DNA of 64,000 nt from Desulfocarbo indianensis (GTDB lineage Bacteria > Desulfobacterota > Desulfarculia > Desulfarculales > Desulfarculaceae). Where the stretch lies: contig LBMP01000005.1 of assembly GCA_001184205.1 (NCBI GenBank), forward strand, positions 372,001-436,000, read 5' to 3'. The notes beneath the pieces are model-generated. The model was not told the DNA's origin and ran no database searches. It saw nothing but the letters and a program-made list of their open reading frames with translations. Shown piece after piece: positions 1 through 64,000 of this stretch. Within the stretch, counting starts at the first letter, position 1. Every line of letters begins with the position of its first letter. The translations under genes were made by a program, and so were the position numbers.

Positions 1-140
1 GGCGTCGCTCTGCAAGGCGCTGGTGAACTGATAATAGCCAATGGCCATCACCAAGAGAAAAGGAATGCCCGGCACCACGATCATGGTGGCCAGTATCTTA
101 TTTTTCAGGGCCTTGTAGGGTTGTTTCGCCTGGTGCTCCA
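1..140 (-). CDS. N-terminus of a membrane-anchored signalling protein (partial)
   Basis: The gene runs off the left edge; only the first 46 codons are visible, read leftwards from an ATG at 138-140. A basic cytoplasmic start (residues about 1-15, several Lys) is followed by one hydrophobic stretch (about 17-38) and then a polar segment. This is the usual beginning of a two-component sensor kinase or chemoreceptor whose periplasmic domain follows. A purine-rich ribosome site (AAAGGAGAGG) lies 9 bases upstream of the ATG. The transmembrane start is seen directly; the signalling role is inferred from this layout alone, since no catalytic domain is in the window. Confidence 0.5.
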
Positions 141-403
141 TGTGTGCCCGCCTCTCCTTTCTGGGTTGGCCGCCGCGCCAGCACGCAGCTTAGCCGAGTG
201 ATTCCAGCTTAGTGAAAGCAGGGCAAGTAGGAAATGAGGCCCAAACCTCAATTACGGGCGCCAACCCACCTATTTTGGCGCACTCTTATCCCCCAGGTTT
301 CAGGGCCTGATTCGGGTTTTAGGCACTTTAATCTTTTATCTTAATATGTTATGCAGGATGGCCAAAAGAAAAGGCGGATTGGGGTCTTGGCCCCAGACCA
401 GAA

Positions 404-431
404 GCGCCGGGGCCTTGAGCGGCCCCGGCGC
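404..431 (-). terminator. Terminator after iorB
   Basis: Perfect 11-bp inverted repeat (404-414 with 421-431, 6-base loop), 20 bases beyond the iorB stop on the minus strand. A second short GGGG...CCCC hairpin lies at about 381-394 and a T-rich tract (TTTTCTTTT in the minus-strand transcript) follows near 363-372. The rest of 141-451 holds the upstream region of the gene at 1-140 and no open frame that I can support. Confidence 0.65.
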
Positions 432-451
432 GGGATGAACGGAAGGCTGTT

Positions 452-1045
452 TTAGGCCGCCGCGGCGGCCTTGAAGCCCAGATCGAAAGCGGCCAGATTG
501 GCCTGGGTGAACCGCTCCTTGGTGTTCTGGCGGATCATTTTCTTGATGGATTTAACCGGCACATCCAGCTCGCCCCTGGCGAACAGGGCGCCCAGCATGA
601 CCATGTTGAGGCTCAAGGGGTTCTTGGCCTGCTCGGCCAGGTCCTGGCCGTCGAAAGCCACCACCTTTTTCACCTTTTTGCGCAGGACGGCCACCGATTC
701 CTCGGGCGGGGGATAGGCGGCGGCGCCGATGGCCACCGTGAAGGGCGGCAAGGCCCTGGTGCTGGTTATCACCAGGGTGTCCCGGTTGCACTTGCCCAAA
801 AGGCGCAGGGCTTCCAGGGGCTCGAAGCTCATGAGGATATCGGCCTCGCCGGCGGATACGATGGGGCTTTTGGCGCCGCCCAGAATCACCGCCGATTCCA
901 CCACGCCGCCGCGCTGGGCCATGCCGTGAATCTCGCTCACCACCACGGGCAGGCCGGCGTCCAGGGCCGCCATGCCCAGAAGGTTGCTGGCTAGGAGGTT
1001 TCCCTGGCCGCCCACGGCTACGTTAACTATGCGCTGGGTTTTCAT
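452..1045 (-). CDS. iorB: Indolepyruvate:ferredoxin oxidoreductase, beta subunit
   Basis: Small subunit (197 aa) of the cytoplasmic enzyme that oxidatively decarboxylates aryl-pyruvates (indolepyruvate, phenylpyruvate, hydroxyphenylpyruvate) to aryl-acetyl-CoA, passing electrons to ferredoxin. It begins with the gamma-domain signature of the 2-oxoacid:ferredoxin oxidoreductase family (VGGQGNLLAS, residues about 11-20) and the conserved SEIHGMAQRGG (about 37-47). Length is typical of IorB. It lies 15 bases downstream of iorA on the same strand, so the two are an operon ending at the hairpin at 404-431. The closest alternative is another 2-oxoacid oxidoreductase gamma/beta subunit, but the iorA partner fixes the assignment. 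Confidence 0.92.
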   Translation of the reverse strand: MKTQRIVNVAVGGQGNLLASNLLGMAALDAGLPVVVSEIHGMAQRGGVVESAVILGGAKSPIVSAGEADILMSFEPLEALRLLGKCNRDTLVITSTRALPPFTVAIGAAAYPPPEESVAVLRKKVKKVVAFDGQDLAEQAKNPLSLNMVMLGALFARGELDVPVKSIKKMIRQNTKERFTQANLAAFDLGFKAAAAA

Positions 1046-1060
1046 GGTTACTCCTCCCGC

Positions 1061-2956
1061 CTAGGCTTTCACCGGCAATATGGCGTTTTCCGGGCATATC
1101 TGGGCGCAAAGCGCGCAGCCGATGCATTGCAGGCTGTTGATCTTGGCCTTGCCGTTTTCCAGGAACATGGCCGGACAGGCCACCTTCTTGATGCAGTCCA
1201 GATGACCCTTGCACTTGGCCTCGCTCACCTGGAAGGGCTTCCTGGTCTTGGGAGCCACCCGGCGGGCGTACAGGGGGCAGAGCTCCTTGGAGATGACGAC
1301 GCTCACCCCCTGGAACTCCACGGCCTCTTTTATGGCGGCGATGGACGACTTGGTCTTCAGGGGCTTGATGGTGGTCACGTGCTGCACGCCCAGGCCGCGC
1401 ACCACGCCCTCGATGTCGATATGGGTGGTGCTGTCGCCGATCTTTTCGGTGTCCACCCCCGGATGGGGCTGGTGGCCGGTCATGGCGGTGGTGCCGTTGT
1501 CCAGAATCACCAGGGTGAAGTTATGGTTGTTGTGCACCGCGTTGGCCAGGCCGGTGAGGCCGGAATGGAAAAAGGTGGAATCGCCGATGAAGCTGACCAC
1601 CTTCTGCCCGGTGGCCCGGGAAATGCCGCCGGAGCTGGAGACGCTGGAGCCCATACAGATCAGGAAATCGGCCATGCTGATGGGCGGCAACAGGCCCAGG
1701 GTGTAGCAGCCGATGTCGGTGGGGTAGACGGCGTCCTGGCCCAGCACCTCCTTGACCGCGTAATAAGTGGCGCGGTGGGGACAGCCGGCGCACAGGTTGG
1801 GCGGCCGGCCCGGCAGGGCGGGCAGCCCCTTGGGGCTCACGGGGGTGGTGTTTTTATATTTGAAGCCGAAGGTCTTGGCCAGCACCTGGCGCACCAGGCG
1901 CGGGTTGTACTCAAAGGCCCGGCTGAAGAAATCGGGCGCGGCCACGTCCACGCTCTGGGCGGGGACCTTGTCGCTCTTGCCCACGATCTCCACCTTGATC
2001 TTGTCGCGCTGGGCTATGGCCCGGCAGGCGTTTTCCAGAAGAGGCTCCAGCTCCTCCACCACCAGCACCTTGTCGGCGGTCTTGAGGAAGTTGGCGATCT
2101 TCTTTTCGGGCAGGGGCCAGGACATGCCGATCTTGAGCACCTTGACCTTGGTTTTGGCGCCCAGGTCGTCCAGGGCGTCGCTCACGTAGTGGGCGGCCAC
2201 GCCGCTGGTGATCACGCCCAGCTTGCCCCGGCCGCTCACGGTGTTCCAGGGGCCCTTTTCGCTCACGGCCTGGGCCTTGTCGTAGATCTGCATGAGACGC
2301 AGGTGCAGCTTGCGGCTCACCGCCGGCACCGTGACGAAGCGCATGGGGTCTTTCTTGAATTTGCTTTGCAGCTTGGGGGTCTTGGGCTTGGCGAAAGGCA
2401 CCGCCTCGCGGGCGTGGTTCACCCGGGTGGTGGTGCGCAGAAGCACCGGCGTCTCCAGTTCCTCGGAAAGATCAAAGGCGAACTTGACCATTTCCTTGGC
2501 TTCCACCGGGTCGGCGGGCTCGAACATGGGCAGGCCGCTCAGGCGGGCGTAATAGCGGCTGTCCTGCTCGTTCTGGCTGGAGAACATGGAGGGGTCGTCG
2601 GCGGCCAGCACCACCATGCCGGCCTGGGTCCCCACGTAGGCCAGGGTCATCAGGGGATCGGCGGCCACGTTGAGGCCGACGTGCTTCATGGTGCACAGGG
2701 TGCGCAGACCGGCGGCCGCGGCTCCGGAGGCGCATTCCAAGGCCACCTTTTCATTGGTGGAATACTCGAAATAGTACTTGGCGGCCTCGGGACTCTGTTT
2801 CTTAAGCCGATACAGGGTATCCGGCACCTCCGAGGAGGGGGTGCCCGGGTAACAGGTGGCGAAAGCCAGACCCGCCTCCAGGGCCCCGCGCACTATGGCC
2901 TCGTTGCCCAGAAGCAGATGGCTCTTGCCGCCGGATGGGGTCAGGAGCTTATCCAT
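1061..2956 (-). CDS. iorA: Indolepyruvate:ferredoxin oxidoreductase, alpha subunit
   Basis: Large catalytic subunit (631 aa). Domains in order: an N-terminal pyrimidine-binding domain with the substrate loop (YPGTPSSEV near residue 37), a transketolase C-like middle, a thiamine-diphosphate domain (GDS...N region, about 455-490) and a C-terminal two-cluster ferredoxin (an atypical CxGxxxC...CPA set, then CIGCALCAQICP). The start chosen, MDKLL at 2956, has GGAGG nine bases upstream; an ATG at 2977 in frame sits before that ribosome site and is less likely. Ior enzymes work in aromatic amino acid fermentation, or in reverse as aryl-pyruvate synthases in autotrophs. No aryl-CoA ligase gene is adjacent here. 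Confidence 0.94.
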   Translation of the reverse strand: MDKLLTPSGGKSHLLLGNEAIVRGALEAGLAFATCYPGTPSSEVPDTLYRLKKQSPEAAKYYFEYSTNEKVALECASGAAAAGLRTLCTMKHVGLNVAADPLMTLAYVGTQAGMVVLAADDPSMFSSQNEQDSRYYARLSGLPMFEPADPVEAKEMVKFAFDLSEELETPVLLRTTTRVNHAREAVPFAKPKTPKLQSKFKKDPMRFVTVPAVSRKLHLRLMQIYDKAQAVSEKGPWNTVSGRGKLGVITSGVAAHYVSDALDDLGAKTKVKVLKIGMSWPLPEKKIANFLKTADKVLVVEELEPLLENACRAIAQRDKIKVEIVGKSDKVPAQSVDVAAPDFFSRAFEYNPRLVRQVLAKTFGFKYKNTTPVSPKGLPALPGRPPNLCAGCPHRATYYAVKEVLGQDAVYPTDIGCYTLGLLPPISMADFLICMGSSVSSSGGISRATGQKVVSFIGDSTFFHSGLTGLANAVHNNHNFTLVILDNGTTAMTGHQPHPGVDTEKIGDSTTHIDIEGVVRGLGVQHVTTIKPLKTKSSIAAIKEAVEFQGVSVVISKELCPLYARRVAPKTRKPFQVSEAKCKGHLDCIKKVACPAMFLENGKAKINSLQCIGCALCAQICPENAILPVKA

Positions 2957-3073
2957 AGGTTCATTCCTCCAACCCATTTTAAATATGGCTGATTAGCGGC
3001 CCCGGCCCCGTTGGCCGAGAGTAAGGCGATTTAATTATGCGATTATTTGAAGCCGGCTCTGCGCCGCCCCGGA

Positions 3074-3092
3074 GTAGTTACATGTTAGCTAC
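3074..3092. promoter_or_regulatory. Imperfect palindrome downstream of the iorA start point
   Basis: A 19-base imperfect inverted repeat (GTAG...CTAC arms around CATG) about 10-28 bases downstream of the predicted iorA transcription start. Position and symmetry suit a repressor site for the divergent iorA/GNAT region. No regulator gene is adjacent, so this is inference from symmetry only. Confidence 0.3.
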
Positions 3093-3107
3093 AAAATAAC
3101 TGCCACG

Positions 3108-3137
3108 AATGTAGACGGGATTAAGCCGGCGTGTCAA
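3108..3137 (-). promoter_or_regulatory. Sigma-70-type promoter of iorAB
   Basis: On the minus strand TTGACA (3137-3132), an 18-base spacer and TACATT (3113-3108). This gives a leader of roughly 145 bases before iorA. Confidence 0.55.
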
Positions 3138-3201
3138 GAGGAAAAACCGCTTTCCCGCGCCAAAAGGCCCCCATTGATTTGTGCAGTTTTTCTCACGCCC
3201 G

Positions 3202-3230
3202 TTGACAAGGCTTTCCCAGGGTGCTACCAA
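3202..3230 (+). promoter_or_regulatory. Possible promoter for the GNAT gene
   Basis: TTGACA (3202-3207), 17-base spacer, weak -10 TACCAA (3225-3230), about 30 bases before the ATG at 3261. The -35 is consensus, the -10 poor. Together with the minus-strand promoter at 3108-3137 this makes 2957-3260 a divergent promoter region without other genes. Confidence 0.4.
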
Positions 3231-3260
3231 GTAGCGAAGCCTTTTACCGGGGAAGGGCAA

Positions 3261-3839
3261 ATGGCCGGCGCAACTGAAACCACCGCCATATTGAACGACG
3301 GACGCGAACTGGCTTTGGCCTGGCTCACACCCGGCGACGCCGGCATCTTCCCGCAATTGGCCGAATCCCTGGCCCCGGCCGACACCGCCCATTTGAGCCT
3401 CGATCTCAAGAACCCGGCCCAATTGACGCGCTGGCTGGAGAGTCTTGAGCGCGGCGAACTCCTGATTCTGGCCGCCCGCGACCCCGAGGAAAACCGGCGC
3501 TTGAGCGGCTATTGCGCCCTCCGGCTGGGCCGGGGGGCCCGGGCCCACATGGCCCAGGTGGAAACCTTTCTGCAGCCCCCCTACCGGGATTTGGGCCTGG
3601 GCAGCACCCTTATCAAGGAAGCGGCCGGCCTGGCCGCCCAACGCAAGCTCGATTATTTGGAGGCCGAGGTCCACGTGGAGGACCGGGCGCTCATCGACGC
3701 CCTGAAAAACCTTGGCTTTGAGCTGAAAGCCATTATAGAAAACTATAGAGTGGATTGCGCCGGCGAACCCTACGACGTGATAATCTTGTTGAAACGCCTG
3801 AGCTATCCCAGCAAGAAAGAATTTTTGTACCGCTATTAG
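3261..3839 (+). CDS. GNAT-family N-acetyltransferase
   Basis: Predicted 192-residue acetyl-CoA-dependent N-acyltransferase. The GNAT core is in the second half: a beta4 strand (VETFLQPPYRDLGLGSTLIKE) leading into the acetyl-CoA loop (R/Q-x-x-G-x-G/S equivalent: RDLGLGS), then the alpha4-beta6 unit with LIDALKNLGFEL typical of the fold's end. Start at 3261 is preceded by GGGGAAGG; an in-frame ATG at 3174 would add 29 residues of poor character and overlaps the promoter. Substrate unknown. It stands alone between the divergent iorA promoter and a receiver gene on the same strand 114 bases downstream. Confidence 0.75.
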   Translation: MAGATETTAILNDGRELALAWLTPGDAGIFPQLAESLAPADTAHLSLDLKNPAQLTRWLESLERGELLILAARDPEENRRLSGYCALRLGRGARAHMAQVETFLQPPYRDLGLGSTLIKEAAGLAAQRKLDYLEAEVHVEDRALIDALKNLGFELKAIIENYRVDCAGEPYDVIILLKRLSYPSKKEFLYRY

Positions 3840-3953
3840 GGTTTTATGGAAGCCCGGCGGCATTGGTTGACTTGGGCCTGGCGGCTGGTTTAAGGTGGCG
3901 CCTGACAAACCGCCCAGCGCCCGTAAACACCAACATCCTGCCAAGGTGGGACT

Positions 3954-4346
3954 ATGGCCAAGATTCTGATCATCGACGACGACCCTGATTTCACCCTGGC
4001 CAACAAGGCCATTCTGGAGGCCGCCGGCCACGAGGTCATAACCGCCTCCGACGGCAAGGCCGGGCTGGAATCGGTGAAATCCCAGGACCCGGACCTGATC
4101 ATCCTGGACATCATGATGGACTCCATTTTCGAAGGGTTCTCGGTTACCACCACCCTGCGGGGCACCCCGGAATACATGGATTACCGCGACATCCCGGTGC
4201 TCATGGTTTCGGCGGTGAAGAAAATGACCGGCGAGCGCTTTGAAATACCGCCGGAGGCCAAGATCGCCGAGGGCGATGAGTTTCTGGACAAACCCTTCAC
4301 CGCCGAGGTGTTGCTGAGCAAGGTCAACAAGCTCTTGGGAGCTTAA
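3954..4346 (+). CDS. Stand-alone response-regulator receiver protein
   Basis: A 130-residue CheY-like single receiver domain. The acidic pocket D8-D9-D10, phospho-acceptor D52 (IILDIMM) and C-terminal Lys in FLDKPF are all present, so it should be phosphorylatable. There is no output domain, so it acts through protein contacts or as a phosphotransfer shuttle. It carries a slightly long loop after beta3 (the region from TTLRGTPEYMDYRD onward), as in many deltaproteobacterial single receivers. The receiver-kinase gene begins 11 bases after its stop, so the two are almost certainly co-transcribed and probably interact. Confidence 0.88.
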   Translation: MAKILIIDDDPDFTLANKAILEAAGHEVITASDGKAGLESVKSQDPDLIILDIMMDSIFEGFSVTTTLRGTPEYMDYRDIPVLMVSAVKKMTGERFEIPPEAKIAEGDEFLDKPFTAEVLLSKVNKLLGA

Positions 4347-4357
4347 GGCCCGGAACC

Positions 4358-5458
4358 ATGGTTCTGCGCGCCCAGCCACACATCCTGGTGATCGACGACG
4401 ACGAGGTGGCCCGGGATTCGGCCCGGGTCCTCCTGAGCCGTTGGGGTTACCGGGTGACCCTGGCCGAAACCGGCGAGAAGGGGTTGGAAGCTTTAAAGGC
4501 CGATCCCCCCGACCTCCTGGTGGTGGACCTGCAAATGCCCGGCATCAGCGGCTTGGAGGTCCTGGAGGCGGTGCGCGAATTCGACCCCACCATCATCTGC
4601 ATAATGGTGACCGGCTTCGCCACCCTGCAATCGGCCATGGACGCCATGAAGCAAGGTGCTTATGACTTCCTGCCCAAGCCATTTTCCCCGGACGAGCTCA
4701 AGCTGGCGGTCAACCGCGGCTTGGAACGGCGCTTCCTGGAAAAGGAAGCCCAGAAGCTCCGCGAGGAAAAGGCCCGCATGGAAGCCAACTTCGTGACCAT
4801 GGTGAGCCATCAGATGCGTTCGCCCCTGGCGGCGGTGCGCCAGCTTCTGGAAGTGGCGGCCACCGAAAGCCTGGGCCCCTTGGAGGCGAAATATAAAGAC
4901 CTCGTGACGCGGGCCAATTTAAGAATCGACGGCCTGATGCAGGACATGAACGCCTGGCTGAACATGGTCCGCATCGAAGAAGACGGCGTCGCCGAGCGCA
5001 AGCAGCCGGTCAAGCTCTCGGAAATAATCGCGGGTTTGGCCAAACGGACCCAGATGGAGGCCGAAGCGGCCGGCCAGACCGTGGTGGTGGAAGAGGCGGC
5101 CGACGACGCCACCTTGCAGGTGGACCGGGAAAGCCTGATGGAGGCCCTTTACAACATCGCTTCCAACGCGGTGAAGTACAACCGCGACCAGGGCCAGGTG
5201 AGCATCCGGTCGCACAGCACCCGCCTGCAGGCCGACATCATCATCAGCGACCAGGGCCCCGGAATACCCAAGGCTGAAATACCCTATATTTTCGATGACT
5301 TCTTTCGGTCGAAAAGCCCGAAGCTCAAGTCAAAACCCGGCACGGGGCTGGGCCTTTCCATCACCCGGCGCATTGTGCGGGCTCATGGGGGAGAAGTCAC
5401 TGTAACATCTCGGGAAGATGAGGGAACCAGCTTTACGGTTTCATTGCCGCTGCAATAG
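4358..5458 (+). CDS. Receiver-histidine kinase hybrid
   Basis: A 366-residue cytoplasmic protein: receiver domain (residues about 8-120, with D13-D15, phospho-acceptor D57 and K107), a coiled-coil linker (about 122-145), HisKA with the phospho-acceptor H151 (VSHQMRSPL), and an HATPase domain with N-box (NIASNAVKYN), DQGPGIP and GTGLGLS. No transmembrane segment and no sensor domain, so its input is presumably phosphorylation of its own receiver by another kinase. The receiver-first order is common in Desulfobacterota phosphorelays. It probably signals to the stand-alone receiver encoded just upstream. Confidence 0.9.
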   Translation: MVLRAQPHILVIDDDEVARDSARVLLSRWGYRVTLAETGEKGLEALKADPPDLLVVDLQMPGISGLEVLEAVREFDPTIICIMVTGFATLQSAMDAMKQGAYDFLPKPFSPDELKLAVNRGLERRFLEKEAQKLREEKARMEANFVTMVSHQMRSPLAAVRQLLEVAATESLGPLEAKYKDLVTRANLRIDGLMQDMNAWLNMVRIEEDGVAERKQPVKLSEIIAGLAKRTQMEAEAAGQTVVVEEAADDATLQVDRESLMEALYNIASNAVKYNRDQGQVSIRSHSTRLQADIIISDQGPGIPKAEIPYIFDDFFRSKSPKLKSKPGTGLGLSITRRIVRAHGGEVTVTSREDEGTSFTVSLPLQ

Positions 5459-5482
5459 AGTTGTGCAATTTTTCGCATTAAG

Positions 5483-5512
5483 TTGACATGCCAAGCATGG
5501 CGGCTTTATAGT
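5483..5512 (+). promoter_or_regulatory. Sigma-70 promoter of the rnf operon
   Basis: Consensus TTGACA (5483-5488), 18-base spacer, TATAGT (5507-5512). It lies 25 bases after the kinase stop and gives a leader of about 217 bases before rnfC. The same hexamers and spacing recur at the symporter promoter (56904-56933). Confidence 0.75.
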
Positions 5513-5580
5513 GGGTGGCCAAGTCGCCTTACCGGCGGCGGCCACATATCAAACGAGCGAATCGCGGCCGGCCGCGTCGG

Positions 5581-5640
5581 GGCGCTCCCGCCCTTGAAGG
5601 GTGGAGAGGTGGCAAGCCTCCCGATGGGAACGGGGGCGCC
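5581..5640 (+). promoter_or_regulatory. Structured 5' leader of the rnf operon (candidate cis-regulatory RNA)
   Basis: An uninterrupted 10-bp stem (5581-5590 with 5631-5640, one G-U) encloses small hairpins: CCCT-TGA-AGGG (5591-5601), GAGG...CCTC (5605-5619) and CCC-GAT-GGG. A further GGCC/CCCC...GGGG/GGCC pairing is possible at about 5658-5700. It sits in the untranslated leader between the promoter and rnfC. I compared it by eye with the consensus cores of FMN, cobalamin, TPP, SAH, Mn and c-di-GMP switches and saw no match. GC-rich DNA forms such stems easily, so function is unproven. Confidence 0.35.
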
Positions 5641-5735
5641 GCCGAAGATACGCGACAGGCCGACCTCCCCGCCAGGGAGGCGCAAAATGGGGCCGGCCGG
5701 GCCCCGGACCGCTGGCAGCTTAGGAGCGATAGCGC

Positions 5736-7103
5736 ATGAGCATACTGACCATGTTCAAGGGCGTCCGCTTGCCGCGCGCGGCAGCGCCCTCCCCACCGGT
5801 GGACCTCGCCCCGCCTGAAAAAGTCTGGATACCGCTGCGGCAACACCAAGGAAGGGTGTGCGATCCGGTGGTGAATCCGGGCGATCAGGTGGGCCTGGGT
5901 CAATTGGTGGGCACGTCCGAGGAATTCGAGGCGGCCAACGTGCACGCCTCGGTGAGCGGCACCGTGGAAGCCATCGCGGAGGTCTACGACCCCGCCGGCC
6001 AAAAAGTGGCCGCGGTCGCCATCAAGAACGACGGCAAGGATTCGGCGTACGTTCCCGAAGGCGGCTTGCCCGCTCCGGTGGGCGGCGTGGACGACATAAT
6101 GAAAACCCGGCCGACCCGCCTCTTGCGGCGCCTGCGCGACGCGGGCCTGGTGCGCTCGGCCACCCTGGGCTTGCCCCTGCATGTGGACCTGTCGCCTCCC
6201 ATGGCGCCGCGTTCCTACATGTTCATGACCGGCATCCCGGTGGTGCGGCCCATAGACACCCTCATCATCCGGGCGGTGGACGTGGACCCGCCGGTGACGC
6301 CCAACCAGGCCTGTCTGTCCGAGGCCTCGGCCGAGCTGGAGATCGGCATCATAGCCCTGGCCCGCATAGCGGGGGCCCAGCGGGTGGTGATCGCGGTGCC
6401 CTCCGGCCAGCCTCACGAGGCGCTGGCCGGCCTGGCCGCGGCCAAGCAATGGGAATTGGCCAAGATCAACTCGGCCAACTACCCAGCCGCGCACCGCAAC
6501 CTCCTGGTGCACTCCATAACCGGCAGGGTGGTGCCCACTCCCTACGGCGAACCGCGCGACGTGGGCGTGGCGGTGCAGCCCTTGGTCACCGCCCTGGACG
6601 TGGGCAAGGTGCTGACCACCGGGCGGCCCCCGGTGGACCGGGTGTTCAGCGTGGCCGGCGACGTGCCCAATCCGCAGACCTTCCGGGTGCGTCTGGGAAC
6701 GCCCATCGGCGAGGCCATCAAGGCGGCCGGCGGCCTGCCCGCCAACTCGGGCAAGGTCATCGTGGGCGGCCCCATGCAGGGCTACGCCCATTTCGACCTG
6801 AACACGCCGGTGACCAAGGAAACCTGCGGCGTGCTGGTGCAATCGGCTGAACACGTGCGGTCCTTCCGCAACGAGCCCTGCATCCATTGCGGCCGTTGCG
6901 TGCAGGCCTGCCCGGTGAACCTGGTACCGGCCGAGTTGTCCAAGCTTTGCGAGTTCCAGCAGTTCGAGGACGCGGCCGACCGCGATCTCCTGCACTGTAT
7001 CGAGTGCGGCTGCTGCGCCTATGTCTGCCCGGCGCGCAGGCCCATGGTGCACTTGCTGCGCTATGGCAAAAGCGAAGTCTTGGCCGAGAGGATGGAGCAA
7101 TGA
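5736..7103 (+). CDS. rnfC: Rnf complex subunit C (NADH- and FMN-binding)
   Basis: 455 aa. RnfC is the cytoplasmic NADH-oxidising or NAD-reducing end of the ferredoxin:NAD+ oxidoreductase that pumps Na+ or H+. Seen here: an N-terminal barrel-sandwich/biotinyl-like domain (CDPVVNPGDQV... near residue 45), the Complex I 51-kDa-like FMN/NAD fold in the middle, a SLBB segment (VRLGTPIGEAIKAAGG) and two C-terminal [4Fe-4S] motifs, CIHCGRCVQACP and CIECGCCAYVCP. It is the first gene of rnfCDGEA and its stop overlaps the rnfD start (ATGA). Length is normal for the compact type without the long Ala/Lys tail found in gammaproteobacteria. Confidence 0.95.
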   Translation: MSILTMFKGVRLPRAAAPSPPVDLAPPEKVWIPLRQHQGRVCDPVVNPGDQVGLGQLVGTSEEFEAANVHASVSGTVEAIAEVYDPAGQKVAAVAIKNDGKDSAYVPEGGLPAPVGGVDDIMKTRPTRLLRRLRDAGLVRSATLGLPLHVDLSPPMAPRSYMFMTGIPVVRPIDTLIIRAVDVDPPVTPNQACLSEASAELEIGIIALARIAGAQRVVIAVPSGQPHEALAGLAAAKQWELAKINSANYPAAHRNLLVHSITGRVVPTPYGEPRDVGVAVQPLVTALDVGKVLTTGRPPVDRVFSVAGDVPNPQTFRVRLGTPIGEAIKAAGGLPANSGKVIVGGPMQGYAHFDLNTPVTKETCGVLVQSAEHVRSFRNEPCIHCGRCVQACPVNLVPAELSKLCEFQQFEDAADRDLLHCIECGCCAYVCPARRPMVHLLRYGKSEVLAERMEQ

Positions 7104-8086
7104 GCGCACCCCTACTGACCGTATCCACCTCCCCCCACTGGTTGGGCCGCACCACGGTGCGTTCCATGCACGTGGAGTGGCTGATCGCCTTGGCTCCGGC
7201 CTTGGTCATGGGAGTCTACCTGTTCAGCTACCAGGCGCTTATCGTGGTGGGGCTTTCGGCGGCGGCGGCCGTGGCGGCCGAGGCGGCTTACCAAAAAATC
7301 GCCAAGCAGCCCATTCTGGTGGGCGACCTGCACGCCTTGCTCATGGGCGTGCTCCTGGGGCTGATCCTGCCCGCCGGCGCGCCCTGGTGGCTGCCCGTGG
7401 TGGGCGGCGCCTTGGCGGTGGTCCTGGGCAAGCTCTTCTTCGGCGGCCTGGGCGGCTACCCCATGAATCCGGTGCTCATCGCCTGGGCGGCCCTGGCCCT
7501 TTCCTGGCCGGAGCACATGCAGTCCTTTTTCATGCCGTTCACCAACGAGGTTTCCGAGACGCCGCTCATGATGCTGAAAAACGACGTCAGCACCCTGGAA
7601 GTGGTGGGCTTGAGCGGCCTCTGGTGGGGGCAGTTCCCCGGAGCCATCGGCGCCAACTGCGGCTGGGCCCTGCTTTTGGGCGGGCTCTACCTGGTGGTGC
7701 GCCGCCTGGTGCCCTGGCAGATACCCCTGGGCGTGGTCTTGGGCGCCATTCTGCTGTCCTTGCTGGCCGCCTACACCGATCCCAACCTGGGCCAGCTGGG
7801 CTACAACACCTTCGGCCAAAACTTCGCCATAGCCCTTTTCCACCTGGGAGCGGGCGGCGTCATGATCTCCGCCTTTTTCCTGGGCACCGAGCCGGTTTCC
7901 AGCCCGGTGACCCCTTGGGGCATGTTCCTGTTCGGCCTGGGCATCGGCTTCATGGCCGTCATCGTGCGGGTGTGGGGAGGCCCGGTGGACGGCGCCTTCT
8001 TCGGCGTCCTGGTCATGAGCGCGGCCACCCCGCTCTTCGACCGCATCCGGCCCAAGGTTTTGGGCAAGGTGGTGCCGGGAACCTAG
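7100..8086 (+). CDS. rnfD: Rnf complex membrane subunit D
   Basis: 328 aa, about nine to ten hydrophobic helices, homologous to NqrB. The ATG at 7100 overlaps the rnfC stop. The segment EVSETPLMM (about residues 150-158) matches the site where RnfD/NqrB carries a phosphodiester-linked FMN on Thr; the Thr is conserved although the preceding residues differ from the usual SGAT. Flavinylation would need the ApbE encoded at the end of this cluster. The C-terminal MSAATPLFDR region is typical of the family. Confidence 0.95.
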   Translation: MSAPLLTVSTSPHWLGRTTVRSMHVEWLIALAPALVMGVYLFSYQALIVVGLSAAAAVAAEAAYQKIAKQPILVGDLHALLMGVLLGLILPAGAPWWLPVVGGALAVVLGKLFFGGLGGYPMNPVLIAWAALALSWPEHMQSFFMPFTNEVSETPLMMLKNDVSTLEVVGLSGLWWGQFPGAIGANCGWALLLGGLYLVVRRLVPWQIPLGVVLGAILLSLLAAYTDPNLGQLGYNTFGQNFAIALFHLGAGGVMISAFFLGTEPVSSPVTPWGMFLFGLGIGFMAVIVRVWGGPVDGAFFGVLVMSAATPLFDRIRPKVLGKVVPGT

Positions 8087-8147
8087 GGAGCCTGATGGCT
8101 TGTTGACACCAGCCTCGGATAACTCCGATTAGCAGGAGAGGCTAGCG

Positions 8148-8729
8148 GTGAAAGATATTCTAAAAATGGTAGTGGTGCTGACCTTGATCTGTGCGGTCAG
8201 CGGATTGACCCTGGCGGCGGTCTACGACGTGACCAAGGGTCCCATTGAGTACGCCAGGCTCAAAAACGTGAAAGAGCCCGCGGTCAAGGCGGTGCTTTCG
8301 GGATATGACAACGATCCCATCAAGGATCGCGTGCAGATTCCCATCGGCACGGACAAGAAGGGCAAGCCGGTCAATTTGGTGGTGTTCCCCGCCAAAAAGG
8401 GCGGCAAGACCTTCGCCGTGGCCTTTGAGGGCGCGGGCAGCGGCTACGGCGGCAACATCGGAGTCATGGTGGGCTTTAACCTGGCCGACAACAACATCTC
8501 CGGCATCTCCATCGTGGGTCACTCCGAAACGCCTGGCCTGGGCGCCCGCATCACGGAAACCCAGTTCACCGATTCCTTCAAGGGCAAGAGCCTGGCCAAG
8601 GAATTGACCACTGACGACATCAACGCCTTAAGCGGCGCCACTTTATCCAGCAAGGGATCGGTGGCCGCCGTGAACCAGGCTCGCGGGCTTCTTGAAAAAT
8701 ACCGCGACAAGATCGTGCAAGGAGGTTAG
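8148..8729 (+). CDS. rnfG: Rnf complex subunit G (covalent FMN)
   Basis: 193 aa with one N-terminal transmembrane helix (about residues 6-27) and a periplasmic FMN-binding domain. The flavinylation motif is seen as D-INA-LSGATLSS (near 160-172), where the Thr of SGAT is the expected attachment residue. Start is a GTG at 8148 preceded by AGGAGAGG. The gap of 61 bases after rnfD is the largest in the first part of the operon. In the complex, RnfG passes electrons between RnfD and the membrane [2Fe-2S] of RnfA/E. Confidence 0.95.
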   Translation: MKDILKMVVVLTLICAVSGLTLAAVYDVTKGPIEYARLKNVKEPAVKAVLSGYDNDPIKDRVQIPIGTDKKGKPVNLVVFPAKKGGKTFAVAFEGAGSGYGGNIGVMVGFNLADNNISGISIVGHSETPGLGARITETQFTDSFKGKSLAKELTTDDINALSGATLSSKGSVAAVNQARGLLEKYRDKIVQGG

Positions 8730-8732
8730 GCC

Positions 8733-9350
8733 ATGGCGGTGGTCAAGGAATTCACCAAAGGTTTTTGGGATGTACTGCCGCCGTTCCGCCTCGTCCTGGG
8801 CCTGTGCCCGGTGCTGGCGGTTACCACTTCGGCGGAAAACGGCGCCGGCATGGGCCTGGCCACCACCTTCGTGCTGGTCTGTTCCAACGTGCTGGTTTCG
8901 CTTTTGCGCAAAATCATTCCCAGCAAGGTGCGCATAGCGGCCTACATCGTCATCATCGCCAGCTTCGTGGTCATGGTGGAGCTTCTCATGCAGGCCTACT
9001 CCTATCCGCTCTATCAGGCCCTGGGCATCTTCATACCGCTCATCGTGGTCAACTGCATCATCCTGGGCCGGGCCGAGGCCTTCGCAGGCAAAAACGGCGT
9101 GGCCGCCAGCGCGGCCGACGGCCTGGGCATCGGCTTGGGCTTCACCATCAGCCTGTTCGTCCTGGGCGGCATCCGCGAGATAATCGGCAACGGCACCTTC
9201 CTGGGATTGCACGTGCTGGGGACCGGCTATGAGCCTTTCACTTTCATGGTCCGGGCGCCGGGAGCCTTCGTCTCCCTGGGCGTGATGCTGGCCCTCATCA
9301 ACTGGATAAGCGCCCGTCTTGAGGCCCGCAAGAGGAGGAACGCGTCATGA
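8733..9350 (+). CDS. rnfE: Rnf complex membrane subunit E
   Basis: 205 aa, six predicted helices, NqrD homologue. The conserved LGLCPVLAVTTS segment (about residues 22-33) carries one of the cysteines that, with those of RnfA, hold the intramembrane [2Fe-2S] cluster; VVNCIILGRAEAF near 105 carries the second. It starts three bases after rnfG and its last four bases overlap the rnfA start (ATGA), showing tight translational coupling. Confidence 0.95.
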   Translation: MAVVKEFTKGFWDVLPPFRLVLGLCPVLAVTTSAENGAGMGLATTFVLVCSNVLVSLLRKIIPSKVRIAAYIVIIASFVVMVELLMQAYSYPLYQALGIFIPLIVVNCIILGRAEAFAGKNGVAASAADGLGIGLGFTISLFVLGGIREIIGNGTFLGLHVLGTGYEPFTFMVRAPGAFVSLGVMLALINWISARLEARKRRNAS

Positions 9351-9937
9351 GCTTCGGCGATTACATGCTCTTCATAGTCGGGGCGATCCTGGTCAACAAC
9401 ATCCTGTTGGCCAAGTTCCTGGGCAACTGCCCCTTCCTGGGCGTGAGCCGCCGCATGGACACCGCCACCGGCATGTCCATGGCAGTCATCTTCGTCATGA
9501 CCATGGCCGGCATGATCACCTGGCTGGTGCAGTACTACGTCCTGGAGCCGCTCAGCATCGAATACCTGCAGACCATCGCCTTCATTCTGGTGATCGCGGC
9601 CCTGGTTCAGTTGGTGGAAATCGTGATGCAGAAGAGCCTGCCCGCCCTCTACCGGGCGCTGGGCATCTTCCTGCCCCTGATCACCACCAACTGCGCCGTG
9701 CTGGGCGTGGCCATCATCAACATCAAGGAAGAATACAACTTCCTGGACACGGTCATCTTTTCCTTTGCCTCGGCGGTGGGTTACTCCCTGGCCTTGATCC
9801 TCTTCGCGGGCATCCGCGAGCGGTTCGTCCTGGCCCGCATACCCAAGGTCTTTGACGGCACCGCCATCGGCCTGGTCACCGCCGGCTTTTTGGCCCTGGC
9901 CTTCAGCGGCTTCGCCGGCCTGGTGGGCGGCCACTAA
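9347..9937 (+). CDS. rnfA: Rnf complex membrane subunit A
   Basis: 196 aa, six helices, NqrE homologue and inverted-topology partner of RnfE. The motifs NNILLAKFLGNCPFLGVS (about 17-34) and TTNCAVLG (about 111-118) contain the cysteines for the shared [2Fe-2S] cluster. In most genomes rnfB follows rnfA directly; here 305 bases separate them (see the repeat tract at 9956-10130). Confidence 0.95.
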   Translation: MSFGDYMLFIVGAILVNNILLAKFLGNCPFLGVSRRMDTATGMSMAVIFVMTMAGMITWLVQYYVLEPLSIEYLQTIAFILVIAALVQLVEIVMQKSLPALYRALGIFLPLITTNCAVLGVAIINIKEEYNFLDTVIFSFASAVGYSLALILFAGIRERFVLARIPKVFDGTAIGLVTAGFLALAFSGFAGLVGGH

Positions 9938-9955
9938 GGGGGGGTCGGCTTAAGG

Positions 9956-10130
9956 CCCGCGGCGAGCCCAGTGAGCGGCGCGTGAGGCGAACGGCAAAGC
10001 TAGCAGCGGAGCAAGGCGAGCAGCGAAGCGAGCGGCGAGCTAAACGGGCGGCGGAGCTTTAGAGAGCGCCGGGACAAGCCAGAGGGCGAGGAGAGCGAGA
10101 GGAGCCAACGGAGCCAGGGACTAGTTAAGA
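9956..10130 (+). repeat. T-poor degenerate repeat tract between rnfA and rnfB
   Basis: The plus strand has only about seven T in roughly 165 bases and is built from degenerate units such as GAGCGGCGAGC, GCGAAGCGAGC and GCGGAGCAAGGCGAGC. I see no open frame, terminator or promoter in it. The remainder of 9938-10242 is GC-rich with short inverted repeats (e.g. around 10158-10182) and ends with the rnfB ribosome site GGGAG nine bases before the ATG. Confidence 0.6.
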
Positions 10131-10242
10131 AGGGGATTGATGGTTTGCCAAGCCACTGGCGCGGCCAGCGCCGGGGCTGAAAACAATCAGGAAATCACCT
10201 GGCTGGGGCGACAGAGGGGGCCCCGCGGGAGAAAGATACCAT

Positions 10243-12351
10243 ATGCTGTTTGAAGCACTGGCTATAGGCGGACTGGGCATGGTTTCGGCCCTGGGACTGG
10301 GCGTGGCCGCCCGGGTGTTCGCCGTGGAAGTGGACCCCTTGGTGGAGGCGATCGAGGAAGCCCTGCCCGGCGCCAACTGCGGCGGCTGCGGATTCGCGGG
10401 TTGTTCCTCGGCCGCCTTGGCCATCGCCAGCGGCAAGGCCAGCGCCAACATCTGCGTTGGCGGCGGTCCCGAGGTGGGCGAGGCGGTGGCCGCCATCCTG
10501 GGCGTGGAGGTAGCCTACCGCGAGCCGGAGACGGCTCTGCCCGACTGCACCTACGGCGCCAACACCGCTGATCTGCGTTTCCGCTACGACGGCTTGAGCG
10601 ACTGCCGGGCGGCGGTCCTCTTGGCCGGCGGGCAGAAGGAATGCCATATCGGCTGCCTGGGCCTGGGTTCCTGCGTGCGGGCCTGCCCCTTCGGAGCCAT
10701 CAGCATGGGCGAGGACCACCTGCCCAAGGTGGACCCCCAGCTTTGCACCGGCTGCGGCACCTGCGAGCGCATCTGCCCCAAAAACATCATCCGCCTCACC
10801 TCGGTCACCAACCGCATCCTGGGCTTCAACCAGACCAACCAATGCCTGGCCCCCTGCCAGGCCACCTGCCCGGCCCAGATCGACATTCCGGCCTATGTGA
10901 AAGCCATCGCCGAGGGACGTTTCGAGGACGCCCTGCACATAATCAAGGAGCACAACCCCCTGCCCATCTGCATCGGCCGGGTGTGCCCCCATCCCTGCGA
11001 GGACCGCTGCCGGCGCGGCTTGGACGGCGAGCCCGTCAACATCAACCACCTGAAACGCTTCGCCGCCGACTATGAAATGAACTCGGGCAAGCGCTACAAA
11101 CCTTTCGTGTTGCCCAAGAACAACCGCAAGGTCGCCGTCGTGGGCGGAGGACCGGCCGGACTCACCGCGGCCTACTACCTGGCCCGCCTGGGCTACAGCC
11201 CCACCATCTTCGAGGCCATGCCCGAGCTGGGCGGCATGATGCGCTACGGCATCCCCCAATACCGCCTGCCCAAGGAAATCATGGATTGGGAGATCGCGGG
11301 CATTCTGGAGTTGGGCGTGGAAGTCAAGACCGGCGTGGCCATGGGCAAGGACTTCACCCTGCAGAGCCTGCGCGATGAGGGCTTCGAGGCCATATTCATG
11401 GGCGTGGGCGCCTGGGGCAGCCGCAACCTGGGCCTGGACGGCGAGGACCTCAGCGGCGTGCTGCCCGGCACCAGCATGCTCATCGAGCGCGGCCTGCGCA
11501 AGGAGACCCCGGTGGGCCAGCGCGTGGTGGTGGTGGGCGGCGGCAACACCGCCATCGACTGCGCCCGCACCTGCTGGCGGCTGGGCGCCGAGGAAGTCAC
11601 CGTGCTCTACCGCCGCTCCCGCGCCGAGATGCCGGCCAACGACATCGAGGTGGAAGAGGCCGAGCACGAGGGCATCAAGTTCCATTTCCTGGCCGCCCCC
11701 ACCAAGCTGGTCGGCGAAAACGGCGTGCTAACCGGCCTGGAGTTCATCCGCATGGAATTGGGCGAGCCCGACGCCTCCGGCCGCCGCCGCCCGGTGCCGG
11801 TGGAGGGTTCCGAGGAAATCATTCCCTGCAACAACGTCATCGCCGCCATCGGCCAGTTCCCCGATCTGGCCTTCCTGGAAGGCGACGAGGGCGGCAAGCA
11901 GATAGAACGCACCCGCTGGAACTCCATCCAGACCGACGACCTCACCATGGCCACCAACATCCCCGGCGTGTTCGCCGCCGGCGATTCGGTCTTGGGAGCC
12001 GCCACCGTGGTGGAGGCCATAGGCACCGGCCGCAAGGCGGCGCGTTCCATCCATCTTTTCCTGAGCGGCGAGGAAGTGGCCGCCCAAGACAACTGGGTCA
12101 CCTCGCCCAAAAAGCAGGTGCGGACCATCTCCCAAATTCCCGGCGCGCCCCCGGCGGAACCCAGGGCCAAAATGCCCGAGCTTAACGTTCCCCAAAGGGC
12201 CGCCTCCTTCGTGGAGGTGGAACTGGGGCTGCCCGAGGAAGAGGCCCGCCGCGAAGCCCAGCGCTGCCTGCAATGCGGCCTGATTTGCTATAAACACGTC
12301 CCCGGCGCCCAACAGCAAGCACAAGCGGGGTGCCAGGGCTGCACTCCTTAA
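10243..12351 (+). CDS. rnfB: RnfB fused to a GltD/NfnB-like NAD(P)H oxidoreductase module
   Basis: 702 aa. Residues 1-about 190 are RnfB: one N-terminal helix, the NCGGCGFAGC cluster motif (C46, C49, C54, C71) and two [4Fe-4S] ferredoxin motifs (CHIGCLGLGSCVRACP; CTGCGTCERICP). From about 195 the chain continues as the small-subunit glutamate-synthase fold: further cysteines (CLAPCQATCP; CIGRVCPHPCEDRC), an FAD site (VVGGGPAGLTAA, about 299-310), an NAD(P)H site (VVVGGGNTAIDCAR, about 429-442, followed by YRRSRAEMPA) and the FAD-end signature GVFAAGD. A final CLQCG lies near 677. Classic RnfB is 180-330 aa. The fusion suggests a second pyridine-nucleotide or flavin site on the ferredoxin-facing subunit. 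The reaction is inferred. Confidence 0.93.
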   Translation: MLFEALAIGGLGMVSALGLGVAARVFAVEVDPLVEAIEEALPGANCGGCGFAGCSSAALAIASGKASANICVGGGPEVGEAVAAILGVEVAYREPETALPDCTYGANTADLRFRYDGLSDCRAAVLLAGGQKECHIGCLGLGSCVRACPFGAISMGEDHLPKVDPQLCTGCGTCERICPKNIIRLTSVTNRILGFNQTNQCLAPCQATCPAQIDIPAYVKAIAEGRFEDALHIIKEHNPLPICIGRVCPHPCEDRCRRGLDGEPVNINHLKRFAADYEMNSGKRYKPFVLPKNNRKVAVVGGGPAGLTAAYYLARLGYSPTIFEAMPELGGMMRYGIPQYRLPKEIMDWEIAGILELGVEVKTGVAMGKDFTLQSLRDEGFEAIFMGVGAWGSRNLGLDGEDLSGVLPGTSMLIERGLRKETPVGQRVVVVGGGNTAIDCARTCWRLGAEEVTVLYRRSRAEMPANDIEVEEAEHEGIKFHFLAAPTKLVGENGVLTGLEFIRMELGEPDASGRRRPVPVEGSEEIIPCNNVIAAIGQFPDLAFLEGDEGGKQIERTRWNSIQTDDLTMATNIPGVFAAGDSVLGAATVVEAIGTGRKAARSIHLFLSGEEVAAQDNWVTSPKKQVRTISQIPGAPPAEPRAKMPELNVPQRAASFVEVELGLPEEEARREAQRCLQCGLICYKHVPGAQQQAQAGCQGCTP

Positions 12352-12363
12352 GGAGCGACGAGC

Positions 12364-13374
12364 ATGAAGTCAATCCCTACCATGGACCGCCGGGCTTTTC
12401 TCAGGCTGGCGGGCAGCGCCGGCATCGCCGCGGGCTTGCCTCTGGTCTCGCCGGCCATTGGCCTGGCCAGCCTGGATAAGAAGCTCAAAGTGGCCCAAGC
12501 CAGCCAAATAATGATGGGCACCGTGGTGGCCGTCACGGTGGTGGATTCCTCGGCGGAGCGGGCCCAGGAGGCCATGAGCCTGGCCTTTCTGCGCATGCGG
12601 GAACTCAGCCCCGTCTTCGACCGCCACGCCGGCGACGGCCCCCTGCGCGCTCTGAACCGGGAGGGCCAGCTCCGCGAATTGCCCAGCGACCTGAAACGGG
12701 TGCTGGGCCTCTGCCGGCAGGTCAACCAACTGACCGCCGGCGCTTTCGATATCACCGTGGCGCCCATTATTGACGCCTACAAGAAAAGCTTTGCCGCAGG
12801 CCACAAGCCCACCCATAAGGATTTGGAGGCGGCCCTGGCCGCGGTGGGCGGGCTGCGCATCGAGGCCGAGAGCCTGCTTCTCACCCGCGAAGGCGCTTCC
12901 GTGACCCTGGACGGCGTGGCCAAGGGCTTCATCGCCGACCGCGGCCTGGAGGCGGCCCGCCAGGCCGGAGCCCAAAACGCGCTCATCAACGCCGGCGGCG
13001 ACGTGGCCCTCATGGGCAAGGCCGGCGACCGCCCCTGGCGGGTGGCCGTGGCCGATCCCGAGGCGCCCACCAAGGCCAAAACCACCGTGGAAATGACCAG
13101 CGGCGCCATGGCCACCAGCGGCAATTACGAGGTCTATTTCGACCACGAGCGCCTTTTCCACCACATAGTGAACCCGGCCACCGGCCAGAGCCCGCGCACC
13201 GACGTTTCCGCCACCGTGCGCGCGCCCCAGGCCTCCGTGGCCGACGCGCTCTCCACCGCCTGTTTCGTGATGCGCCCCCAGGAGGCCATGCGCCTCTTGA
13301 AGGCCCAAAACCTGCAAGGCATCATCTACACCCGTCAGAAGCAGCGCTACGTCACCGACTCCTTCTGGGGCTAG
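12364..13374 (+). CDS. apbE: FAD:protein FMN transferase, Tat-exported
   Basis: 336 aa. ApbE attaches FMN from FAD to the Thr of the SGAT-type motifs in RnfG and RnfD, on the periplasmic side. The N-terminus has a twin-arginine signal (MDRRAFLRLAG, then a hydrophobic stretch), so export is folded. Family motifs: TLDGVAKGFIADRG (about 180-193), NAGGDVALMG, and HHIVNPATGQSP (the Mg/FAD-binding H-x-x-x-P-x-T-G). Thirteen bases separate it from rnfB, and it is the last gene of the operon, directly before the terminator at 13594. The ATG at 12364 has AAGGAG eight bases upstream. Confidence 0.94.
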   Translation: MKSIPTMDRRAFLRLAGSAGIAAGLPLVSPAIGLASLDKKLKVAQASQIMMGTVVAVTVVDSSAERAQEAMSLAFLRMRELSPVFDRHAGDGPLRALNREGQLRELPSDLKRVLGLCRQVNQLTAGAFDITVAPIIDAYKKSFAAGHKPTHKDLEAALAAVGGLRIEAESLLLTREGASVTLDGVAKGFIADRGLEAARQAGAQNALINAGGDVALMGKAGDRPWRVAVADPEAPTKAKTTVEMTSGAMATSGNYEVYFDHERLFHHIVNPATGQSPRTDVSATVRAPQASVADALSTACFVMRPQEAMRLLKAQNLQGIIYTRQKQRYVTDSFWG

Positions 13375-13470
13375 GGGGCTGGTGGGCTGATGGGGGTTGC
13401 CAGGGGGTTGCCAGGGGGGATAGCAAGGGGGGACAGGCAGGGGATGGCCAGGGGGGGCTGAAGGGCCGCC
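13373..13470 (+). repeat. G-tract-rich region downstream of apbE
   Basis: At least eight runs of 4-7 G on the plus strand, including a direct repeat of GGGGGTTGCCA. It lies in the 3' part of the rnf-apbE transcript, before its terminator, and could fold as G-quadruplexes. No gene is present in 13375-13873; its other contents are the terminator at 13594 and the C-tract at 13801. Confidence 0.6.
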
Positions 13471-13593
13471 CGAAAGAAGTTGATGAGAGCCCCTTGCGGG
13501 ACTGATAGAAGCGAAGCGGGCTGAAGGGGGCTGAGAGGCGAATCAAGGGGGCGGATAAGCCAAGGCAATCGCCAGCCCGGATATATGAACGGC

Positions 13594-13627
13594 AAAAGGC
13601 CCGGCGGCAAAAACCGCTGGGCCTTTT
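13594..13627 (+). terminator. Rho-independent terminator of the rnf-apbE operon
   Basis: 14-bp stem (13594-13607 with 13614-13627, one G-T) beginning in A4 and ending in T5, loop CAAAAA. A textbook intrinsic terminator about 220 bases after apbE. Confidence 0.9.
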
Positions 13628-13800
13628 TATATTAACGGCAGTGCGTTGCCTTTTTGATCAGCCTTGCCTCCGGGCCCTGCCCGCTCCCCGCGAGCATGGC
13701 CCCCCTCTCCGTAACCGGGGCCGGCCATGTTTCAGCGTTTCGCCAACCAGAACCCTGCCCCCACCAGGACCTTACCTCACCGGAACCAACCCCACCGGGA

Positions 13801-13833
13801 CCCCATTACCCCCCATTACCCCCATTACCCCCC
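13801..13833 (-). repeat. Four G-runs with identical 4-base loops (G-quadruplex motif)
   Basis: Read on the minus strand, four runs of 4-6 G separated by three identical TAAT loops. It falls 40-70 bases beyond the stop of the minus-strand usp gene, so the motif would be in that mRNA's 3' untranslated part. Confidence 0.7.
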
Positions 13834-13873
13834 TCTTTGAATTCAGCCCCCGGTCACCTACCGCCGGGAGGCT

Positions 13874-14341
13874 CTACTCCACCACACAGATGGTGGCGCC
13901 GCTCAGGTTGGAAATAACCGAGGCGGAAACCGAACCGAACAGCATGTTGCGGATGTTGCTTTCGCCGCGCCGGCCCACCACCACGGTGCCGTATTGGCCT
14001 TTTTTGACCTCGTCGATGATCTGCTTGGGGATGCTTTTCTTCTTCTCGGCGTACTTCATCTGGATATGGTCTTCGGAAAATCCCATGCGCAAAAGATGCT
14101 TCTTGGCCTCTTCCATGCGCTGGCGTCCCGATTCCTTCTCGCGCTCCAGGGCGCGGATGCGGCCTTTCACCTGCTGGGTGTAGGGAGTGTCCACCATGTC
14201 GTAGTCCGGCACTTTTTCATAGACCGAAAACAGACAGACCTTGGCCCCGTCCACCTTGCTGAACATCTGTCCCACGTACTCCACCGCGCGCAAGGCGGTT
14301 TGAGAATTGTCATAAGCCAGCAGCACATTGGTCCACAGCAT
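13874..14341 (-). CDS. Universal stress protein, UspA family
   Basis: 155 aa, single Usp domain. The ATP-binding loop G-2x-G-9x-G-S/T is visible as GRRGESNIRNMLFGSVS (about 122-138), so this is probably an ATP-binding type. The N-terminal NVLLAYDNSQTALRAVEY is typical. Its start overlaps the 3' end of the rseC-like gene by 32 bases; GGGGG seven bases before the ATG serves as ribosome site. A G-quadruplex motif lies just past its stop. Confidence 0.85.
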   Translation of the reverse strand: MLWTNVLLAYDNSQTALRAVEYVGQMFSKVDGAKVCLFSVYEKVPDYDMVDTPYTQQVKGRIRALEREKESGRQRMEEAKKHLLRMGFSEDHIQMKYAEKKKSIPKQIIDEVKKGQYGTVVVGRRGESNIRNMLFGSVSASVISNLSGATICVVE

Positions 14342-14804
14342 CCGTAGCCCCCTTTTTCAATACGCGCACTATCCGCACCGTGAAGTTTTTATTCTTGGCA
14401 AGCCGCTTGGACAGCAAACTGACCATCAGCCAAGTAGCCAGCAAGCCCGCCAGCCCGAAGACCACCGCGCCCGTCTGGGGCTCCCAGCCCCAACCCGGCG
14501 CCAGGCTGTTTCCCAGGGACGCCCCCAGGATCAGGCCCAACGCCGGCACCAGATAGACCAGGAAACTGGCCCCCAGCACGGCGTTGCGCGGCATGCTTAT
14601 CATGACCCGGTCGCCGACCTGGGCCTTGGCCTGGTTCAGGGCGGTCACCAGCCGGGTCTTTTCTCCGCCCATGGCGTGGCAGGCGCCGCGCGCTCCGCAG
14701 GTGGCGCAGGCCTCGCTTTGCACCGATTCCACCTGGGCCAGCCCGCCGTGCAGCGAGCGGACCACGCCTTCCTCCTGCATCTGTTTCGCGGTCGAGTTTG
14801 TCAT
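14310..14804 (-). CDS. RseC/SoxR-reducing-factor family membrane protein
   Basis: 164 aa. The N-terminal part has the family's Cys cluster (CATCGARGACH, about residues 33-43), and two transmembrane helices follow (about 78-98 and 108-130). RseC-family proteins occur as RseC (modulator of sigma-E) or as partners of Rnf-like RsxABCDGE systems that keep SoxR reduced. The proximity to a full rnf operon (just beyond, on the other strand) makes an Rnf-linked redox role attractive, but this is inference. It overlaps the usp gene downstream. Confidence 0.75.
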   Translation of the reverse strand: MTNSTAKQMQEEGVVRSLHGGLAQVESVQSEACATCGARGACHAMGGEKTRLVTALNQAKAQVGDRVMISMPRNAVLGASFLVYLVPALGLILGASLGNSLAPGWGWEPQTGAVVFGLAGLLATWLMVSLLSKRLAKNKNFTVRIVRVLKKGATDAVDQCAAGL

Positions 14805-15013
14805 GTAGAGTATGATATCACGAAAGCAAAGAAAAGACCTAAATTGCGCGAAACGCCTTTTGAAGGCGGGCGGATTCAGGCGGCTTTTTGGCGGCCCGGC
14901 ACCCCCTGCTGCCTTGTGGTGCCAAGCTGGGATTTGTGGTTAAATACTAATGTCGGCAAACCGTTTTCCAACGCGGGGCCAGACGCCCACCCCGCTCGGC
15001 GGCTGAGGAAGCC

Positions 15014-17326
15014 TTGTTCAACCTGGCCAAAGATATATTCAGCCGGCTGTTGCATTCCCTGAGCTTCAAGCTCTCTTTCACCGCCGGCCTCGTCATTTTC
15101 CTGGCCGTGTCGGCGGCGGCCTGGTTCAATATCCAGTCGCAGCGATCCCAGTTGGAAAAGACCGTGGAGACCGAGGCCTCCAGCTTCGTGGATACCGTGC
15201 GCCGCGCCACCTATTGGTCCATGTTGCGCAACCAGCGCGAAAGCCTGTACCAGATCATCAAGGACGTGGGCCAGCAGCCCAACATCGAGCGGGTGCGGGT
15301 GTTCAACAAGGAAGGCATGGTGATGTTCTCCTCCCTGGACGAGGAGATCGGCCAAGAAGTGGACAAAAAGGCCGAGGCCTGTTACGGCTGCCACTCCTCG
15401 GAGGCCCCCCTGGCCCGCCTGCCTTCCGGCCAGACCACCCGCATATTTCCGGCGCCGGACGGCGAACGGCTCCTGGGCATAATACGGCCCATCTACAACG
15501 AGCCGGCCTGCTCCGCCGCTCCCTGTCACGCCCATCCCGCCGGACAGCAGGTTCTCGGCGTCTTGGACGTGAACATGAACCTGGCCCACCTGGACCGGCA
15601 GGTGAGCGACCGGCTCTGGCAGACCCTGGGCTTTGCCGCGGCCCTGTTCATAGGCGTCTCCACCTTTATCGGCCTGGCCATCCTCTTGACGGTCAACCGC
15701 TCGGTCAACCGCATGGTGCTGGAAGTGGACAAGGTGGCCGAGGGGCAACTGGACCGGGTGGAGGCCCTGGAGGCCCCCGACGAACTGGGCCGGGTGGCGG
15801 CCGCCTTCAACCGCATGGTGGAAAGCGTGACCCGCCGCACCCTGGCCAAGGACCGCCGCTATCGCCAACTGGTCACCAACTCCACCGACGCGGTGGTGGT
15901 CACCGACAGCGAAGGCCTGGTGGTATGGGGAAACCCGGTGGCCGAAGAGATTCTGGGCGTTGATAAAGGCGGGGCCGCTGGGCTGGAGCTGGCCGCCCTG
16001 GCCACCGGCGCGGAGCGGGAGCAACTCCGCCAGGCCATGACCCAAGCCATGACCCAGGACCAGCCCAGCGACATCATGCGTTTCACCCTGAACGCGGCCG
16101 ACGGCGAGCCGCGCATAGTGGAGGGGCGCTTCCGGCGGTTGGAAAACGAAGAAAGCCAACTGGGCCTTTTGGCCAATCTGCGCGACATCACCCAGCGCCA
16201 GCGCCTGGAAGACGAGCTGGAAAGAAGGCGCAATTTCGAGCGCCACCTGGTGCGCCAGGCCCTCAACGCCATAATCGCCACCGACCAGGACGGCCTGGTG
16301 CAGGTGTTCAACGACAGCGCGGAACGGCTTTTCGAGTCCCAGGCCGCCGAGGTGATCGGCCAGGCGCATTACACCCGCTTCTTCCCCCGGGCGCAGGTGA
16401 AGCTGATCCAAAAGGCCCTCTATGAAAACCCCGAGGCCGGCGGCTCCCTGGCCAGGGTGGTGGTGGTGAAGACCAGCAGCGGCCGCCGCCTGCCCGTGAT
16501 GCTTTCGGCCCGCTCCCTGTACATCCAGGGGGTGTTCAGCGGCGTGGTGATGTTCCTGCAAAACCTGCGGGAGTCCAAGCAGCTCAAGGCCCAGCTCCTT
16601 CGCAAGACCCGCCTGGCCGCGGCGGGGCAAACCGCCGCCGGCCTGGCCCACTGTTTGAAGAATCTGTTGCACGGCCTGGGCTCGGCCACCTATCTGGTGG
16701 ATCAGGGCCTCTCCGACCAGGACCTGGAGCTTACCGGCGAGGGCTGGCGCATGATCAAGAAGAACCTGGATCAGATGAGCGCCCTGACCCAGGACCTGCT
16801 CTCCTACGCCCGCGACCGCCGGCCCCAATACCAGGCTTTCAACCTCAACCAGCTAACGCACGAATGCGCCCACCTGGTGGATGGACGGGCCAGGGAAATG
16901 GGCGCGGAGATCAACATCCACACCGACCCCTCCTGCGACAAGGTGATGCTGGACCCCCAAGGCGTGCGGCGGGTGGTGCTGAATCTGATAACCAACGCCC
17001 TGGACGCCTTGCAGGCCAATCCGCCCGCTGAAGGCCCGCCCAGGGTGGATCTGGCCGACGGCAGGGACGGCTTCGGCCAGGTCTGGATTTCGGTGAGCGA
17101 CAACGGCCCCGGCCTCACGCCGGAGGCGCGCAAGCATCTGTTCAGCGGCCTGTTCACCTCCAAGGGCAGCAAAGGCACCGGCCTGGGGCTCTTGGTCAGC
17201 CAGAAAATCGCCGAGGAGCACGGCGGCTCCCTGGAATTCGCCAACCTGGCCAGCGGCGGGGTGCGCTTCACCCTGGCGGTTCCCGATCTGGCCGAGACCG
17301 CGGGCGACAGCCAGCAAACCGCCTGA
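15014..17326 (+). CDS. Sensor histidine kinase with two c-type haem motifs in its periplasmic domain
   Basis: 770 aa. TM1 about 17-38; periplasmic domain about 40-205; TM2 about 207-227; HAMP about 228-280; PAS about 282-395; second PAS about 408-520; HisKA with phospho-acceptor H546 (GLAHCLKN); HATPase with DNGPGL and GTGLGL. The periplasmic domain contains CYGCH (123-127) and C-x4-CH (166-172), both haem-c attachment forms, so it probably senses redox state or gas ligands outside the membrane. No partner regulator is adjacent. The start is a TTG at 15014 after GAGGAA; no ATG in frame lies near. Kinase domains are certain, haem binding is inferred from motifs. Confidence 0.9.
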   Translation: MFNLAKDIFSRLLHSLSFKLSFTAGLVIFLAVSAAAWFNIQSQRSQLEKTVETEASSFVDTVRRATYWSMLRNQRESLYQIIKDVGQQPNIERVRVFNKEGMVMFSSLDEEIGQEVDKKAEACYGCHSSEAPLARLPSGQTTRIFPAPDGERLLGIIRPIYNEPACSAAPCHAHPAGQQVLGVLDVNMNLAHLDRQVSDRLWQTLGFAAALFIGVSTFIGLAILLTVNRSVNRMVLEVDKVAEGQLDRVEALEAPDELGRVAAAFNRMVESVTRRTLAKDRRYRQLVTNSTDAVVVTDSEGLVVWGNPVAEEILGVDKGGAAGLELAALATGAEREQLRQAMTQAMTQDQPSDIMRFTLNAADGEPRIVEGRFRRLENEESQLGLLANLRDITQRQRLEDELERRRNFERHLVRQALNAIIATDQDGLVQVFNDSAERLFESQAAEVIGQAHYTRFFPRAQVKLIQKALYENPEAGGSLARVVVVKTSSGRRLPVMLSARSLYIQGVFSGVVMFLQNLRESKQLKAQLLRKTRLAAAGQTAAGLAHCLKNLLHGLGSATYLVDQGLSDQDLELTGEGWRMIKKNLDQMSALTQDLLSYARDRRPQYQAFNLNQLTHECAHLVDGRAREMGAEINIHTDPSCDKVMLDPQGVRRVVLNLITNALDALQANPPAEGPPRVDLADGRDGFGQVWISVSDNGPGLTPEARKHLFSGLFTSKGSKGTGLGLLVSQKIAEEHGGSLEFANLASGGVRFTLAVPDLAETAGDSQQTA

Positions 17327-17357
17327 CGGCACCCTCCTCTCCGGCCCAGCGGGCGGT

Positions 17358-18116
17358 TCAACGTCCCGCTTGGCGGCGCAACTCATCCAGCCACCAGCCC
17401 AGGGGGCGGCCCGCAACCAACCGGCCGAAAACCGGGCGCAGCGCCTCCTCTATCCTGGCCTGGTCCTGGGGTGGCACCACCAGGCCGGGCAGGGGTTCGC
17501 AGGCCAACAGGCCGGCGGCGCCTTTCCGGCCGCCCGCCAGCGCCGCCAGCACCTCCGGCAGCAAGCCGAAAAAGGCGAGATCGCCGGCCAGCGAGCACTG
17601 CTCCGCCAATTGAAAAAACACCGAGTTCAGGCTCAGCCAGAAAGGGTCCTCCTCGGCCTGCCCCCCCCTTGGGCATTTGCTGAGGGAAGCCATGGCGCGG
17701 CAGGCCAGGGGCCTGTGTTCGTAGACCGCGCAGAGGCCGTCCTCCAGCAGGGGACAGACGCCGGGCCCGGCCGCGGCCTCCGCGGGGCCGGGCGGCTCTT
17801 CTTCCCGCGCCAGGCAGAGCCGGGCCAGGGCGTTGAAGGTGGTGCGGGGGCGGGCGGCGGCCTCCACCGGCGCGGCCACGGCGGCTTTCAGCAGATCCTC
17901 CCGGCCGGCGGCCAGGAGGCCCTTCAGCAAAAGCGCGCCCTCCAGGCCGGTGAGCAAGACCCGGTCCGTGCAGCAGACGGCGCAGCCGGGCCCGCAGGCC
18001 GTGCTTCGTGCCTGGGCCCGCTCCCCCTGGCAGGCGTACAGGCCCTCCAGCACGGCCAGGGCCGCGCTTTCCAGGGGCGACAACTCCGGCCCCGCGCCGT
18101 TTTCCTCGATGCGCAT
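17358..18116 (-). CDS. YkgJ-family cysteine-cluster protein
   Basis: 252 aa. Carries the zinc/iron-chelating cluster of this family: CGPGCAVCC (about residues 43-51), then CPLLEDGLCAVYEHRPLACR (about 123-142). The function of the family is not established; metal binding is likely. The protein is longer than the usual 100-150 aa because of an Ala/Leu/Glu-rich C-terminal half. It is convergent with the kinase gene, 31 bases apart, and divergent from the next gene. Confidence 0.75.
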   Translation of the reverse strand: MRIEENGAGPELSPLESAALAVLEGLYACQGERAQARSTACGPGCAVCCTDRVLLTGLEGALLLKGLLAAGREDLLKAAVAAPVEAAARPRTTFNALARLCLAREEEPPGPAEAAAGPGVCPLLEDGLCAVYEHRPLACRAMASLSKCPRGGQAEEDPFWLSLNSVFFQLAEQCSLAGDLAFFGLLPEVLAALAGGRKGAAGLLACEPLPGLVVPPQDQARIEEALRPVFGRLVAGRPLGWWLDELRRQAGR

Positions 18117-18157
18117 AAGCAGACTCCTTGGCTCATTATCTCCGCGTTCCCGATGCG

Positions 18158-18186
18158 TTGACAGCCCTGGCCAGTCAATTTATACT
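18158..18186 (+). promoter_or_regulatory. Near-consensus sigma-70 promoter
   Basis: TTGACA (18158-18163), exactly 17 bases, TATACT (18181-18186). It drives rightward transcription towards 18392 with a leader of about 200 bases. Confidence 0.8.
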
Positions 18187-18243
18187 CATGCCACGGGCGA
18201 GGAGGCAAGCGGACATCGCCAGCGTCCTGGCCTGGGCCGGCAA

Positions 18244-18274
18244 AGCATAAACCTGCCCCCAGTTTATTTATGCT
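18244..18274 (+). promoter_or_regulatory. Inverted repeat in the leader of the HD-GYP gene
   Basis: AGCATAAA (18244-18251) and TTTATGCT (18267-18274) with a 15-base C-rich centre. It lies 58 bases downstream of the promoter's -10, so it could be an RNA hairpin or an operator. AT-rich arms stand out from the GC-rich surroundings. Confidence 0.4.
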
Positions 18275-18391
18275 TCAACCTGGGAAACGCTTAACGCCTC
18301 GTTGAATAACGCGCGGTTGCCCCTTTTTATGCCGGCTTGCCGCTGACCGCCCCCTTATTCACTTTCGGCCGCCGCCAAACGAGGAGAACGT

Positions 18392-18874
18392 GTGAACCAG
18401 GAAGAGATGCAGCTCACCGAGATAAAGGCCCCGCCCAATTTTTATCAGGGATTCATGTATTTTTCCCTGGCGGTCCTGGTGCCGGACAGCCAGGCGCCCT
18501 GCTCCATCCGTTTGGAGGCCTATAATCAAAACCTGGGCCGCTTGCGCCTGGTGGAGACCTTGCAGGCAAGCGATACCATCCGGTCCGCCTGGCTGGACCG
18601 CCTGCTGGACGAAGGCGTGTGCCAAGCCTACATCGCCTTGGAGGACCTGCCCTCCCTGCAGGCCTACCTGCATCAGCAAACCAAGCTGCTGTTTGTCGCG
18701 GACCAGGCCCAAGCCCACCTGCTGGTTTATGAGAACGCCCTGTGCGCCATCAAATCGGCCATGCTGGACCCCAAGAACGGCCGCCGCCTGGCCATGGCCG
18801 CCGCCACGGTGCGGGGCATGCTGCAGCAAATCTGGGAAAACGAGGGAGCCGCCAGGGGATGCTCAAGGTCATGA
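18392..18874 (+). CDS. N-terminal part of a split HD-GYP-type protein
   Basis: 160 codons from a GTG at 18392 with GAGGAG upstream. The first 110 residues resemble the small beta-rich N-terminal domain that precedes HD-GYP domains. The last 40 form a helix (ENALCAIKSAMLDPKNG then RRLAMAAATVRGMLQQIWEN) of the kind that runs straight into the HD-GYP core. The frame then ends a few codons later, while the HD-GYP core continues in another frame from 18859, overlapping by 16 bases. I read the two as one gene interrupted by a single-base indel in the G4 run at 18855-18858, or as coupled genes; see findings. Confidence 0.6.
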   Translation: MNQEEMQLTEIKAPPNFYQGFMYFSLAVLVPDSQAPCSIRLEAYNQNLGRLRLVETLQASDTIRSAWLDRLLDEGVCQAYIALEDLPSLQAYLHQQTKLLFVADQAQAHLLVYENALCAIKSAMLDPKNGRRLAMAAATVRGMLQQIWENEGAARGCSRS

Positions 18875-19386
18875 CCCTGAGCCGAGAGCTGTACACCCAT
18901 TCCCTCAACGTTTGCCTTTTGGGCGTGGGGCTGGCCACGGCCTTGGGCTGGCAGCGCGACCAGGTGAGCAGCCTGGGCGTGGCCCTGTTTTTTCACGATC
19001 TGGGCTTGGCCGAGGACGCGGGCCAGGAAAGCGTCCCCCTGCCCTTGAGCCTGCATGACGAGGAAGCCCTGTCCCCCCATGCCGAGGCCTCGGCCCAGGC
19101 CGTGGCGCAATTGCCCGAGGTGGACGACGAGGCCCTGGAGATGGTGCGCTGCCACCACGAGAACCTGGACGGCAGCGGTTCGCCCCGCGGGCTGTCCTCA
19201 ACGCAATTGTCAGCCGCCGCCCGTCTGGCCCGCATCGTGGACATTTACGAGCGGGCCACCTCGGGTTGCTTCAAGTCGGAAGTGCTCAGCGCCTTCGCGG
19301 CCCTGCAGATGATGCGCAATGAAATGCGCGAGCAGCTGGACCAGGAGATGCTGAGCGCCCTTGTGAGGTTTTTAGGTCAGGCCTGA
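18859..19386 (+). CDS. HD-GYP-type phosphohydrolase core (possibly c-di-GMP phosphodiesterase)
   Basis: 175 aa from an ATG at 18859. HD-superfamily residues: H in YTHSLNV (about 14), HD in FFHDLG (about 50), HH in CHHENLDG (about 99). The GYP signature is degenerate: DGSGSPRGLS instead of DGxGYPxGL. HD-GYP proteins hydrolyse cyclic di-GMP; the degenerate motif and the severed N-terminal region make activity uncertain. It lacks its own clear ribosome site (AGGGG only two bases before the ATG), supporting the idea that it is the tail of the upstream frame. Confidence 0.65.
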   Translation: MLKVMTLSRELYTHSLNVCLLGVGLATALGWQRDQVSSLGVALFFHDLGLAEDAGQESVPLPLSLHDEEALSPHAEASAQAVAQLPEVDDEALEMVRCHHENLDGSGSPRGLSSTQLSAAARLARIVDIYERATSGCFKSEVLSAFAALQMMRNEMREQLDQEMLSALVRFLGQA

Positions 19387-19447
19387 AAGCGCCGCTGGCC
19401 TTTTAGCCATGTTTAATCCAACACGCACAATAAGGAGAGCCGATCAC

Positions 19448-20056
19448 ATGTTGAAAAAGAATCTCGCATTGCTCATCTGCGCTACGCTGTTCTTGCTGCC
19501 GGGGGTTGCCGCCGCCGACGAGGTGGCGGACATGATCCAGCGCGGGCTCAAGCTATATGAGGAAGGCAAGCTTTCCCAATCCATGGAAGAGCTTAACTTC
19601 GCCCTGGCCCAGATGCGCCAGAAAAAGGCCGATGCCCTGACCGCCGCCTTTCCCGAGGCGCCCTCCGGCTGGACCGCGGAAAAGGCCAAGGCCGAAAGCG
19701 CCGGCGCCGGCCTCATGGGCGGCGGCATCAGCGCCAGCCGCAAATACAAGCAGGACGGCGGCAAGGGTCTCGCCTCGGTGGAGGTCATGACCGATTCTCC
19801 CCTGATTCAATCGCTGGCCATGCTGCTTTCCAATCCCATGTTTTTGCAGGGCGGCTCCAACGGCAAGCTGCTGCGCGTGAACGGCCAGAAGGCCATCCTC
19901 AAGGAAGAGCCCAACAACCGCGCCGAAGTGCAGATGCTGGTGGACAACAAGATATTGATCAAGACCGAGGCGCGCCGGGTGGAAAACGCCTCCCAAATCG
20001 CCCAGGAGCTGGCCAAAAAGCTGGACCTGGACAAGCTGCGCGACCTCACCAAGTAG
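19448..20056 (+). CDS. Exported conserved hypothetical protein
   Basis: 202 aa. A Sec signal peptide (MLKKNLALLICATLFLLPGVAAA) with likely cleavage before DEVAD places it in the periplasm. The mature part starts with a helical, TPR-like segment (QRGLKLYEEGKLSQSMEELNFA) and ends in a charged helical region. I do not recognise a catalytic motif. The ATG at 19448 is chosen because AAGGAGAG precedes it and it opens the signal peptide; an in-frame ATG at 19409 would add 13 residues. No T-run terminator before the next gene, so it may be co-transcribed with it. Confidence 0.7.
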   Translation: MLKKNLALLICATLFLLPGVAAADEVADMIQRGLKLYEEGKLSQSMEELNFALAQMRQKKADALTAAFPEAPSGWTAEKAKAESAGAGLMGGGISASRKYKQDGGKGLASVEVMTDSPLIQSLAMLLSNPMFLQGGSNGKLLRVNGQKAILKEEPNNRAEVQMLVDNKILIKTEARRVENASQIAQELAKKLDLDKLRDLTK

Positions 20057-20152
20057 TCCTGGGCCGCGGGCGGGTATTGACACGCCCGGCGGCCACCGCG
20101 CATCCTGTAGGAGACTTGCAACTCTATCGCGGCACACTCTGGGAGGCGGAAT

Positions 20153-20443
20153 ATGAAAGCGGGCATCATCTTTACCGGAACCGGTCCCATTCTTATCCTG
20201 ACCACCTACGGCGCTTTTGACGATCCCAAGTTCGTGGAGAAGCTGGCCCGCAAGGGCATCATGAAATTCATGGCCTTTGAATTGGACCCCGAGCTGGTGC
20301 GCAAGCGCTACGGACACCAGTTCGAGGCCATCATGAGCGATGTCCAGCAATCCGACGACCTCAGGGTCTTGGACTACAACGGGCACAACGTGTTCTACAA
20401 TTTCTCCTTCAAGGAGCTGGGGCCGCCGCTCCTGCACGATTAG
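20153..20443 (+). CDS. Small conserved cytoplasmic protein of unknown function
   Basis: 96 aa starting MKAGIIFTGTGPILILTTY, with GGAGG upstream of the ATG. Beta-alpha pattern, no membrane segment, no Cys. The opening FTGTGPIL and closing YNFSFKELGPPL look like motifs of a conserved small family, but I cannot name a function. Lies 97 bases after the exported protein gene and before the aminotransferase leader. Confidence 0.65.
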   Translation: MKAGIIFTGTGPILILTTYGAFDDPKFVEKLARKGIMKFMAFELDPELVRKRYGHQFEAIMSDVQQSDDLRVLDYNGHNVFYNFSFKELGPPLLHD

Positions 20444-20494
20444 GACGCTCCCGCCGGCCTTAGAGGGGACCGAGGAGGAAAGCCGTAATCAGGC

Positions 20495-20523
20495 TTGACC
20501 GCATATCGAGCAGATGCTAAGAA
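20495..20523 (+). promoter_or_regulatory. Possible promoter of the aminotransferase leader
   Basis: TTGACC (20495-20500), 17-base spacer, weak -10 TAAGAA (20518-20523). It would start RNA near 20530, just before the leader peptide's ribosome site. Confidence 0.45.
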
Positions 20524-20546
20524 ATATCTGGCAAGGAGCAGGGAGC

Positions 20547-20618
20547 ATGCGCTGGATGGCCCAACGATTTAGCTATTATTATTGGCTTTCGCGCCATCGG
20601 TGCGTCCGCCGGGCCTAG
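20547..20618 (+). CDS. Aromatic-rich leader peptide (23 aa) of an attenuator
   Basis: ATG at 20547 with AAGGAG eight bases upstream, 23 codons, TAG at 20616-20618: MRWMAQRFSYYYWLSRHR then CVRRA. Codons 8-13 read Phe-Ser-Tyr-Tyr-Tyr-Trp, and there is another Trp at codon 3: six aromatic residues in the first 13. Such clustering in a short, well-initiated peptide directly before a terminator and a biosynthetic/degradative gene is the hallmark of ribosome-mediated attenuation. The peptide itself probably has no other role. Confidence 0.7.
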   Translation: MRWMAQRFSYYYWLSRHRCVRRA

Positions 20619-20657
20619 CTCCAAGCTGTACCCCGAAACAGCCACCAGCCGCGGATG
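20603..20657 (+). promoter_or_regulatory. Antiterminator pairing of the aminotransferase attenuator
   Basis: CGTCCGC (20603-20609), near the end of the leader peptide frame, repeats the core of the terminator's 3' arm and can pair with GCGGATG (20651-20657) in its 5' arm: 7 bp, one G-U. A ribosome stalled on the Tyr/Trp codons (20574-20585) leaves 20603-20609 free to do so; one that reaches the stop at 20616 covers it. Inferred from base pairing. Confidence 0.55.
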
Positions 20658-20684
20658 ACCGAAAAAGTCGTCCGCGGCTCTCTT
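20647..20684 (+). terminator. Intrinsic terminator in the aminotransferase leader
   Basis: 13-bp stem (20647-20659 with 20667-20679, one T-G), loop CGAAAAA, followed by CTCTTTT. It ends only about 28 bases before the aminotransferase ATG, so it must be read through for the gene to be expressed. Confidence 0.85.
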
Positions 20685-20712
20685 TTAGAGCATATTCGCG
20701 AAGGAGGAAGCC

Positions 20713-21891
20713 ATGCCCGTGGCCCAGAAGATAGCCCAATTCATTGAGCGCTCCAGCTGGATTCGAGCCATGTTCGAGGCGGGCGCCAAGCTCAAGGCGG
20801 AAAAAGGCGCGGAGAACGTCTATGATTTTTCCCTGGGCAATCCCAACATAGAGCCGCCGGAGTCTTTCTACAAGGTATTGGGCAAGCTGGCCGCGGACCG
20901 CACCCCCGGCTCCCACGCCTATATGCCCAACGCCGGCTATCCGGGGGTTAGGGCCAAGGTGGCGGAGTTCCTCTCCAGGCACTCGGTCCCCGATTTCACG
21001 CCCGAGGACGTGGTCATGACCGTGGGCGCCGGCGGCGGCCTCAACGTGGTGCTCAAGGCCATCGTGGACCCCGGAGCCGACGTGGTGGTGCCCACGCCCT
21101 ATTTCGTGGAATACGATTTCTACCTGGACAACCACGGCGGCGCGGTCACCAGGGTGCCCACCCGGCCGGATTTCTCGCTGGACGTGGACGCCGTGGCCGG
21201 CGCGGTGAGCGACAAGACCTGCGCGGTGCTGATCAACACCCCCAACAACCCCACCGGCGCCATCTATCACGACAAGGAGCTGAAAGAACTGGCCGACGCC
21301 CTGACCGCCATCGGCGACAAGCGGGGCCGGCCGGTGTATCTCATCAGCGACGAGCCCTACCGGGACATCGTGTTCGACGGCGTCACCGTGCCCAGCCTGT
21401 TCGACATTTACCAGCAGAGCATCGTGGTGACCAGCTTCTCCAAGAACCTGAGCCTGCCGGGCGAGCGCATCGGCTACGTGGCGGTGCATCCCAAGATCGC
21501 CGACAAGGGCATCCTCATGGCGGGCATCACCCTGGCCAACCGCATCCTGGGCTTCGTGAACGCGCCCGCCCTCATGCAAAGGGCGGTGGCCGAACTCCTG
21601 GAAGACAAGGCCGACGTATCCCAATACGCCCGCAAGCGCGAACTGATCCTGGAGGTGCTGGATCAGGCCGGTTTCGAGTACGTGAAGCCCCTGGGCGGCT
21701 TCTACGTGTTCCCCAAAAGCCCCATTGCCGACGACGTGGCTTTCGTCAAGGAAGCCCAGAAGGAAAACATCCTCCTGGTGCCGGGCAGCGGCTTCATGGG
21801 GCCGGGCTATTTCCGCATAGCCTTCTGCTGTTCCGACGCAACCATCACCCGCTCGGCCCAGGCCTTCAAAAGGGTCCGTGCGCGCTTCTGA
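20713..21891 (+). CDS. Class I/II pyridoxal-phosphate aminotransferase (aromatic substrate likely)
   Basis: 392 aa, fold type I. Visible: GAGGGLNVVLKAI (cofactor phosphate loop), NTPNNPTGAIY (PLP ring Asn), DEPYRDIVF, the Schiff-base Lys in SFSKNLSLPGERIGY (about residues 245-259) and the substrate-carboxylate Arg in YFRIAFCCS near the C-terminus. The family includes aspartate, aromatic and alanine aminotransferases. Sequence alone does not settle the substrate; the upstream leader rich in Tyr/Trp/Phe codons argues for an aromatic amino acid. Its aryl-pyruvate product would be the substrate of IorAB encoded at 452-2956. AGGAGG precedes the ATG. The last 14 bases overlap mtaB. Confidence 0.9.
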   Translation: MPVAQKIAQFIERSSWIRAMFEAGAKLKAEKGAENVYDFSLGNPNIEPPESFYKVLGKLAADRTPGSHAYMPNAGYPGVRAKVAEFLSRHSVPDFTPEDVVMTVGAGGGLNVVLKAIVDPGADVVVPTPYFVEYDFYLDNHGGAVTRVPTRPDFSLDVDAVAGAVSDKTCAVLINTPNNPTGAIYHDKELKELADALTAIGDKRGRPVYLISDEPYRDIVFDGVTVPSLFDIYQQSIVVTSFSKNLSLPGERIGYVAVHPKIADKGILMAGITLANRILGFVNAPALMQRAVAELLEDKADVSQYARKRELILEVLDQAGFEYVKPLGGFYVFPKSPIADDVAFVKEAQKENILLVPGSGFMGPGYFRIAFCCSDATITRSAQAFKRVRARF

Positions 21892-23182
21892 CCGCCGGGC
21901 CCAGGGCCTCTACCAGGTGGCCAGCCTGGGCTGCAAGGTGAACCAGGCCGAGGCCGCCTCCCTGCGCCGGGATCTGGCGGACCGGGGCCTGCGCCCGGCC
22001 CGGCGGGGCCAAGCCGCCGCCACGGTGGTGCTTTTCACCTGCACCGTGACCGTGGCGGCCGCCAGGCAATCCCGGCAGGCCGCCCGCCGCCTGGCCAGGG
22101 CCCATCCAGGGGCCCAGGTGATCATCACCGGCTGCGACGCCCAGGCCGAGCCCCAGGTCTACGCCGGGGAGGGCTTCCAGGTTTTGGGGCGCTCCCGCCT
22201 GGCCCGCCTGGCCGATATCATCGCCCAGGGGGAAAGCCTTCCGTCCGGCGCGCCGCCGCCGCCCGACCAGGGGCCCTTTTGCCAGGGCTGGGAAACTCCC
22301 GGCCCGCGCCGCACCAGGGGGCTTTTAAAGGTGCAGGACGGCTGCGACGCCTTTTGCGCCTATTGCATCGTGCCCCATACCAGGGGCCGGCCCCGCAGCC
22401 TGGCGGCGGAGAGCGCGGCCGCGTCCTTTGCCAGCCTGGCCCAAGCCGGCGCCGCCGAGGTGGTGCTCACCGGCATCCACCTGGGGCGCTGGGGCTGGGA
22501 TTTGCAGCCCCGCCAGGAGCTGGGCCATCTCATCAGGGCGTTATTGGCGGCCCACCCCGGTCCGCGTTTGCGGCTCTCTTCATTGGAATCAGCCGAAATT
22601 ACTGACGATTTACTGGAGATTCTCGTTCGGGAGCCCCGGCTGTGCCCCCATCTGCACGTACCCCTGCAATCCGGCAGCGACAAGGTGCTGCAAGCCATGG
22701 GCAGGCCCTACACGGCCCGGCAATACGCCGCCAAGGTCAGCCATGCCGCCGCCCTGCTGCCCGGCCTCTGCCTGGGGGCCGACGTGCTGCTGGGCCTGCC
22801 CGGCGAGGACCAAGAGGCTTTTCAAGAGACCCTTGACCTGGTTTCCGCCTTGCCCCTGGCCTATTTGCACGTGTTTCCCTATTCGCCCCGCCCCGGCACG
22901 CCGGCCGCCGGGCTGCCCGGCCGCCCCCCCGCCCTAGAGGTGCGCCGCCGTTCGCAAATCCTGCGGGAGCTGGGCCAGGCCAAGCGCCTGGAATTCCTGC
23001 GCTCCCAGGTGGGCCGCCCCTTGAGCGCCGTGGTGGAGGGTTCCGGCCTGGGCCGCACCGCCAATTATTGCCTGGTGCGACTGGACCCCGGCCCCCGGCC
23101 GGGCCAGGTGGTGGAGCTGAAAGCCCATGCCGTGGACGCCGCCGGCCGCGAGCCCTGCCTCTCACAGGCGGTCATGCTTTGA
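21878..23182 (+). CDS. mtaB: tRNA t6A37 methylthiotransferase MtaB
   Basis: 434 aa radical-SAM enzyme that adds a methylthio group to threonylcarbamoyl-adenosine 37 of ANN-decoding tRNAs. N-terminal UPF0004 domain with its three cluster cysteines (LGCKVNQ, FTCTVT, GCDAQ), radical-SAM motif CDAFCAYC (about 152-159, within the MtaB-type DGCDAFCAYCIVPHTRGR), and a C-terminal TRAM-like segment (VGRPLSAVVEG... onward). The start is a GTG at 21878 inside the end of the aminotransferase gene, so the two are translationally coupled. The LGCKVNQ form separates MtaB from MiaB (TxGCQMN) and RimO. Confidence 0.9.
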   Translation: MRASDRRAQGLYQVASLGCKVNQAEAASLRRDLADRGLRPARRGQAAATVVLFTCTVTVAAARQSRQAARRLARAHPGAQVIITGCDAQAEPQVYAGEGFQVLGRSRLARLADIIAQGESLPSGAPPPPDQGPFCQGWETPGPRRTRGLLKVQDGCDAFCAYCIVPHTRGRPRSLAAESAAASFASLAQAGAAEVVLTGIHLGRWGWDLQPRQELGHLIRALLAAHPGPRLRLSSLESAEITDDLLEILVREPRLCPHLHVPLQSGSDKVLQAMGRPYTARQYAAKVSHAAALLPGLCLGADVLLGLPGEDQEAFQETLDLVSALPLAYLHVFPYSPRPGTPAAGLPGRPPALEVRRRSQILRELGQAKRLEFLRSQVGRPLSAVVEGSGLGRTANYCLVRLDPGPRPGQVVELKAHAVDAAGREPCLSQAVML

Positions 23183-23249
23183 CTTCGCCTCCGGCCTTGG
23201 GTATCTTATCCTGCGAGTCTTCATTATTATCCCGACCGAACGGGGAATT

Positions 23250-25028
23250 ATGATCCGCCGACTTGCCTTGGCCCTTATCGTCCTTCTATTGAGTCAGGGT
23301 TGGGCCTTGGCCCAGGAGCCGCTTTCCGCGGACGCGGCCGGGCCCAATCTGCTCCAGGTGCGTTTTTCCCTGGCCGGCAAGCCGGTGGAGGTGCGCAACG
23401 GTGGAGTCTTGGCCATGCACCCCGACGTTCCCTTCCGGGTGCTGGAGGCCAAGACCGACGCCTGGCTTGATTTCGGCCTGCGCATCCGCCTAAAGGACAT
23501 GCCCCAGGTCGATCTCAACGCCTTTCACACCCTGGGAGAGATCCTGGGAGCCAAGGTCTACGAGGAGCCCACGGTGCTGGTCCAGGTGCTCAAGAACGGC
23601 CAGGTGTTGGGCGAGGTGCGCCTGGAGGCCAGCCTCCTGCCCATAGACTGGCTGCGCCGCGCCCAGGAGGCCGACAGCCTGGAGCAAAAGATCGCCTTCA
23701 CCCAAAAGGCCTTACAGCTCACCCCCGACGACCGCCTGCTGCTCGCCCGCCTGGTGGACCTCCTGGTGGAGGCCAAACGCTACAAGGAAGCGCTGGAGCT
23801 GCTGGAAGAGCAATCCCTGGAGCGCGACGACGAGCGCCTCCTGCGGCAACTGGCCGAGCTTTACGAGCGCGCCGGCCAGAAGGACAAGGCCGCCGCCGCC
23901 CTGAGCAAGCTGGCCGCCGAATCCCCCCAGGACCGGGCCCTGCTGGCCCGCCTGGCCGGGCTCTATGAGGATTTGGAGCGCTGGGAAGAGGCGGCCCAGG
24001 TGCTGGGCCGGCTATTGGAGGGCCAGACCGGCCCCCAACGGGGCGAGACCTTTCTGAAGCTGGCCAATGTATTGGAGCGGGCCGGCAAGAAGCAGGAAGC
24101 CGCCCAGGCCCTGGAGCACGCCAGCCGGCTCAAACCCGCCGACCCCCGGCTTTGGCAGCGCCTGGCCGAGAGCCGGCGCGCCTCCGGCGACCTGCCCGGA
24201 GCCATCGCTTCCCTGAAGCGGGTGGTGGAATTGCAGCCCAACCGCCAAGGCCCCAGGCTGGAGCTGGCCGAAGCGCTTTTGGCGGCCGGCGACAAGCGCG
24301 AGGCGGCCGAGCATTTGCGCCAGGCAGCCCGGCTGACCCCGGCGGACGCGGCTCTCTGGCTGCGTCTGGCCCGCTTGCAGGAAGAGCTGGGCGACCAGAG
24401 CGGCCTGGCCCAGAGCTACCAACGCCTGGCGGATTTGAAGCCCAACCAGCCGGACATACTATACAATCTGGCGGTGATCTCCCTGGAGCGGGAGAATTTG
24501 CCCGAAGCCCTGGGCTATCTGGAAAAGGCGCTGGCGGCCAAGCCGGGCGACCGCGAGATACGCGAGACCATGCTGGACGCGCTCACCCAGATGGGCCGCT
24601 GGGAAGCCGCCGCCAAGCTGGCCGGGGAACTCATCGCCGAAAAGCCCGACGCCAGGGTGGTGCTGCGCATCTATCCCGCTTTCGCCCAGAACCGCCCCGC
24701 CCAGTTGGCCGAGCTCCTGGACGCCCTCATAAAGGCCGGCCCGCAAGAGGTCAAGATCTACGAAACCAGGGCGGCCCTGGCCCTGGATCAAAAAGACAAC
24801 CAAGCCGCCATAAAGGCCCTGGAGCAGGGCGTCGCGGCCCACCCCCAGGCCCTGGACCTGCGCTGGTCCCTGGCCGAGCTGCTGGAGGCCGAAGGCCAAA
24901 ACTCCAAGGCTCTTGAGCAGTTGGGCGCCATCCTGGACCAACGGCCCGACTATCCGGGAGCCGAGGACCGCTATTTGCAGCTCAAAACCTCCAGCCTCAA
25001 AACCGGCGGCGACGGTAAAAAGCCATGA
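23250..25028 (+). CDS. Exported tetratricopeptide-repeat protein
   Basis: 592 aa. A Sec signal peptide (MIRRLALALIVLLLSQGWALAQ) is followed by a beta-rich domain (about 30-130) and then roughly a dozen TPR-like helical pairs to the end (e.g. ALLARLAGLYEDLERWEEA, LYNLAVISLERENLPEAL). Periplasmic scaffold or adaptor; partner unknown. The ATG at 23250 is preferred over upstream in-frame starts at 23127 because it begins the signal peptide. Its stop overlaps the start of the Nudix gene (ATGA). Confidence 0.8.
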   Translation: MIRRLALALIVLLLSQGWALAQEPLSADAAGPNLLQVRFSLAGKPVEVRNGGVLAMHPDVPFRVLEAKTDAWLDFGLRIRLKDMPQVDLNAFHTLGEILGAKVYEEPTVLVQVLKNGQVLGEVRLEASLLPIDWLRRAQEADSLEQKIAFTQKALQLTPDDRLLLARLVDLLVEAKRYKEALELLEEQSLERDDERLLRQLAELYERAGQKDKAAAALSKLAAESPQDRALLARLAGLYEDLERWEEAAQVLGRLLEGQTGPQRGETFLKLANVLERAGKKQEAAQALEHASRLKPADPRLWQRLAESRRASGDLPGAIASLKRVVELQPNRQGPRLELAEALLAAGDKREAAEHLRQAARLTPADAALWLRLARLQEELGDQSGLAQSYQRLADLKPNQPDILYNLAVISLERENLPEALGYLEKALAAKPGDREIRETMLDALTQMGRWEAAAKLAGELIAEKPDARVVLRIYPAFAQNRPAQLAELLDALIKAGPQEVKIYETRAALALDQKDNQAAIKALEQGVAAHPQALDLRWSLAELLEAEGQNSKALEQLGAILDQRPDYPGAEDRYLQLKTSSLKTGGDGKKP

Positions 25029-25396
25029 TCCAGGTGACCTGCGCCCTGATCCAGCGCCGGGGCCTCATCCTCTTGGCCAGGCGGGCGGATTCGGGCCGCT
25101 GGGAGCTGCCCGGCGGCAAGCAGGAGCCTGGCGAAAGCCTGGCCCAATGCCTGCGCCGGGAGATCGAGGAGGAGCTGGGCTGCCGGGTGGAGGTGCTGCA
25201 CAAGGCCGGGGAGGCCCAGGACGCCCGCCGCCCCGACCCCATCCGCCTGCATTGCTTCCATTGCCGGCTGGCCGCCGGGGAGCCCCAGGCCAGGGAACAC
25301 AAGGAAGTGCGCTGGATGGCCTGGCCGGAAGCCTTGGGCCTGGACCTTTGCCCGGCCGACCGCGAACTCCTGGGCGCGCTATACCGCGATATTTAA
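25025..25396 (+). CDS. Nudix hydrolase, MutT-like (8-oxo-dGTPase type)
   Basis: 123 aa. The complete Nudix box is visible: G-KQEPG-E-SLAQCLR-REIEEELG (about residues 38-60), which binds Mg and hydrolyses nucleoside-diphosphate-X bonds. Short length, the N-terminal QVTCALIQRRGLILLARR and a GRWELPGGK loop are typical of MutT/NudG enzymes that clean oxidised nucleotides, though substrate cannot be fixed from sequence. Translationally coupled to the TPR gene by a four-base overlap. Confidence 0.85.
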   Translation: MIQVTCALIQRRGLILLARRADSGRWELPGGKQEPGESLAQCLRREIEEELGCRVEVLHKAGEAQDARRPDPIRLHCFHCRLAAGEPQAREHKEVRWMAWPEALGLDLCPADRELLGALYRDI

Positions 25397-25453
25397 GCGG
25401 TTAGATGCCTCCCGCCCCGTGAGAATGCGGGCTCCTCCCCGGCCCTCCCTCTA

Positions 25454-25482
25454 TTGACAAGCCGGCCGGCGGGTGGTATCTA
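25454..25482 (+). promoter_or_regulatory. Promoter of the rpsF-rpsR-rplI-dnaB cluster
   Basis: Consensus TTGACA (25454-25459), 17-base spacer, TATCTA (25477-25482) with an extended -10 TG at 25474-25475 equivalent (TGG before TATCTA). Leader of about 75 bases before rpsF. Confidence 0.65.
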
Positions 25483-25563
25483 TGCATTTTCGACAACCTA
25501 AGCACTCCTTTCTCCCGCCGAGATAGGCCCGGCCGGGGACGCTTGAGACCAAAAGGAGGCCTC

Positions 25564-26016
25564 ATGAGACACTACGAGACCCTTTTCATCATCAATCCCG
25601 AAATCACCGACGAAGAAACCGACGCCCTGGTGGAAAAATACACCGGCATCCTCACGGAGCGTGGGGCCTACATCGGTGTGGTGGACAAATGGGGCCGGCG
25701 CAGGCTGGCCTACCAGGTCCATAAATTCAACAAGGGATATTACGTACTTTTCGATTTCGGAGCCTCGCCGGAGGCCGTCGCCGAGATGGAGCGCAACTTC
25801 AAGATCGACGAAAACGTGATCCGCTTCCTGACCGTCAAGCAGGGCGAGGATTACGACGTGGAGGCCGCTCAGGCCGCCCAGGCCGCCAAGGCCGCCAAGC
25901 GCGCCCAGGCCGAAGAGGCGGAGAACCGGCCGCCGTCGGATGACGACGAGTTCCACGGCGACGATGATGACGACGATGACGACGACGACGGCGATATGCC
26001 GGATGATCGGGATTAG
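25564..26016 (+). CDS. rpsF: Ribosomal protein bS6 with acidic C-terminal tail
   Basis: 150 aa. The first ~100 residues are canonical bS6 (MRHYETLFIINPEI; WGRRRLAYQVHKFNKGYYVLF; IDENVIRFLTVK), which binds 16S rRNA as a heterodimer with bS18. The remaining ~50 residues are a low-complexity tail: an Ala/Gln/Lys stretch (AAQAAQAAKAAK) then an Asp run (ten consecutive D). Some bacteria, including E. coli, have acidic bS6 tails that receive extra glutamates; a poly-Asp version this long is unusual. AGGAGG precedes the ATG at 25564; an in-frame ATG at 25543 lies before that ribosome site. Confidence 0.96.
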   Translation: MRHYETLFIINPEITDEETDALVEKYTGILTERGAYIGVVDKWGRRRLAYQVHKFNKGYYVLFDFGASPEAVAEMERNFKIDENVIRFLTVKQGEDYDVEAAQAAQAAKAAKRAQAEEAENRPPSDDDEFHGDDDDDDDDDDGDMPDDRD

Positions 26017-26025
26017 GAGGTCGGC

Positions 26026-26271
26026 ATGGCTACGGTAATCAGAAGAAGGAGCTGGGGACGGCGTAAGGTCTGCCGCTTCTGCGCCGACTCCTCTTTGGTC
26101 ATCGACTACAAGGACCCGCGCACCCTGCGCTATTTCACCACCGAGCGGGGCAAGATCATTCCCCGCCGCACCAGCGGGTGCTGCGCCAAACATCAGCGCG
26201 AGCTGACCGAGGCCATCAAAAGGGCGCGGGCCATTGCCCTGCTGCCCTTCGCCGCCTCCGCCTCGTCCTAA
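26026..26271 (+). CDS. rpsR: Ribosomal protein bS18
   Basis: 81 aa, 30S subunit protein, partner of bS6. Conserved core KVCRFCAD...[50 protein letters not shown]. Four cysteines in CxxC...CC spacing make it the zinc-binding (C+) form. Starts 9 bases after rpsF. Confidence 0.97.
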
Positions 26272-26298
26272 GCGGCGAAAGCGGAGGGCCGGAGCCTC

Positions 26299-27450
26299 AT
26301 GAGCCGGCCGTGGAACGACCCCAAGCTGGCCCCGGCGGCGGCGGCCGCCGCATCCCTGGGCCTGTTCGCGGCTCCCTGGCTGGTGCCGGTTTTGGGAACC
26401 TTGGTCAGCCTTTGGACTCCGGCGCCCCTGGTGGCGCTCTATCGCCGCCAGGGCGGGCGGGCCGGCAGAGTGGCCCTCCTTATGGCCGGGGGCGGATCGG
26501 TGGTGGTTTTGGGCGCCACGGTGGGCGGCATCGGAGCCTTGTTCTACCTGTTCCACGCCGCCGCCGCCCTGGGATTGGGTGAAGCCCACGCCCGGGGCCA
26601 GAGCGACCAGAACGGCATAGCCTGGGCGGCGGCAGCCGCCTGGGGTTCCCTGCTGGCGGTGGCTTGGGCCAGCGGGCTCTTGGATGGCGGCGGCGAGGTT
26701 TGGCGGGCCTTTTGGACGGCCGAGATTCAGACCGTGCTCAGGGTCTATCAGGAAAGCGGGCTGCCGCCCGAGCGCCTGGCCGATCTGAGCGCCGTCCTGG
26801 AGATGGCGGGCCAGTTGATCGCCCGCCTGGCGGTGGGCCTCCTGGCCTGCGGAGCCCTGCTCATGGCCTGGGCCAATCAGTTGGTGGCCCGGCGCTTCGA
26901 CCGGCGGCCGGACGCCCAAGCGCCGAGTGCCGTGGGGATGGCGGCGGAAGACGGGGTGGACGCGCAAGGGGCCAGCGGGGTGGACGCCCAAGGGGCCAAC
27001 GGGGTAGAAGCCCCAGAGGAAAGCGGGGCGGGCGCTCATGGGGCGGGCACCGGGGAAGACGCGGCGGAAAGCGGGGCGGTCGGCCCTGGAGCGCTCGCGG
27101 CGGAAGCGACGCCGGCCAGCGGCGGCCAGGGAGAGTCTCTTCTTACCTGGCGGGCCCCCGAGCGGCTGGTGTGGCTGCTCATCGCCGCCGGCGGCTTGCT
27201 GATTTTGTTTGACGGCTTCTGGTTTTGGGCCGGGGCCAATCTGGTGTTGGTGTTATCCCTGGTTTATTTTTTCCAGGGTTTGGCCGTGCTGGCCTTTTGG
27301 CTGGGCAAGAAGAACGCGCCCCGCATCCTAAGGGTGGGCATCTACCTGCTGGTGGCCGTCGAGATATTCCTGGCCCTATTGGTGGCGCTGGTGGGGCTGT
27401 TTGACTTATGGTTCAACTTCAGGCGATTGGGGCGGGAGCCCGCGGCCTGA
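26299..27450 (+). CDS. DUF2232 (YybS-like) membrane protein
   Basis: 383 aa, polytopic (about eight helices), located where DUF2232 genes usually sit: between rpsR and rplI/dnaB. Function unknown. An insert of about 75 residues between helices (about 212-287) is low complexity and contains imperfect repeats of the type GVDAQGAS/GVDAQGAN/GVEAPEES, encoded by tandem DNA repeats at about 26940-27060. The insert is absent from typical ~310-residue members, so it is probably a recent repeat expansion in a cytoplasmic loop. Confidence 0.75.
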   Translation: MSRPWNDPKLAPAAAAAASLGLFAAPWLVPVLGTLVSLWTPAPLVALYRRQGGRAGRVALLMAGGGSVVVLGATVGGIGALFYLFHAAAALGLGEAHARGQSDQNGIAWAAAAAWGSLLAVAWASGLLDGGGEVWRAFWTAEIQTVLRVYQESGLPPERLADLSAVLEMAGQLIARLAVGLLACGALLMAWANQLVARRFDRRPDAQAPSAVGMAAEDGVDAQGASGVDAQGANGVEAPEESGAGAHGAGTGEDAAESGAVGPGALAAEATPASGGQGESLLTWRAPERLVWLLIAAGGLLILFDGFWFWAGANLVLVLSLVYFFQGLAVLAFWLGKKNAPRILRVGIYLLVAVEIFLALLVALVGLFDLWFNFRRLGREPAA

Positions 27451-27470
27451 GCTTACGGAGGATACATCCC

Positions 27471-28052
27471 ATGAAGGTCATTCTTACCCAGGAAGTGCTG
27501 GGGCTGGGCGATCCCGGCGAGGTGGTGACCGTAAAAAACGGCTATGGCCGCAACTATCTGGTGCCCCGCGGCCTGGCCATCGAGGCCACCAACAAGAACA
27601 TCAAGACCGTTGAGGCCGAGCGCCAGCGCATCTCCATCAAGGCGGCCCGCGAGGCCGGCAAGGTGGCCGACGAGGCGGGCAAGCTGAAGGGCGTCGGCGT
27701 CACCATCCTGGCCCGCGCCGGCGAAAGCGGCAAGCTCTACGGCTCGGTGACCAACATGGACATCGCCGCCGCCTTGGCCGAACAGGGCTTTGATATTGAC
27801 CGCCGCCGCATTATCTTGGATGAGGGACCGCTCAAGAAGCTGGGCGCCCACACCATCCCCGTCAAATTGCATCCCCAGGTGGTGGTGGACATTCAGGTAA
27901 TCGTGGAGGCCGAGGTTTCCGAGGAAGAATTGGCTGCCCAGGCCGCCCAGGCCGCCCAGGCCGCCAAGCAGGCCGCGGCCCAAGCTGAAGCCGCCCCGGC
28001 CGAAGAAGCCGCCCAGGCCGCTGAACCGGCCGAGGAGGCCGCCAAGGAGTAA
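27471..28052 (+). CDS. rplI: Ribosomal protein bL9 with Ala/Glu-rich tail
   Basis: 193 aa. Residues 1-about 148 are bL9: the N-terminal 23S-binding domain (MKVILTQEVLGLGDPGEVVTV, NYLVPRGLAI), the long connecting helix, and the C-terminal domain (LYGSVTNMDIAAAL; DRRRIILDEG). About 45 residues follow that are nearly all A, Q, E and K (AAQAAQAAQAAK and onward), much like the tail of bS6 in the same operon. The ATG at 27471 has GGAGG upstream. Confidence 0.96.
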   Translation: MKVILTQEVLGLGDPGEVVTVKNGYGRNYLVPRGLAIEATNKNIKTVEAERQRISIKAAREAGKVADEAGKLKGVGVTILARAGESGKLYGSVTNMDIAAALAEQGFDIDRRRIILDEGPLKKLGAHTIPVKLHPQVVVDIQVIVEAEVSEEELAAQAAQAAQAAKQAAAQAEAAPAEEAAQAAEPAEEAAKE

Positions 28053-28055
28053 AAC

Positions 28056-29411
28056 GTGGCCGAAGCCGATTCCGGCCGCCCGCGCCGTCTGCCGCCCCAG
28101 GATCTGCCCGCCGAACAAGGCGTGCTGGGTGGAATCCTGGTGCACGGGGAAGACGTGTTGGCTGGAATCGCCGCCGCCCTGCGGCCGGACGATTTCTACG
28201 ACCGCCGCCACGGCAAGATATTCGAAGCCATGCTGGCCCTCTACAACCAGGGCCGCCCGGTGGACGAGATCACCGTGACCTCCCGCCTGAGCGACACCGG
28301 CCAGCTCCAGACCGTGGGTGGACCCGGCCTCCTGGCCGATCTGGCCGATATCGCCATCTCGCCGGCCCACGTGGATCATTACGCCACCCTGGTGCGGGAC
28401 AAGGCCCTCCTGCGCGGCTTCATCGACGCCGCCCATTCGGCGGTGGATCACGCCTATTCCCAGCAGGCCGACCCCGAAATCGCCCTGGAAGAGGCCGAAC
28501 GCGCCATCTTCGCGGCCACCCAGGACCGCCACGCCAAGGGCTTCGCCTCCCTGGGCGAGGTGGTGCAGGCCGCCCTGGGCGTCATCGAAAAACGCTTCAA
28601 GCAAAAGGGCCTGGTCTCCGGCGTGCCCACCGGCTTCCAGAGGCTGGATACCCTCACCACCGGCTTGCAGCCCGGCGACCTGGTGATCATCGCCGGCCGG
28701 CCTTCCATGGGCAAGACCGCCTTCGCCCTCAACATCGCGGCCCACGCCGCCATGGAGGGCAAAATCCCGGTGGCCGTGTTTTCCCTGGAGATGAGCAAGG
28801 AGCAACTGGGCCTGCGCCTTCTCTCCAGCGAGGCCAGGGTCTCCGGCTCCAAGATCCGCAGCGGGTTCCTCAGCCAGAACCAGGACTGGCCGGCCCTGAC
28901 CAACGCGGCGGACAAGCTCTATTCCGCGCCCATCTACATCGACGACACCCCGGCCATCAGCGTCCTGGAGATGCGGGCCAAGGCCCGGCGCATCAAGGCC
29001 GACAAGGGCCTGGGGCTGGTCTTGGTGGACTATCTGCAATTGATGCGCGGCCGGCGCGACAGCTTCGATTCCCGCGAGCAGGAGATTTCCGACATCTCCC
29101 GCTCCTTGAAGGCCCTGGCCAAGGAACTGGATTTGCCCGTGGTGGCCCTCAGCCAGCTCAACCGCAAGGTGGAGGACCGGCCCAACAAGCGGCCCCAGCT
29201 CTCGGACCTGCGCGAATCCGGGGCCATCGAGCAGGACGCCGACGTCATCGCCTTCATCTACCGGGAAAGGGTCTACAACAAGGAGGCGGACGAAAACATC
29301 GCCGAAATCATCATCGGCAAGCAGCGCAACGGCCCCACCGGAACCGTGAAGCTGGCCTTTTTGGACGATCTCACCCGCTTCGAGAATCTGGCCTTCGACA
29401 GCGATAACTAG
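28056..29411 (+). CDS. dnaB: Replicative DNA helicase DnaB
   Basis: 451 aa. Hexameric 5'-3' helicase at the replication fork. N-terminal DnaG-interacting helical domain (LPPQDLPAEQGVLGGIL...), then the RecA-like core with Walker A GRPSMGKT (about 208-215), Walker B LVLVDYLQLM, and the arginine finger region KQRNGPTGT. Start is GTG at 28056, three bases after the rplI stop, with AAGGAG six bases upstream. Normal length, no intein. Confidence 0.97.
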   Translation: MAEADSGRPRRLPPQDLPAEQGVLGGILVHGEDVLAGIAAALRPDDFYDRRHGKIFEAMLALYNQGRPVDEITVTSRLSDTGQLQTVGGPGLLADLADIAISPAHVDHYATLVRDKALLRGFIDAAHSAVDHAYSQQADPEIALEEAERAIFAATQDRHAKGFASLGEVVQAALGVIEKRFKQKGLVSGVPTGFQRLDTLTTGLQPGDLVIIAGRPSMGKTAFALNIAAHAAMEGKIPVAVFSLEMSKEQLGLRLLSSEARVSGSKIRSGFLSQNQDWPALTNAADKLYSAPIYIDDTPAISVLEMRAKARRIKADKGLGLVLVDYLQLMRGRRDSFDSREQEISDISRSLKALAKELDLPVVALSQLNRKVEDRPNKRPQLSDLRESGAIEQDADVIAFIYRERVYNKEADENIAEIIIGKQRNGPTGTVKLAFLDDLTRFENLAFDSDN

Positions 29412-29426
29412 CCCGGAGGATCCGCC

Positions 29427-31133
<1,707 letters not shown>

Positions 31134-31229
31134 TTAAAATCAAAACGCGATCAGGGCGGCCCAGACCAAATAAGCGCCGCTGAAATTATGCGCTTGGTCG
31201 GCGCCCTTCTTGATTCGGAGCGATAGAGC

Positions 31230-32309
31230 ATGCCATCCGGGAAAATAAAAGCCCTTTCCATCGCGGCCGGCGTCCTGGCCCTGGTCTTTTTGATCTTGCT
31301 GCAAGGCGGCTTCCTGACTTTCGGCAAGATCGCCCCCGGCTGGATTCCGCCGCCGGCCCAGGCCGAGCCCCGGCAACAGCCCGCCATTGCCCAGGCGGTG
31401 GTGGCGGTTTGGCCCCAGATGCAGGAGGCGGTGGGCACGGTGCGGCCGCGCACCGAAACCAGGGTGGAAGCCCAGGTGGCGGGCCGGGTTATCAAGGTGC
31501 TGGCGCGGCCGGGCGACGAGGTTGAGCAGAACCAGCTCCTGGTGGTGCTGGACGACCAGGAATACCGCGCCCGCCGGGAACAGGCCCGCCAGGACCTCTC
31601 GGCCGCCCAGGCGGCCCTGGACCTGGCCCAGCGCGAACACGGCAGGCTCAACCGGCTCTTGAAAACCGGGGCCGCGCCCAAACGCGACGTGGACCGTGCC
31701 CAGGAGGCCCTGCAGCGGACCCAGGCCGCCCAGGGGCGCGCCGCCCAGCAGTTGGAGGAGGCCGAAATCTCGGTTTCCTATACCAAGGTCAAGGCCCCCG
31801 AGCACGGCCAGGTGGTGAAACGCTTCATAGAGCCCGGCGATCTGGCCCTGCCGGGCCGGCCGCTTATGACCCTGCAAACCGGCGGGGCCCTGCGCCTGGA
31901 GGCCCTGGTGCGCGAGGGCCTCATCCAAAAGGTGCGCATGGGCCAGGAGATGCAGGTGGACGTCCCCGCCCTGGGCCGCGTCATCAGCGGCAAGGTGGAG
32001 GAGATGGTGCCCACCGCCGACCCGGCCACCCGCACCTTTCTCGTCAAGGTGCTGTTGCCGGAAAGCGAGGGCCTGTATTCCGGCATGTTCGGCCGGCTCA
32101 TGATCCCCGTGGGCGAGGAGAAGGTGGTGCTGGCCCCGGAAAAGGCCATCATGCGGGTGGGCCAGTTGGAGATGGTCATGATCCGCCAGGGCCAGGCCTG
32201 GCAACGGGTGTACGTGACCACCGGCCGCCGGCAGCAGGGCATGGTGGAGGTGCTCTCCGGCTTGAACGGCGGCGAGACCCTGGCCTTGGGGGCTGGCGAT
32301 AATGGCTAA
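31230..32309 (+). CDS. RND efflux periplasmic adaptor (membrane fusion protein)
   Basis: 359 aa. An N-terminal membrane anchor (about 8-26), first half of the lipoyl domain (VEAQVAGRVIKVLARPGDEV, about 81-100), an alpha-helical hairpin (about 118-175), the second lipoyl half (VSYTKVKAPEHGQVVKR), beta-barrel and membrane-proximal domains. It connects the inner-membrane pump encoded next to an outer-membrane channel. The stop overlaps the pump gene start by 8 bases. No TolC-like gene follows; the one at 51491 is a possible partner. Substrate unknown. Confidence 0.9.
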   Translation: MPSGKIKALSIAAGVLALVFLILLQGGFLTFGKIAPGWIPPPAQAEPRQQPAIAQAVVAVWPQMQEAVGTVRPRTETRVEAQVAGRVIKVLARPGDEVEQNQLLVVLDDQEYRARREQARQDLSAAQAALDLAQREHGRLNRLLKTGAAPKRDVDRAQEALQRTQAAQGRAAQQLEEAEISVSYTKVKAPEHGQVVKRFIEPGDLALPGRPLMTLQTGGALRLEALVREGLIQKVRMGQEMQVDVPALGRVISGKVEEMVPTADPATRTFLVKVLLPESEGLYSGMFGRLMIPVGEEKVVLAPEKAIMRVGQLEMVMIRQGQAWQRVYVTTGRRQQGMVEVLSGLNGGETLALGAGDNG

Positions 32310-35300
32310 TCAACCGCGGCAACCTGATCAGCCCCAGGGCCTGCTGGCCCGCTTCGTAAGCCCCTTTCTCAACACCCAGCTGGCGGTTCTCTTGATCATC
32401 CTGGCCGCCGGCCTGGGTATGTCGGCCATAGCCCTCACCCCCCGCGAGGAAGAGCCCCAGATCGTGGTGCCCCTGGCCGACGTTTTCGTGCAGGCCCCCG
32501 GCGCCAGCGCCCAGGAGGTGGAAAAGCTGGTGTCCACCCCCCTGGAGCGCCTCCTGTGGCAGATAGACGGGGTGGAGCACGTCTATTCGGTGAGCCGCCC
32601 CGGCCAGGCCGTGGTGACGGTGCGCTTTTTCGTGGGCGAGGACCGCGAAGCCTCCCTGGTGAAGCTGCACAATAAAATCTTCATGAACCAGGACCAGGCC
32701 CCGCCCCTGGTCAAGGGCTGGGTGATAAAGCCGGTGGAGATAGACGACGTCTCCATCGTGAACCTCACCCTGCATTCGGCCAGCCACGACGACCACCAGC
32801 TCCGGCGCATGGCCGAGGAGATCATGGCCCGCCTGGCCGAATTGGAGGACATCAGCCGCACCGCCATCGTGGGAGGCAGGCCCAGGGTGGTGCGGGTGGA
32901 GCTGGACCCCAAGCGCATGGCCGGCTTCGGGGTGACGCCCATGGGCGTGCGCCAGGCCCTGGCCGGGGCCGACGCCTCCCTGAAGGCGGGCCGTTTCGAC
33001 CGGGCCAACACCTCCTACGAGCTGACCAGCGATTCCTTTTTGGAGAGCCCCCGCCAGGTGGGCGAGCTGGTGGTGGGGGTGCATCAGGGCCGGCCGGTGT
33101 ATCTCATGGACGTGGCCGCGGTCATCGACGGCCCGGCCGAGGCGGACTCCTACACCCGCCTGGGTTTCAGCCGCCGCTATCTCAAGGACCAGGGCCGCCA
33201 GGCCAACGAGGAGCGCCAGGCCGCGGTCACCCTGGAAATCGCCAAGAAGCGGGGCACCAACGCGGTGCAGGTGGCGGAAAACGTGATCCAGCGCATGGGC
33301 GAACTCACCGCCCAGGTATTGCCGGCCGGGGTGGAGGCCCGCATCACCCGCAACCAAGGCGAGACCGCCCAGAACAAGAGCGACGAGCTGATGCAATCGT
33401 TGTTCTTCGCCATACTCACGGTGGTGGCGCTGCTGGCCTTCACCATGGGCTGGCGGGAGGCGCTGGTGGTGGCCTGCGCGGTGCCGCTCTCCTTCGCCTG
33501 CGCCCTGTTCGTCAATTTCCTTTTCGGCTACACCATCAACCGGGTGACCATGTTCGCCCTGATCTTAAGCCTGGGCCTGGTGGTGGACGACCCCATCACC
33601 AACGTGGACAATATCCAGCGCCACATCATCCTGGGCAAGCGCGACCCCCGCAGTGCCACCCTGGCGGCGGTGCAGGAGGTGCTGCCGCCGGTCATCATGT
33701 CCACCCTGGCCATCATCGTGAGCTTCGGCCCCATGTTTTTCATCACCGGCATGATGGGCCCCTACATGGCGCCCATGGCGGTGAACGTGCCGCTCACCGT
33801 CACCTTCTCCACCCTGTTCGCCCTCACCGTGGTGCCCTGGCTGAGCTATAAGCTATTGAAGCACAAGGCCCCCAAGCAATTCGGCGAGGCCCAGGCCTCC
33901 CGGCGGGCCGGCAAGCGCCAGGCCCACGCCGGCCCGGTGCGCCGCATCTACGAAAAGGCGGTGGCCCCCTTCCTGGAGAGCGCCGGCCTGCGCTGGGGGC
34001 TGTTGGGCGCTATCTTTTTGCTTTTGTGCCTCTCCCTGGCCTTGCCCGCCCTGCGCCAGGTGCCGCTCAAGATGCTGCCCTTTGACAATAAAAACGAGTT
34101 CCAGCTGGTGCTGGATTTCCCCGAGGGCACCACCCTGGAGGCGGCCGACCGGGCCACGCGGGATTTCGAGGATTTCCTGGCCGGCGTGCCCGAGGTCACC
34201 GATTTCACCTCTTACGTGGGCCTGGCCTCGCCCATGGATTTCAACGGCATGGTGCGCCATTACTACCTGCGGCGGGGGCCGCACGTGGCCGACATCCGCG
34301 TCAATCTGGCCGCCAAGGACCAGCGGCGCGAGCAGAGCCACGCCATCGTGCTGCGCCTGCGCGACAAGCTGAATGAGATCGCCGAGGCCCATAACCTGAA
34401 CCTGAAAATCGTGGAGGCGCCGCCCGGCCCGCCGGTGATGAGCACCATCACCGCCGAGGTGCGCGGCCGGCCCCAGAGCTCCTATGGGGAACTCATCGCC
34501 GCCGCCGGGCGGCTGCGGGCGGACATGAAGGCCGAGCCCGGCGTGGTGGACATCGACGACTCGGCCGAGGCCGGGCGCAAACGCCTGGATTTCGTGGTGG
34601 ACAAGGAAAAGGCCGCCCTGCACGGCGTCAGCACCAGCCAGATCATCCAATCCCTGCGCCTGGCGGTGAGCGGCGATTCGCCGGCCACGGTCCATCTGCC
34701 CGACGAGCGCCAATCCCTCATGGTGAGCATGATCCTCCCCCGCAACAAGCGCTCCAGTCTGGCCAGCCTGGGCCAGGTGCCGGTGAGCACGGCCGCGGGC
34801 CAGGTGCTGCCCCTGGCCGAGCTGGGCTCCTTCAAGGATTTGCCCGCCGAGCAGCCCATTTATCACAAGGACCTGGAACGGGTGGTTTTCGTGTACGCCG
34901 AGGTGGCGGGCCGTTCGCCGGCCACCGCCATCCTGGACCTGCAAGGCAAGCTGGATAAAGAGCCCCTGCCCCATGGAGCCTGGGTGGATTTCGCCGGCGA
35001 GGGCGAATGGCAGATAACCCTGCGCGTTTTCCGCGATCTGGGCCTGGCCTTTGGCGCGGCCCTGGTGGGCATCTATATTCTATTAGTGTTGCAGACCGGG
35101 TCTTTTTTCCTGCCGCTACTTTTGATGGTGGCCATACCGCTCACCCTTTTGGGCATCATGCCGGGCTTCTGGCTGCTCAATCTAGTGGGCGGCGGCGTGG
35201 TGGGCGGCTATTACGACCTGGTGTTTTTCACCGCCACCAGCATGATAGGCATGATCGCCCTGGGCGGCATCGTCATCAGGAATTCCCTGGTGCTCATCGA

Positions 35301-35601
35301 GTTCATCCAGGACGCCCAGGCCCAGGGAAGCGGCCTCAAGCAGGCCATTCTGGAATCAGGGGTGGTGCGCTTCCGGCCCATTGTGCTCACCGCGCTGACC
35401 ACCGCCCTGGGGGCCTGGCCCATCACCCTGGACCCCATCTTCAGCGGCCTGGCCTGGGCGCTCATCTTCGGGCTCTTCGCCAGCACCGCCTTCACTCTCC
35501 TGGTGGTGCCGGTGGCCTATTACGCCCTCTACCGCAACCAACCGGCCCCGGCCGGGGGCGGCCCGCGAGATAAAGAAGCCGGCGCGGGACAAGCGGTTTA
35601 G
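32302..35601 (+). CDS. RND-type efflux pump, inner-membrane permease
   Basis: 1099 aa, twelve helices in the usual 1+5, 1+5 layout with two large periplasmic domains. TM4 carries the proton-relay acidic pair in LGLVVDDPITNVDNIQ. The second half begins near residue 560. C-terminal region GGIVIRNSLVLIEFIQDA is the TM10-11 signature. Closest in style to the HAE1/metal-efflux branch with a divergent TM4; the substrate cannot be told. Forms a two-gene operon with the adaptor. A GC-rich hairpin without a T-run follows at 35613-35626. Confidence 0.92.
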   Translation: MANQPRQPDQPQGLLARFVSPFLNTQLAVLLIILAAGLGMSAIALTPREEEPQIVVPLADVFVQAPGASAQEVEKLVSTPLERLLWQIDGVEHVYSVSRPGQAVVTVRFFVGEDREASLVKLHNKIFMNQDQAPPLVKGWVIKPVEIDDVSIVNLTLHSASHDDHQLRRMAEEIMARLAELEDISRTAIVGGRPRVVRVELDPKRMAGFGVTPMGVRQALAGADASLKAGRFDRANTSYELTSDSFLESPRQVGELVVGVHQGRPVYLMDVAAVIDGPAEADSYTRLGFSRRYLKDQGRQANEERQAAVTLEIAKKRGTNAVQVAENVIQRMGELTAQVLPAGVEARITRNQGETAQNKSDELMQSLFFAILTVVALLAFTMGWREALVVACAVPLSFACALFVNFLFGYTINRVTMFALILSLGLVVDDPITNVDNIQRHIILGKRDPRSATLAAVQEVLPPVIMSTLAIIVSFGPMFFITGMMGPYMAPMAVNVPLTVTFSTLFALTVVPWLSYKLLKHKAPKQFGEAQASRRAGKRQAHAGPVRRIYEKAVAPFLESAGLRWGLLGAIFLLLCLSLALPALRQVPLKMLPFDNKNEFQLVLDFPEGTTLEAADRATRDFEDFLAGVPEVTDFTSYVGLASPMDFNGMVRHYYLRRGPHVADIRVNLAAKDQRREQSHAIVLRLRDKLNEIAEAHNLNLKIVEAPPGPPVMSTITAEVRGRPQSSYGELIAAAGRLRADMKAEPGVVDIDDSAEAGRKRLDFVVDKEKAALHGVSTSQIIQSLRLAVSGDSPATVHLPDERQSLMVSMILPRNKRSSLASLGQVPVSTAAGQVLPLAELGSFKDLPAEQPIYHKDLERVVFVYAEVAGRSPATAILDLQGKLDKEPLPHGAWVDFAGEGEWQITLRVFRDLGLAFGAALVGIYILLVLQTGSFFLPLLLMVAIPLTLLGIMPGFWLLNLVGGGVVGGYYDLVFFTATSMIGMIALGGIVIRNSLVLIEFIQDAQAQGSGLKQAILESGVVRFRPIVLTALTTALGAWPITLDPIFSGLAWALIFGLFASTAFTLLVVPVAYYALYRNQPAPAGGGPRDKEAGAGQAV

Positions 35602-35655
35602 CCAGGCCAAACCGGGTTTGCCCGGCCACGCGCCTTGTGCTAGGCTTCAGACGCC

Positions 35656-35814
35656 ATGAACCCGCGCCGCTACATAGTCTGCCCCCGCCGCCCCGGCTCG
35701 CCCAGGGTGGCGGAGGCGGTTTGCCGGGCCTGCGCCAAGAACCGGCGCTGCCCGGCCTGGCGGCTTTATGTGAACCCGCCGCTGTTCCCCAACCTTTACG
35801 GCAACCAGCGCTAG
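35656..35814 (+). CDS. Small Cys-containing protein (52 aa)
   Basis: Open frame from ATG 35656 to TAG 35812-35814. Cys at 9, 23, 26 and 32 give a possible four-Cys metal site (C-x13-C-x2-C-x5-C) in a very Arg/Pro-rich chain, and the end is PLFPNLYGN. The spacing and codon use resemble a real coding sequence, but there is no clear ribosome site and I know no family. A short hairpin with a T7 run follows (35814-35846). Confidence 0.4.
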   Translation: MNPRRYIVCPRRPGSPRVAEAVCRACAKNRRCPAWRLYVNPPLFPNLYGNQR

Positions 35815-35875
35815 CCTGTCGTCTCAGGCGGGATCATCTTTTTTTTATAAGGAAGCCGGCTTTGGCCGGTATGGC

Positions 35876-36511
35876 TCAGGCCAGGCCCAGCAGGCCGGGG
35901 ATTTGGTCCAGTTCGTCGGCGTGGGCCCAGGCTTGCAGCTCCGGCCCCCGGAACGCCACCAGCCGCACCCCGGAAGCCAGGCACAGCGCCTCGTCGACGC
36001 TGCTGTCGCCCACGTAAACCACCTGCTCCCGCTGGAGCCCCAGGCTCTCCAGGGTGTGGTCCATGAAGCGGGGGTCGGGCTTGGGCGCGCCGGCGTCATT
36101 GGGGGTGACCACCAGCTCGAAGAGCCGGCTCAGATCGAAGTGATCCAGGGCCGCCATGGTGGTGCGCTGCCGGTTGGTGGCCACCGCCGTGCGCACAGTG
36201 AGGCGCAGGCGGGTGATGGTTTCCCGCGCCTGGGGAAACAGGCGCAGTTGATTGATAAAAGGCGTGGCGTCCAGTTCCCGCCAGTAGGCCATGGCCTTTT
36301 CGAAAAGCTCGCCCTCACCCATGAAATGTTGCAGGGAGCGCTCCAGGCTTTCGCGGTGGATCACCTCGGCGGACTGCTCGGCGGTGGGCGGCAGGCCCAC
36401 CTTTTCCAGGATGTGGTTGTAGAGCACGATGTTGCAGTGCAGGGAATCGAAGATCACCCCGTCAAGGTCGAAAATCACCGCCTGTAAATCAGTGGGCGGA
36501 GCGGTCCGCAT
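35876..36511 (-). CDS. HAD-superfamily hydrolase (phosphoglycolate-phosphatase-like)
   Basis: 211 aa. Motif I FDLDGVIFDS (nucleophile D and acid D), motif II in AVATNR (T), motif III Lys in GAPKPDPRF, motif IV YVGDSSVDE. An alpha-helical type-I cap lies between motifs I and II. Members dephosphorylate phosphoglycolate, beta-phosphoglucose or nucleotides; the substrate is not determined. It is downstream of the qrc operon but a strong terminator (36524-36555) separates them. Confidence 0.82.
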   Translation of the reverse strand: MRTAPPTDLQAVIFDLDGVIFDSLHCNIVLYNHILEKVGLPPTAEQSAEVIHRESLERSLQHFMGEGELFEKAMAYWRELDATPFINQLRLFPQARETITRLRLTVRTAVATNRQRTTMAALDHFDLSRLFELVVTPNDAGAPKPDPRFMDHTLESLGLQREQVVYVGDSSVDEALCLASGVRLVAFRGPELQAWAHADELDQIPGLLGLA

Positions 36512-36523
36512 TTCATTCTCCCC

Positions 36524-36555
36524 AAAAAACGGCGGGGCCCCATGCAGGGCCCCGC
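36524..36555 (-). terminator. Terminator of the qrc operon
   Basis: Perfect 9-bp stem (36532-36540 with 36547-36555), loop of 6, then T6 on the minus-strand transcript (complement of 36524-36529). Lies 32 bases beyond the last qrc-cluster gene and just before the HAD gene. Confidence 0.88.
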
Positions 36556-36586
36556 GCGCGGATGATTATAAGCAAGGGCCGTCGGG

Positions 36587-36817
36587 CTAAGCGTACTCCC
36601 CGCGGTCGGCCTTGTCATGGGCATAGCTGTAATCCGCCCAGGGGTCTTCGTGGCCATGGCCCTCCTCGTGCACTTCCTTGCCCGAGTACAGGTCGTAGAA
36701 AGTCATGGCCAGGGCTGCCACCACGCCCAGGCTGACGATGGTCAGCGCCAGGTAGAAGAGCCCCATGAACACCCCGTGGCCGATGTCCCACTGCCACTCG
36801 AAAACGAAGGGTAGCAT
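36587..36817 (-). CDS. Small single-helix membrane protein of the qrc cluster
   Basis: 76 aa. One transmembrane helix (about 16-42, FMGLFYLALTIVSLGVVAALA) and a charged His-rich C-terminus (HEEGHGHEDPW). It starts 12 bases after qrcD, with AGGAGG upstream, and is followed by the operon terminator, so it is very likely an accessory subunit or assembly factor of the complex. The four-subunit Qrc described from Desulfovibrio does not include it; I cannot name it. Confidence 0.65.
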   Translation of the reverse strand: MLPFVFEWQWDIGHGVFMGLFYLALTIVSLGVVAALAMTFYDLYSGKEVHEEGHGHEDPWADYSYAHDKADRGEYA

Positions 36818-36829
36818 GCGAAAGCCTCC

Positions 36830-38068
36830 TTAATCCGTGGTGGGGTTCAGCTTGGTCTCCTGGGGAAATACCGGCAGATAGCGGTAGGCCAAGGAGAAGA
36901 TGATGAACCCGTAGGCGATGACGCCGGCGCTGATGCCCCATTCCTGCCAGGTGGGCAGGTAGGCGTAGAACTTCTCAAAGGGCAGCACCGGCACCGCCAG
37001 GGACTGAATGGTCATGACGAAGCGGTTCATGGTCACGCCGAAGCAGTTGAGCAGCATGGCCAGCAAGAGAATCCAGTAGCTCTCCCGCACCTGGGGCGAA
37101 AGCAGCAGGATGCAGGGCAGGACGCCGCCGATGCCCAGCTCGGCGATGAGCAGCCAGGTGCCGTAGGGCGCCTGGTAGTAGACGCTGGGTGAGAGCCCCA
37201 TGGCCGGGGTCTGCACAAAGGCCCAGTACAGGGTGTCGGCAATCTTCAGCACCAGGTAGAAGAGCAGCAGGGAGCCGCTCACCTTGGCCATCAGCATCTT
37301 GACCTTGTGGGTGGTGAGCTTCTTGCCGGTGACGATCTCGGTGATCATCACGATGCTGGTGGTGAACGACGGCCCCGCGGCTATGGCGCTCAAGATGAAC
37401 AGAAAGAAGGTCCACGGCCAGATGAGCACTCCGCCGCGGGCCGCGAAGGGCCTGGCGTACAAAACGCCGTACATGCCGCCCAGGGAGCCTTGATGGAAGA
37501 AGCTCAGGAAGGTTCCGGTGGCGGCGAACACGATCATGATGGTGTGCAGGTTGTGGGCGAAGAAATGCAGGTCCGGCACCTTGTTGATCTGCCGGTTCTC
37601 CAGGATCAGCGGCACGAACTCCACGATCAGCACGATCAAATAGGTGGTGATGCAGAACATGACTTCGGTGAGCATGGAGTGCACGTTGGCGTGCCAGAAC
37701 CCGAACCAGCCGCGGATGGGCTGGCCGATGTCGATGCCCAGCATCATGATCGCGCCGGAGTAGCAGATGAAGCCTATGATCACCGCGGCGTTGATGATGT
37801 TCTTCAATTCCTCGCGCCTGAGCACATAGTTCATGAAGCCGGTGAAGAAGGCGCCGGCCCCCAGGGCTATGATGGCCAAATCCACCACGATCCACACGCC
37901 GAAGGCGAAGTAGTCGTTCATGTTGGTCTGGTTGAGGCCCTTGTACAGGCAAAGGAAGGCCGAAACCAGCGCCCAGCCCGCCAGGGCCAGGCAGAAGAGC
38001 ATCCAAAGGCCGAAGTGCACCGGCTTGCACCGGGTGGTTCCCTTTGGCCAGAACTTGGAATCATCCAT
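36830..38068 (-). CDS. qrcD: Menaquinone reductase, integral membrane subunit QrcD
   Basis: 412 aa NrfD/PsrC-family protein with about ten transmembrane helices, the quinone-binding subunit of the Qrc complex. Qrc receives electrons from periplasmic type-I cytochrome c3 and reduces menaquinone. The N-terminal stretch before the first helix is short and hydrophilic as in QrcD. The gene order A-B-C-D on one strand with small gaps supports the assignment; the alternative is an alternative-complex-III ActC or a Dsr-type NrfD protein, both disfavoured by the partner subunits. Confidence 0.85.
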   Translation of the reverse strand: MDDSKFWPKGTTRCKPVHFGLWMLFCLALAGWALVSAFLCLYKGLNQTNMNDYFAFGVWIVVDLAIIALGAGAFFTGFMNYVLRREELKNIINAAVIIGFICYSGAIMMLGIDIGQPIRGWFGFWHANVHSMLTEVMFCITTYLIVLIVEFVPLILENRQINKVPDLHFFAHNLHTIMIVFAATGTFLSFFHQGSLGGMYGVLYARPFAARGGVLIWPWTFFLFILSAIAAGPSFTTSIVMITEIVTGKKLTTHKVKMLMAKVSGSLLLFYLVLKIADTLYWAFVQTPAMGLSPSVYYQAPYGTWLLIAELGIGGVLPCILLLSPQVRESYWILLLAMLLNCFGVTMNRFVMTIQSLAVPVLPFEKFYAYLPTWQEWGISAGVIAYGFIIFSLAYRYLPVFPQETKLNPTTD

Positions 38069-38116
38069 GGGTGTCCTCGCTATCTATAGTAGACCTTGGG
38101 TCCAATCCGCTTTGGC

Positions 38117-38908
38117 CTAGTGGCCGCCGCCAGCCTGGACCTTGGCCAGCTTCTCACCGGACAGATAGTTATCCGCCTGACGCCGCACCCACTCCCGGGC
38201 GGACACGTAGTAGACCGCGGTGTCGGTGTGCAGCCGCTCCAACAGCCGGAAGGCGTAGGGGCTCTTTTTCAGTTCGTGGACCTTGTGCTCCGGATTGTTG
38301 AGATCGCCGAAGGTTATGGCCCCGGAGGGGCAGGCCTCGGTGCAGGCGGTCTGGTAATCCATCTCGCCCATGGCCTCCCCGGAGGTGAAGGCCTTGTTCT
38401 GCGCCCTTTGATAGCGGTGGAAGCAGAAGGTGCATTTTTCCACCACGCCGCGCATGCGGGGCGCGACAAAGGGGCTCAGGGGCTTGTCCATGCCTTCCGG
38501 CCAGGGCACGTCGTACCAGTTGAAATAGCGCGCGTGATAAGGACAGGCCGCCACGCAGTACCGGCAGCCGATGCAGCGGGTGGGTATCTGGCTGACGATG
38601 CCGGTCTTGGGATCGCGGTCCGTGGCCGTGGCCGGGCACACCGAGACGCAGGGGGTGTGGTGCCCCTGGGAGCCGGCGCAGTGCTGGCAGGGCCGCGGGA
38701 AAAAGGCGATCTGGGTGTTGGGATAAGGCTGTCCGTTGTCGATCTGGTAGACCCGCAGCCAGGTGATGGAGCGGATCTTATCGGTTTCATCGGGCAGCAC
38801 GCCGACATTGTTTTCCGACATGCAGGCCACCGAACAGGCACCGCAGCCGGTGCACTTGTCCACGTCGATGACCATGCCGAATCTCATTTCGCTGGCGCTA
38901 CTAGACAT
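38117..38908 (-). CDS. qrcC: Menaquinone reductase, iron-sulfur subunit QrcC
   Basis: 263 aa, four ferredoxin-type Cys groups: CTGCGACSVAC, CQHC...CVSVCP, CIGCRYCVAACP and CTFC...CTEACP, in the order found in NrfC/PsrB-like proteins. It links the periplasmic subunits to the membrane subunit QrcD. It has no signal peptide, so export must rely on its partner QrcB, which has a twin-arginine signal. The qrcB stop overlaps its start by 8 bases. Confidence 0.87.
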   Translation of the reverse strand: MSSSASEMRFGMVIDVDKCTGCGACSVACMSENNVGVLPDETDKIRSITWLRVYQIDNGQPYPNTQIAFFPRPCQHCAGSQGHHTPCVSVCPATATDRDPKTGIVSQIPTRCIGCRYCVAACPYHARYFNWYDVPWPEGMDKPLSPFVAPRMRGVVEKCTFCFHRYQRAQNKAFTSGEAMGEMDYQTACTEACPSGAITFGDLNNPEHKVHELKKSPYAFRLLERLHTDTAVYYVSAREWVRRQADNYLSGEKLAKVQAGGGH

Positions 38909-41114
38909 GGCTCACTCCCCCCGCCTTGGCGATGCTGACGGGTGTTAGCGCCCACTGCGGCAGTCCGCTGCCCGGATCGGCGGCGACCTCCACCGCCTCG
39001 AAGAAGTTGGCGCCCTTGTTCTTCAGATACATGCCGAAGGCGGTGTGCCCCAGGCCCACCGGCACGAAAACCATGCCCGGCGCGGCGCCGTGGTAGAGGT
39101 GCAGGCGGGCGTTGATCTTGCCGGCGGCGGAGGCGATCTCCACCATATCCCCTTCGCCCAGGTGCATGGCGTGGGCGGTCTGGGGGTTGATCTCCACCAC
39201 CAATTGGTCCTTGTGGGCCAGGGTGATTTCGTCCAGGATTTTCACTTGGTAGGGGCTCATGGGCGCGCCCCCCGCGCCGGTGCGCAGGGAGGGGATGCCC
39301 GCCATGAGCAGCGGACGCTCCTTGCTGGGCGCGACGCCCGCCGCGGGCGCGGCCGGCTTGCCCAGGGCCGAGGGCGCCAGCTCCAGACGGCCCGAAGGCG
39401 TCTTGAAGCTGAAGCCGTAGGCCGGCTTCTCCTGCATCCAGTAGCCCTTGGCCGCCAGGTCCTCCAGGCCGCCCAGGCCCTCGGCCCGCGCGGCCAGGGC
39501 CTCCTTGGCCTCGGCGAAGGGCAGGGCCTCGGCCGCCTTGCCGCCCAGCAGCTTGGCCACGGCCAGCAGCCAATCCCCCGCGCTCTTGGTCTGGGGTAAG
39601 GCGCTCACCAGGGGCTGATGCACCCCGTAGAAGGACTGGGCCGCGCCGTAGGGCGTGGCGCAGTCGCCCCAGCACTCCAGGAAGGAGGCCTTGGGCAGCA
39701 CCACGTCGGCCAGTTCGGCGGTCTCGTCCATGAACTCGCTTACGCAGGCCACGAAAGGCGTGTTGTCTATCAACTGGCGCATCACCTTGGCCTGGGGGCC
39801 GGCGAAGGCCGGGTTGCAGCCCACCACGATCAGGGCCTCCAGGGGGTAGGGCTGGCCCTTGAGGGCGGCCGCGGCCAGGTCATAGGCGCTGTAGGAGCCC
39901 ATGATGCGCTTGCCGCCGCCGTCCAGGCGGGGCGCGCCCGGCAGGTCCAGAGGACCGCCCAGGGCCTTCCAGGCCACGCCCTGGCGCAGCACCAGGCCGC
40001 CCGGCTTGCCCAGGTTGCCCTTGACCGCGTTCAGCGCCAGGACCGCCATGAAGTCGAACAGCCGGCCGGGATCGCCGGAGTTGCCCGGCCCGCAGACCGC
40101 CACCGCCTTGGGGGCCTTCATGAAGCCCTCGGCCACGGCCTTGATCTTGTCGGCCGGAACCCCGCTGGCCTGGCTGGCCTTTTCCAGGCTGTATTCGCCG
40201 GCCAGGAGGGCCTTGAACTGCTCGAAGCCGGCGGCGTTGGCCGCGGCCGAATCCACCTTGCCGGCCTGGATCATAAGATTGGCCATGGCATAGGCCAGCA
40301 CGCCCTCGGTGCCGGGCTTACAGGCCAGCCACAGGTCGGCCTGGCTGGCGGTGACCGAGGAGCGGGGCTCCACCTGCACCAGGGTGGCCCGGTGCATGGG
40401 GTCCTTGCGCCAAGCGGCGAAGGCCTTGCGCACCGCCACCGGAGCGCCGAAGCCCTCCAGGAGCGGAGTGCCGAAGCTGACGGTGTAGGTGGCGTTGGCC
40501 AGATCGAAACCGATATCGCCTTGGCCGAACATCAGGCCGCCGGCCAGGGCCAGGGTCTGCTTGGCCGAAGGCATGAAAACCAGGTTGGGGGTGCCGTAGG
40601 CCGCGGCCAGGCGCATGAGCATCTCGCCGGTGACGCTGAAGGGATCGTCGGCGATGATGGCAACCTGGCTGGCCTTGCCGGCCTGGGCCAGCGCCTTAAG
40701 CTTGGCCGCCACTTTTTGCACGGCCTCCTCGGCGGCGACCCGGCCCCGCACGCCTTCCTTGCGCACCATGGGCGCGTCCACCCGCATGGCCTGGTAGTAG
40801 GACTGTTGGGGGGCGGCCGCGTCGGCGGCCAGCACGCCGCCCTGGCTCAGGGGATGCTCCGGGTCGCCCTCCACCCGGATAACCCTTTGGCCGGAGAGCC
40901 GGGCCTTGACCAGGCGCGCCTTGACTCCGGTTTGGGTGGCCGGGTTGATGGATTTGGCGAAGGCCACCGCCCCGGTCTCCGGGTCGGGCACCCAGGACCA
41001 GTTTTGGGTCCATATGGCCACGTCGTCCATCAATTTGGGGACCAGCGGGCTGGCATTCAGGCCCACCACCGCTCCCACGGCGAATTTTACAAAGGCTCTT
41101 CTATCCCAATTCAT
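38901..41114 (-). CDS. qrcB: Menaquinone reductase, molybdopterin-oxidoreductase-like subunit QrcB
   Basis: 737 aa. Twin-arginine signal MNWDRRAFVKFAVGAVVG at the start. The rest follows the DMSO-reductase family fold, but the N-terminal ~90 residues contain no Cys, so the FS0 iron-sulfur site of true molybdoenzymes is absent. That matches QrcB, which in Desulfovibrio was reported without molybdenum, and argues against a formate dehydrogenase or polysulfide reductase catalytic subunit. C-terminal dinucleotide-like region (YQVKILDEI, VEINPQTAHAMHLGEGD) is intact. Confidence 0.87.
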   Translation of the reverse strand: MNWDRRAFVKFAVGAVVGLNASPLVPKLMDDVAIWTQNWSWVPDPETGAVAFAKSINPATQTGVKARLVKARLSGQRVIRVEGDPEHPLSQGGVLAADAAAPQQSYYQAMRVDAPMVRKEGVRGRVAAEEAVQKVAAKLKALAQAGKASQVAIIADDPFSVTGEMLMRLAAAYGTPNLVFMPSAKQTLALAGGLMFGQGDIGFDLANATYTVSFGTPLLEGFGAPVAVRKAFAAWRKDPMHRATLVQVEPRSSVTASQADLWLACKPGTEGVLAYAMANLMIQAGKVDSAAANAAGFEQFKALLAGEYSLEKASQASGVPADKIKAVAEGFMKAPKAVAVCGPGNSGDPGRLFDFMAVLALNAVKGNLGKPGGLVLRQGVAWKALGGPLDLPGAPRLDGGGKRIMGSYSAYDLAAAALKGQPYPLEALIVVGCNPAFAGPQAKVMRQLIDNTPFVACVSEFMDETAELADVVLPKASFLECWGDCATPYGAAQSFYGVHQPLVSALPQTKSAGDWLLAVAKLLGGKAAEALPFAEAKEALAARAEGLGGLEDLAAKGYWMQEKPAYGFSFKTPSGRLELAPSALGKPAAPAAGVAPSKERPLLMAGIPSLRTGAGGAPMSPYQVKILDEITLAHKDQLVVEINPQTAHAMHLGEGDMVEIASAAGKINARLHLYHGAAPGMVFVPVGLGHTAFGMYLKNKGANFFEAVEVAADPGSGLPQWALTPVSIAKAGGVSHV

Positions 41115-41140
41115 CGAGAATCTCCTCGACCCAATGCCGC

Positions 41141-41755
41141 CTATTTGTGGCAGACGAAGCAGGCGTCGCGCACGCCGTTATCCCGGTGACACTTGGCGCA
41201 GTCATCCATCTTCATGCGCTTGGGCGGGCCATCCAGGGGGATGAGGCTCCAGCCCCAGATGTCGCGGCTATAGCCAGTGAGCCGGTTGTATTCATAGGTG
41301 CGCAGCTTCTCGGTATCGCCATGATCGCCATGGCAAGAGGCGCACTCCAGGCCGGCGTTGGCCACGTGAGCCGCGTGGGAGAAGAATACGCAGGGCGGTT
41401 GCTTGGAATAGACCTGCCAGGGAATGGGCTTGTTCTTGGCCACATAGTCCTTGGAAAAGACCTTTTCCTCAGGCGTTTCGCCCATGGGCTCCTCGCCGTG
41501 ACACTCCTTGCATTTTTCCAGGCTGGGAATGCCGGTGTAGGAGCCGTCCTCCCTGAAGGCGTGACAGGACTGACAGCCCTCGCCCACTTGCTCCATGTGA
41601 AGTTTGTGAGAGAACTGGAAGGGCTGGGGCTTCTCGGCGTAGAGAATGGCCGGGGTAGCCCAGAAGCCCACGGCAGCGAAAAGCACAAACCCCAACACGA
41701 AGAGCCACCAGTCCGCGGGGGACCGATTATCCTGTTTCTTGCCGTGCGTTGCCAT
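41141..41755 (-). CDS. qrcA: Menaquinone reductase, multihaem cytochrome c subunit QrcA
   Basis: 204 aa. A membrane anchor (WWLFVLGFVLFAAVGFWA, about 16-33) and then five CxxCH haem motifs: CQSCH, CKECH, CASCH, CAKCH, CFVCH. Distal or proximal His candidates occur in FSHKLHM and FSHAAHV. The Desulfovibrio protein is described as hexahaem; only five canonical sites are visible here. The start at 41755 (AGAGGG upstream) is chosen over an in-frame ATG at 41848, which would add 31 non-signal-like residues. First gene of the operon. Confidence 0.87.
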   Translation of the reverse strand: MATHGKKQDNRSPADWWLFVLGFVLFAAVGFWATPAILYAEKPQPFQFSHKLHMEQVGEGCQSCHAFREDGSYTGIPSLEKCKECHGEEPMGETPEEKVFSKDYVAKNKPIPWQVYSKQPPCVFFSHAAHVANAGLECASCHGDHGDTEKLRTYEYNRLTGYSRDIWGWSLIPLDGPPKRMKMDDCAKCHRDNGVRDACFVCHK

Positions 41756-41938
41756 AGACCCTCTGCCAGTGTTGCAGCCATCTCTGACGGCCCTAAAGCT
41801 TTTCAAAGCCTGCGGGCCCCCGCTCATGGGAAGCCTTTTGACAGCCACCCCGCGCGGGCTACAACCTTGAATGGTTAAAGAATTCGGGAACCCTCACAGC
41901 CCGGGCCGCGCCATGCGGGCCCGGCCCGAAACTGCCGC

Positions 41939-41967
41939 ACCATAGCACCCGTGCCGGGCAGTGTCAA
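41939..41967 (-). promoter_or_regulatory. Sigma-70 promoter of the qrc operon
   Basis: On the minus strand TTGACA (41967-41962), exactly 17 bases, TATGGT (41944-41939). It lies just past the stop of the Nudix gene and gives a leader of about 175 bases; 41756-41938 holds no other feature I can support. Confidence 0.7.
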
Positions 41968-41994
41968 TAATCTTGTACCCTATCGCACATGGGA

Positions 41995-42429
41995 TCAATG
42001 GCCTGGATTCATCTCCCAGGCCCGGCGGACCACGGCCTCGGTATCGGGGGTGAGCCCGGCCTGGGCAAGCTCCTCAAAAGCCACCCAGCGCGCGGCGGCG
42101 GCGTCGCTGCCCGCCTGGGGCTCCACCAGGGAGGCCCGGCACAGGTAATCCAGGATAACATAATGATATTCCAGGCGTCCTTCCGAATCGGCCAGCATGC
42201 GCTCCACCACCTCCACCAGGGGTCCCACCTGCACCGCCACCCCGGTTTCCTCCATTATTTCGCGCTGGAGCGCTTGGCTCAGGCTCTCGCCGGCCTCCAC
42301 CGCGCCGCCGGGCACCGACCAGATGCCCTGGGCCGGCGGGCGGCCCCGCTTCACCAGGAGCACGCGGTCGCCGGCCAGCACCACCCCGGCCACGCTGAGC
42401 ACCGGCCGGTCGGGATAACGCCGCCCCAT
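41995..42429 (-). CDS. Nudix hydrolase
   Basis: 144 aa with the Nudix box G-AVEAG-E-SLSQALQ-REIMEETG (about residues 39-61). N-terminal PVLSVAGVVLAGDRVLLVKRG is typical of ADP-ribose/NADH-type Nudix proteins. Last gene of the nucleotide-sugar operon, three bases after the decarboxylase stop. It might hydrolyse nucleotide sugars or dNTPs; the substrate is open. Confidence 0.85.
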   Translation of the reverse strand: MGRRYPDRPVLSVAGVVLAGDRVLLVKRGRPPAQGIWSVPGGAVEAGESLSQALQREIMEETGVAVQVGPLVEVVERMLADSEGRLEYHYVILDYLCRASLVEPQAGSDAAAARWVAFEELAQAGLTPDTEAVVRRAWEMNPGH

Positions 42430-42432
42430 TGT

Positions 42433-43380
42433 TCAGGATTCCCGCCGCCCGCTCAGGCGCTGGCTGAAATCGGCGATGGTGGCCCGCAAGCCCTCCTCCA
42501 GGGCCACCTTGGGCTCCCAGCCCAGCTTGTCCTGGGCCAGGCCGATATCCGGCTGGCGCTGGCGGGGGTCGTCGGCGGGCAGGCTCTTGTAAACGATGCG
42601 GCTCTTGGCGCCGGTCAGCTCGATGACCTTGCGGGCCAGTTCTAAAATCGTAAATTCGCCGGGGTTGCCCAGGTTGATGGGCCCGGTGAGGCGCTCCTGC
42701 TCCATCATGGCCAGGAGCCCCGCCACCATGTCGCTGACATAACAAAATGACCTGGTCTGCGAACCGTCGCCATAGACCGTGATGTCCTGGTTCCTTAAAG
42801 CCTGGATCACGAAATTGGACACCACCCGGCCGTCTTCAAAGGCCATGCGGGGGCCGTAGGTGTTGAAGATGCGCACGATGCGCACGTCCACCCGGTTGTT
42901 GCGGTGGTAATCCATCATGAGGGTCTCGGCCAGGCGCTTGCCCTCGTCATAGCAGGAGCGGGGGCCGATGGGGTTCACGTGGCCCCAATAGGTTTCGGGC
43001 TGGGGGTGCACCTGGGGATCGCCGTAGACCTCGCTGGTGGAGGCTTGCAGGATGCGCGCCTTGACCCGCTTGGCCAGGCCCAGCATGTTCAGGGTGCCCA
43101 GCACGTTGGTCTTGACGGTTTTCACCGGGTTGAGCTGGTAGTGCACCGGGCTGGCCGGACAGGCCAGATTGAATATCTGATCCACTTCCAGGAGGATGGG
43201 CTCCACTATGTCGTGGCGGATCAGCTCGAAGCGGGGCTCGCCCAGAAGATGGCGTATGTTGGCCTTGCTGCCCGTGAAGAAATTATCCAGGCACATCACC
43301 TCGTGACCCTGGGCCAAGAGGGCCTCCACCAGGTGAGAGCCTATGAAACCGCCGCCGCCGGTGACCAGAATTCTTTTCAT
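42433..43380 (-). CDS. UDP-glucuronate decarboxylase-like NAD-dependent epimerase
   Basis: 315 aa extended SDR. Rossmann motif [11 protein letters not shown] (about 6-16), catalytic Thr/Ser region STSEVYG, and YxxxK as [12 protein letters not shown]. The strings [21 protein letters not shown] and FNTYGPRM are characteristic of UDP-xylose synthase (UXS/UGD-decarboxylase) rather than GalE or RfbB. It makes UDP-xylose from UDP-glucuronate for surface polysaccharide. The ATG at 43380 overlaps the rfbD stop (ATGA). Confidence 0.85.
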
Positions 43381-44381
43381 CTCGCTTGTTCCCATCCGGG
43401 GTTATCCCCCGTTGTTTCAGTCAAATGCCGCCGCAAGCCGTCCAGCCAGCTGGGCAGGGGCCCGCCCCGCAGCCGGGCCAGGCGCCTGCCGTCCAGCACG
43501 GAATAGGCGGGCCGTTGCGCGGGCAGGTTGAAATCCCGGCTCAAGGCCGGCTGCGCCAACTCCGGGTCCAGGCCGCAGAGGGCCAGGGTCCGGCGGGCCA
43601 GCTCATAGCGCGAGGCCTGGCCCAGATTCACCGCGTGGATCACCCCCGGCACCCCTTTTTTGCCCAGCTCCACCAGCACCGGGGCCAGATCGCGGGTGTA
43701 GGTGGGGCTGCCCACCTGATCGGTCACCACCTTGAGCGGCCCGCCCCGGCGGGCCAGGGCCAGCACCTTGTCCACGAAGGACGCCCTCCCCGGCCCGAAA
43801 AGCCAGGCGCTGCGCGCCACGCAGGCTCCGGGATGGGCCGCCAGGACCAGACGCTCGCCCGCAAGCTTGGCCCGGCCATAGGCGTTGACCGGGCCGGGCG
43901 GGTCGTCCTCCCGGTAGGGCCGCCGGGCCAGCCCGTCGAAAACATAATCCGTGGAAACGTGCACCAAACCGGCCCCGGCCTGACGGCAGGCCTTGGCCAC
44001 GGCCTCGGCCCCCTTGGCGTTCACCGCCATGGCCAGCTCGGGCTCGCTTTCGGCCTTGTCCACCGCGGTGTAGCCCGCGCAGTTTATAACCAGGGCCGGC
44101 TTCAAGCGCAAGATGCCGAGGCGCATCAGTTCGATGCCCCGGTGCACCTGGGCCGCGTCCCGGGGATAGCGGGGCAGGTTGGCCACCATCCAGCTTAAGC
44201 TGTCGCCGGCCTCGCCCGGCTCCACCCGCGCCCCGGCGGGAGGCCCGGCGCTCTCCCTGCCCAGGTCAAAGGCCCGGCGCTCATCATCCACCACCATGCA
44301 GCCGGGGCCGCAGGCCTCCACCACGGCCCTGCCCAGGAGCCCGGTGTGCCCCAGCACCAAGATGGCTTCAGCGCCCGTCAT
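43377..44381 (-). CDS. rfbD: dTDP-4-dehydrorhamnose reductase
   Basis: 334 aa. SDR with NAD(P)H motif [11 protein letters not shown] (about 9-19, the reductase GxxGxxG form), [10 protein letters not shown], and catalytic YGRAKLAGE. Final step of dTDP-L-rhamnose synthesis. The ATG at 44381 overlaps the end of rfbB by 14 bases. It is longer than the usual ~290 aa because of an insert of about 30 residues after the first strand ([20 protein letters not shown] region). No rfbA or rfbC is present in this window. Confidence 0.88.
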
Positions 44382-45426
44382 ACATCCTGCGGTAGTAATC
44401 CTGGTAAGCCCCGGAGGTGACGTTCTGGCACCAGCCGGGGTGGTCCAGATACCAATCCACGGTCTGGGCCAGGCCTTCCTCGAAATCCCGCGACGGCGTG
44501 AAGCCCAGACTCCGCAACTTGCCGGAATCAATGGCGTAGCGCCGGTCGTGCCCCGGCCGGTCGCTAACGTGGCGGATCAATTTGGCCAGTTCGTCCTCCT
44601 CCCGGCCCAGGCGGGCCGCCACCAGCCTGATTATGGCCCGCACCACCTCCAGGTTGGGGCGCTCGGCCCCGGCGCCCACGTTGTAGACCTGGCCCGGCTC
44701 GCCCTGACGCAGGACCAGGTCCGTGGCCCGGCAATGGTCGGCCACGTGGATCCAATCGCGCACGTACAGGCCGTCGCCGTACACCGGCAGTTCCTTGCCC
44801 GCGGCCGCGTTCAGAATCATGAGGGGAATCAGCTTTTCCGGGAACTGATAGGGCCCGTAATTGTTGCAGCAGCGGGTGACCAGCACCGGCAGGCCGAAGG
44901 TGTGCCAATAGGAGCGGGCCAGATGATCCGCCGCCGCCTTGGAGGCGCTGTAGGGGCTGCGGGGGTCCAGGGGCCAATCCTCGGCAAAGGCCCGGGGATC
45001 GTCCAGGCTTAAGGCCCCGTAGACCTCGTCGGTGGAAACATATAAGAAGCGCCGGCTGCGGTCCTCGCCCCAGACGCGCCGGGCCGCGTCCAGGAGCACC
45101 TGGGTGCCCAGGGCGTTGGTGCGCACAAAGGCCGAGGCGTCTTCTATGGAGCGGTCCACGTGGCTTTCGGCCGCGAAATGGACCACCGCCTGGGCCCAAT
45201 CCAGCAAAGGCAGCACCGTGGCCGGGTCGCAGATGTCGCCTTTCACGAACCTATAGCGGTCCGCGTGATCGGCCGCCGCCTCGGCCAGGTTTTCCAGGTT
45301 GCCCGCGTAGGTCAGGAGATCCAGGTTGGTTATCTCGTCCTCGGGGTGGTCGCGGAGCATGGCCCGCACGAAATTGGAGCCGATGAATCCGCAGCCGCCG
45401 GTTACCAGTATGCGCAAGGCGTGCAC
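44368..45426 (-). CDS. rfbB: dTDP-glucose 4,6-dehydratase
   Basis: 352 aa extended SDR. TGGCGFIGSNFVR (about 9-21), LDLLTYAGNLENL, HFAAESHVDRSI, STDEVYG, and YSASKAAADHL with catalytic Tyr and Lys: the full RfbB signature. It converts dTDP-glucose to the 4-keto-6-deoxy intermediate for rhamnose. First gene of the operon. Start is uncertain: GTG at 45426 is almost in contact with AAGGAGAG, whereas TTG at 45417 is eight bases from GAGG and gives MRILVTGG, the usual RfbB start. Confidence 0.93.
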   Translation of the reverse strand: MHALRILVTGGCGFIGSNFVRAMLRDHPEDEITNLDLLTYAGNLENLAEAAADHADRYRFVKGDICDPATVLPLLDWAQAVVHFAAESHVDRSIEDASAFVRTNALGTQVLLDAARRVWGEDRSRRFLYVSTDEVYGALSLDDPRAFAEDWPLDPRSPYSASKAAADHLARSYWHTFGLPVLVTRCCNNYGPYQFPEKLIPLMILNAAAGKELPVYGDGLYVRDWIHVADHCRATDLVLRQGEPGQVYNVGAGAERPNLEVVRAIIRLVAARLGREEDELAKLIRHVSDRPGHDRRYAIDSGKLRSLGFTPSRDFEEGLAQTVDWYLDHPGWCQNVTSGAYQDYYRRMYDGR

Positions 45427-45465
45427 CTCTCCTTTCCCGCCGGACGCCGGCGGGCGTTAGGCCAG

Positions 45466-45494
45466 ATTATTGCTTTCACGGGTGGCCAAGTCAA
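45466..45494 (-). promoter_or_regulatory. Promoter of the rfbB-rfbD operon
   Basis: On the minus strand TTGACT (45494-45489), 17 bases, AATAAT (45471-45466); RNA would start close to 45459, about 33 bases before rfbB. Confidence 0.7.
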
Positions 45495-45507
45495 GCGGGC
45501 CGGCCGC

Positions 45508-45536
45508 TTGCCAGCCCGGCCGCCCCGTGCTAGAAG
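45508..45536 (+). promoter_or_regulatory. Weak promoter candidate for the Cys-rich protein/cupin genes
   Basis: TTGCCA (45508-45513), 17 bases, TAGAAG (45531-45536), 38 bases before the ATG at 45574. Divergent from the rfbB promoter. Confidence 0.35.
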
Positions 45537-45573
45537 CTGACCTAATAACACATCCCGGAGAGAGTTCAAGCCG

Positions 45574-45786
45574 ATGAGCCAGACCGACAACTGCATCCGT
45601 CATCCGGAACGGGCAAGCGTGGCCCGTTGCCAGAAGCACGGGGGCGGCCTTTGCCAGGAATGCCTGGATAACGACCCGCGCTGCTTTGACCCGGATCTTT
45701 TTTGCAAATTCCGCCCCCAGTGCGTTATTTCTTTTCGCGACAAGGAAGAGCGCCGCCAGGCGCGCAGCCAAGGAGAGGCCCTATGA
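45574..45786 (+). CDS. Small Cys-rich protein, B-box-like
   Basis: 70 aa. Cys/His arrangement C-x-RHPE...CQKHGGGLCQEC...C...C...C resembles the N-terminal Cys/His cluster (CxxHp...C..C...CxxC) found ahead of membrane or regulatory domains and called B-box-like. Probably binds zinc. The ATGA overlap with the first cupin gene (45783) indicates coupling. Function unknown. Confidence 0.6.
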   Translation: MSQTDNCIRHPERASVARCQKHGGGLCQECLDNDPRCFDPDLFCKFRPQCVISFRDKEERRQARSQGEAL

Positions 45787-46124
45787 GCCGGAACCCTCCC
45801 TACGCCGATTTCATCAAGGCGCTGCCCCAGGCCGACATCCCCATGAAGGGCCCCCTGGCCTATCTGCTCAGCGGGGGCCCCTGCCAGGTGGTTTTCTACG
45901 ACCTGCCCGCCGGCGCCAAGGTGCCGCCCCACAGCCACGGCGCCCAGTGGGGCATCATAGTGGACGGCGAGATCGAACTCACCATCGGCGGCGAAACCAG
46001 GACCTACCGCCAGGGTGACGCCTATTTCATCGGCGCGGGCGTGGCGCACAGCGCCGAACTCAAGGCCGCCTGCCGCGCCATCGACGTTTTCGCCGAACCG
46101 GAGCGCTACCGGCCGCGGGATTGA
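45783..46124 (+). CDS. Cupin-domain protein, first of a tandem pair
   Basis: 113 aa, single cupin barrel. Motif 1 is VPPHSHGAQWGIIVDGEIEL (His, His and Glu metal ligands) and motif 2 GDAYFIGAGVAHSA. Start at 45783 overlaps the stop of the small Cys-rich protein. It shares its opening (NPPYADFIKALPQADIPM) with the next gene, so the two arose by duplication. Ligand and reaction are unknown; such short cupins often bind metals or sugars. Confidence 0.8.
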   Translation: MSRNPPYADFIKALPQADIPMKGPLAYLLSGGPCQVVFYDLPAGAKVPPHSHGAQWGIIVDGEIELTIGGETRTYRQGDAYFIGAGVAHSAELKAACRAIDVFAEPERYRPRD

Positions 46125-46146
46125 TAAGCTGACAGGAGGTTAAGCC

Positions 46147-46488
46147 ATGAGCCCCAATCCGCCCTATCCGGAATTCATCAAGGCCCTGCCCCAGGCCGAT
46201 CTGCCCATGGCCGGGGTGAACGGCTATATCCTGGGCGCGCCCCAGGCCCAGGCCGTTTTCTTCGAGATTCCCGCCGGCAGCGTGGTGCCCGAGCACGCCC
46301 ACGGCGATCAATGGGGCGTGGTGCTGGCCGGGGAGATGGAGTTCACGGTGGCTGGCCAGACCCGGCATTGCCAGACCGGCGATTCCTATTTCGTGCCCGC
46401 CGGGGCCATGCACGGGGCCAAGACCCTGAGCGATTGCAGGATACTGGAGGTCTTCGCCGACGCCGACCGCTGGAAGCCGCGTGCCTGA
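46147..46488 (+). CDS. Cupin-domain protein, second of a tandem pair
   Basis: 113 aa, about half identical by eye to the preceding cupin. Motif 1 VPEHAHGDQWGVVLAGEMEF and motif 2 GDSYFVPAGAMHGA keep the His/His/Glu/His metal ligands. AGGAGG precedes the ATG. Its last 8 bases overlap the methyltransferase gene start. The pair probably acts on related ligands or as a heterodimer. Confidence 0.8.
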   Translation: MSPNPPYPEFIKALPQADLPMAGVNGYILGAPQAQAVFFEIPAGSVVPEHAHGDQWGVVLAGEMEFTVAGQTRHCQTGDSYFVPAGAMHGAKTLSDCRILEVFADADRWKPRA

Positions 46489-47074
46489 GCCTGCCTTGCG
46501 GGGGGACGATGAGGCGCTGGCCATGGCCTGCCCGGCCCCTGCGGCCGCGCTCATGGCGGCGGCCTTGCCGCCGGGCCCGGCGCTGGAGCTTTGCTGCGGC
46601 GCGGGCGGCATCACCAGGGAATTGGCCCGAACGGGCCGCCGGGTGCTGGCCGTGGACCAAAACCAGGCGCGCCTCAGGGCCAACCGGGAAAACCTGGCGG
46701 CCGTGGGGCTGGAGGGCCGCGTGGCCCAGCTTTGCTGCGATCTGCGGCGGGCGGCCCTGCGCCGGCGGCCGGGCGCAAAGCCCTTTGCCGCCGCCGTGTT
46801 GGACCCGGATTGGTCGCCGCCGGGCCGGCCGCCCCGGGAATGGGCCAACGCTTTGTCCGGCCTGGAGCCGCCGCTGGGGGACTTGCTCGAGCTGGCCTTA
46901 AGCCTGGCGCCCCTGGCCATGCTGCGCCTGCCCCGCGCCCTGGCCCGGCAAGCGGCCGAGGAACTGGCGCCGGGCCTGACCGTCCAGGAGCTGGCCCCCG
47001 GCGGCCGGCGCTGGCAGTGGCTGTGGCTCGCGCGCGGGGCGGGCAGGGGCCAACTGACGGCAACATCTTGCTAA
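46481..47074 (+). CDS. Class I SAM-dependent methyltransferase (small)
   Basis: 197 aa from a GTG at 46481. SAM-binding motif I ALELCCGAGGITRELA (about 34-49), acidic residue at the end of beta2 (VLAVDQN), and a motif IV-like DPDWSPPGRP. That last motif and the general shape recall RNA-guanine/cap N2-type or RsmD-like RNA methyltransferases, but the substrate is not determined. Translationally coupled to the second cupin. Confidence 0.65.
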   Translation: MPEPALRGDDEALAMACPAPAAALMAAALPPGPALELCCGAGGITRELARTGRRVLAVDQNQARLRANRENLAAVGLEGRVAQLCCDLRRAALRRRPGAKPFAAAVLDPDWSPPGRPPREWANALSGLEPPLGDLLELALSLAPLAMLRLPRALARQAAEELAPGLTVQELAPGGRRWQWLWLARGAGRGQLTATSC

Positions 47075-47136
47075 CACAACATTGGTGGGGAGCCGACGGG
47101 CCGAGGGGGCCGGGGCAAGCCAAAGGAGTCTGAGCG

Positions 47137-47598
47137 ATGTTCATATATTTGATGCGGCACGGGCCTTATTCCCCGGCGGCCAGCGACCCCGAGGAGGGCT
47201 TGAGCCTGCGGGGGGAGGAGGTGGTGCGCGGCATGGCTCGGGAGCTGAAATCCCTGGGGGTTTTTCCCGACGCCGTGTTCGCCAGCCCCAAGAAAAGGGC
47301 CAGGCAGACCGCGGCCCTGGTGGCCCAGGCGCTGGCCTATCCACCGGACGGCGTCCAAGAAGGGCATTGGCTCAAGCCCATGGCCCCGCCCGACGAGACC
47401 TTGGCCCGCCTGCGCGGCCTGGATGGCGATAATATATTGCTGGTGGGGCACTTGCCCAATTTGCGCCTGGTGGCTTCCCTGCTGCTCAGCGGCGGGGAGT
47501 ATCTGGATCTGGCGCTGGAACCCGGCTCAACCTGCTGTCTGGAAGCGCCCCGCCTTTCCGCGCCGGCCCGGCTGCATTGGCTCCTGCGGCCCCGCTAG
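47137..47598 (+). CDS. SixA-like phosphohistidine phosphatase
   Basis: 153 aa histidine-phosphatase-superfamily protein. The RHG catalytic motif is at the start (FIYLMRHGPYSP), the second conserved Arg in SPKKRARQTA, and the second catalytic His in NILLVGHLPNL. This set and the length match SixA, which dephosphorylates His-containing phosphotransfer proteins in phosphorelays. Given the kinase hybrids nearby, such a role is possible here. Confidence 0.82.
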   Translation: MFIYLMRHGPYSPAASDPEEGLSLRGEEVVRGMARELKSLGVFPDAVFASPKKRARQTAALVAQALAYPPDGVQEGHWLKPMAPPDETLARLRGLDGDNILLVGHLPNLRLVASLLLSGGEYLDLALEPGSTCCLEAPRLSAPARLHWLLRPR

Positions 47599-47605
47599 CC
47601 AGCGC

Positions 47606-48763
47606 CTATGGCAGATCGGCCTCGCTGACCACGCTGGAGTTCAGGTCCTGGCCGTAGGCCTGCCAGGCGGCCAGGCTGATCAGGCTGATGCCGCTGTTAA
47701 CGCTGAAACGGTCGCTGACCCGGTTGTAATCGCTTTGCAGGCCGGGGAGATCGGCCGTGGGCGCGCGCAGCGCCCCCCGCCTGGGATCGGCGTGGAACAA
47801 GGTGTTGTTCAGCATGACGATGTTGCGGCAGGCGCGGTCGGCGATGTTCACCGCCCAGCGGCTGCCCAGGGGCATGCGTATCAGGTTGTTCTCCAGGCGC
47901 AGGTCCCGGCTGGCCTGGGCCCCGTTGTCGTAAAAGATGGCCACCCCGCCGGCCAGGTTGTTGAAAATGGTGTTGGAGAGGAGTTCGCTCTCCACCACGC
48001 CGTCCAGGTTGATGGCCGCGCCGCCGCCGCGCCCGTTGCCGTGCAGCACGTTGCCCTCGATCCGCGCCCCCGCGATCAGGCCGTCGCCGCCTATGCTGGC
48101 GTCGCCGTTCAGGTGGAGGCCGCAGGCGTGGTTGTCGTGGCAGAGGTTTTCCTTGATCAGGGGGCGGTCGCTGCTGTTGGATACGTAGACGCCGTGCTCG
48201 CCGTTGTGATGGCTCTGATTGCCCTCGATCAAAAGATCGTCGCAAAAGGCCGAGAAAATGCCGGTGCGCCCGCTGTGGTGCACCTCGTTGCCCTTCACGG
48301 CAATGTGGTGATTGAAGGCGTCGTTCTGCCCCCTTGCATCGATGCCCGCCCAGGGCGCGTCGGCCACCTCGAACCCCTGGATGACCCAATAGGACACCGT
48401 GCGGTCGCCCTCCCAGGTCTCCAGCTCCAGGTTGCTGCGGTGCCTGTTTTGGGGGCCGGGCCGGTTTATCACCACCTTTTCGCCGGGGGCGGCCATCAGG
48501 GTGAGCCAGGCGTCCTCCCGGCCGGAAGTGGTGATGCGGCAGCCCTCGTAAACGCCCTCATGCACCAGAATCACGTCGCCGGGCCGGGCCTGATCCACCG
48601 CGTGCTGCAGGGTGGCCCAAGGCCGCTCCTGGCTGCCGGAATTGGCGTTCCGGCCGCCCAAGGCCACGTGCCATTCCGCGGCCTGGGCCGCGCCGGCGAA
48701 TAAAACCACCCAGGCCAAACCAAGCAGCCTTGACCACCCTTTCACGCCGCGGCCGTAAGCCAT
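47606..48763 (-). CDS. Secreted right-handed beta-helix protein
   Basis: 385 aa. Signal peptide (about 1-29, cleavage at AQA-AE). The mature protein opens with GRNANSGSQERPWATLQHAVDQARPGD, the usual cap of NosD/pectate-lyase-like beta-helices, then repeated Asn-rich rungs (e.g. NEVHHSGRTGIFSAF, NQSHHNGEHGVYVSN, NTIFNNLAGG). Probably a polysaccharide-binding or -cleaving extracytoplasmic protein; no catalytic residues can be assigned. It converges with sixA, 7 bases between stops. Confidence 0.75.
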   Translation of the reverse strand: MAYGRGVKGWSRLLGLAWVVLFAGAAQAAEWHVALGGRNANSGSQERPWATLQHAVDQARPGDVILVHEGVYEGCRITTSGREDAWLTLMAAPGEKVVINRPGPQNRHRSNLELETWEGDRTVSYWVIQGFEVADAPWAGIDARGQNDAFNHHIAVKGNEVHHSGRTGIFSAFCDDLLIEGNQSHHNGEHGVYVSNSSDRPLIKENLCHDNHACGLHLNGDASIGGDGLIAGARIEGNVLHGNGRGGGAAINLDGVVESELLSNTIFNNLAGGVAIFYDNGAQASRDLRLENNLIRMPLGSRWAVNIADRACRNIVMLNNTLFHADPRRGALRAPTADLPGLQSDYNRVSDRFSVNSGISLISLAAWQAYGQDLNSSVVSEADLP

Positions 48764-49157
48764 GATCCTTCTCCCTCGGCGAAAAACCTCGACCTTCCTC
48801 TATCCGAATATTCTCTCCCAAGCCGAAGGCCCATACAAGCAACGTTATCGCCACATCAGTCCTTGTCTCAGGCGGCCCGGTGTATTATCATGGGCCCTAT
48901 GAGCGAGGGAGAGCGCTCGAGCATCCCCCCAATCCCGAATGTGCCACCTTGCGCCGCTTGCCTGCGGAGCGCGTGGTATCGGCCCTTTTCCGGGATGACC
49001 GGCCGGTTCTATAGGCGGGGTGACGTTTTTGAGCTAGCATCCGGGGGAACCACAGCTTTATTTTCGTCCCGTCGTGTGGATATCATTGACTTTTGCCTGC
49101 CCGTGGTGCTTGAATACAAAAATGTAATTATTCCTTTTTTTGCACGGGAGTAACGGC
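48764..49157. other. Intergenic region between the beta-helix gene and HU
   Basis: 394 bases with no gene I can support. The last 120 bases are notably AT-rich against the background, which fits the HU promoter region, but no well-spaced -35/-10 pair stands out. An open frame at 48863-49153 is present without ribosome site or recognisable protein character. The HU ribosome site is GGGAG at 49146-49150. Confidence 0.5.
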
Positions 49158-49454
49158 ATGGCCAAAAAACCGATGACCAAGAGCGAAATGATTGACCAGA
49201 TTGCCAAGGATGCGGAAATTTCCAAGCTGGCCGCCAAGGCCGCGCTGGAGTCCTTTGTCAACACCTTGGCGCAGGAAGTCAAACAAAACCGGCCTTTTCG
49301 GGTGGCCGGCCTGGGGACCTTCAATCTAAAGAAAACCAAGGCGCGCAAGGGCGTGAACCCCGCCACGGGCGAATCCATCAAGATCAAATCCAAAAAGCGC
49401 ATGGCTTTCAAACCGGGCGCTCAGGTCAAGGAGTTGCTCAACCCAAGCAAATAG
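49158..49454 (+). CDS. HU-family nucleoid DNA-binding protein
   Basis: 98 aa. Helical N-terminal dimerisation region (MTKSEMIDQIAKDAEISKLA), saddle strands, and the DNA-binding arm with the intercalating Pro in ARKGVNPATGE. Homodimeric nucleoid protein; HU rather than IHF by the RNPxTGE-like arm and absence of a partner gene. GGGAG eight bases before the ATG. Followed by a bidirectional terminator. Confidence 0.92.
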   Translation: MAKKPMTKSEMIDQIAKDAEISKLAAKAALESFVNTLAQEVKQNRPFRVAGLGTFNLKKTKARKGVNPATGESIKIKSKKRMAFKPGAQVKELLNPSK

Positions 49455-49476
49455 CCACCGTCTCCTACAGTCAAAA

Positions 49477-49510
49477 AAACCCCCGGCCAGGAAGGTCGAG
49501 GGGTTTCTTT
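49477..49510. terminator. Bidirectional terminator between HU and the MFS gene
   Basis: Stem of about 12 bp (49477-49488 with about 49494-49506, one bulge) flanked by a T-rich run on the plus strand (TTTCTTTATTT) and, on the minus strand, by T7. Serves both the HU transcript and the convergent MFS transcript. Confidence 0.85.
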
Positions 49511-49525
49511 ATTTCGGCCGCCGGC

Positions 49526-50788
49526 TTACGGCTTGACTCCCTCCCCAGGGGATCGGCGGCGGATGCCCATGGCGCCGCTGTCGGGCAGTATAAGGTATAC
49601 CAGGCTGGCGGCCAGCATGGTGGCGATCATGAAAGACCAGGCCGGCAGGAAGGGCTCCGGCCCGCTCAGGCCGCTGGGGTCGCCTCCGATGATGAGGCCG
49701 GTGATCTGCATCATGGCCGCCGGACCCAGCATGGTGAAGAGATTCACCCCGGTCATGGCCGTGGCGCCGTATTGGCGGGGCACCAGTTCCTTGATGTGGG
49801 CGTACATGATCTGGCCCGGCGCGTTGCTCACCCCCAAAAGGGTGAAGCCGGCGTAAACCCAGGCGGTTCCCAGGCCGGGCCGCCACCAGGCCAGCCAGAA
49901 AAGAAGCGCCGTGAAGCACAAGAGGGACGGGGCTATGACCCACTTGCGGGAACCCAGCCACTGATCGCTGGCCCGGCCGAACACCGGCAGCCCCAGCATG
50001 TAGCCCAGGCTCAGGCAGAACAGGGCGTTGCCCGCCTCCACCGCGCTCATCCCCAGGCCATAGATAAGGAAGGGCCCGGCCCAGAGGGCCTGCACCGCCA
50101 TGAGGCTGCCGAAACGGAAAAAGGTGGCCAGGCTGATGCCCCAGTAGGCCGGCATGAGCAACACCTTGCCCAAACCCTTGAAAGGGTTTTCCGGCTGGCG
50201 GGGCGGCGGCGCCTGGCCGGGGGGGTAATCCCGCACCACCAGCACCACCGCCAAGGCCTGCAGCAGGTTTATGCCCGCGAAAATCATATAGGAGCCGCGC
50301 CAGCCCACGGCCTGGGCCAAGAGCGCCAGGGGAGTGGCGGCCAGCATCTGGCCCAGGGCGCCCACCGACACCATGAGCCCGGCGATGGTGGCGAAGAGCC
50401 GGGGCGGAAACCACACCGCGAACAGGCTCAAAGGCCCCATGAGCATGCAGCTCATGCCCAGGCCCAGAAGCGCCCGGGAGGCCATGGCGTCCAGGTTGCC
50501 GGCGGCCAAGGCGAACCAAAGCGCGGCCCCGGCCCCGATGAAGGAGAGCACGGCCATGGGCCAGCGGATGCCGATCCTGTCCAGCGCCATGCCCAAGGGA
50601 ATCTGGCAGGCGGCGAAAACGTAGAAAAACGAGGCGGTAAGGTCGCTCAACTGGACCGGGTCCAGGCTCAAATCCCGGCTGAGCTGGGGGGCGAGGATGG
50701 AAAGCGAAACCCGGTAGAACATGGACAGCACGAATCCCGCGCTGCCCACCACGAATATGGCCCAAGCCTTGCCGCTCGCCGTTGACAT
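49526..50788 (-). CDS. Major facilitator superfamily transporter
   Basis: 420 aa with twelve predicted helices. The loop 2-3 signature appears as GMALDRIGIRW (G-x-x-x-D-R/K family motif), and a related motif in the second half (GRASDQWLGSR, between helices 8 and 9). The N-terminal pattern (FVLSMFYRVSLSILAPQLSRDL) recalls anion/hexose-phosphate or glycerol-3-phosphate:Pi type permeases. Substrate unknown. Monocistronic, ends at the bidirectional terminator. Confidence 0.85.
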   Translation of the reverse strand: MSTASGKAWAIFVVGSAGFVLSMFYRVSLSILAPQLSRDLSLDPVQLSDLTASFFYVFAACQIPLGMALDRIGIRWPMAVLSFIGAGAALWFALAAGNLDAMASRALLGLGMSCMLMGPLSLFAVWFPPRLFATIAGLMVSVGALGQMLAATPLALLAQAVGWRGSYMIFAGINLLQALAVVLVVRDYPPGQAPPPRQPENPFKGLGKVLLMPAYWGISLATFFRFGSLMAVQALWAGPFLIYGLGMSAVEAGNALFCLSLGYMLGLPVFGRASDQWLGSRKWVIAPSLLCFTALLFWLAWWRPGLGTAWVYAGFTLLGVSNAPGQIMYAHIKELVPRQYGATAMTGVNLFTMLGPAAMMQITGLIIGGDPSGLSGPEPFLPAWSFMIATMLAASLVYLILPDSGAMGIRRRSPGEGVKP

Positions 50789-50881
50789 GAGGCGCTTTCT
50801 CCCGTCAGCCGATTAAGGCCTAACAGTGTACACCCCCCATGCGTATTTGAAAAAAACCGTTCCCCGCCCGCGGAGCCGGCC

Positions 50882-51283
50882 TCAGGCTGACCCGCCGGCC
50901 GAGCCCCGGCCCGCGGCCCGCCGGCCGAGCCAATTCTGCAGCTCGTCGAAATATGTATATATTACCGCAGTAATCAACAAAGTCGCCAATTGGCCAATCA
51001 CCAGGCCGCCGCACACCGCCAGGCCCAGGGCCCGCCTGGCCGCGCCGCCCGCCCCGAAGCCGATGGCGATGGGCAGGGTGCCGGCAAAGGCGGCGATGGT
51101 GGTCATCATTATCATGGAGACTGTTTGGTCGCAATCCTGCTGGCTCGCGAAATCGCGCTTGACCAGATACTTGTTGCGCGCCGCCTCCTGGGTGTATTCC
51201 TTCGACAACGTCTGGTCCTTGGCCAGGTTGGCCTGGTCCAGGGCCGCCAGGCCAGCCAGGCCGCGGCCCCCCCCGGCCGCCAT
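50882..51283 (-). pseudogene. Relic of an RND efflux operon: adaptor fragment fused to pump C-terminus
   Basis: 133 codons. Residues about 15-53 (DQANLAKDQTLSKEY, NKYLVKRDFASQQD) resemble the helical hairpin of an MdtA/HlyD-type adaptor. From SMIMMTTIAAFAGTLPIAIG to VIYTYFDELQ the chain is the last two helices of an MdtB/MdtC-type RND pump. Everything between (rest of the adaptor and about 90% of the pump) is missing, as expected from one large in-frame deletion. No ribosome site is evident. It neighbours a divergent TolC-like gene, the usual third component, so it marks the site of a decayed efflux system. Confidence 0.65.
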
Positions 51284-51490
51284 GGTTTTTCAATCTCGAA
51301 GGGCAGTTAACCCGCTCTTCCCCCAGGCCTCGCACCGGTGCGTCTTCGCTTCCCGCGGAAACCATGGCCCGGACGCGCGACTGGCTGGTTGTAAAAATAC
51401 CGGCAACAGTTTAATTTAAACCTGCGCGGCTAGACAACCGCCTTTCCGGCAGCTTAGCGCCGGTTTCCATTCTTCTGGGGAGGTCTCTCG

Positions 51491-52834
51491 ATGCCCAAGC
51501 TCTGGCCCGCTTTCCTAGCCGGGGCGGTTTGTATCCTGGCCGCCGCCGCGCCCGCGGCGGCCCAGCAAGAGGTCACCCTGAGCCAGGTCCTGGACGCGGC
51601 CATCAAAAACAACCCCGGCATCGCGGCCTCCCAGAGCGACGTGGCGGCGGCCCAGGCCCAGGTCATGCAGGCCCAGGCCGGCTACCTGCCCCAGGTTTCC
51701 GGCCAGGCCGGCTACGACCGCCGCTGGTCGGAAAGCTCCCGATCTTCCTCCCTGGGGAGCGCCAGCAGCGGCTCCACCACCGACGGCGACCAGAGCTCCT
51801 ACAGCGGCTCGCGCTCCGGCCAGTACGATTATTACAAGGCCCAGCTCTCGCTCAGTCAATATCTTTACGATTTCGGCAAGACCAGCGGGCGGGTGGCCGC
51901 CAGCCGCTCCAACCTGGAGGCCAGCCAAAAGGGCCTGGCCGTGACCCTGGCCGACCTGGTGCGGAGCGTGAAAAACGCCTATTACGAGGTGCTTAAAAAG
52001 CGCCATCTGGTGGTGGTGAACCAGGAATCCCTGAAGGTTCAGCAACAGCACCTGGACCAGGCCAGGGCCTTTCACCAGGCCGGCATCCGCCCCAAGATAG
52101 ACGTGACCAAGGGCGAGGTGGAGCTTTCCAAGACCAGGCTGCAACTCATCCAGGCCCGCTACGCCCTGCGCACTTCCAAGGTGGATTTGGAAAAGCTCCT
52201 GGGCGGCCCGCCGGTGGTGGGTCCCTACCGGCTGACCGAGATGCCCCTGCGGCCGCCCATGCCCCGGGAATTGCGGCCATTGGTCAAGACGGCTCTTGCC
52301 CGGCGGCCCGAGCTGGCCCGGCTCAAGGCCCAGTTCATGGCCTCCCAGGCCCAGTTGGACGCGGCCCAGGGGGGCTACTGGCCCAGCCTCAACGCGGAAG
52401 GCGGCTACAATTGGGCGGACACGGATTTCCCCCTGGATTCCTCCTGGCAGGCCGGCCTGGTGCTGCAATGGGATATCTTCACCGGGCTCAGCACCAAGGG
52501 CAAGGTGGACGAGGCCAGGGCCGGCATCGCCAAGCTGAAGGCGCAGATCAAGGATCAGGAGCTGGCGGTGAACCAGGAGGTATCGCAAAACTATCTCAAC
52601 CTGCACGAAGCCGGCGAGAGCATCGACACCGCCGCCCTGGGGCTCAAGCAGGCCGAGGAGAACCTGGCCCTGGCCCGGGGCCGCTACCGCACCGGGGTGG
52701 GCAACGCCATCGAGTTTTCCGACGCGGAGGTTTTGGCCACCGAGGCCAAGAGCACCCTGGTGCAGGCCAATTATTCCTATTTGCAGGCCCTGGCCGAGCT
52801 GGAGCGCTCGGTGGGGGGAGGCCCCCTGCCATGA
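51491..52834 (+). CDS. TolC-family outer-membrane efflux protein
   Basis: 447 aa. Signal peptide MPKLWPAFLAGAVCILAAAA-PAAAQ. Two homologous OEP repeats of about 190 residues: long helices rich in Ala/Gln/Leu with the family marks (NNPGIAASQSDV near the start, RRPELARLKAQF at the second repeat). A Ser/Gly-rich exposed segment (about 78-105) replaces the usual short beta loop. GGAGG lies seven bases before the ATG. Its own adaptor and pump have been lost next door, so it may serve the RND pair at 31230-35601. Confidence 0.88.
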   Translation: MPKLWPAFLAGAVCILAAAAPAAAQQEVTLSQVLDAAIKNNPGIAASQSDVAAAQAQVMQAQAGYLPQVSGQAGYDRRWSESSRSSSLGSASSGSTTDGDQSSYSGSRSGQYDYYKAQLSLSQYLYDFGKTSGRVAASRSNLEASQKGLAVTLADLVRSVKNAYYEVLKKRHLVVVNQESLKVQQQHLDQARAFHQAGIRPKIDVTKGEVELSKTRLQLIQARYALRTSKVDLEKLLGGPPVVGPYRLTEMPLRPPMPRELRPLVKTALARRPELARLKAQFMASQAQLDAAQGGYWPSLNAEGGYNWADTDFPLDSSWQAGLVLQWDIFTGLSTKGKVDEARAGIAKLKAQIKDQELAVNQEVSQNYLNLHEAGESIDTAALGLKQAEENLALARGRYRTGVGNAIEFSDAEVLATEAKSTLVQANYSYLQALAELERSVGGGPLP

Positions 52835-53565
52835 TGGGCCGCGCCGCTTTGACCAACGGTTTGGCCTGGCTGGGGGCGCTGGCCCTGGCGCTGGCCCTGG
52901 CCTGCCCGGCCTGGGCCCAGGGGCGGCCCGAGCGCCAGGCCGCCGGCCTGAGCGTGAATTCCTCCATGGCCTTTCGCCAAAGCGTCAGCCAGAGCGAAGA
53001 CCAGGGCATCGCCCAGATGCGGGCCATGCTGCCCCAGGCCGATTACGAGGAAATCTGGGCCTTCCTGCCGGCCGAACAGCGCTGGCTGGAATTGGGCTGC
53101 TGCGAGCGGCAGACCCGGCGGGGCAATTACGTGGGCCTGGACGGCGAGGTCTTACGGCTCATGGCCGCCCACGACCGCCTGGCCATTTATCACATCCACA
53201 CGCCCAGCCATTTCATAAGGGAGAACTACAACCAAAGCAAACGCCTGCTGAAAACGGTGGAGGAGGCCCTGCCCTCGGCCATGGACATGGCCACCATGAT
53301 CAAGCTTTCCCGCCAGCACCGGCGCCTGCATCCCCAGGGCCAAATAATCTGGCGCATAGTTTCCCGCCACGGCGTGACCACCTATGGCTTGACAGCCCAG
53401 GCCCTGGACAGCCAGGATGAATTGGACTTGAAGCCGTTTTATTTTTCGCCCCTGGAAGAAGAAGAACTGAACGAGGCGGGGGGCTCCCTGGCGCCCCTCG
53501 TCGAACTGGCCCTGCGGCGGCTGGGCCAGGGGCCATTCGTGCTGGGTTTCAGGCCGCTGCCTTGA
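52831..53565 (+). CDS. Exported protein of unknown function
   Basis: 244 aa from an ATG overlapping the TolC-like gene's stop. Signal peptide of about 29 residues (cleavage near AWA-QG). The mature part has a Cys pair (GCCERQT), a His-rich stretch (IYHIHTPSHFIREN) and no membrane segment. The HIHTPSH segment could bind metal. I do not recognise the family. Coupling to the outer-membrane protein gene suggests an envelope role, possibly related to export. Confidence 0.6.
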   Translation: MMGRAALTNGLAWLGALALALALACPAWAQGRPERQAAGLSVNSSMAFRQSVSQSEDQGIAQMRAMLPQADYEEIWAFLPAEQRWLELGCCERQTRRGNYVGLDGEVLRLMAAHDRLAIYHIHTPSHFIRENYNQSKRLLKTVEEALPSAMDMATMIKLSRQHRRLHPQGQIIWRIVSRHGVTTYGLTAQALDSQDELDLKPFYFSPLEEEELNEAGGSLAPLVELALRRLGQGPFVLGFRPLP

Positions 53566-53685
53566 TGGGCGCCGGCCAAGCTAATCGTTGCCCGGACCGG
53601 GCCTTTGAGTTAACCTGTGGGGAACTAAACCGGAATCGCCTTGCCCTGGGTAGTTGCCCGCCCCGCTTGCAACCGGGTGCTCGAG

Positions 53686-54741
53686 ATGGATGAACAACAA
53701 GAATTGAGCCTTTCCCAGGAAGGGGTCGAGCAGACTTCGCTGCGGATACTGGTGGCCGAGGGCGAAAAGCCCCTGCGGCAAACCGTGGTGCGCATGCTGG
53801 GTGAGTTGGGTTACGCCAACATCACCGAAGCGGTGAACGGCAGCGACGCCTGGACCAAACTCCGCAAATACGGCGCTGATTTCGTCATGGCCGGCTGGCA
53901 CATGCCCGAGATGAACGGCATGGCCCTGCTCAAGATCATGCGCACCGACGCGGCCTATTTCGCGGTGCCGGTGTTTCTGATCACGCCCCACATCAATAAA
54001 AGCCAGGTCATCGAGGCCGGCGAGGCCGGCGTCAGCGACATCATTCTGCTTCCGCTCACCGTCGATACCCTCAAGCGCAAGATCAGCGGCGTTTTCCGGG
54101 CGGCGCCCGAGCCCGAGTTCCAGATGGCCGAGAAGTACTTCCAGGAGGGCCTGGAATACATGAACCAGAACCGCTGGGAGGAGGCCCTTTCCTGCTTCCA
54201 GCAGGTGCTTTCGGCCCACGAGAACGCGGAAGTCTATTACAACATGGGCTACATCAAGACCGCCCAGGGCCGCTACGAGGAGGCTGTCCAGTATTTCCGC
54301 CGCGCCACCCAGATCAAGAACGATTTCGCCCGCGCCTATCAGAAGATGGGCGAATGCTACCTGGCCCTGGAGCGTCAGCGCCTGGCCCAGCAAAGTTTTC
54401 AAAAGGCGGCCGAGATCTACATGGAAAAGCAGATGGACGACCACGCCGAGCAGGTGCTCAAGGAAGTTCTGAAGCTGAATCCCGACACCATCAACGTGTA
54501 CAACAACCTGGGCATCATCTATCGCCGCCAGGGGCGCTATCAGAAAGCCATCAATCAATACATGAAGGCGCTCAAGGTTAACCCGGATGATGAAAACATC
54601 TATTACAACCTGGGCCGCACCTATTTCGAGATGGAGGAATTCGAAAACGCCCAGGTGGTGCTGGAAAAGGCGCTGATCATAAACCCCGCCTTTGGCGAGG
54701 CCCAAAGCATGCTGCAAACCATCGAGCTGCGTCTGCAATAG
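53686..54741 (+). CDS. TPR protein with a degenerate (non-phosphorylatable) receiver domain
   Basis: 351 aa. Residues about 19-140 have the CheY fold, but the key residues are lost: the acidic pair is reduced (ILVAEGEK), the phospho-acceptor position is Gly70 (FVMAGWHMPEMNG where LDWxMPEMNG is normal), and the conserved Lys is replaced (LPLTVDTL). Six or so TPR units follow (about 148-350). It is probably a phosphorylation-independent scaffold. The ATG at 53686 gives a normal N-terminus; a TTG at 53641 in frame is possible. No clear ribosome site. Confidence 0.85.
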   Translation: MDEQQELSLSQEGVEQTSLRILVAEGEKPLRQTVVRMLGELGYANITEAVNGSDAWTKLRKYGADFVMAGWHMPEMNGMALLKIMRTDAAYFAVPVFLITPHINKSQVIEAGEAGVSDIILLPLTVDTLKRKISGVFRAAPEPEFQMAEKYFQEGLEYMNQNRWEEALSCFQQVLSAHENAEVYYNMGYIKTAQGRYEEAVQYFRRATQIKNDFARAYQKMGECYLALERQRLAQQSFQKAAEIYMEKQMDDHAEQVLKEVLKLNPDTINVYNNLGIIYRRQGRYQKAINQYMKALKVNPDDENIYYNLGRTYFEMEEFENAQVVLEKALIINPAFGEAQSMLQTIELRLQ

Positions 54742-54786
54742 CGCCGAGCCGGCTTGGCCAAGGCCGGGAAAGAGAGCCCGCGCCTC

Positions 54787-55284
54787 ATGTCTTCTCCGCT
54801 GGACAGCTCATTTTCCTTCACGGACTACCGGCCGGGCCTCATCGGCCGCGTCACCGAGGCCCACGCGGTCTATTATCACCGGCATTGGGGCTTCGACCTG
54901 AGCTTCGAGCGCCAGGTGGCCGGCGAGCTGGCCGAGTTCTTCGGCCGCTTCGACCCGGCGCGGGATTTGTTCCAGGCGGCCCTGGCCGACGGCCTTTTTG
55001 CGGGCAGCGTGGCGCTGGACGGCGGTCATCCCGAGGGCCCGCGCCTGCGCTGGTTCCTGGTGGAGCCCGCTTTCCAGGGACGCGGCCTGGGCTGGGCGCT
55101 TTTAGCGCGGGCCGTGGATTTCGCCCGCCGGGCCGGCCACGGCCGGCTGCATCTCTGGACCTTCGCCGGCCTGGACGCGGCGCGGCGCTTATACCAGCGC
55201 ATTGGCTTTCAACTGGCCGAGGAACATCAGGCCGAGCAATGGGGCGGCCGTATAACCGAGCAGAAATTCGCGCTGCTTTTGTAG
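54787..55284 (+). CDS. GNAT-family N-acetyltransferase
   Basis: 165 aa. Acetyl-CoA loop FQGRGLGWALL (about 88-98; the Q/R-x-x-G-x-G/A motif) and the closing AARRLYQRIGFQLAEE typical of this superfamily. The region before it (AHAVYYHRHWGFDLSFE) resembles acetyltransferase domains found fused to MarR regulators. Start at 54787 is preferred; TTG 54754 in frame lacks a ribosome site. Substrate unknown. Confidence 0.8.
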   Translation: MSSPLDSSFSFTDYRPGLIGRVTEAHAVYYHRHWGFDLSFERQVAGELAEFFGRFDPARDLFQAALADGLFAGSVALDGGHPEGPRLRWFLVEPAFQGRGLGWALLARAVDFARRAGHGRLHLWTFAGLDAARRLYQRIGFQLAEEHQAEQWGGRITEQKFALLL

Positions 55285-55413
55285 GGCAGCGCGGAGCTGG
55301 GTGAATTCGCGGTGACTTTATGAAACCCGGCCTGGCCGAAGCGCAAGCCTGGGCTATGCTTGCGGGAGAGGCCCTTTGACCGCTTGGCGCCAACGCCCCA
55401 AGGGAGGTGGGAA

Positions 55414-56847
55414 ATGAGTTCCCTGGCCGATTGCCGTAAAACCAAGATCGTCTGCACCCTGGGACCCGCCAGCCAGGACGACCAGGTCCAGGCCCAAATG
55501 ATCCGGGCCGGCATGGACGTGGCCAGGCTCAATTTTTCCCACGGCGATCACGCCGGCCACGCCCGGTCCATCCGCCAATTGCGCAAGCTGGGCAAGGAGC
55601 TGGGCCGCGACATAGGCATCCTGCAGGATTTGGCCGGCCCCAAGATCCGCCTGGGGGTCATCGACGACGGGCCCAGGGAGCTGGATTCCGGCCAGGAGGT
55701 CGCCCTGGTCTCGGGCGGCCAGGCCGCCGGCGACGAGCTGCCGGTGAACTACCCTTATCTGCTGGAGGACGTGAACGAGGGCGACCGGATTCTTCTGGCC
55801 GACGGCCTGGTGGAGTTGAAGGTCGCCCACAAGGGGAGGGAACGCATCAGATGCAAGGTGGTGGTGGGCGGTCCCATAAGCTCCCACAAGGGAGTGAACC
55901 TGCCCACCAGCGTTTTGCGGATTCCGGCCTTCACCGATAAAGACCGCCAGGACCTGGAAATGGGCCTCAAGGAAGGCGTGGATTTCGTGGCCATGAGCTT
56001 CGTGCGCCACGAAAAAGACCTTTCGCCGGTGCTGGACATGATAAACCACGCCTCCCAACGGCCGCTTCTCATCGCCAAGATCGAAAAGCCCGAGGCGGTG
56101 GATCGCATCCAGGGGATTCTGGCCGTGGTGGACGGGGTCATGGTGGCCCGCGGCGACTTGGGGGTGGAGATGCCCCTGGCCGAGGTGCCCATCATCCAGA
56201 AAAGCATAATCCGCCAGGCCAGGCGGGCGGGCAAGGTGGTGATCACCGCCACCCAGATGCTGCGCTCCATGATCGACAACCCCCGCCCCACCCGCGCCGA
56301 GGCCGCCGACGTGGCCAACGCCATCTTCGACGGCACCGACGCGGTGATGCTTTCCGAGGAAAGCGCGGTGGGCGCCTACCCGGTGCAGGCGGTGGAGATG
56401 CTGGACGGCATCTCCCGGGCCACCGAGCCCAGCCTGGACGCCCAGCCTTTTCTCAAGGAGCCCTTCAGCAAACTGCTGCCCCTCACCGAGGCGGCCATCA
56501 GCCGGGCCGCCTGCTGGCTGGCCGAGGATATTCATCCCGCGGCCATCGTGGCCTCCACCACCAGCGGCAACACCGCCCGCCTCATCGCCCGCTACCGCAG
56601 CCGCTTTCCCGTGGTGGGCATAACCTATTCCCAAGCCACCTGCCGCCAGTTGAACCTTTCCTGGGGCGTGATACCGGCGCTCGTCCCGCGCTACGCCGAC
56701 ACCGACGAGATGTTCGCCATGACCAGGGCCTGGGTGGCGGGCAAGGGCCTGGCCGGGCCCGGCGACCGCCTGATCATCACCGCCGGGATTCCCACCGGCA
56801 TGCCCGGCACCACCAATCTGGTAAAAGTCATCGAAATGGATGGCTAA
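55414..56847 (+). CDS. pyk: Pyruvate kinase
   Basis: 477 aa glycolytic enzyme converting phosphoenolpyruvate and ADP to pyruvate and ATP. N-terminal KIVCTLGPAS, ARLNFSHG, the B-domain, the catalytic signature LIAKIEKPEAV (K), MVARGDLGVE, ITATQML, and the C-terminal regulatory domain with SGNTARLIARYR. The GGGAGG site precedes the ATG at 55414; the earlier in-frame ATG at 55360 is unlikely. A modest hairpin (56855-56872) follows the stop. Confidence 0.96.
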   Translation: MSSLADCRKTKIVCTLGPASQDDQVQAQMIRAGMDVARLNFSHGDHAGHARSIRQLRKLGKELGRDIGILQDLAGPKIRLGVIDDGPRELDSGQEVALVSGGQAAGDELPVNYPYLLEDVNEGDRILLADGLVELKVAHKGRERIRCKVVVGGPISSHKGVNLPTSVLRIPAFTDKDRQDLEMGLKEGVDFVAMSFVRHEKDLSPVLDMINHASQRPLLIAKIEKPEAVDRIQGILAVVDGVMVARGDLGVEMPLAEVPIIQKSIIRQARRAGKVVITATQMLRSMIDNPRPTRAEAADVANAIFDGTDAVMLSEESAVGAYPVQAVEMLDGISRATEPSLDAQPFLKEPFSKLLPLTEAAISRAACWLAEDIHPAAIVASTTSGNTARLIARYRSRFPVVGITYSQATCRQLNLSWGVIPALVPRYADTDEMFAMTRAWVAGKGLAGPGDRLIITAGIPTGMPGTTNLVKVIEMDG

Positions 56848-56903
56848 TACGTCCGGGAACCCGCCGGCTCCCACAGTATTTTGGTCATATTTGCAACTCT
56901 CGG

Positions 56904-56933
56904 TTGACAGGGCGATCCCTGGCTTCCTATAGT
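56904..56933 (+). promoter_or_regulatory. Sigma-70 promoter of the symporter operon
   Basis: TTGACA (56904-56909), 18 bases, TATAGT (56928-56933): identical hexamers and spacing to the rnf promoter. Leader of about 68 bases. Confidence 0.75.
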
Positions 56934-56969
56934 AGCTATAATTTAGCTGATCCCGGCTATATTCCAGCT
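56934..56969 (+). promoter_or_regulatory. Paired 15-base elements after the symporter promoter
   Basis: Two related 15-mers at 56934-56948 (AGCTATAATTTAGCT, itself an inverted repeat AGCTA-N5-TAGCT) and 56955-56969 (GGCTATATTCCAGCT), 11 of 15 positions equal and 21 bases apart, i.e. two helical turns. They begin right after the -10, where a repressor would block initiation. Inferred from spacing and symmetry. Confidence 0.4.
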
Positions 56970-57007
56970 AACAATCCACAGAACGGCAGTTTAGAAGGAG
57001 GAACGCC

Positions 57008-57157
57008 ATGTTGGGAATCGCCAGCCCCGAGTTGGCCCTGGCCTATGTTCTCTGCCTGGCCGCCTCGGTCCTATGCGTGGTCTACGGCATCATCAAGTGG
57101 AACGACACCGGCGTTTTAAGCATGGAACTGCAGGATTCGGCCAAAGAGGACGAGTGA
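57008..57157 (+). CDS. Symporter small accessory protein
   Basis: 49 aa, one transmembrane helix (LALAYVLCLAASVLCVVYGII, about residues 9-29) followed by KWNDTG and an acidic tail. It has AAGGAGG upstream and precedes the sodium:solute symporter gene by 51 bases. This matches the short one-helix partners encoded before some SSS-family symporters; they are thought to be subunits of the transporter. Confidence 0.8.
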   Translation: MLGIASPELALAYVLCLAASVLCVVYGIIKWNDTGVLSMELQDSAKEDE

Positions 57158-57208
57158 GGCGCTAGCCGCGGCAAAGCCCACCAGCACACCCGTGAAATTG
57201 GAGCTGAT

Positions 57209-58816
57209 ATGACCATTAAGATCATTCTGGCCCTGGTGTACCTCGTGATCGTGTTCTGGCTGGCCTTCAAGGGCTGGCGGGAAACCCGCCAGGCCAGCGA
57301 CTACATGCTCGCCGGCCGCCAGATGCACCCCTTTGTCATGGCCATGAGCTACGGCGCCACCTTCATCTCCACCTCGGCCATCATCGGCTTCGGCGGCGCG
57401 GCCGGCATGTTCGGCTTCCCCCTGCTCTGGCTCACGGTGCTCAATATCTTCGTGGGCGTTTTCATCGCTTTCGTTTTCTTCGGCAAACGCACCCGCCGCA
57501 TGGGCGTCACCCTGGACGCCCACACCTTCCCGGAACTATTGGGCCTGCGCTACCAATCCCGCTTCATCCAGGGTTTCGCCGGGCTGATCATCTTCCTCTT
57601 CATCCCCATCTACGCGGCCGCGGTGCTCATCGGCATCTGCCGCATGATAGAGGTGAATTTGGAAATACCCTTCGCCCACGCCCTGTTGGGCTTCACGGTG
57701 ATCCTGGCGGTGTACGTCATCACCGGCGGCCTCAAGGGCGTGATGTACACCGAGGCCTTCCAGGGCAGCCTCATGTTCGCCATGATGCTGGTCATGCTGG
57801 TCTTCGCCTATTCTTCCCTGGGCGGGGTGACCGAAGCCCACCAGGCGCTCACCGATCTGGCGCCCCACATGCCGGAAAACCTGAAAGCCGGCGGCATGCT
57901 GGGCTGGACCCAGGGCGCCCAGTTGGGCTCGCCGCTGTGGCTGGTGATCTACACCACCCTGGTCTGGGGGGTGGGCGTGGGCGTGCTGGCCCAGCCCCAG
58001 CTGGCGGTGCGCTACATGACCGTCAACAGCGACCGCGAGCTGAACCGGGCGGTGCTGTTCGGCGGCGTGTTCATCGTGGCCATGACCGGCATCGCCTTCG
58101 TGGTGGGCGCGCTCTCCAACGTGATCTTTTTCCAGAGCCAGGCCTTCGCCGGCAAGGTCGCCATCCAGGCCGCCGGCGGCAACATGGACAAGATCATCCC
58201 GGTCTTCGTGACCGACATCATGCCCGAATGGTTCGGGGTGCTGTTCCTCCTGGCCATGTTCGCCGCGGCCATGAGCACCCTGGCCAGCCAGTATCACGCG
58301 GGCGGCACCAGCCTGGGCCGCGATTTCTATGAAAAGGGAATGGGCGCCCAGGTCTCGGACCCCTTGAAGGTGAACCGGGCCACGGTGGGCATCATCATCA
58401 TCATCACCACCATCTGGGCCTGGGTGCTGCCGCCTTCCATCATCGCCAAGGCCACGGCCTTTTTCTTCGGGCTCTGCGCCGCCGCCTTCCTGCCCTGCTT
58501 CTTCCTGGGCCTCTATTGGCGGGGCGTCACCCGGGCCGGGGCCATGGTTTCCATGGTGGGCGGCTTCATCATCAGCGCCTTTTACCTGCTCTTCGTGCAC
58601 AGCGCCGAATCTGCCCCCCTGGGCCTCTGCCAAGCCATGTTCGGGGTGGACAGCCTGGCGCTTCTGGCCGAGAAGGGCTCGGCCCTGTGGAAGCTCCAGT
58701 TCGTGGACCCCAACATCGTGGCCATGCCCATCTCTTTCGCGCTGGCTTTTCTGGTGAGCCTGGCCAGCGCCAAGCTGCCCAAGGAGCACCTGGACTTCTG
58801 CTGGAAGCGCTTGTAG
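57209..58816 (+). CDS. Sodium:solute symporter (SSS family)
   Basis: 535 aa, about thirteen helices in the LeuT fold. Family landmarks: TFISTSAIIGFGGAAGMFG (TM1 region), TGGLKGVMYTEAFQG (the sodium:solute symporter signature) and AAAMSTLASQYHAGG in TM8, where Ser/Thr residues form the Na2 site. Probably takes up an organic anion such as pyruvate, acetate or an amino acid; the presence of the small partner protein recalls the monocarboxylate/acetate type. Ends in a terminator shared with the convergent gene. Confidence 0.9.
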   Translation: MTIKIILALVYLVIVFWLAFKGWRETRQASDYMLAGRQMHPFVMAMSYGATFISTSAIIGFGGAAGMFGFPLLWLTVLNIFVGVFIAFVFFGKRTRRMGVTLDAHTFPELLGLRYQSRFIQGFAGLIIFLFIPIYAAAVLIGICRMIEVNLEIPFAHALLGFTVILAVYVITGGLKGVMYTEAFQGSLMFAMMLVMLVFAYSSLGGVTEAHQALTDLAPHMPENLKAGGMLGWTQGAQLGSPLWLVIYTTLVWGVGVGVLAQPQLAVRYMTVNSDRELNRAVLFGGVFIVAMTGIAFVVGALSNVIFFQSQAFAGKVAIQAAGGNMDKIIPVFVTDIMPEWFGVLFLLAMFAAAMSTLASQYHAGGTSLGRDFYEKGMGAQVSDPLKVNRATVGIIIIITTIWAWVLPPSIIAKATAFFFGLCAAAFLPCFFLGLYWRGVTRAGAMVSMVGGFIISAFYLLFVHSAESAPLGLCQAMFGVDSLALLAEKGSALWKLQFVDPNIVAMPISFALAFLVSLASAKLPKEHLDFCWKRL

Positions 58817-58851
58817 GCCGCTGGGCGCACAGCGCCCAAGACGCGAAAAAA

Positions 58852-58884
58852 GCCCGCTCCCTGGAGATCATCCCGGGAGCGGGC
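58852..58884. terminator. Bidirectional terminator between the symporter and hydratase genes
   Basis: Perfect 10-bp stem (58852-58861 with 58875-58884) preceded by A6 and followed by CCGTTTTT, so it can end transcripts from both sides. Confidence 0.85.
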
Positions 58885-58913
58885 CCGTTTTTCACGCCGA
58901 GCGGATCAGCGCG

Positions 58914-59753
58914 TCACTTGATGGTGAAGGCTATCTCGCTCAAACCGCCGGTGTACACGGCCTGGTATGATCCGGGCTTGCCCGGATACAGGGGCCCCAG
59001 GGAGCCGGTGATCACGAACATGCCCTTCTTGGCCAGGCCGCCGTGGGCGCGGACGTTGTTGATGGCCCAGGCCAGGGCTTTCCACTGGTCGCCCAGGGCC
59101 GCGCGGCCGGGCACCGCCTTGCCCAGGTCCTTGCCGTTCATCATGAGCTTCCCGGTAACCGCGTTCACGTCGACGCCCTCGAGGTCCATGGGCTTGCCCA
59201 GGATATAGCCCCTGGCCCCCATGTTGCTGGCCACCAGATCCGGCGGCGTGAGCCCCTTCATGGTGGCGAAGGGGATGTCGGGCACCTCCACCGCGGGCAT
59301 GATCTGGGCCACGTAGCCTTTCACGCTTTCCGGCGTCACCTCGCCGGTCACGTCCTTGGCCAAGACGTAGCCGATCTCCACCTCCAGCATGCATTTCTGG
59401 TAGGGCTTGGCCTCCACCACATTGCCCTTGTGCAGCATGGAGGCCAGCATGATGCCGGTGGCCGGGCCCTTGGCCCCGAATTTTTTCTGGGCGGGAGGGC
59501 TGGTGAGTCCCGCCTTGATGCCGATCACCTGATCGCCTTCCTTCAAGAGCTCAGCCACCAGGAGCCCCTGCACCTCGTAGGCCCCTCTTTCATCCAGGCC
59601 CTTCACCAGGCTGCTGGGCATGGCGTAGGGCTGGCCCGCCTTGTAATTGGCGGCCAGGGTTTGAGCCGCCTGGCCGAGGCTGCCGGCCGAGGCCGCCGCC
59701 GGCAGGGCCGCCATGAGCGCCAAAGCCGCCACAAGCAAGCAAACGCGTTTCAT
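58914..59753 (-). CDS. Exported 2-keto-4-pentenoate-hydratase / FAH-fold protein
   Basis: 279 aa. A Sec signal peptide (MKRVCLLVAALALMAALPAAASA) is followed by the FAH-like hydratase/decarboxylase fold: GIKAGLTS near 80, the metal-ligand motif LEVEIGYVLAKD (E-x-E, about 123-134), MPAVEVPD and the closing ARAALGD segment. Cytoplasmic relatives (MhpD, DmpE/DmpH) act in aromatic meta-cleavage. A secreted member is unusual and may hydrate or bind a dicarbonyl compound in the periplasm. Downstream of a TetR gene by 31 bases, hence probably in its operon. GGGAGG lies eight bases before the ATG. Confidence 0.8.
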   Translation of the reverse strand: MKRVCLLVAALALMAALPAAASAGSLGQAAQTLAANYKAGQPYAMPSSLVKGLDERGAYEVQGLLVAELLKEGDQVIGIKAGLTSPPAQKKFGAKGPATGIMLASMLHKGNVVEAKPYQKCMLEVEIGYVLAKDVTGEVTPESVKGYVAQIMPAVEVPDIPFATMKGLTPPDLVASNMGARGYILGKPMDLEGVDVNAVTGKLMMNGKDLGKAVPGRAALGDQWKALAWAINNVRAHGGLAKKGMFVITGSLGPLYPGKPGSYQAVYTGGLSEIAFTIK

Positions 59754-59784
59754 CACATACACCTCCCTGAAAAAGTAGCCAAAC

Positions 59785-60411
59785 TCAGCTGGCGGCGGGC
59801 GGGTCTTCTCCCCCGGCCAAGCCGCGGGCCATGGCCCGGCCCAGACGGTCCAATAGCGCCAGCGGCGTATCCCCTCCCAGTTGCAAGGGGCCGCCGAACC
59901 AGAAAAACCCCACGCTGGTGGCGAAAAGCATCAGGGCCAGTTCCCTGACCCTCTCCTGGGGCCAGCCCAGCCGCTCCGCGGCCGGGGCCAGCATCTGGGC
60001 CAGCAAGTCCAGGTGCCGGCCCAGGCGCTCGGCCGCCTGGGGTCCGCCGCCGTCCCGGCCGCAGGCCTGGGTTATGAGCGCGGCGGCCTCGGGCCGCAAT
60101 TGGAAAAAGCGCAAATGCACCGCCCCCATGCCGGCCAGGAGAGATTCGGCGTCCGACGGAGCCAGCCCCAGGGGCCTCACCCTCCGGGCCAGGTCGCCCA
60201 GCACCTGGTCCACCAGCCGCGCCACAAAGGCTTCCTTGGAATCGAAATGGGTGAAAAAGGTGCCCTTGCCCACTCCGGCCGCCTGGGTGATCTCCTGCAC
60301 CTTGCAGGCGTGCACGCCCTTTACGCCCATGAGCTTCAGGCCCTCTTCCAGGAGCCGGCGCTCGGCCAGGGCCCGGCGTTTCTCATGGCGGCCCCCGCTG
60401 CTATCCGTCAT
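59785..60411 (-). CDS. TetR-family transcriptional regulator
   Basis: 208 aa. N-terminal helix-turn-helix: ALAERRLLEEGLKLMGVKG and the recognition region VQEITQAAGVGKGTFFTHFDSKEAFVARL, the canonical TetR pattern. The C-terminal ligand domain is helical and not informative on effector. The start at 60411 has GGAGG upstream; an in-frame ATG at 60507 would read through the promoter. It probably represses its own transcription together with the exported hydratase gene through the palindrome at 60417-60432. Confidence 0.9.
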   Translation of the reverse strand: MTDSSGGRHEKRRALAERRLLEEGLKLMGVKGVHACKVQEITQAAGVGKGTFFTHFDSKEAFVARLVDQVLGDLARRVRPLGLAPSDAESLLAGMGAVHLRFFQLRPEAAALITQACGRDGGGPQAAERLGRHLDLLAQMLAPAAERLGWPQERVRELALMLFATSVGFFWFGGPLQLGGDTPLALLDRLGRAMARGLAGGEDPPAAS

Positions 60412-60416
60412 GTTCC

Positions 60417-60432
60417 TTGACCTCCGGGTCAA
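60417..60432. promoter_or_regulatory. Operator-like palindrome of the TetR gene
   Basis: TTGACC-TCCG-GGTCAA, a perfect 6-bp inverted repeat with a 4-base centre. It lies directly between the -10 and the start codon of the TetR gene, and overlaps its ribosome site. Size and position match autoregulatory TetR operators. Confidence 0.6.
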
Positions 60433-60462
60433 ATCATGGTCCCAGCCGGCGGCTCTTGTCAA
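60433..60462 (-). promoter_or_regulatory. Promoter of the TetR-hydratase operon
   Basis: On the minus strand TTGACA (60462-60457), 18 bases, CATGAT (60438-60433), with the palindrome immediately downstream. Confidence 0.55.
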
Positions 60463-60522
60463 CCGAACCCTGCGCCGCCCGCCCGCCGCGCCCCGGCGCT
60501 GGGTCAACTTGCGGCTGCGGTC

Positions 60523-60551
60523 TTGACAGACCGGCCAGGCCTCGCGATAAT
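60523..60551 (+). promoter_or_regulatory. Promoter of the tRNA gene
   Basis: TTGACA (60523-60528), exactly 17 bases, GATAAT (60546-60551); RNA would start about 10 bases before the tRNA. Confidence 0.8.
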
Positions 60552-60567
60552 CAAGGCTTGACTTTAC

Positions 60568-60644
60568 GGGCCCATAGCTCAGCTTGGTAGAGCCTCCGGC
60601 TCATAACCGGATCGTCCCTGGTTCGAAGCCAGGTGGGCCCACCA
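60568..60644 (+). tRNA. tRNA-Met (CAT anticodon)
   Basis: 77 nt including an encoded CCA. Acceptor GGGCCCA/TGGGCCC (60568-60574 with 60634-60640), D-arm GCTC...GAGC, anticodon stem CCGG/CCGG around CTCATAA, T-arm CCTGG-TTCGAAG-CCAGG. G1-C72 pairing excludes the initiator. A CAT anticodon can also be the lysidine-modified isoleucine tRNA; the T-arm and acceptor look more like elongator Met of related bacteria, but Ile2 cannot be ruled out by eye. Confidence 0.9.
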
Positions 60645-60666
60645 AACTTGTTTAGGAGACGGCATA

Positions 60667-60747
60667 ATGATTGTGGACGCCAGCAGGCCGGGGGGTGCCA
60701 AACCCATGCGACCGGTGTCCACCGCCAGATTTCGGGCGCCTCTGTAA
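60667..60747 (+). CDS. Possible small ORF (26 aa) after the tRNA
   Basis: ATG at 60667 with AGGAG eight bases upstream; 26 codons; TAA at 60745-60747. It ends inside the left part of a strong hairpin. No recognisable sequence character (Arg/Pro-rich). It might be a leader peptide for the Nif3-like gene or chance. Confidence 0.25.
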   Translation: MIVDASRPGGAKPMRPVSTARFRAPL

Positions 60748-60760
60748 CAGGAGGCGCCCG
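60733..60760 (+). terminator. Hairpin between the tRNA and the Nif3-like gene
   Basis: Perfect 10-bp stem (60733-60742 with 60751-60760), 8-base loop, followed by GTTCATT without a proper T-run. It could end part of the tRNA transcripts or shield the 5' end of the next mRNA; it is only 13 bases before the start of the Nif3-like gene. Confidence 0.45.
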
Positions 60761-60773
60761 GTTCATTGAGGCC

Positions 60774-61925
60774 ATGGACCAGACCCTACCGAGAGCCAGA
60801 ATTGGAGATATCGCCGCCCTGATGGAGCAGTGGGCCCCGTCCTGGACCGCCGAGGAGTGGGACCGGGTGGGGCTCCTGGCCGGGGACCCGCGAGCGGAGG
60901 CCAACCGGGCCTGGGTCGCCCTGGAGCTCTCCCCCGATCTCCTGGAGCAAGCCCTGGCCGCGGGGGTCGATCTCCTGCTCACCCATCACCCGCCCATTTT
61001 CAAGCCTCTGGGCGATCTCCGTCTGGACAAGCCGGCCACCGCCCGCCTGGTGAAAGCCGCGGCCGCAGGCCTGGCCCTGTTCGCGGCCCATACCAACCTG
61101 GACGCGGCCCCCGGCGGGGTCAACGACGCCCTGGCCGGGAGGCTGGGCCTCATAGAAACCGAGACCCTGGCGCCGGTGGCGGAAAAGGGCCTGGCCAAGC
61201 TGGTGACCTTCGTGCCGCCGGAGCATCTGGAAGCCGTGGCCCGCGCCCTGTTCGCGGCCGGGGCGGGCCGCATCGGCGCTTACCGCGACTGCGCCTTCCA
61301 CGCGCCGGGCATGGGCGCCTTCCTGGCCCCGCCCGAGGGCCGGCCCTTCGTGGGCCAAGCCGGCCAGCGCGAAAACGCGGCCGAGGAGCGCCTGGAAACC
61401 CTGCTGCCCCTGGCCGCGGCCGGGGCGGCGCTGCGGGCGCTCAAGGAGGCCCATCCCTACGAGGAGCCGGCCTGCGACATATACCCGCTGCGCCAGCCGC
61501 CGGCCGGTTTCGGCCTGGGCCGGGTGGGAAACCTGCCCGCCCCCCAAGGCGGCGAGGAGTTCCTGGCGGCCGCGGCCCGCGAATTGGGCAGCGAGGCGGC
61601 CCAAGCCGCCGGCCCCCTGCCCGCCCAAGTGGAAAGGGTGGCCGTGGTGGGCGGCTCGGGTGGTGATTTCCTGGCCCAGGCGGCGGCGGCCGGGGCCCAA
61701 ATCCTGGTGACCGGCGAGGCGGGCTATCACGCCTGGGAACAGGCGGGTGACTTGGGCATATGCCTGGCGGTGCTGGGGCATTATCATACCGAGGCGGTAA
61801 TAGTGGAACCATGGGCCCGGCGTCTGAGCAAATTCCTGCGAGACGCCGGGCTTTTTTGTGATATAGCAGCCTGGACTCATGGCGCCGCTCCCTGGCGACC
61901 GGTCTCGGCCAGGCGAGGAGGATAG
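60774..61925 (+). CDS. Nif3-like dinuclear metal-centre protein
   Basis: 383 aa, long form of the Nif3/YbgI family (also annotated as GTP cyclohydrolase type 2-like). First half: VGLLAGDP, the metal ligands in LLTHHPPIF and AHTNLDAAPGGVNDAL. The middle (about 130-240) is the inserted PII/CutA-like domain, ending HPYEEPACDIYPL. The last third has VVGGSGGDFL, TGEAGYHAWEQ and GHYHTE. Physiological role unsettled. The ATG at 60774 is chosen because homology starts there; its ribosome site is weak. First of three tightly spaced genes. Confidence 0.87.
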   Translation: MDQTLPRARIGDIAALMEQWAPSWTAEEWDRVGLLAGDPRAEANRAWVALELSPDLLEQALAAGVDLLLTHHPPIFKPLGDLRLDKPATARLVKAAAAGLALFAAHTNLDAAPGGVNDALAGRLGLIETETLAPVAEKGLAKLVTFVPPEHLEAVARALFAAGAGRIGAYRDCAFHAPGMGAFLAPPEGRPFVGQAGQRENAAEERLETLLPLAAAGAALRALKEAHPYEEPACDIYPLRQPPAGFGLGRVGNLPAPQGGEEFLAAAARELGSEAAQAAGPLPAQVERVAVVGGSGGDFLAQAAAAGAQILVTGEAGYHAWEQAGDLGICLAVLGHYHTEAVIVEPWARRLSKFLRDAGLFCDIAAWTHGAAPWRPVSARRGG

Positions 61926-61927
61926 AG

Positions 61928-62656
61928 TTGGTTGAACAACTGCGGCTTTTAGTCCGCCTGCAAGCTGTGGATAAGGTTCTTTTCGATTTGCAGACCGAGC
62001 ACGACGCCATCCCCGGCCGCCTGGCCGAACTGGGCCTGGAGGAGGAGCGCCTGGCGGCCATCCTGGGCAAGGCCCAGGCCGAGCTGGATGAGGTCGCCGC
62101 CCGCCGCAAGGAAATGGAAACCGAAAACGAAAACATCCGCACCCGCTTGCGCCGGGCGGAGAACCGGCTGATGGGCTCCAAGAGCCAAAAGGAATACCGC
62201 GCGGCCAACGCCGAAATAGACGAGGGCAAGGACGCGCTCAAGAGCAACGACGACGTGCTCATGGAGCTCATGGAGCGGCAGGAGGCCCTGGAGGCCCAGA
62301 AGAACAAGGCGGAAACCGAGTTCAACGAATTCCAGAGCGGAGCCAACGAGGAAAGGGCCAAGCTGGAAGCGCGCTCCCAGAAATTGGGCAAGGAGATACA
62401 GAGGCTGACCAAGGACCGCGCCGGGCTTTGCGACGGCATCGACCGCGAGCTGATGGAACAATACGATTTCATCCGGCCCCGCCGCCAGGGCGTGGCCCTG
62501 GCCGGAGTCAGCCAGGGCATCTGCCTGGTGTGCCGCATGCAGATCCCCCCCCAGCAATTCAATGAACTGCAGCGCCAGGACAAACTCATGGCCTGTCCTT
62601 CCTGCCGCCGCATTATCTATTGGGCCGATTCGGAGTCCTTCGAGGGCGTGCTGTGA
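61928..62656 (+). CDS. Coiled-coil zinc-ribbon protein
   Basis: 242 aa. Residues about 10-175 form a long antiparallel coiled coil; the C-terminus has a C4 zinc ribbon (CLVCRM...CPSCRR). This family usually stands next to Nif3 genes, as here (2-base gap). Some members bind nucleic acid or act in secretion-system regulation; the general role is unclear. Starts at a TTG (61928) with AGGAGG upstream; no ATG alternative exists nearby. Confidence 0.82.
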   Translation: MVEQLRLLVRLQAVDKVLFDLQTEHDAIPGRLAELGLEEERLAAILGKAQAELDEVAARRKEMETENENIRTRLRRAENRLMGSKSQKEYRAANAEIDEGKDALKSNDDVLMELMERQEALEAQKNKAETEFNEFQSGANEERAKLEARSQKLGKEIQRLTKDRAGLCDGIDRELMEQYDFIRPRRQGVALAGVSQGICLVCRMQIPPQQFNELQRQDKLMACPSCRRIIYWADSESFEGVL

Positions 62657-63075
62657 GCGCCGAGCCGCGCCTTCTTATCTTGAACGCCGACGGCGGGGCC
62701 CGGGGAAACCCGGGCCCCGCCGGCTGCGGAGCGGTGCTCAGGCTGCCCGACGGCCAGGTGGTGGCCGAGTTGAAGGAATACCTGGGCGAGACCACCAACA
62801 ACGTGGCCGAGTACCGGGGACTGCTGCTGGGGCTGCGGGCGGCTAAGGAGCGCGGGGCCGGCGAGTTGGAGGTCCGTCTGGACTCGGAGCTGATCGTGCG
62901 CCAGCTTAACGGCCAATACAAGGTCAAGAGCCCTCATTTGCAGCCGCTTTACCAAGAAGCCAAGAGCCTTTTGGCCGGCTTCCGGTCGTCCACGGTCAAG
63001 CACGTGCGGCGGGAGCAGAACCGCGAGGCCGATCTGTTGGCCAACCAGGCCATGGACCAGGGCCGCGCGGGCTGA
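62653..63075 (+). CDS. Ribonuclease HI family protein
   Basis: 140 aa. The four acidic catalytic residues are visible: D in LNADGGARGNPG, E in NNVAEYRGLL, D in RLDSELIVRQ and D in NREADLLAN. It removes RNA from RNA-DNA hybrids. Compact form lacking the basic protrusion of E. coli RNase HI, as in many Gram-positives and deltaproteobacteria. Start is a GTG at 62653 overlapping the upstream stop; coupled to the zinc-ribbon gene. Confidence 0.88.
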   Translation: MSAEPRLLILNADGGARGNPGPAGCGAVLRLPDGQVVAELKEYLGETTNNVAEYRGLLLGLRAAKERGAGELEVRLDSELIVRQLNGQYKVKSPHLQPLYQEAKSLLAGFRSSTVKHVRREQNREADLLANQAMDQGRAG

Positions 63076-63167
63076 GCCCCGATCCCCAAGCCCAAGCAAT
63101 TCGCAAGACCCGGCCTTATCTTCAAGATATAATTGCAGAGCGGCGTCTCAGACTCGGAAAGAGGCGC

Positions 63168-63495
63168 ATGCCGGGATGGAGTCGGCTAGATTACAGCCGG
63201 TTCCCCGATAAGGGGCTGTGGGAGTGTTGCTCGCAAGGCTAATCCTAAGACAAAAAGCCCCATAAGCGAAACGCAATTATTCAGGCGCGTTGTTAGCGTG
63301 ATTGATTCATATGCCGGGACGGAGTCGGCCGGCGGTCGCCGGCTCCCAAACAGGACAGCGCTCGATATCAGGTTGTTTTAGTTTAGGCTCGCAACAATTA
63401 AGATGTTCTCATAAACCAAAAGCAATTATTCAGGCGCGTTGTTAGCGTGATTGATTCATATGCCGGGACGGAGTCGGCTGGACGGTCGCCGGCTC
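63168..63495 (+). repeat. Three tandem, decayed copies of the rnpB promoter/5' end
   Basis: The string ATGCCGGGAYGGAGTCGGC occurs at 63168, 63310 and 63460. Around the last two, 63273-63345 and 63422-63495 are a direct repeat with the first 57 bases identical (offset 149). The first copy is degenerate but similar to the second in the stretches around GCTCGCAA, CATAA and the run of A before GCAATTATTCAGG. No protein gene lies in 63076-63461. Confidence 0.8.
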
Positions 63496-63841
63496 TAAAA
63501 ATAGAGCGGGAGGAAAGTCCGAGCACCGCAGGGCGGGATGCTGGCTAACGGCCAGGGGGGGCGACCCCATGGCAAGTGCAACAGAAAGCAGACCGCCGCT
63601 CCTCGTGGGCGGTAAGGGTGAAACGGCGAGGTAAGAGCTCACCAGCGCGGGCGGCGACGTCCGCGGCTAGGCAAACCCCATCCGGTGCAAGACCAAATAG
63701 GGAGGCGTTTGAGGGCGGCCCGTCCGAGGCCTCCGGGTAGGTTGCTTGAGGCGCCGGGCAACCGGCGTCCTAGAGGAATGACCGTCGCCGGCTCTTTCGA
63801 GCCGGAACAGAACTCGGCTTACAGGCCGGCTCCGTCCCGGC
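63462..63841 (+). ncRNA. rnpB: RNase P RNA, bacterial type A
   Basis: About 380 nt. P1 pairs the 5' GCCGGGACGGAGTCGGC with the 3' GCCGGCTCCGTCCCGGC. Conserved core elements are present in order: GAGGAAAGTCCGAGC (P4 5' side, near 63510), ACAGAAA, GTAAGGGTGAAACGG, GGTAAGAGCTCACCAG, GGCAAACCCC, AGAGGAATGACC and ACAGAACTCGGCTTAC (P4 3' side). It makes mature 5' ends of tRNAs together with RnpA. Its location after a Nif3/zinc-ribbon/RNase H cluster is common in this phylum. Confidence 0.95.
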
Positions 63842-63867
63842 CTCTATCACCATGGGGGCGGCGAGCC

Positions 63868-64000
63868 ATGGGCGAGACCATTCACATCAGGCCGGCGCGG
63901 CAAGAGGATTTGGGCGTCATCGCCGCCTTGTGGCGGGAGCTGGACTGGCTGCCCTCGTTGCGCGGCCTGCCCCTGGAGCGCCTGCAGGAGACCATGGCCC
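63868..64000 (+). CDS. N-terminus of a GNAT-family acetyltransferase (partial)
   Basis: 44 codons before the window ends. MGETIHIRPARQEDLGVIAALWRELD is the usual first strand and helix of GNAT proteins (IRPA-x-x-x-D). The acetyl-CoA site is not in the window. It begins 27 bases after the RNase P RNA 3' end. An upstream ATG at 63852 is in another frame. Confidence 0.6.
   Translation, partial: MGETIHIRPARQEDLGVIAALWRELDWLPSLRGLPLERLQETMA

Follow-up and report, generated by a model that had tools for sequence, protein, structure and literature searches.

A putative leader-peptide attenuator responsive to tyrosine and phenylalanine upstream of an aminotransferase gene in Desulfarculaceae

The described systems closest to the locus reported here are the pheL-pheA and pheST attenuators of Escherichia coli (Phe_leader, RF01859), which combine a leader peptide rich in one aromatic residue, alternative antiterminator and terminator structures and the logic of tRNA charging, and the trp attenuator (trpL), in which the position of the ribosome on the leader ORF governs alternative pairings. 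In Corynebacterium glutamicum, the AroR leader (Neshat et al., 2014) encodes a Phe-Tyr-Phe peptide and attenuates the DAHP synthase gene aroF; Phe matters in this system, whereas Tyr availability is without effect (reviewed in PMC11802643). Predicted examples include the uORFC-13-1 motif, a uORF before aroF in Acholeplasma (PMC8632094), and F/Y uORFs before shikimate genes (PMC6429828, Fig. 6b). A comparative study found tyrosine to be T-box regulated and phenylalanine to be attenuator regulated (PMC1262725). Transaminase steps, including the last ones to Tyr and Phe, are often unassigned among the gaps in amino acid biosynthesis (PMC5764234). The attenuators described in the literature that we searched, with subscription papers outside reach, act on trp, pheA, pheST and C. 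glutamicum aroF, and none was found on an aminotransferase gene or in Desulfobacterota; a search of the same literature for an attenuator or leader peptide in Desulfovibrio also returned nothing.

The locus described here belongs to Desulfocarbo indianensis and was analysed within a window of 64 kb, by which we mean the whole stretch of DNA under study; the features given by window position lie on its plus strand. A putative promoter (20495-20523), recognized by its sequence and by the spacing kept in family loci, consists of TTGACC (20495-20500), a 17-nt spacer and TAAGAA (20518-20523), a weak -10 box with three of the six consensus bases. The Shine-Dalgarno sequence AAGGAG (20533-20538) is followed 8 nt further on by the ATG of a 23-codon leader ORF (20547-20618, MRWMAQRFSYYYWLSRHRCVRRA, stop codon 20616-20618), which, with its start codon and ribosome site, appears translatable. 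Aromatic enrichment and a preference for TAT mark the codons TTT AGC TAT TAT TAT TGG (Phe-Ser-Tyr-Tyr-Tyr-Trp, 20568-20585) as the regulatory ones. The last codons of the ORF contain segment 2 (CGTCCGC, 20603-20609), the 5' strand of an antiterminator, which can pair with 20651-20657 over 7 bp including one G.U. An intrinsic terminator (20647-20686) is built from segment 3 (AGCCGCGGATGAC, 20647-20659), a loop (20660-20666), segment 4 (GTCGTCCGCGGCT, 20667-20679) and, directly 3' of the latter, the U-rich tail CTCTTTT (20680-20686); its stem has 13 bp, again with one G.U. These parts had been named in the original prediction, along with Trp at leader codon 3, F-S-Y-Y-Y-W at codons 8-13 and the 7-bp alternative pairing, and direct reading of the DNA bore all of them out where they had been placed.

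Judging from the sequence, this module is in all likelihood a classical ribosome-mediated transcription attenuator, through which the supply of charged tRNA-Tyr and tRNA-Phe would govern an aminotransferase-mtaB operon. RNA polymerase would start near 20530, and a ribosome would translate the 23-codon leader. When charged Tyr- or Phe-tRNA is short, the ribosome would stall on the TTT/TAT run (20568-20582) and leave segment 2 free to pair with the emerging segment 3; this pairing would block the terminator, and transcription would read on into the aminotransferase gene. When the tRNAs are charged, the ribosome would reach the stop codon and cover segment 2, segments 3 and 4 could then pair as the terminator, and transcription would stop near 20686 after a leader RNA of about 155 nt. 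If translation fails altogether, the leader ORF is expected to fold on itself and sequester segment 2, again favouring termination.

The module resembles the pheL-pheA and pheST attenuators in all three of the features named above, but its target is a transaminase operon instead of the genes for chorismate mutase-prephenate dehydratase and Phe-tRNA synthetase, and Tyr dominates over Phe in the window's family. With trpL it shares the governing role of ribosome position, but trpL relies on Trp codons, whereas here Trp enters the aromatic core in no more than 3 of 15 leaders; the counterpart of trpL within the window's genome is the trpEG leader (FGFYWWW). AroR is likewise a case of leader-peptide attenuation of an aromatic pathway gene, although its target is a DAHP synthase gene in another phylum and the window's family has a conserved Tyr run. 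The uORFC-13-1 motif and the F/Y uORFs are similar as predicted uORF attenuators on shikimate genes, but as described none of them precedes an aminotransferase gene, and uORFC-13-1 belongs to another phylum. The mechanism is known; the target appears to be new, and we found no earlier description of its use in Desulfobacterota. A Tyr-dominated leader-peptide attenuator is also uncommon (compare PMC1262725 and, for AroR, PMC11802643). An Rfam scan of the window leader gave no family at the gathering threshold, Phe_leader (RF01859) and Trp leader (RF00513) included, and at E<=1 neither of these two matched the window locus (L057); the sole Phe_leader match at that level was L070, which reached 32 bits where the cut-off is 55. 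Elsewhere in the window, the Rfam scan placed an RNase P RNA (class A) at 63470-63837 and a tRNA gene at 60568-60641.

Short ORFs containing a few aromatic codons are frequent, and in one relative (L016) the terminator is present without the ORF, both of which would agree with an ordinary terminator that happens to lie beside a random aromatic-rich ORF and has no function with it. The region 20535-20700 folds with z = -3.7, none of 200 shuffles being equally stable. A scan of both strands of the window, in which a match had to combine an ORF 9-45 codons long, a stretch of eight residues within it including five or more aromatic ones, and an intrinsic terminator behind it, returned the leader at 20547 alone; 12 dinucleotide-shuffled windows gave a mean of 0.08 matches per window. 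This low expectation stands against coincidence, as do the core kept in 15 of 17 loci with exchanges inside the aromatic class and the covariation in both alternative pairings, which are described below. A chance origin of the module is strongly disfavoured by its conservation and seems to us scarcely credible.

A protein search of 60 relatives yielded same-family aminotransferase orthologues with 61-78% identity. Counting the window, 17 same-family loci were compared, and 15 of them, from several genera, have the module with promoter TTGACC, leader ORF and terminator; the aminotransferases of the relatives carrying it are 68-78% identical. TTGACC, the 17-nt spacer and a -10 box starting with TA are kept across the family loci at near-fixed spacing; in L005, by reading, TTGACC lies further upstream with an 18-nt spacer. 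The leader peptides of the family include MHREFRFIRYYYYPGNGFAEAC, MNSHGIRFIRYYYLPGSGSVEAY, MAGRGVRFSGFHYYRH, MISSNGRFSRYYFYYQRRCVRWP and MGARRFTSYYYWYLPQGSARTP. Alignment of orthologous loci had been set beforehand as a check on the original prediction, and it came out in its favour: in 15 of the 17 loci a short ORF has the aromatic core RFxx[YF]YY while its remaining codons vary, and terminator and antiterminator covary. Since leader and terminator are conserved across the family, the module is very probably a ribosome-controlled switch that is on when aromatics are short. Allowing one mismatch, a search for CGATTTA-N5-TATTATTATT, a pattern that misses the window's own leader (one codon fewer), returned only aminotransferase loci within the family; outside it, the pattern and its reversed control were similarly rare.

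Both exceptions keep the aminotransferase-mtaB pair. L017 (G006) has lost the entire module, and L016 (G003) has kept promoter and terminator while the leader ORF is absent. A relative with the terminator and without the ORF had been named in advance as a case that would speak against the attenuator. L016 is the only such case, one genome against fifteen, and we weighed it as a strict refutation and judged it not decisive. This locus might be an attenuator minus its sensor, or one turned into a constitutive partial terminator.

The 15 leaders share the peptide core R-F-x-x-[YF]-Y-Y. Taking the conserved Arg as the origin, aromatic residues fill 66 of the 75 places at +1 and +4 to +7, compared with 14 of 238 elsewhere, the sequences being related and the odds hence not independent. 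Exchanges at core positions are mostly within F/Y/W, with H, L or C tolerated at single positions, and the cluster of pathway codons is conserved while the other codons vary. The leaders favour TAT and TTT over TAC and TTC relative to the window genes (TAT:TAC is 40:7 in the leaders and 28:41 in the window genes), a preference that calls for caution given their shared ancestry. A signal from Tyr, Trp and Phe together had been expected. The Tyr and Phe part of it holds, both being constant in the core; Trp occurs within the core of so few leaders (3 of 15) that the sensed amino acids are taken to be Tyr and Phe, and Trp was rejected in this role.

Arg (14 of 15 leaders) and Phe at +1 (15 of 15) are fixed near the Tyr run, which is more than codon sensing alone needs and would suit a nascent-peptide sensor, in which Arg-Phe-x-x-Tyr-Tyr-Tyr arrests the ribosome on a small molecule (tyrosine, phenylalanine or a keto acid). 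We regard such a sensor as improbable. The core swaps among Y, F and W and tolerates H, L or C singly, and the window leader is one residue shorter between Phe and the Tyr run; codon sensing therefore fits better than a specific arrest peptide. In addition, the DAHPS leaders of the same genomes are different peptides of equal aromatic richness.

Aromatic codon sensing leaves unexplained that CGATTTA (window 20565-20571 and equivalents) is conserved at the nucleotide level. GATTTA is found in 14 of 15 leaders, including an A that opens codons for different amino acids, as would be expected if a trans-acting protein or transcription factor bound the CGATTTA element and the leader ORF were a by-product. 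Binding of this kind would, however, account neither for the aromatic coding, nor for the position of the stop codon relative to segment 2, nor for the antiterminator, and the analogous DAHPS leaders in the family have other sequences, all of which makes it highly improbable. Directly behind the conserved Phe, this A opens AGC, ATC, ACG, ATG, AAC or ACC in 14 of 15 leaders; the amino acids differ (Ser, Ile, Thr, Met or Asn), and the ANN class is constant. ANN codons are read by t6A37 tRNAs, and MtaB-type enzymes convert t6A37 to ms2t6A37. One may speculate that hypomodified tRNA slows the ribosome at the ANN codon beside the Tyr run and turns the operon up, in which case the leader would also sense tRNA modification and feed back on the mtaB-like gene of its own operon. 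We consider this distinctly improbable, as the conserved A could equally reflect the CGATTTA nucleotide motif or shared ancestry, and the mtaB-like gene scores below the MtaB cut-off.

Attenuation by a translating ribosome also accords with the RNA structure. The intrinsic terminator is conserved, with 91% of cells in its helix paired over 14 loci and four pairs changed on both sides; its covariation score is above those of all 500 shuffles and all slid controls. The mutually exclusive antiterminator is 87% paired over 13 distinct rows, four of its pairs likewise differ on both sides, and its covariation exceeds that of all 500 shuffles and of all slid versions, the latter being only 31-44% paired; these values come from an alignment register set by hand, which leans towards structure. 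The clearest compensatory case is provided by L005 and L009, in which segments 2, 3 and 4 are altered together (GGTTCGCGG with CCGCGAACC or CCGCGAGCC). Cognate pairing of segments 2 and 3 has a mean of -15.6 kcal/mol, against -11.7 (sd 0.6) with segment 2 shuffled; it is weak, at -9 to -10 kcal/mol, in two of the 15 sequences (L013 and L015).

Distances were counted in nucleotides from the conserved Arg codon in the 15 sequences. Most aromatic codons fall between +12 and +21, every leader has the start of segment 2 within +33 to +40, the stop codon is at +51 in most, and the terminator follows from +71 to +87. In two leaders with the stop at +30, segment 2 starts 7 nt past the stop. The positions of codons, stop and segment 2 fit the proposal that segment 2 would be free when the ribosome stalls on Tyr codons and covered when it stands at the stop. 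With a ribosome on the Tyr codons and a transcript ending at segment 3, segment 2 is predicted to pair with segment 3. A ribosome placed at the stop codon leaves the terminator as the only structure of the predicted fold; with no ribosome, the leader ORF is predicted to fold on itself and the terminator to form. These three predicted folds correspond one by one to the states of a classical attenuator. At predicted equilibrium the terminator is more stable than the antiterminator, and the switch must therefore rely on kinetics, as in known cases.

The gene behind the module (20713-21891) encodes a class I/II PLP-dependent aminotransferase of 392 aa belonging to the PRK06836 family (NF005305, 555.5 bits, cut-off 376; PF00155), whose resemblance to TIGR01265 and TIGR01264 is below their cut-offs. 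Its fold is the ordinary one of class I transaminases and does not in itself point to a substrate. It had been described as a stand-alone gene, but the start of an mtaB-like tRNA methylthiotransferase gene (21878-23182) overlaps its stop codon, and both genes are probably part of the same operon. An mtaB homologue lies 3' of the aminotransferase gene in every same-family locus that extends far enough. The mtaB-like product scores high enough for the wider MiaB/RimO subfamily (TIGR00089, 297 bits, cut-off 251) and too low for the MtaB-specific TIGR01579 (321.6 bits, cut-off 357).

The aminotransferase most probably serves the synthesis of tyrosine and/or phenylalanine, a specificity that we infer from the attenuator signal and from an operon found in a sister family within the class. 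There, one locus reads leader-DAHPS-pheA-aminotransferase (L250) and another DAHPS-pheA-aminotransferase (L251), which supports the aromatic biosynthetic role independently. Among 80 loci, most of them belonging to other families, none had aromatic pathway genes beside the aminotransferase, and the DAHPS-pheA-aminotransferase linkage is therefore known here from one sister family only. The attenuator might be real and the enzyme nevertheless a broad or catabolic transaminase merely responsive to aromatic supply, which would suit the near ubiquity of PRK06836 in the phylum (over the cut-off in 207 of 247 genomes, mostly leaderless) and the bare title, 'Amino Transferase', of the nearest solved structure (3ele). 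We think this unlikely, as induction under aromatic shortage suits synthesis and not breakdown, and a PRK06836 member lies directly 3' of pheA in the sister-family operon. The module would assign a signal, the charging of Tyr- and Phe-tRNA, and a likely pathway to a widespread family whose curated name lacks a substrate.

Further aromatic leaders were found in the same genome. On the contig of the window, an aromatic gene cluster (L249 = G000:C279:103500-116500) contains an F/Y leader with terminator (GAGLFFFNYYYFYFTAV, about C279:107675-107812, minus strand) before DAHPS-pheA-tyrA, and a Trp leader with terminator (GFGFYWWW, about C279:116207-116344, minus strand) before trpEG. The DAHPS leader ends in GAGLFFFNYYYFYFTAVRPQAVEV, with the aromatic run FFFNYYYFYF, and the DAHPS gene itself (C279:106665-107387) is a PF00793 match. 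An F/Y-rich leader lies near a DAHPS gene in 13 of 13 family genomes searched (G000-G012, including G003 and, from the same genus, G001); the peptides differ from the aminotransferase leader and equal it in aromatic richness. Trp leaders precede trp genes in other family genomes, some of which have two in tandem (L235 and L238). We propose that leader control of the aromatic pathway in the window's genome is exerted by at least three attenuators, the aminotransferase module among them. Three loci (L235, L238 and L252) have two tandem Trp-rich leaders, each with its own terminator, before a trpD-like gene; those of L252 read AWRYWWQSW and EFYWWRW. F/Y leaders such as MHFLLTTRFSFFFSGRGLPTG also occur before a gene for a metallo-beta-lactamase-fold hydrolase in two loci of the window's family (L179, L180) and one of another family (L160), and their RF core resembles that of the aminotransferase leader.

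A covariance model (R1) built from the family leaders gave, within the family, one strong match per genome carrying the module, always upstream of the aminotransferase gene. Outside the family, weaker matches in many other Desulfobacterota families read as F/Y/W-rich short ORFs with terminators. Among the retrieved loci of this kind with a readable downstream gene, 28 of 35 precede aromatic biosynthesis genes (15 ADH synthase, 10 DAHP synthase, two trpE and one PRK06836 aminotransferase); R1 favours AT-rich aromatic codons, so that the codon content of the matches is partly selected, but this bias does not extend to which genes lie downstream. Representatives of each gene type were confirmed with NCBIfam, and the rest were identified through shared N-terminal sequences. 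The single aminotransferase case belongs to an unrelated family (L174, leader MAKKSFVFFNNYFVYYFFGFISVRGPD). These observations point to leader-peptide attenuation as a main control of aromatic synthesis in Desulfobacterota, spanning DAHP and ADH synthase, pheA, trp and the PRK06836 transaminase.

Elsewhere in the phylum, a leader was found before none of 30 PRK06836 genes. A second set of 80 PRK06836 loci gave three leaders, one of them from the same family and the sporadic ones in L104 and L139, a doubtful Spirochaetales match being left aside. As most PRK06836 genes are leaderless, leader control of the aminotransferase is lineage-specific. The simplest history is that the window's family, and a few others independently, brought a PRK06836 transaminase under aromatic attenuation.

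Leaders reading YYYYYY or FYCFYYAY were also seen before genes for periplasmic binding proteins of branched-chain-type ABC transporters (L168 and L169), which are perhaps uptake systems for aromatic amino acids. In L187 and L186, a Trp-rich leader region (RDNDRWWWLWLSPGR in L187) precedes a TrpB-like (TrpB2) gene.
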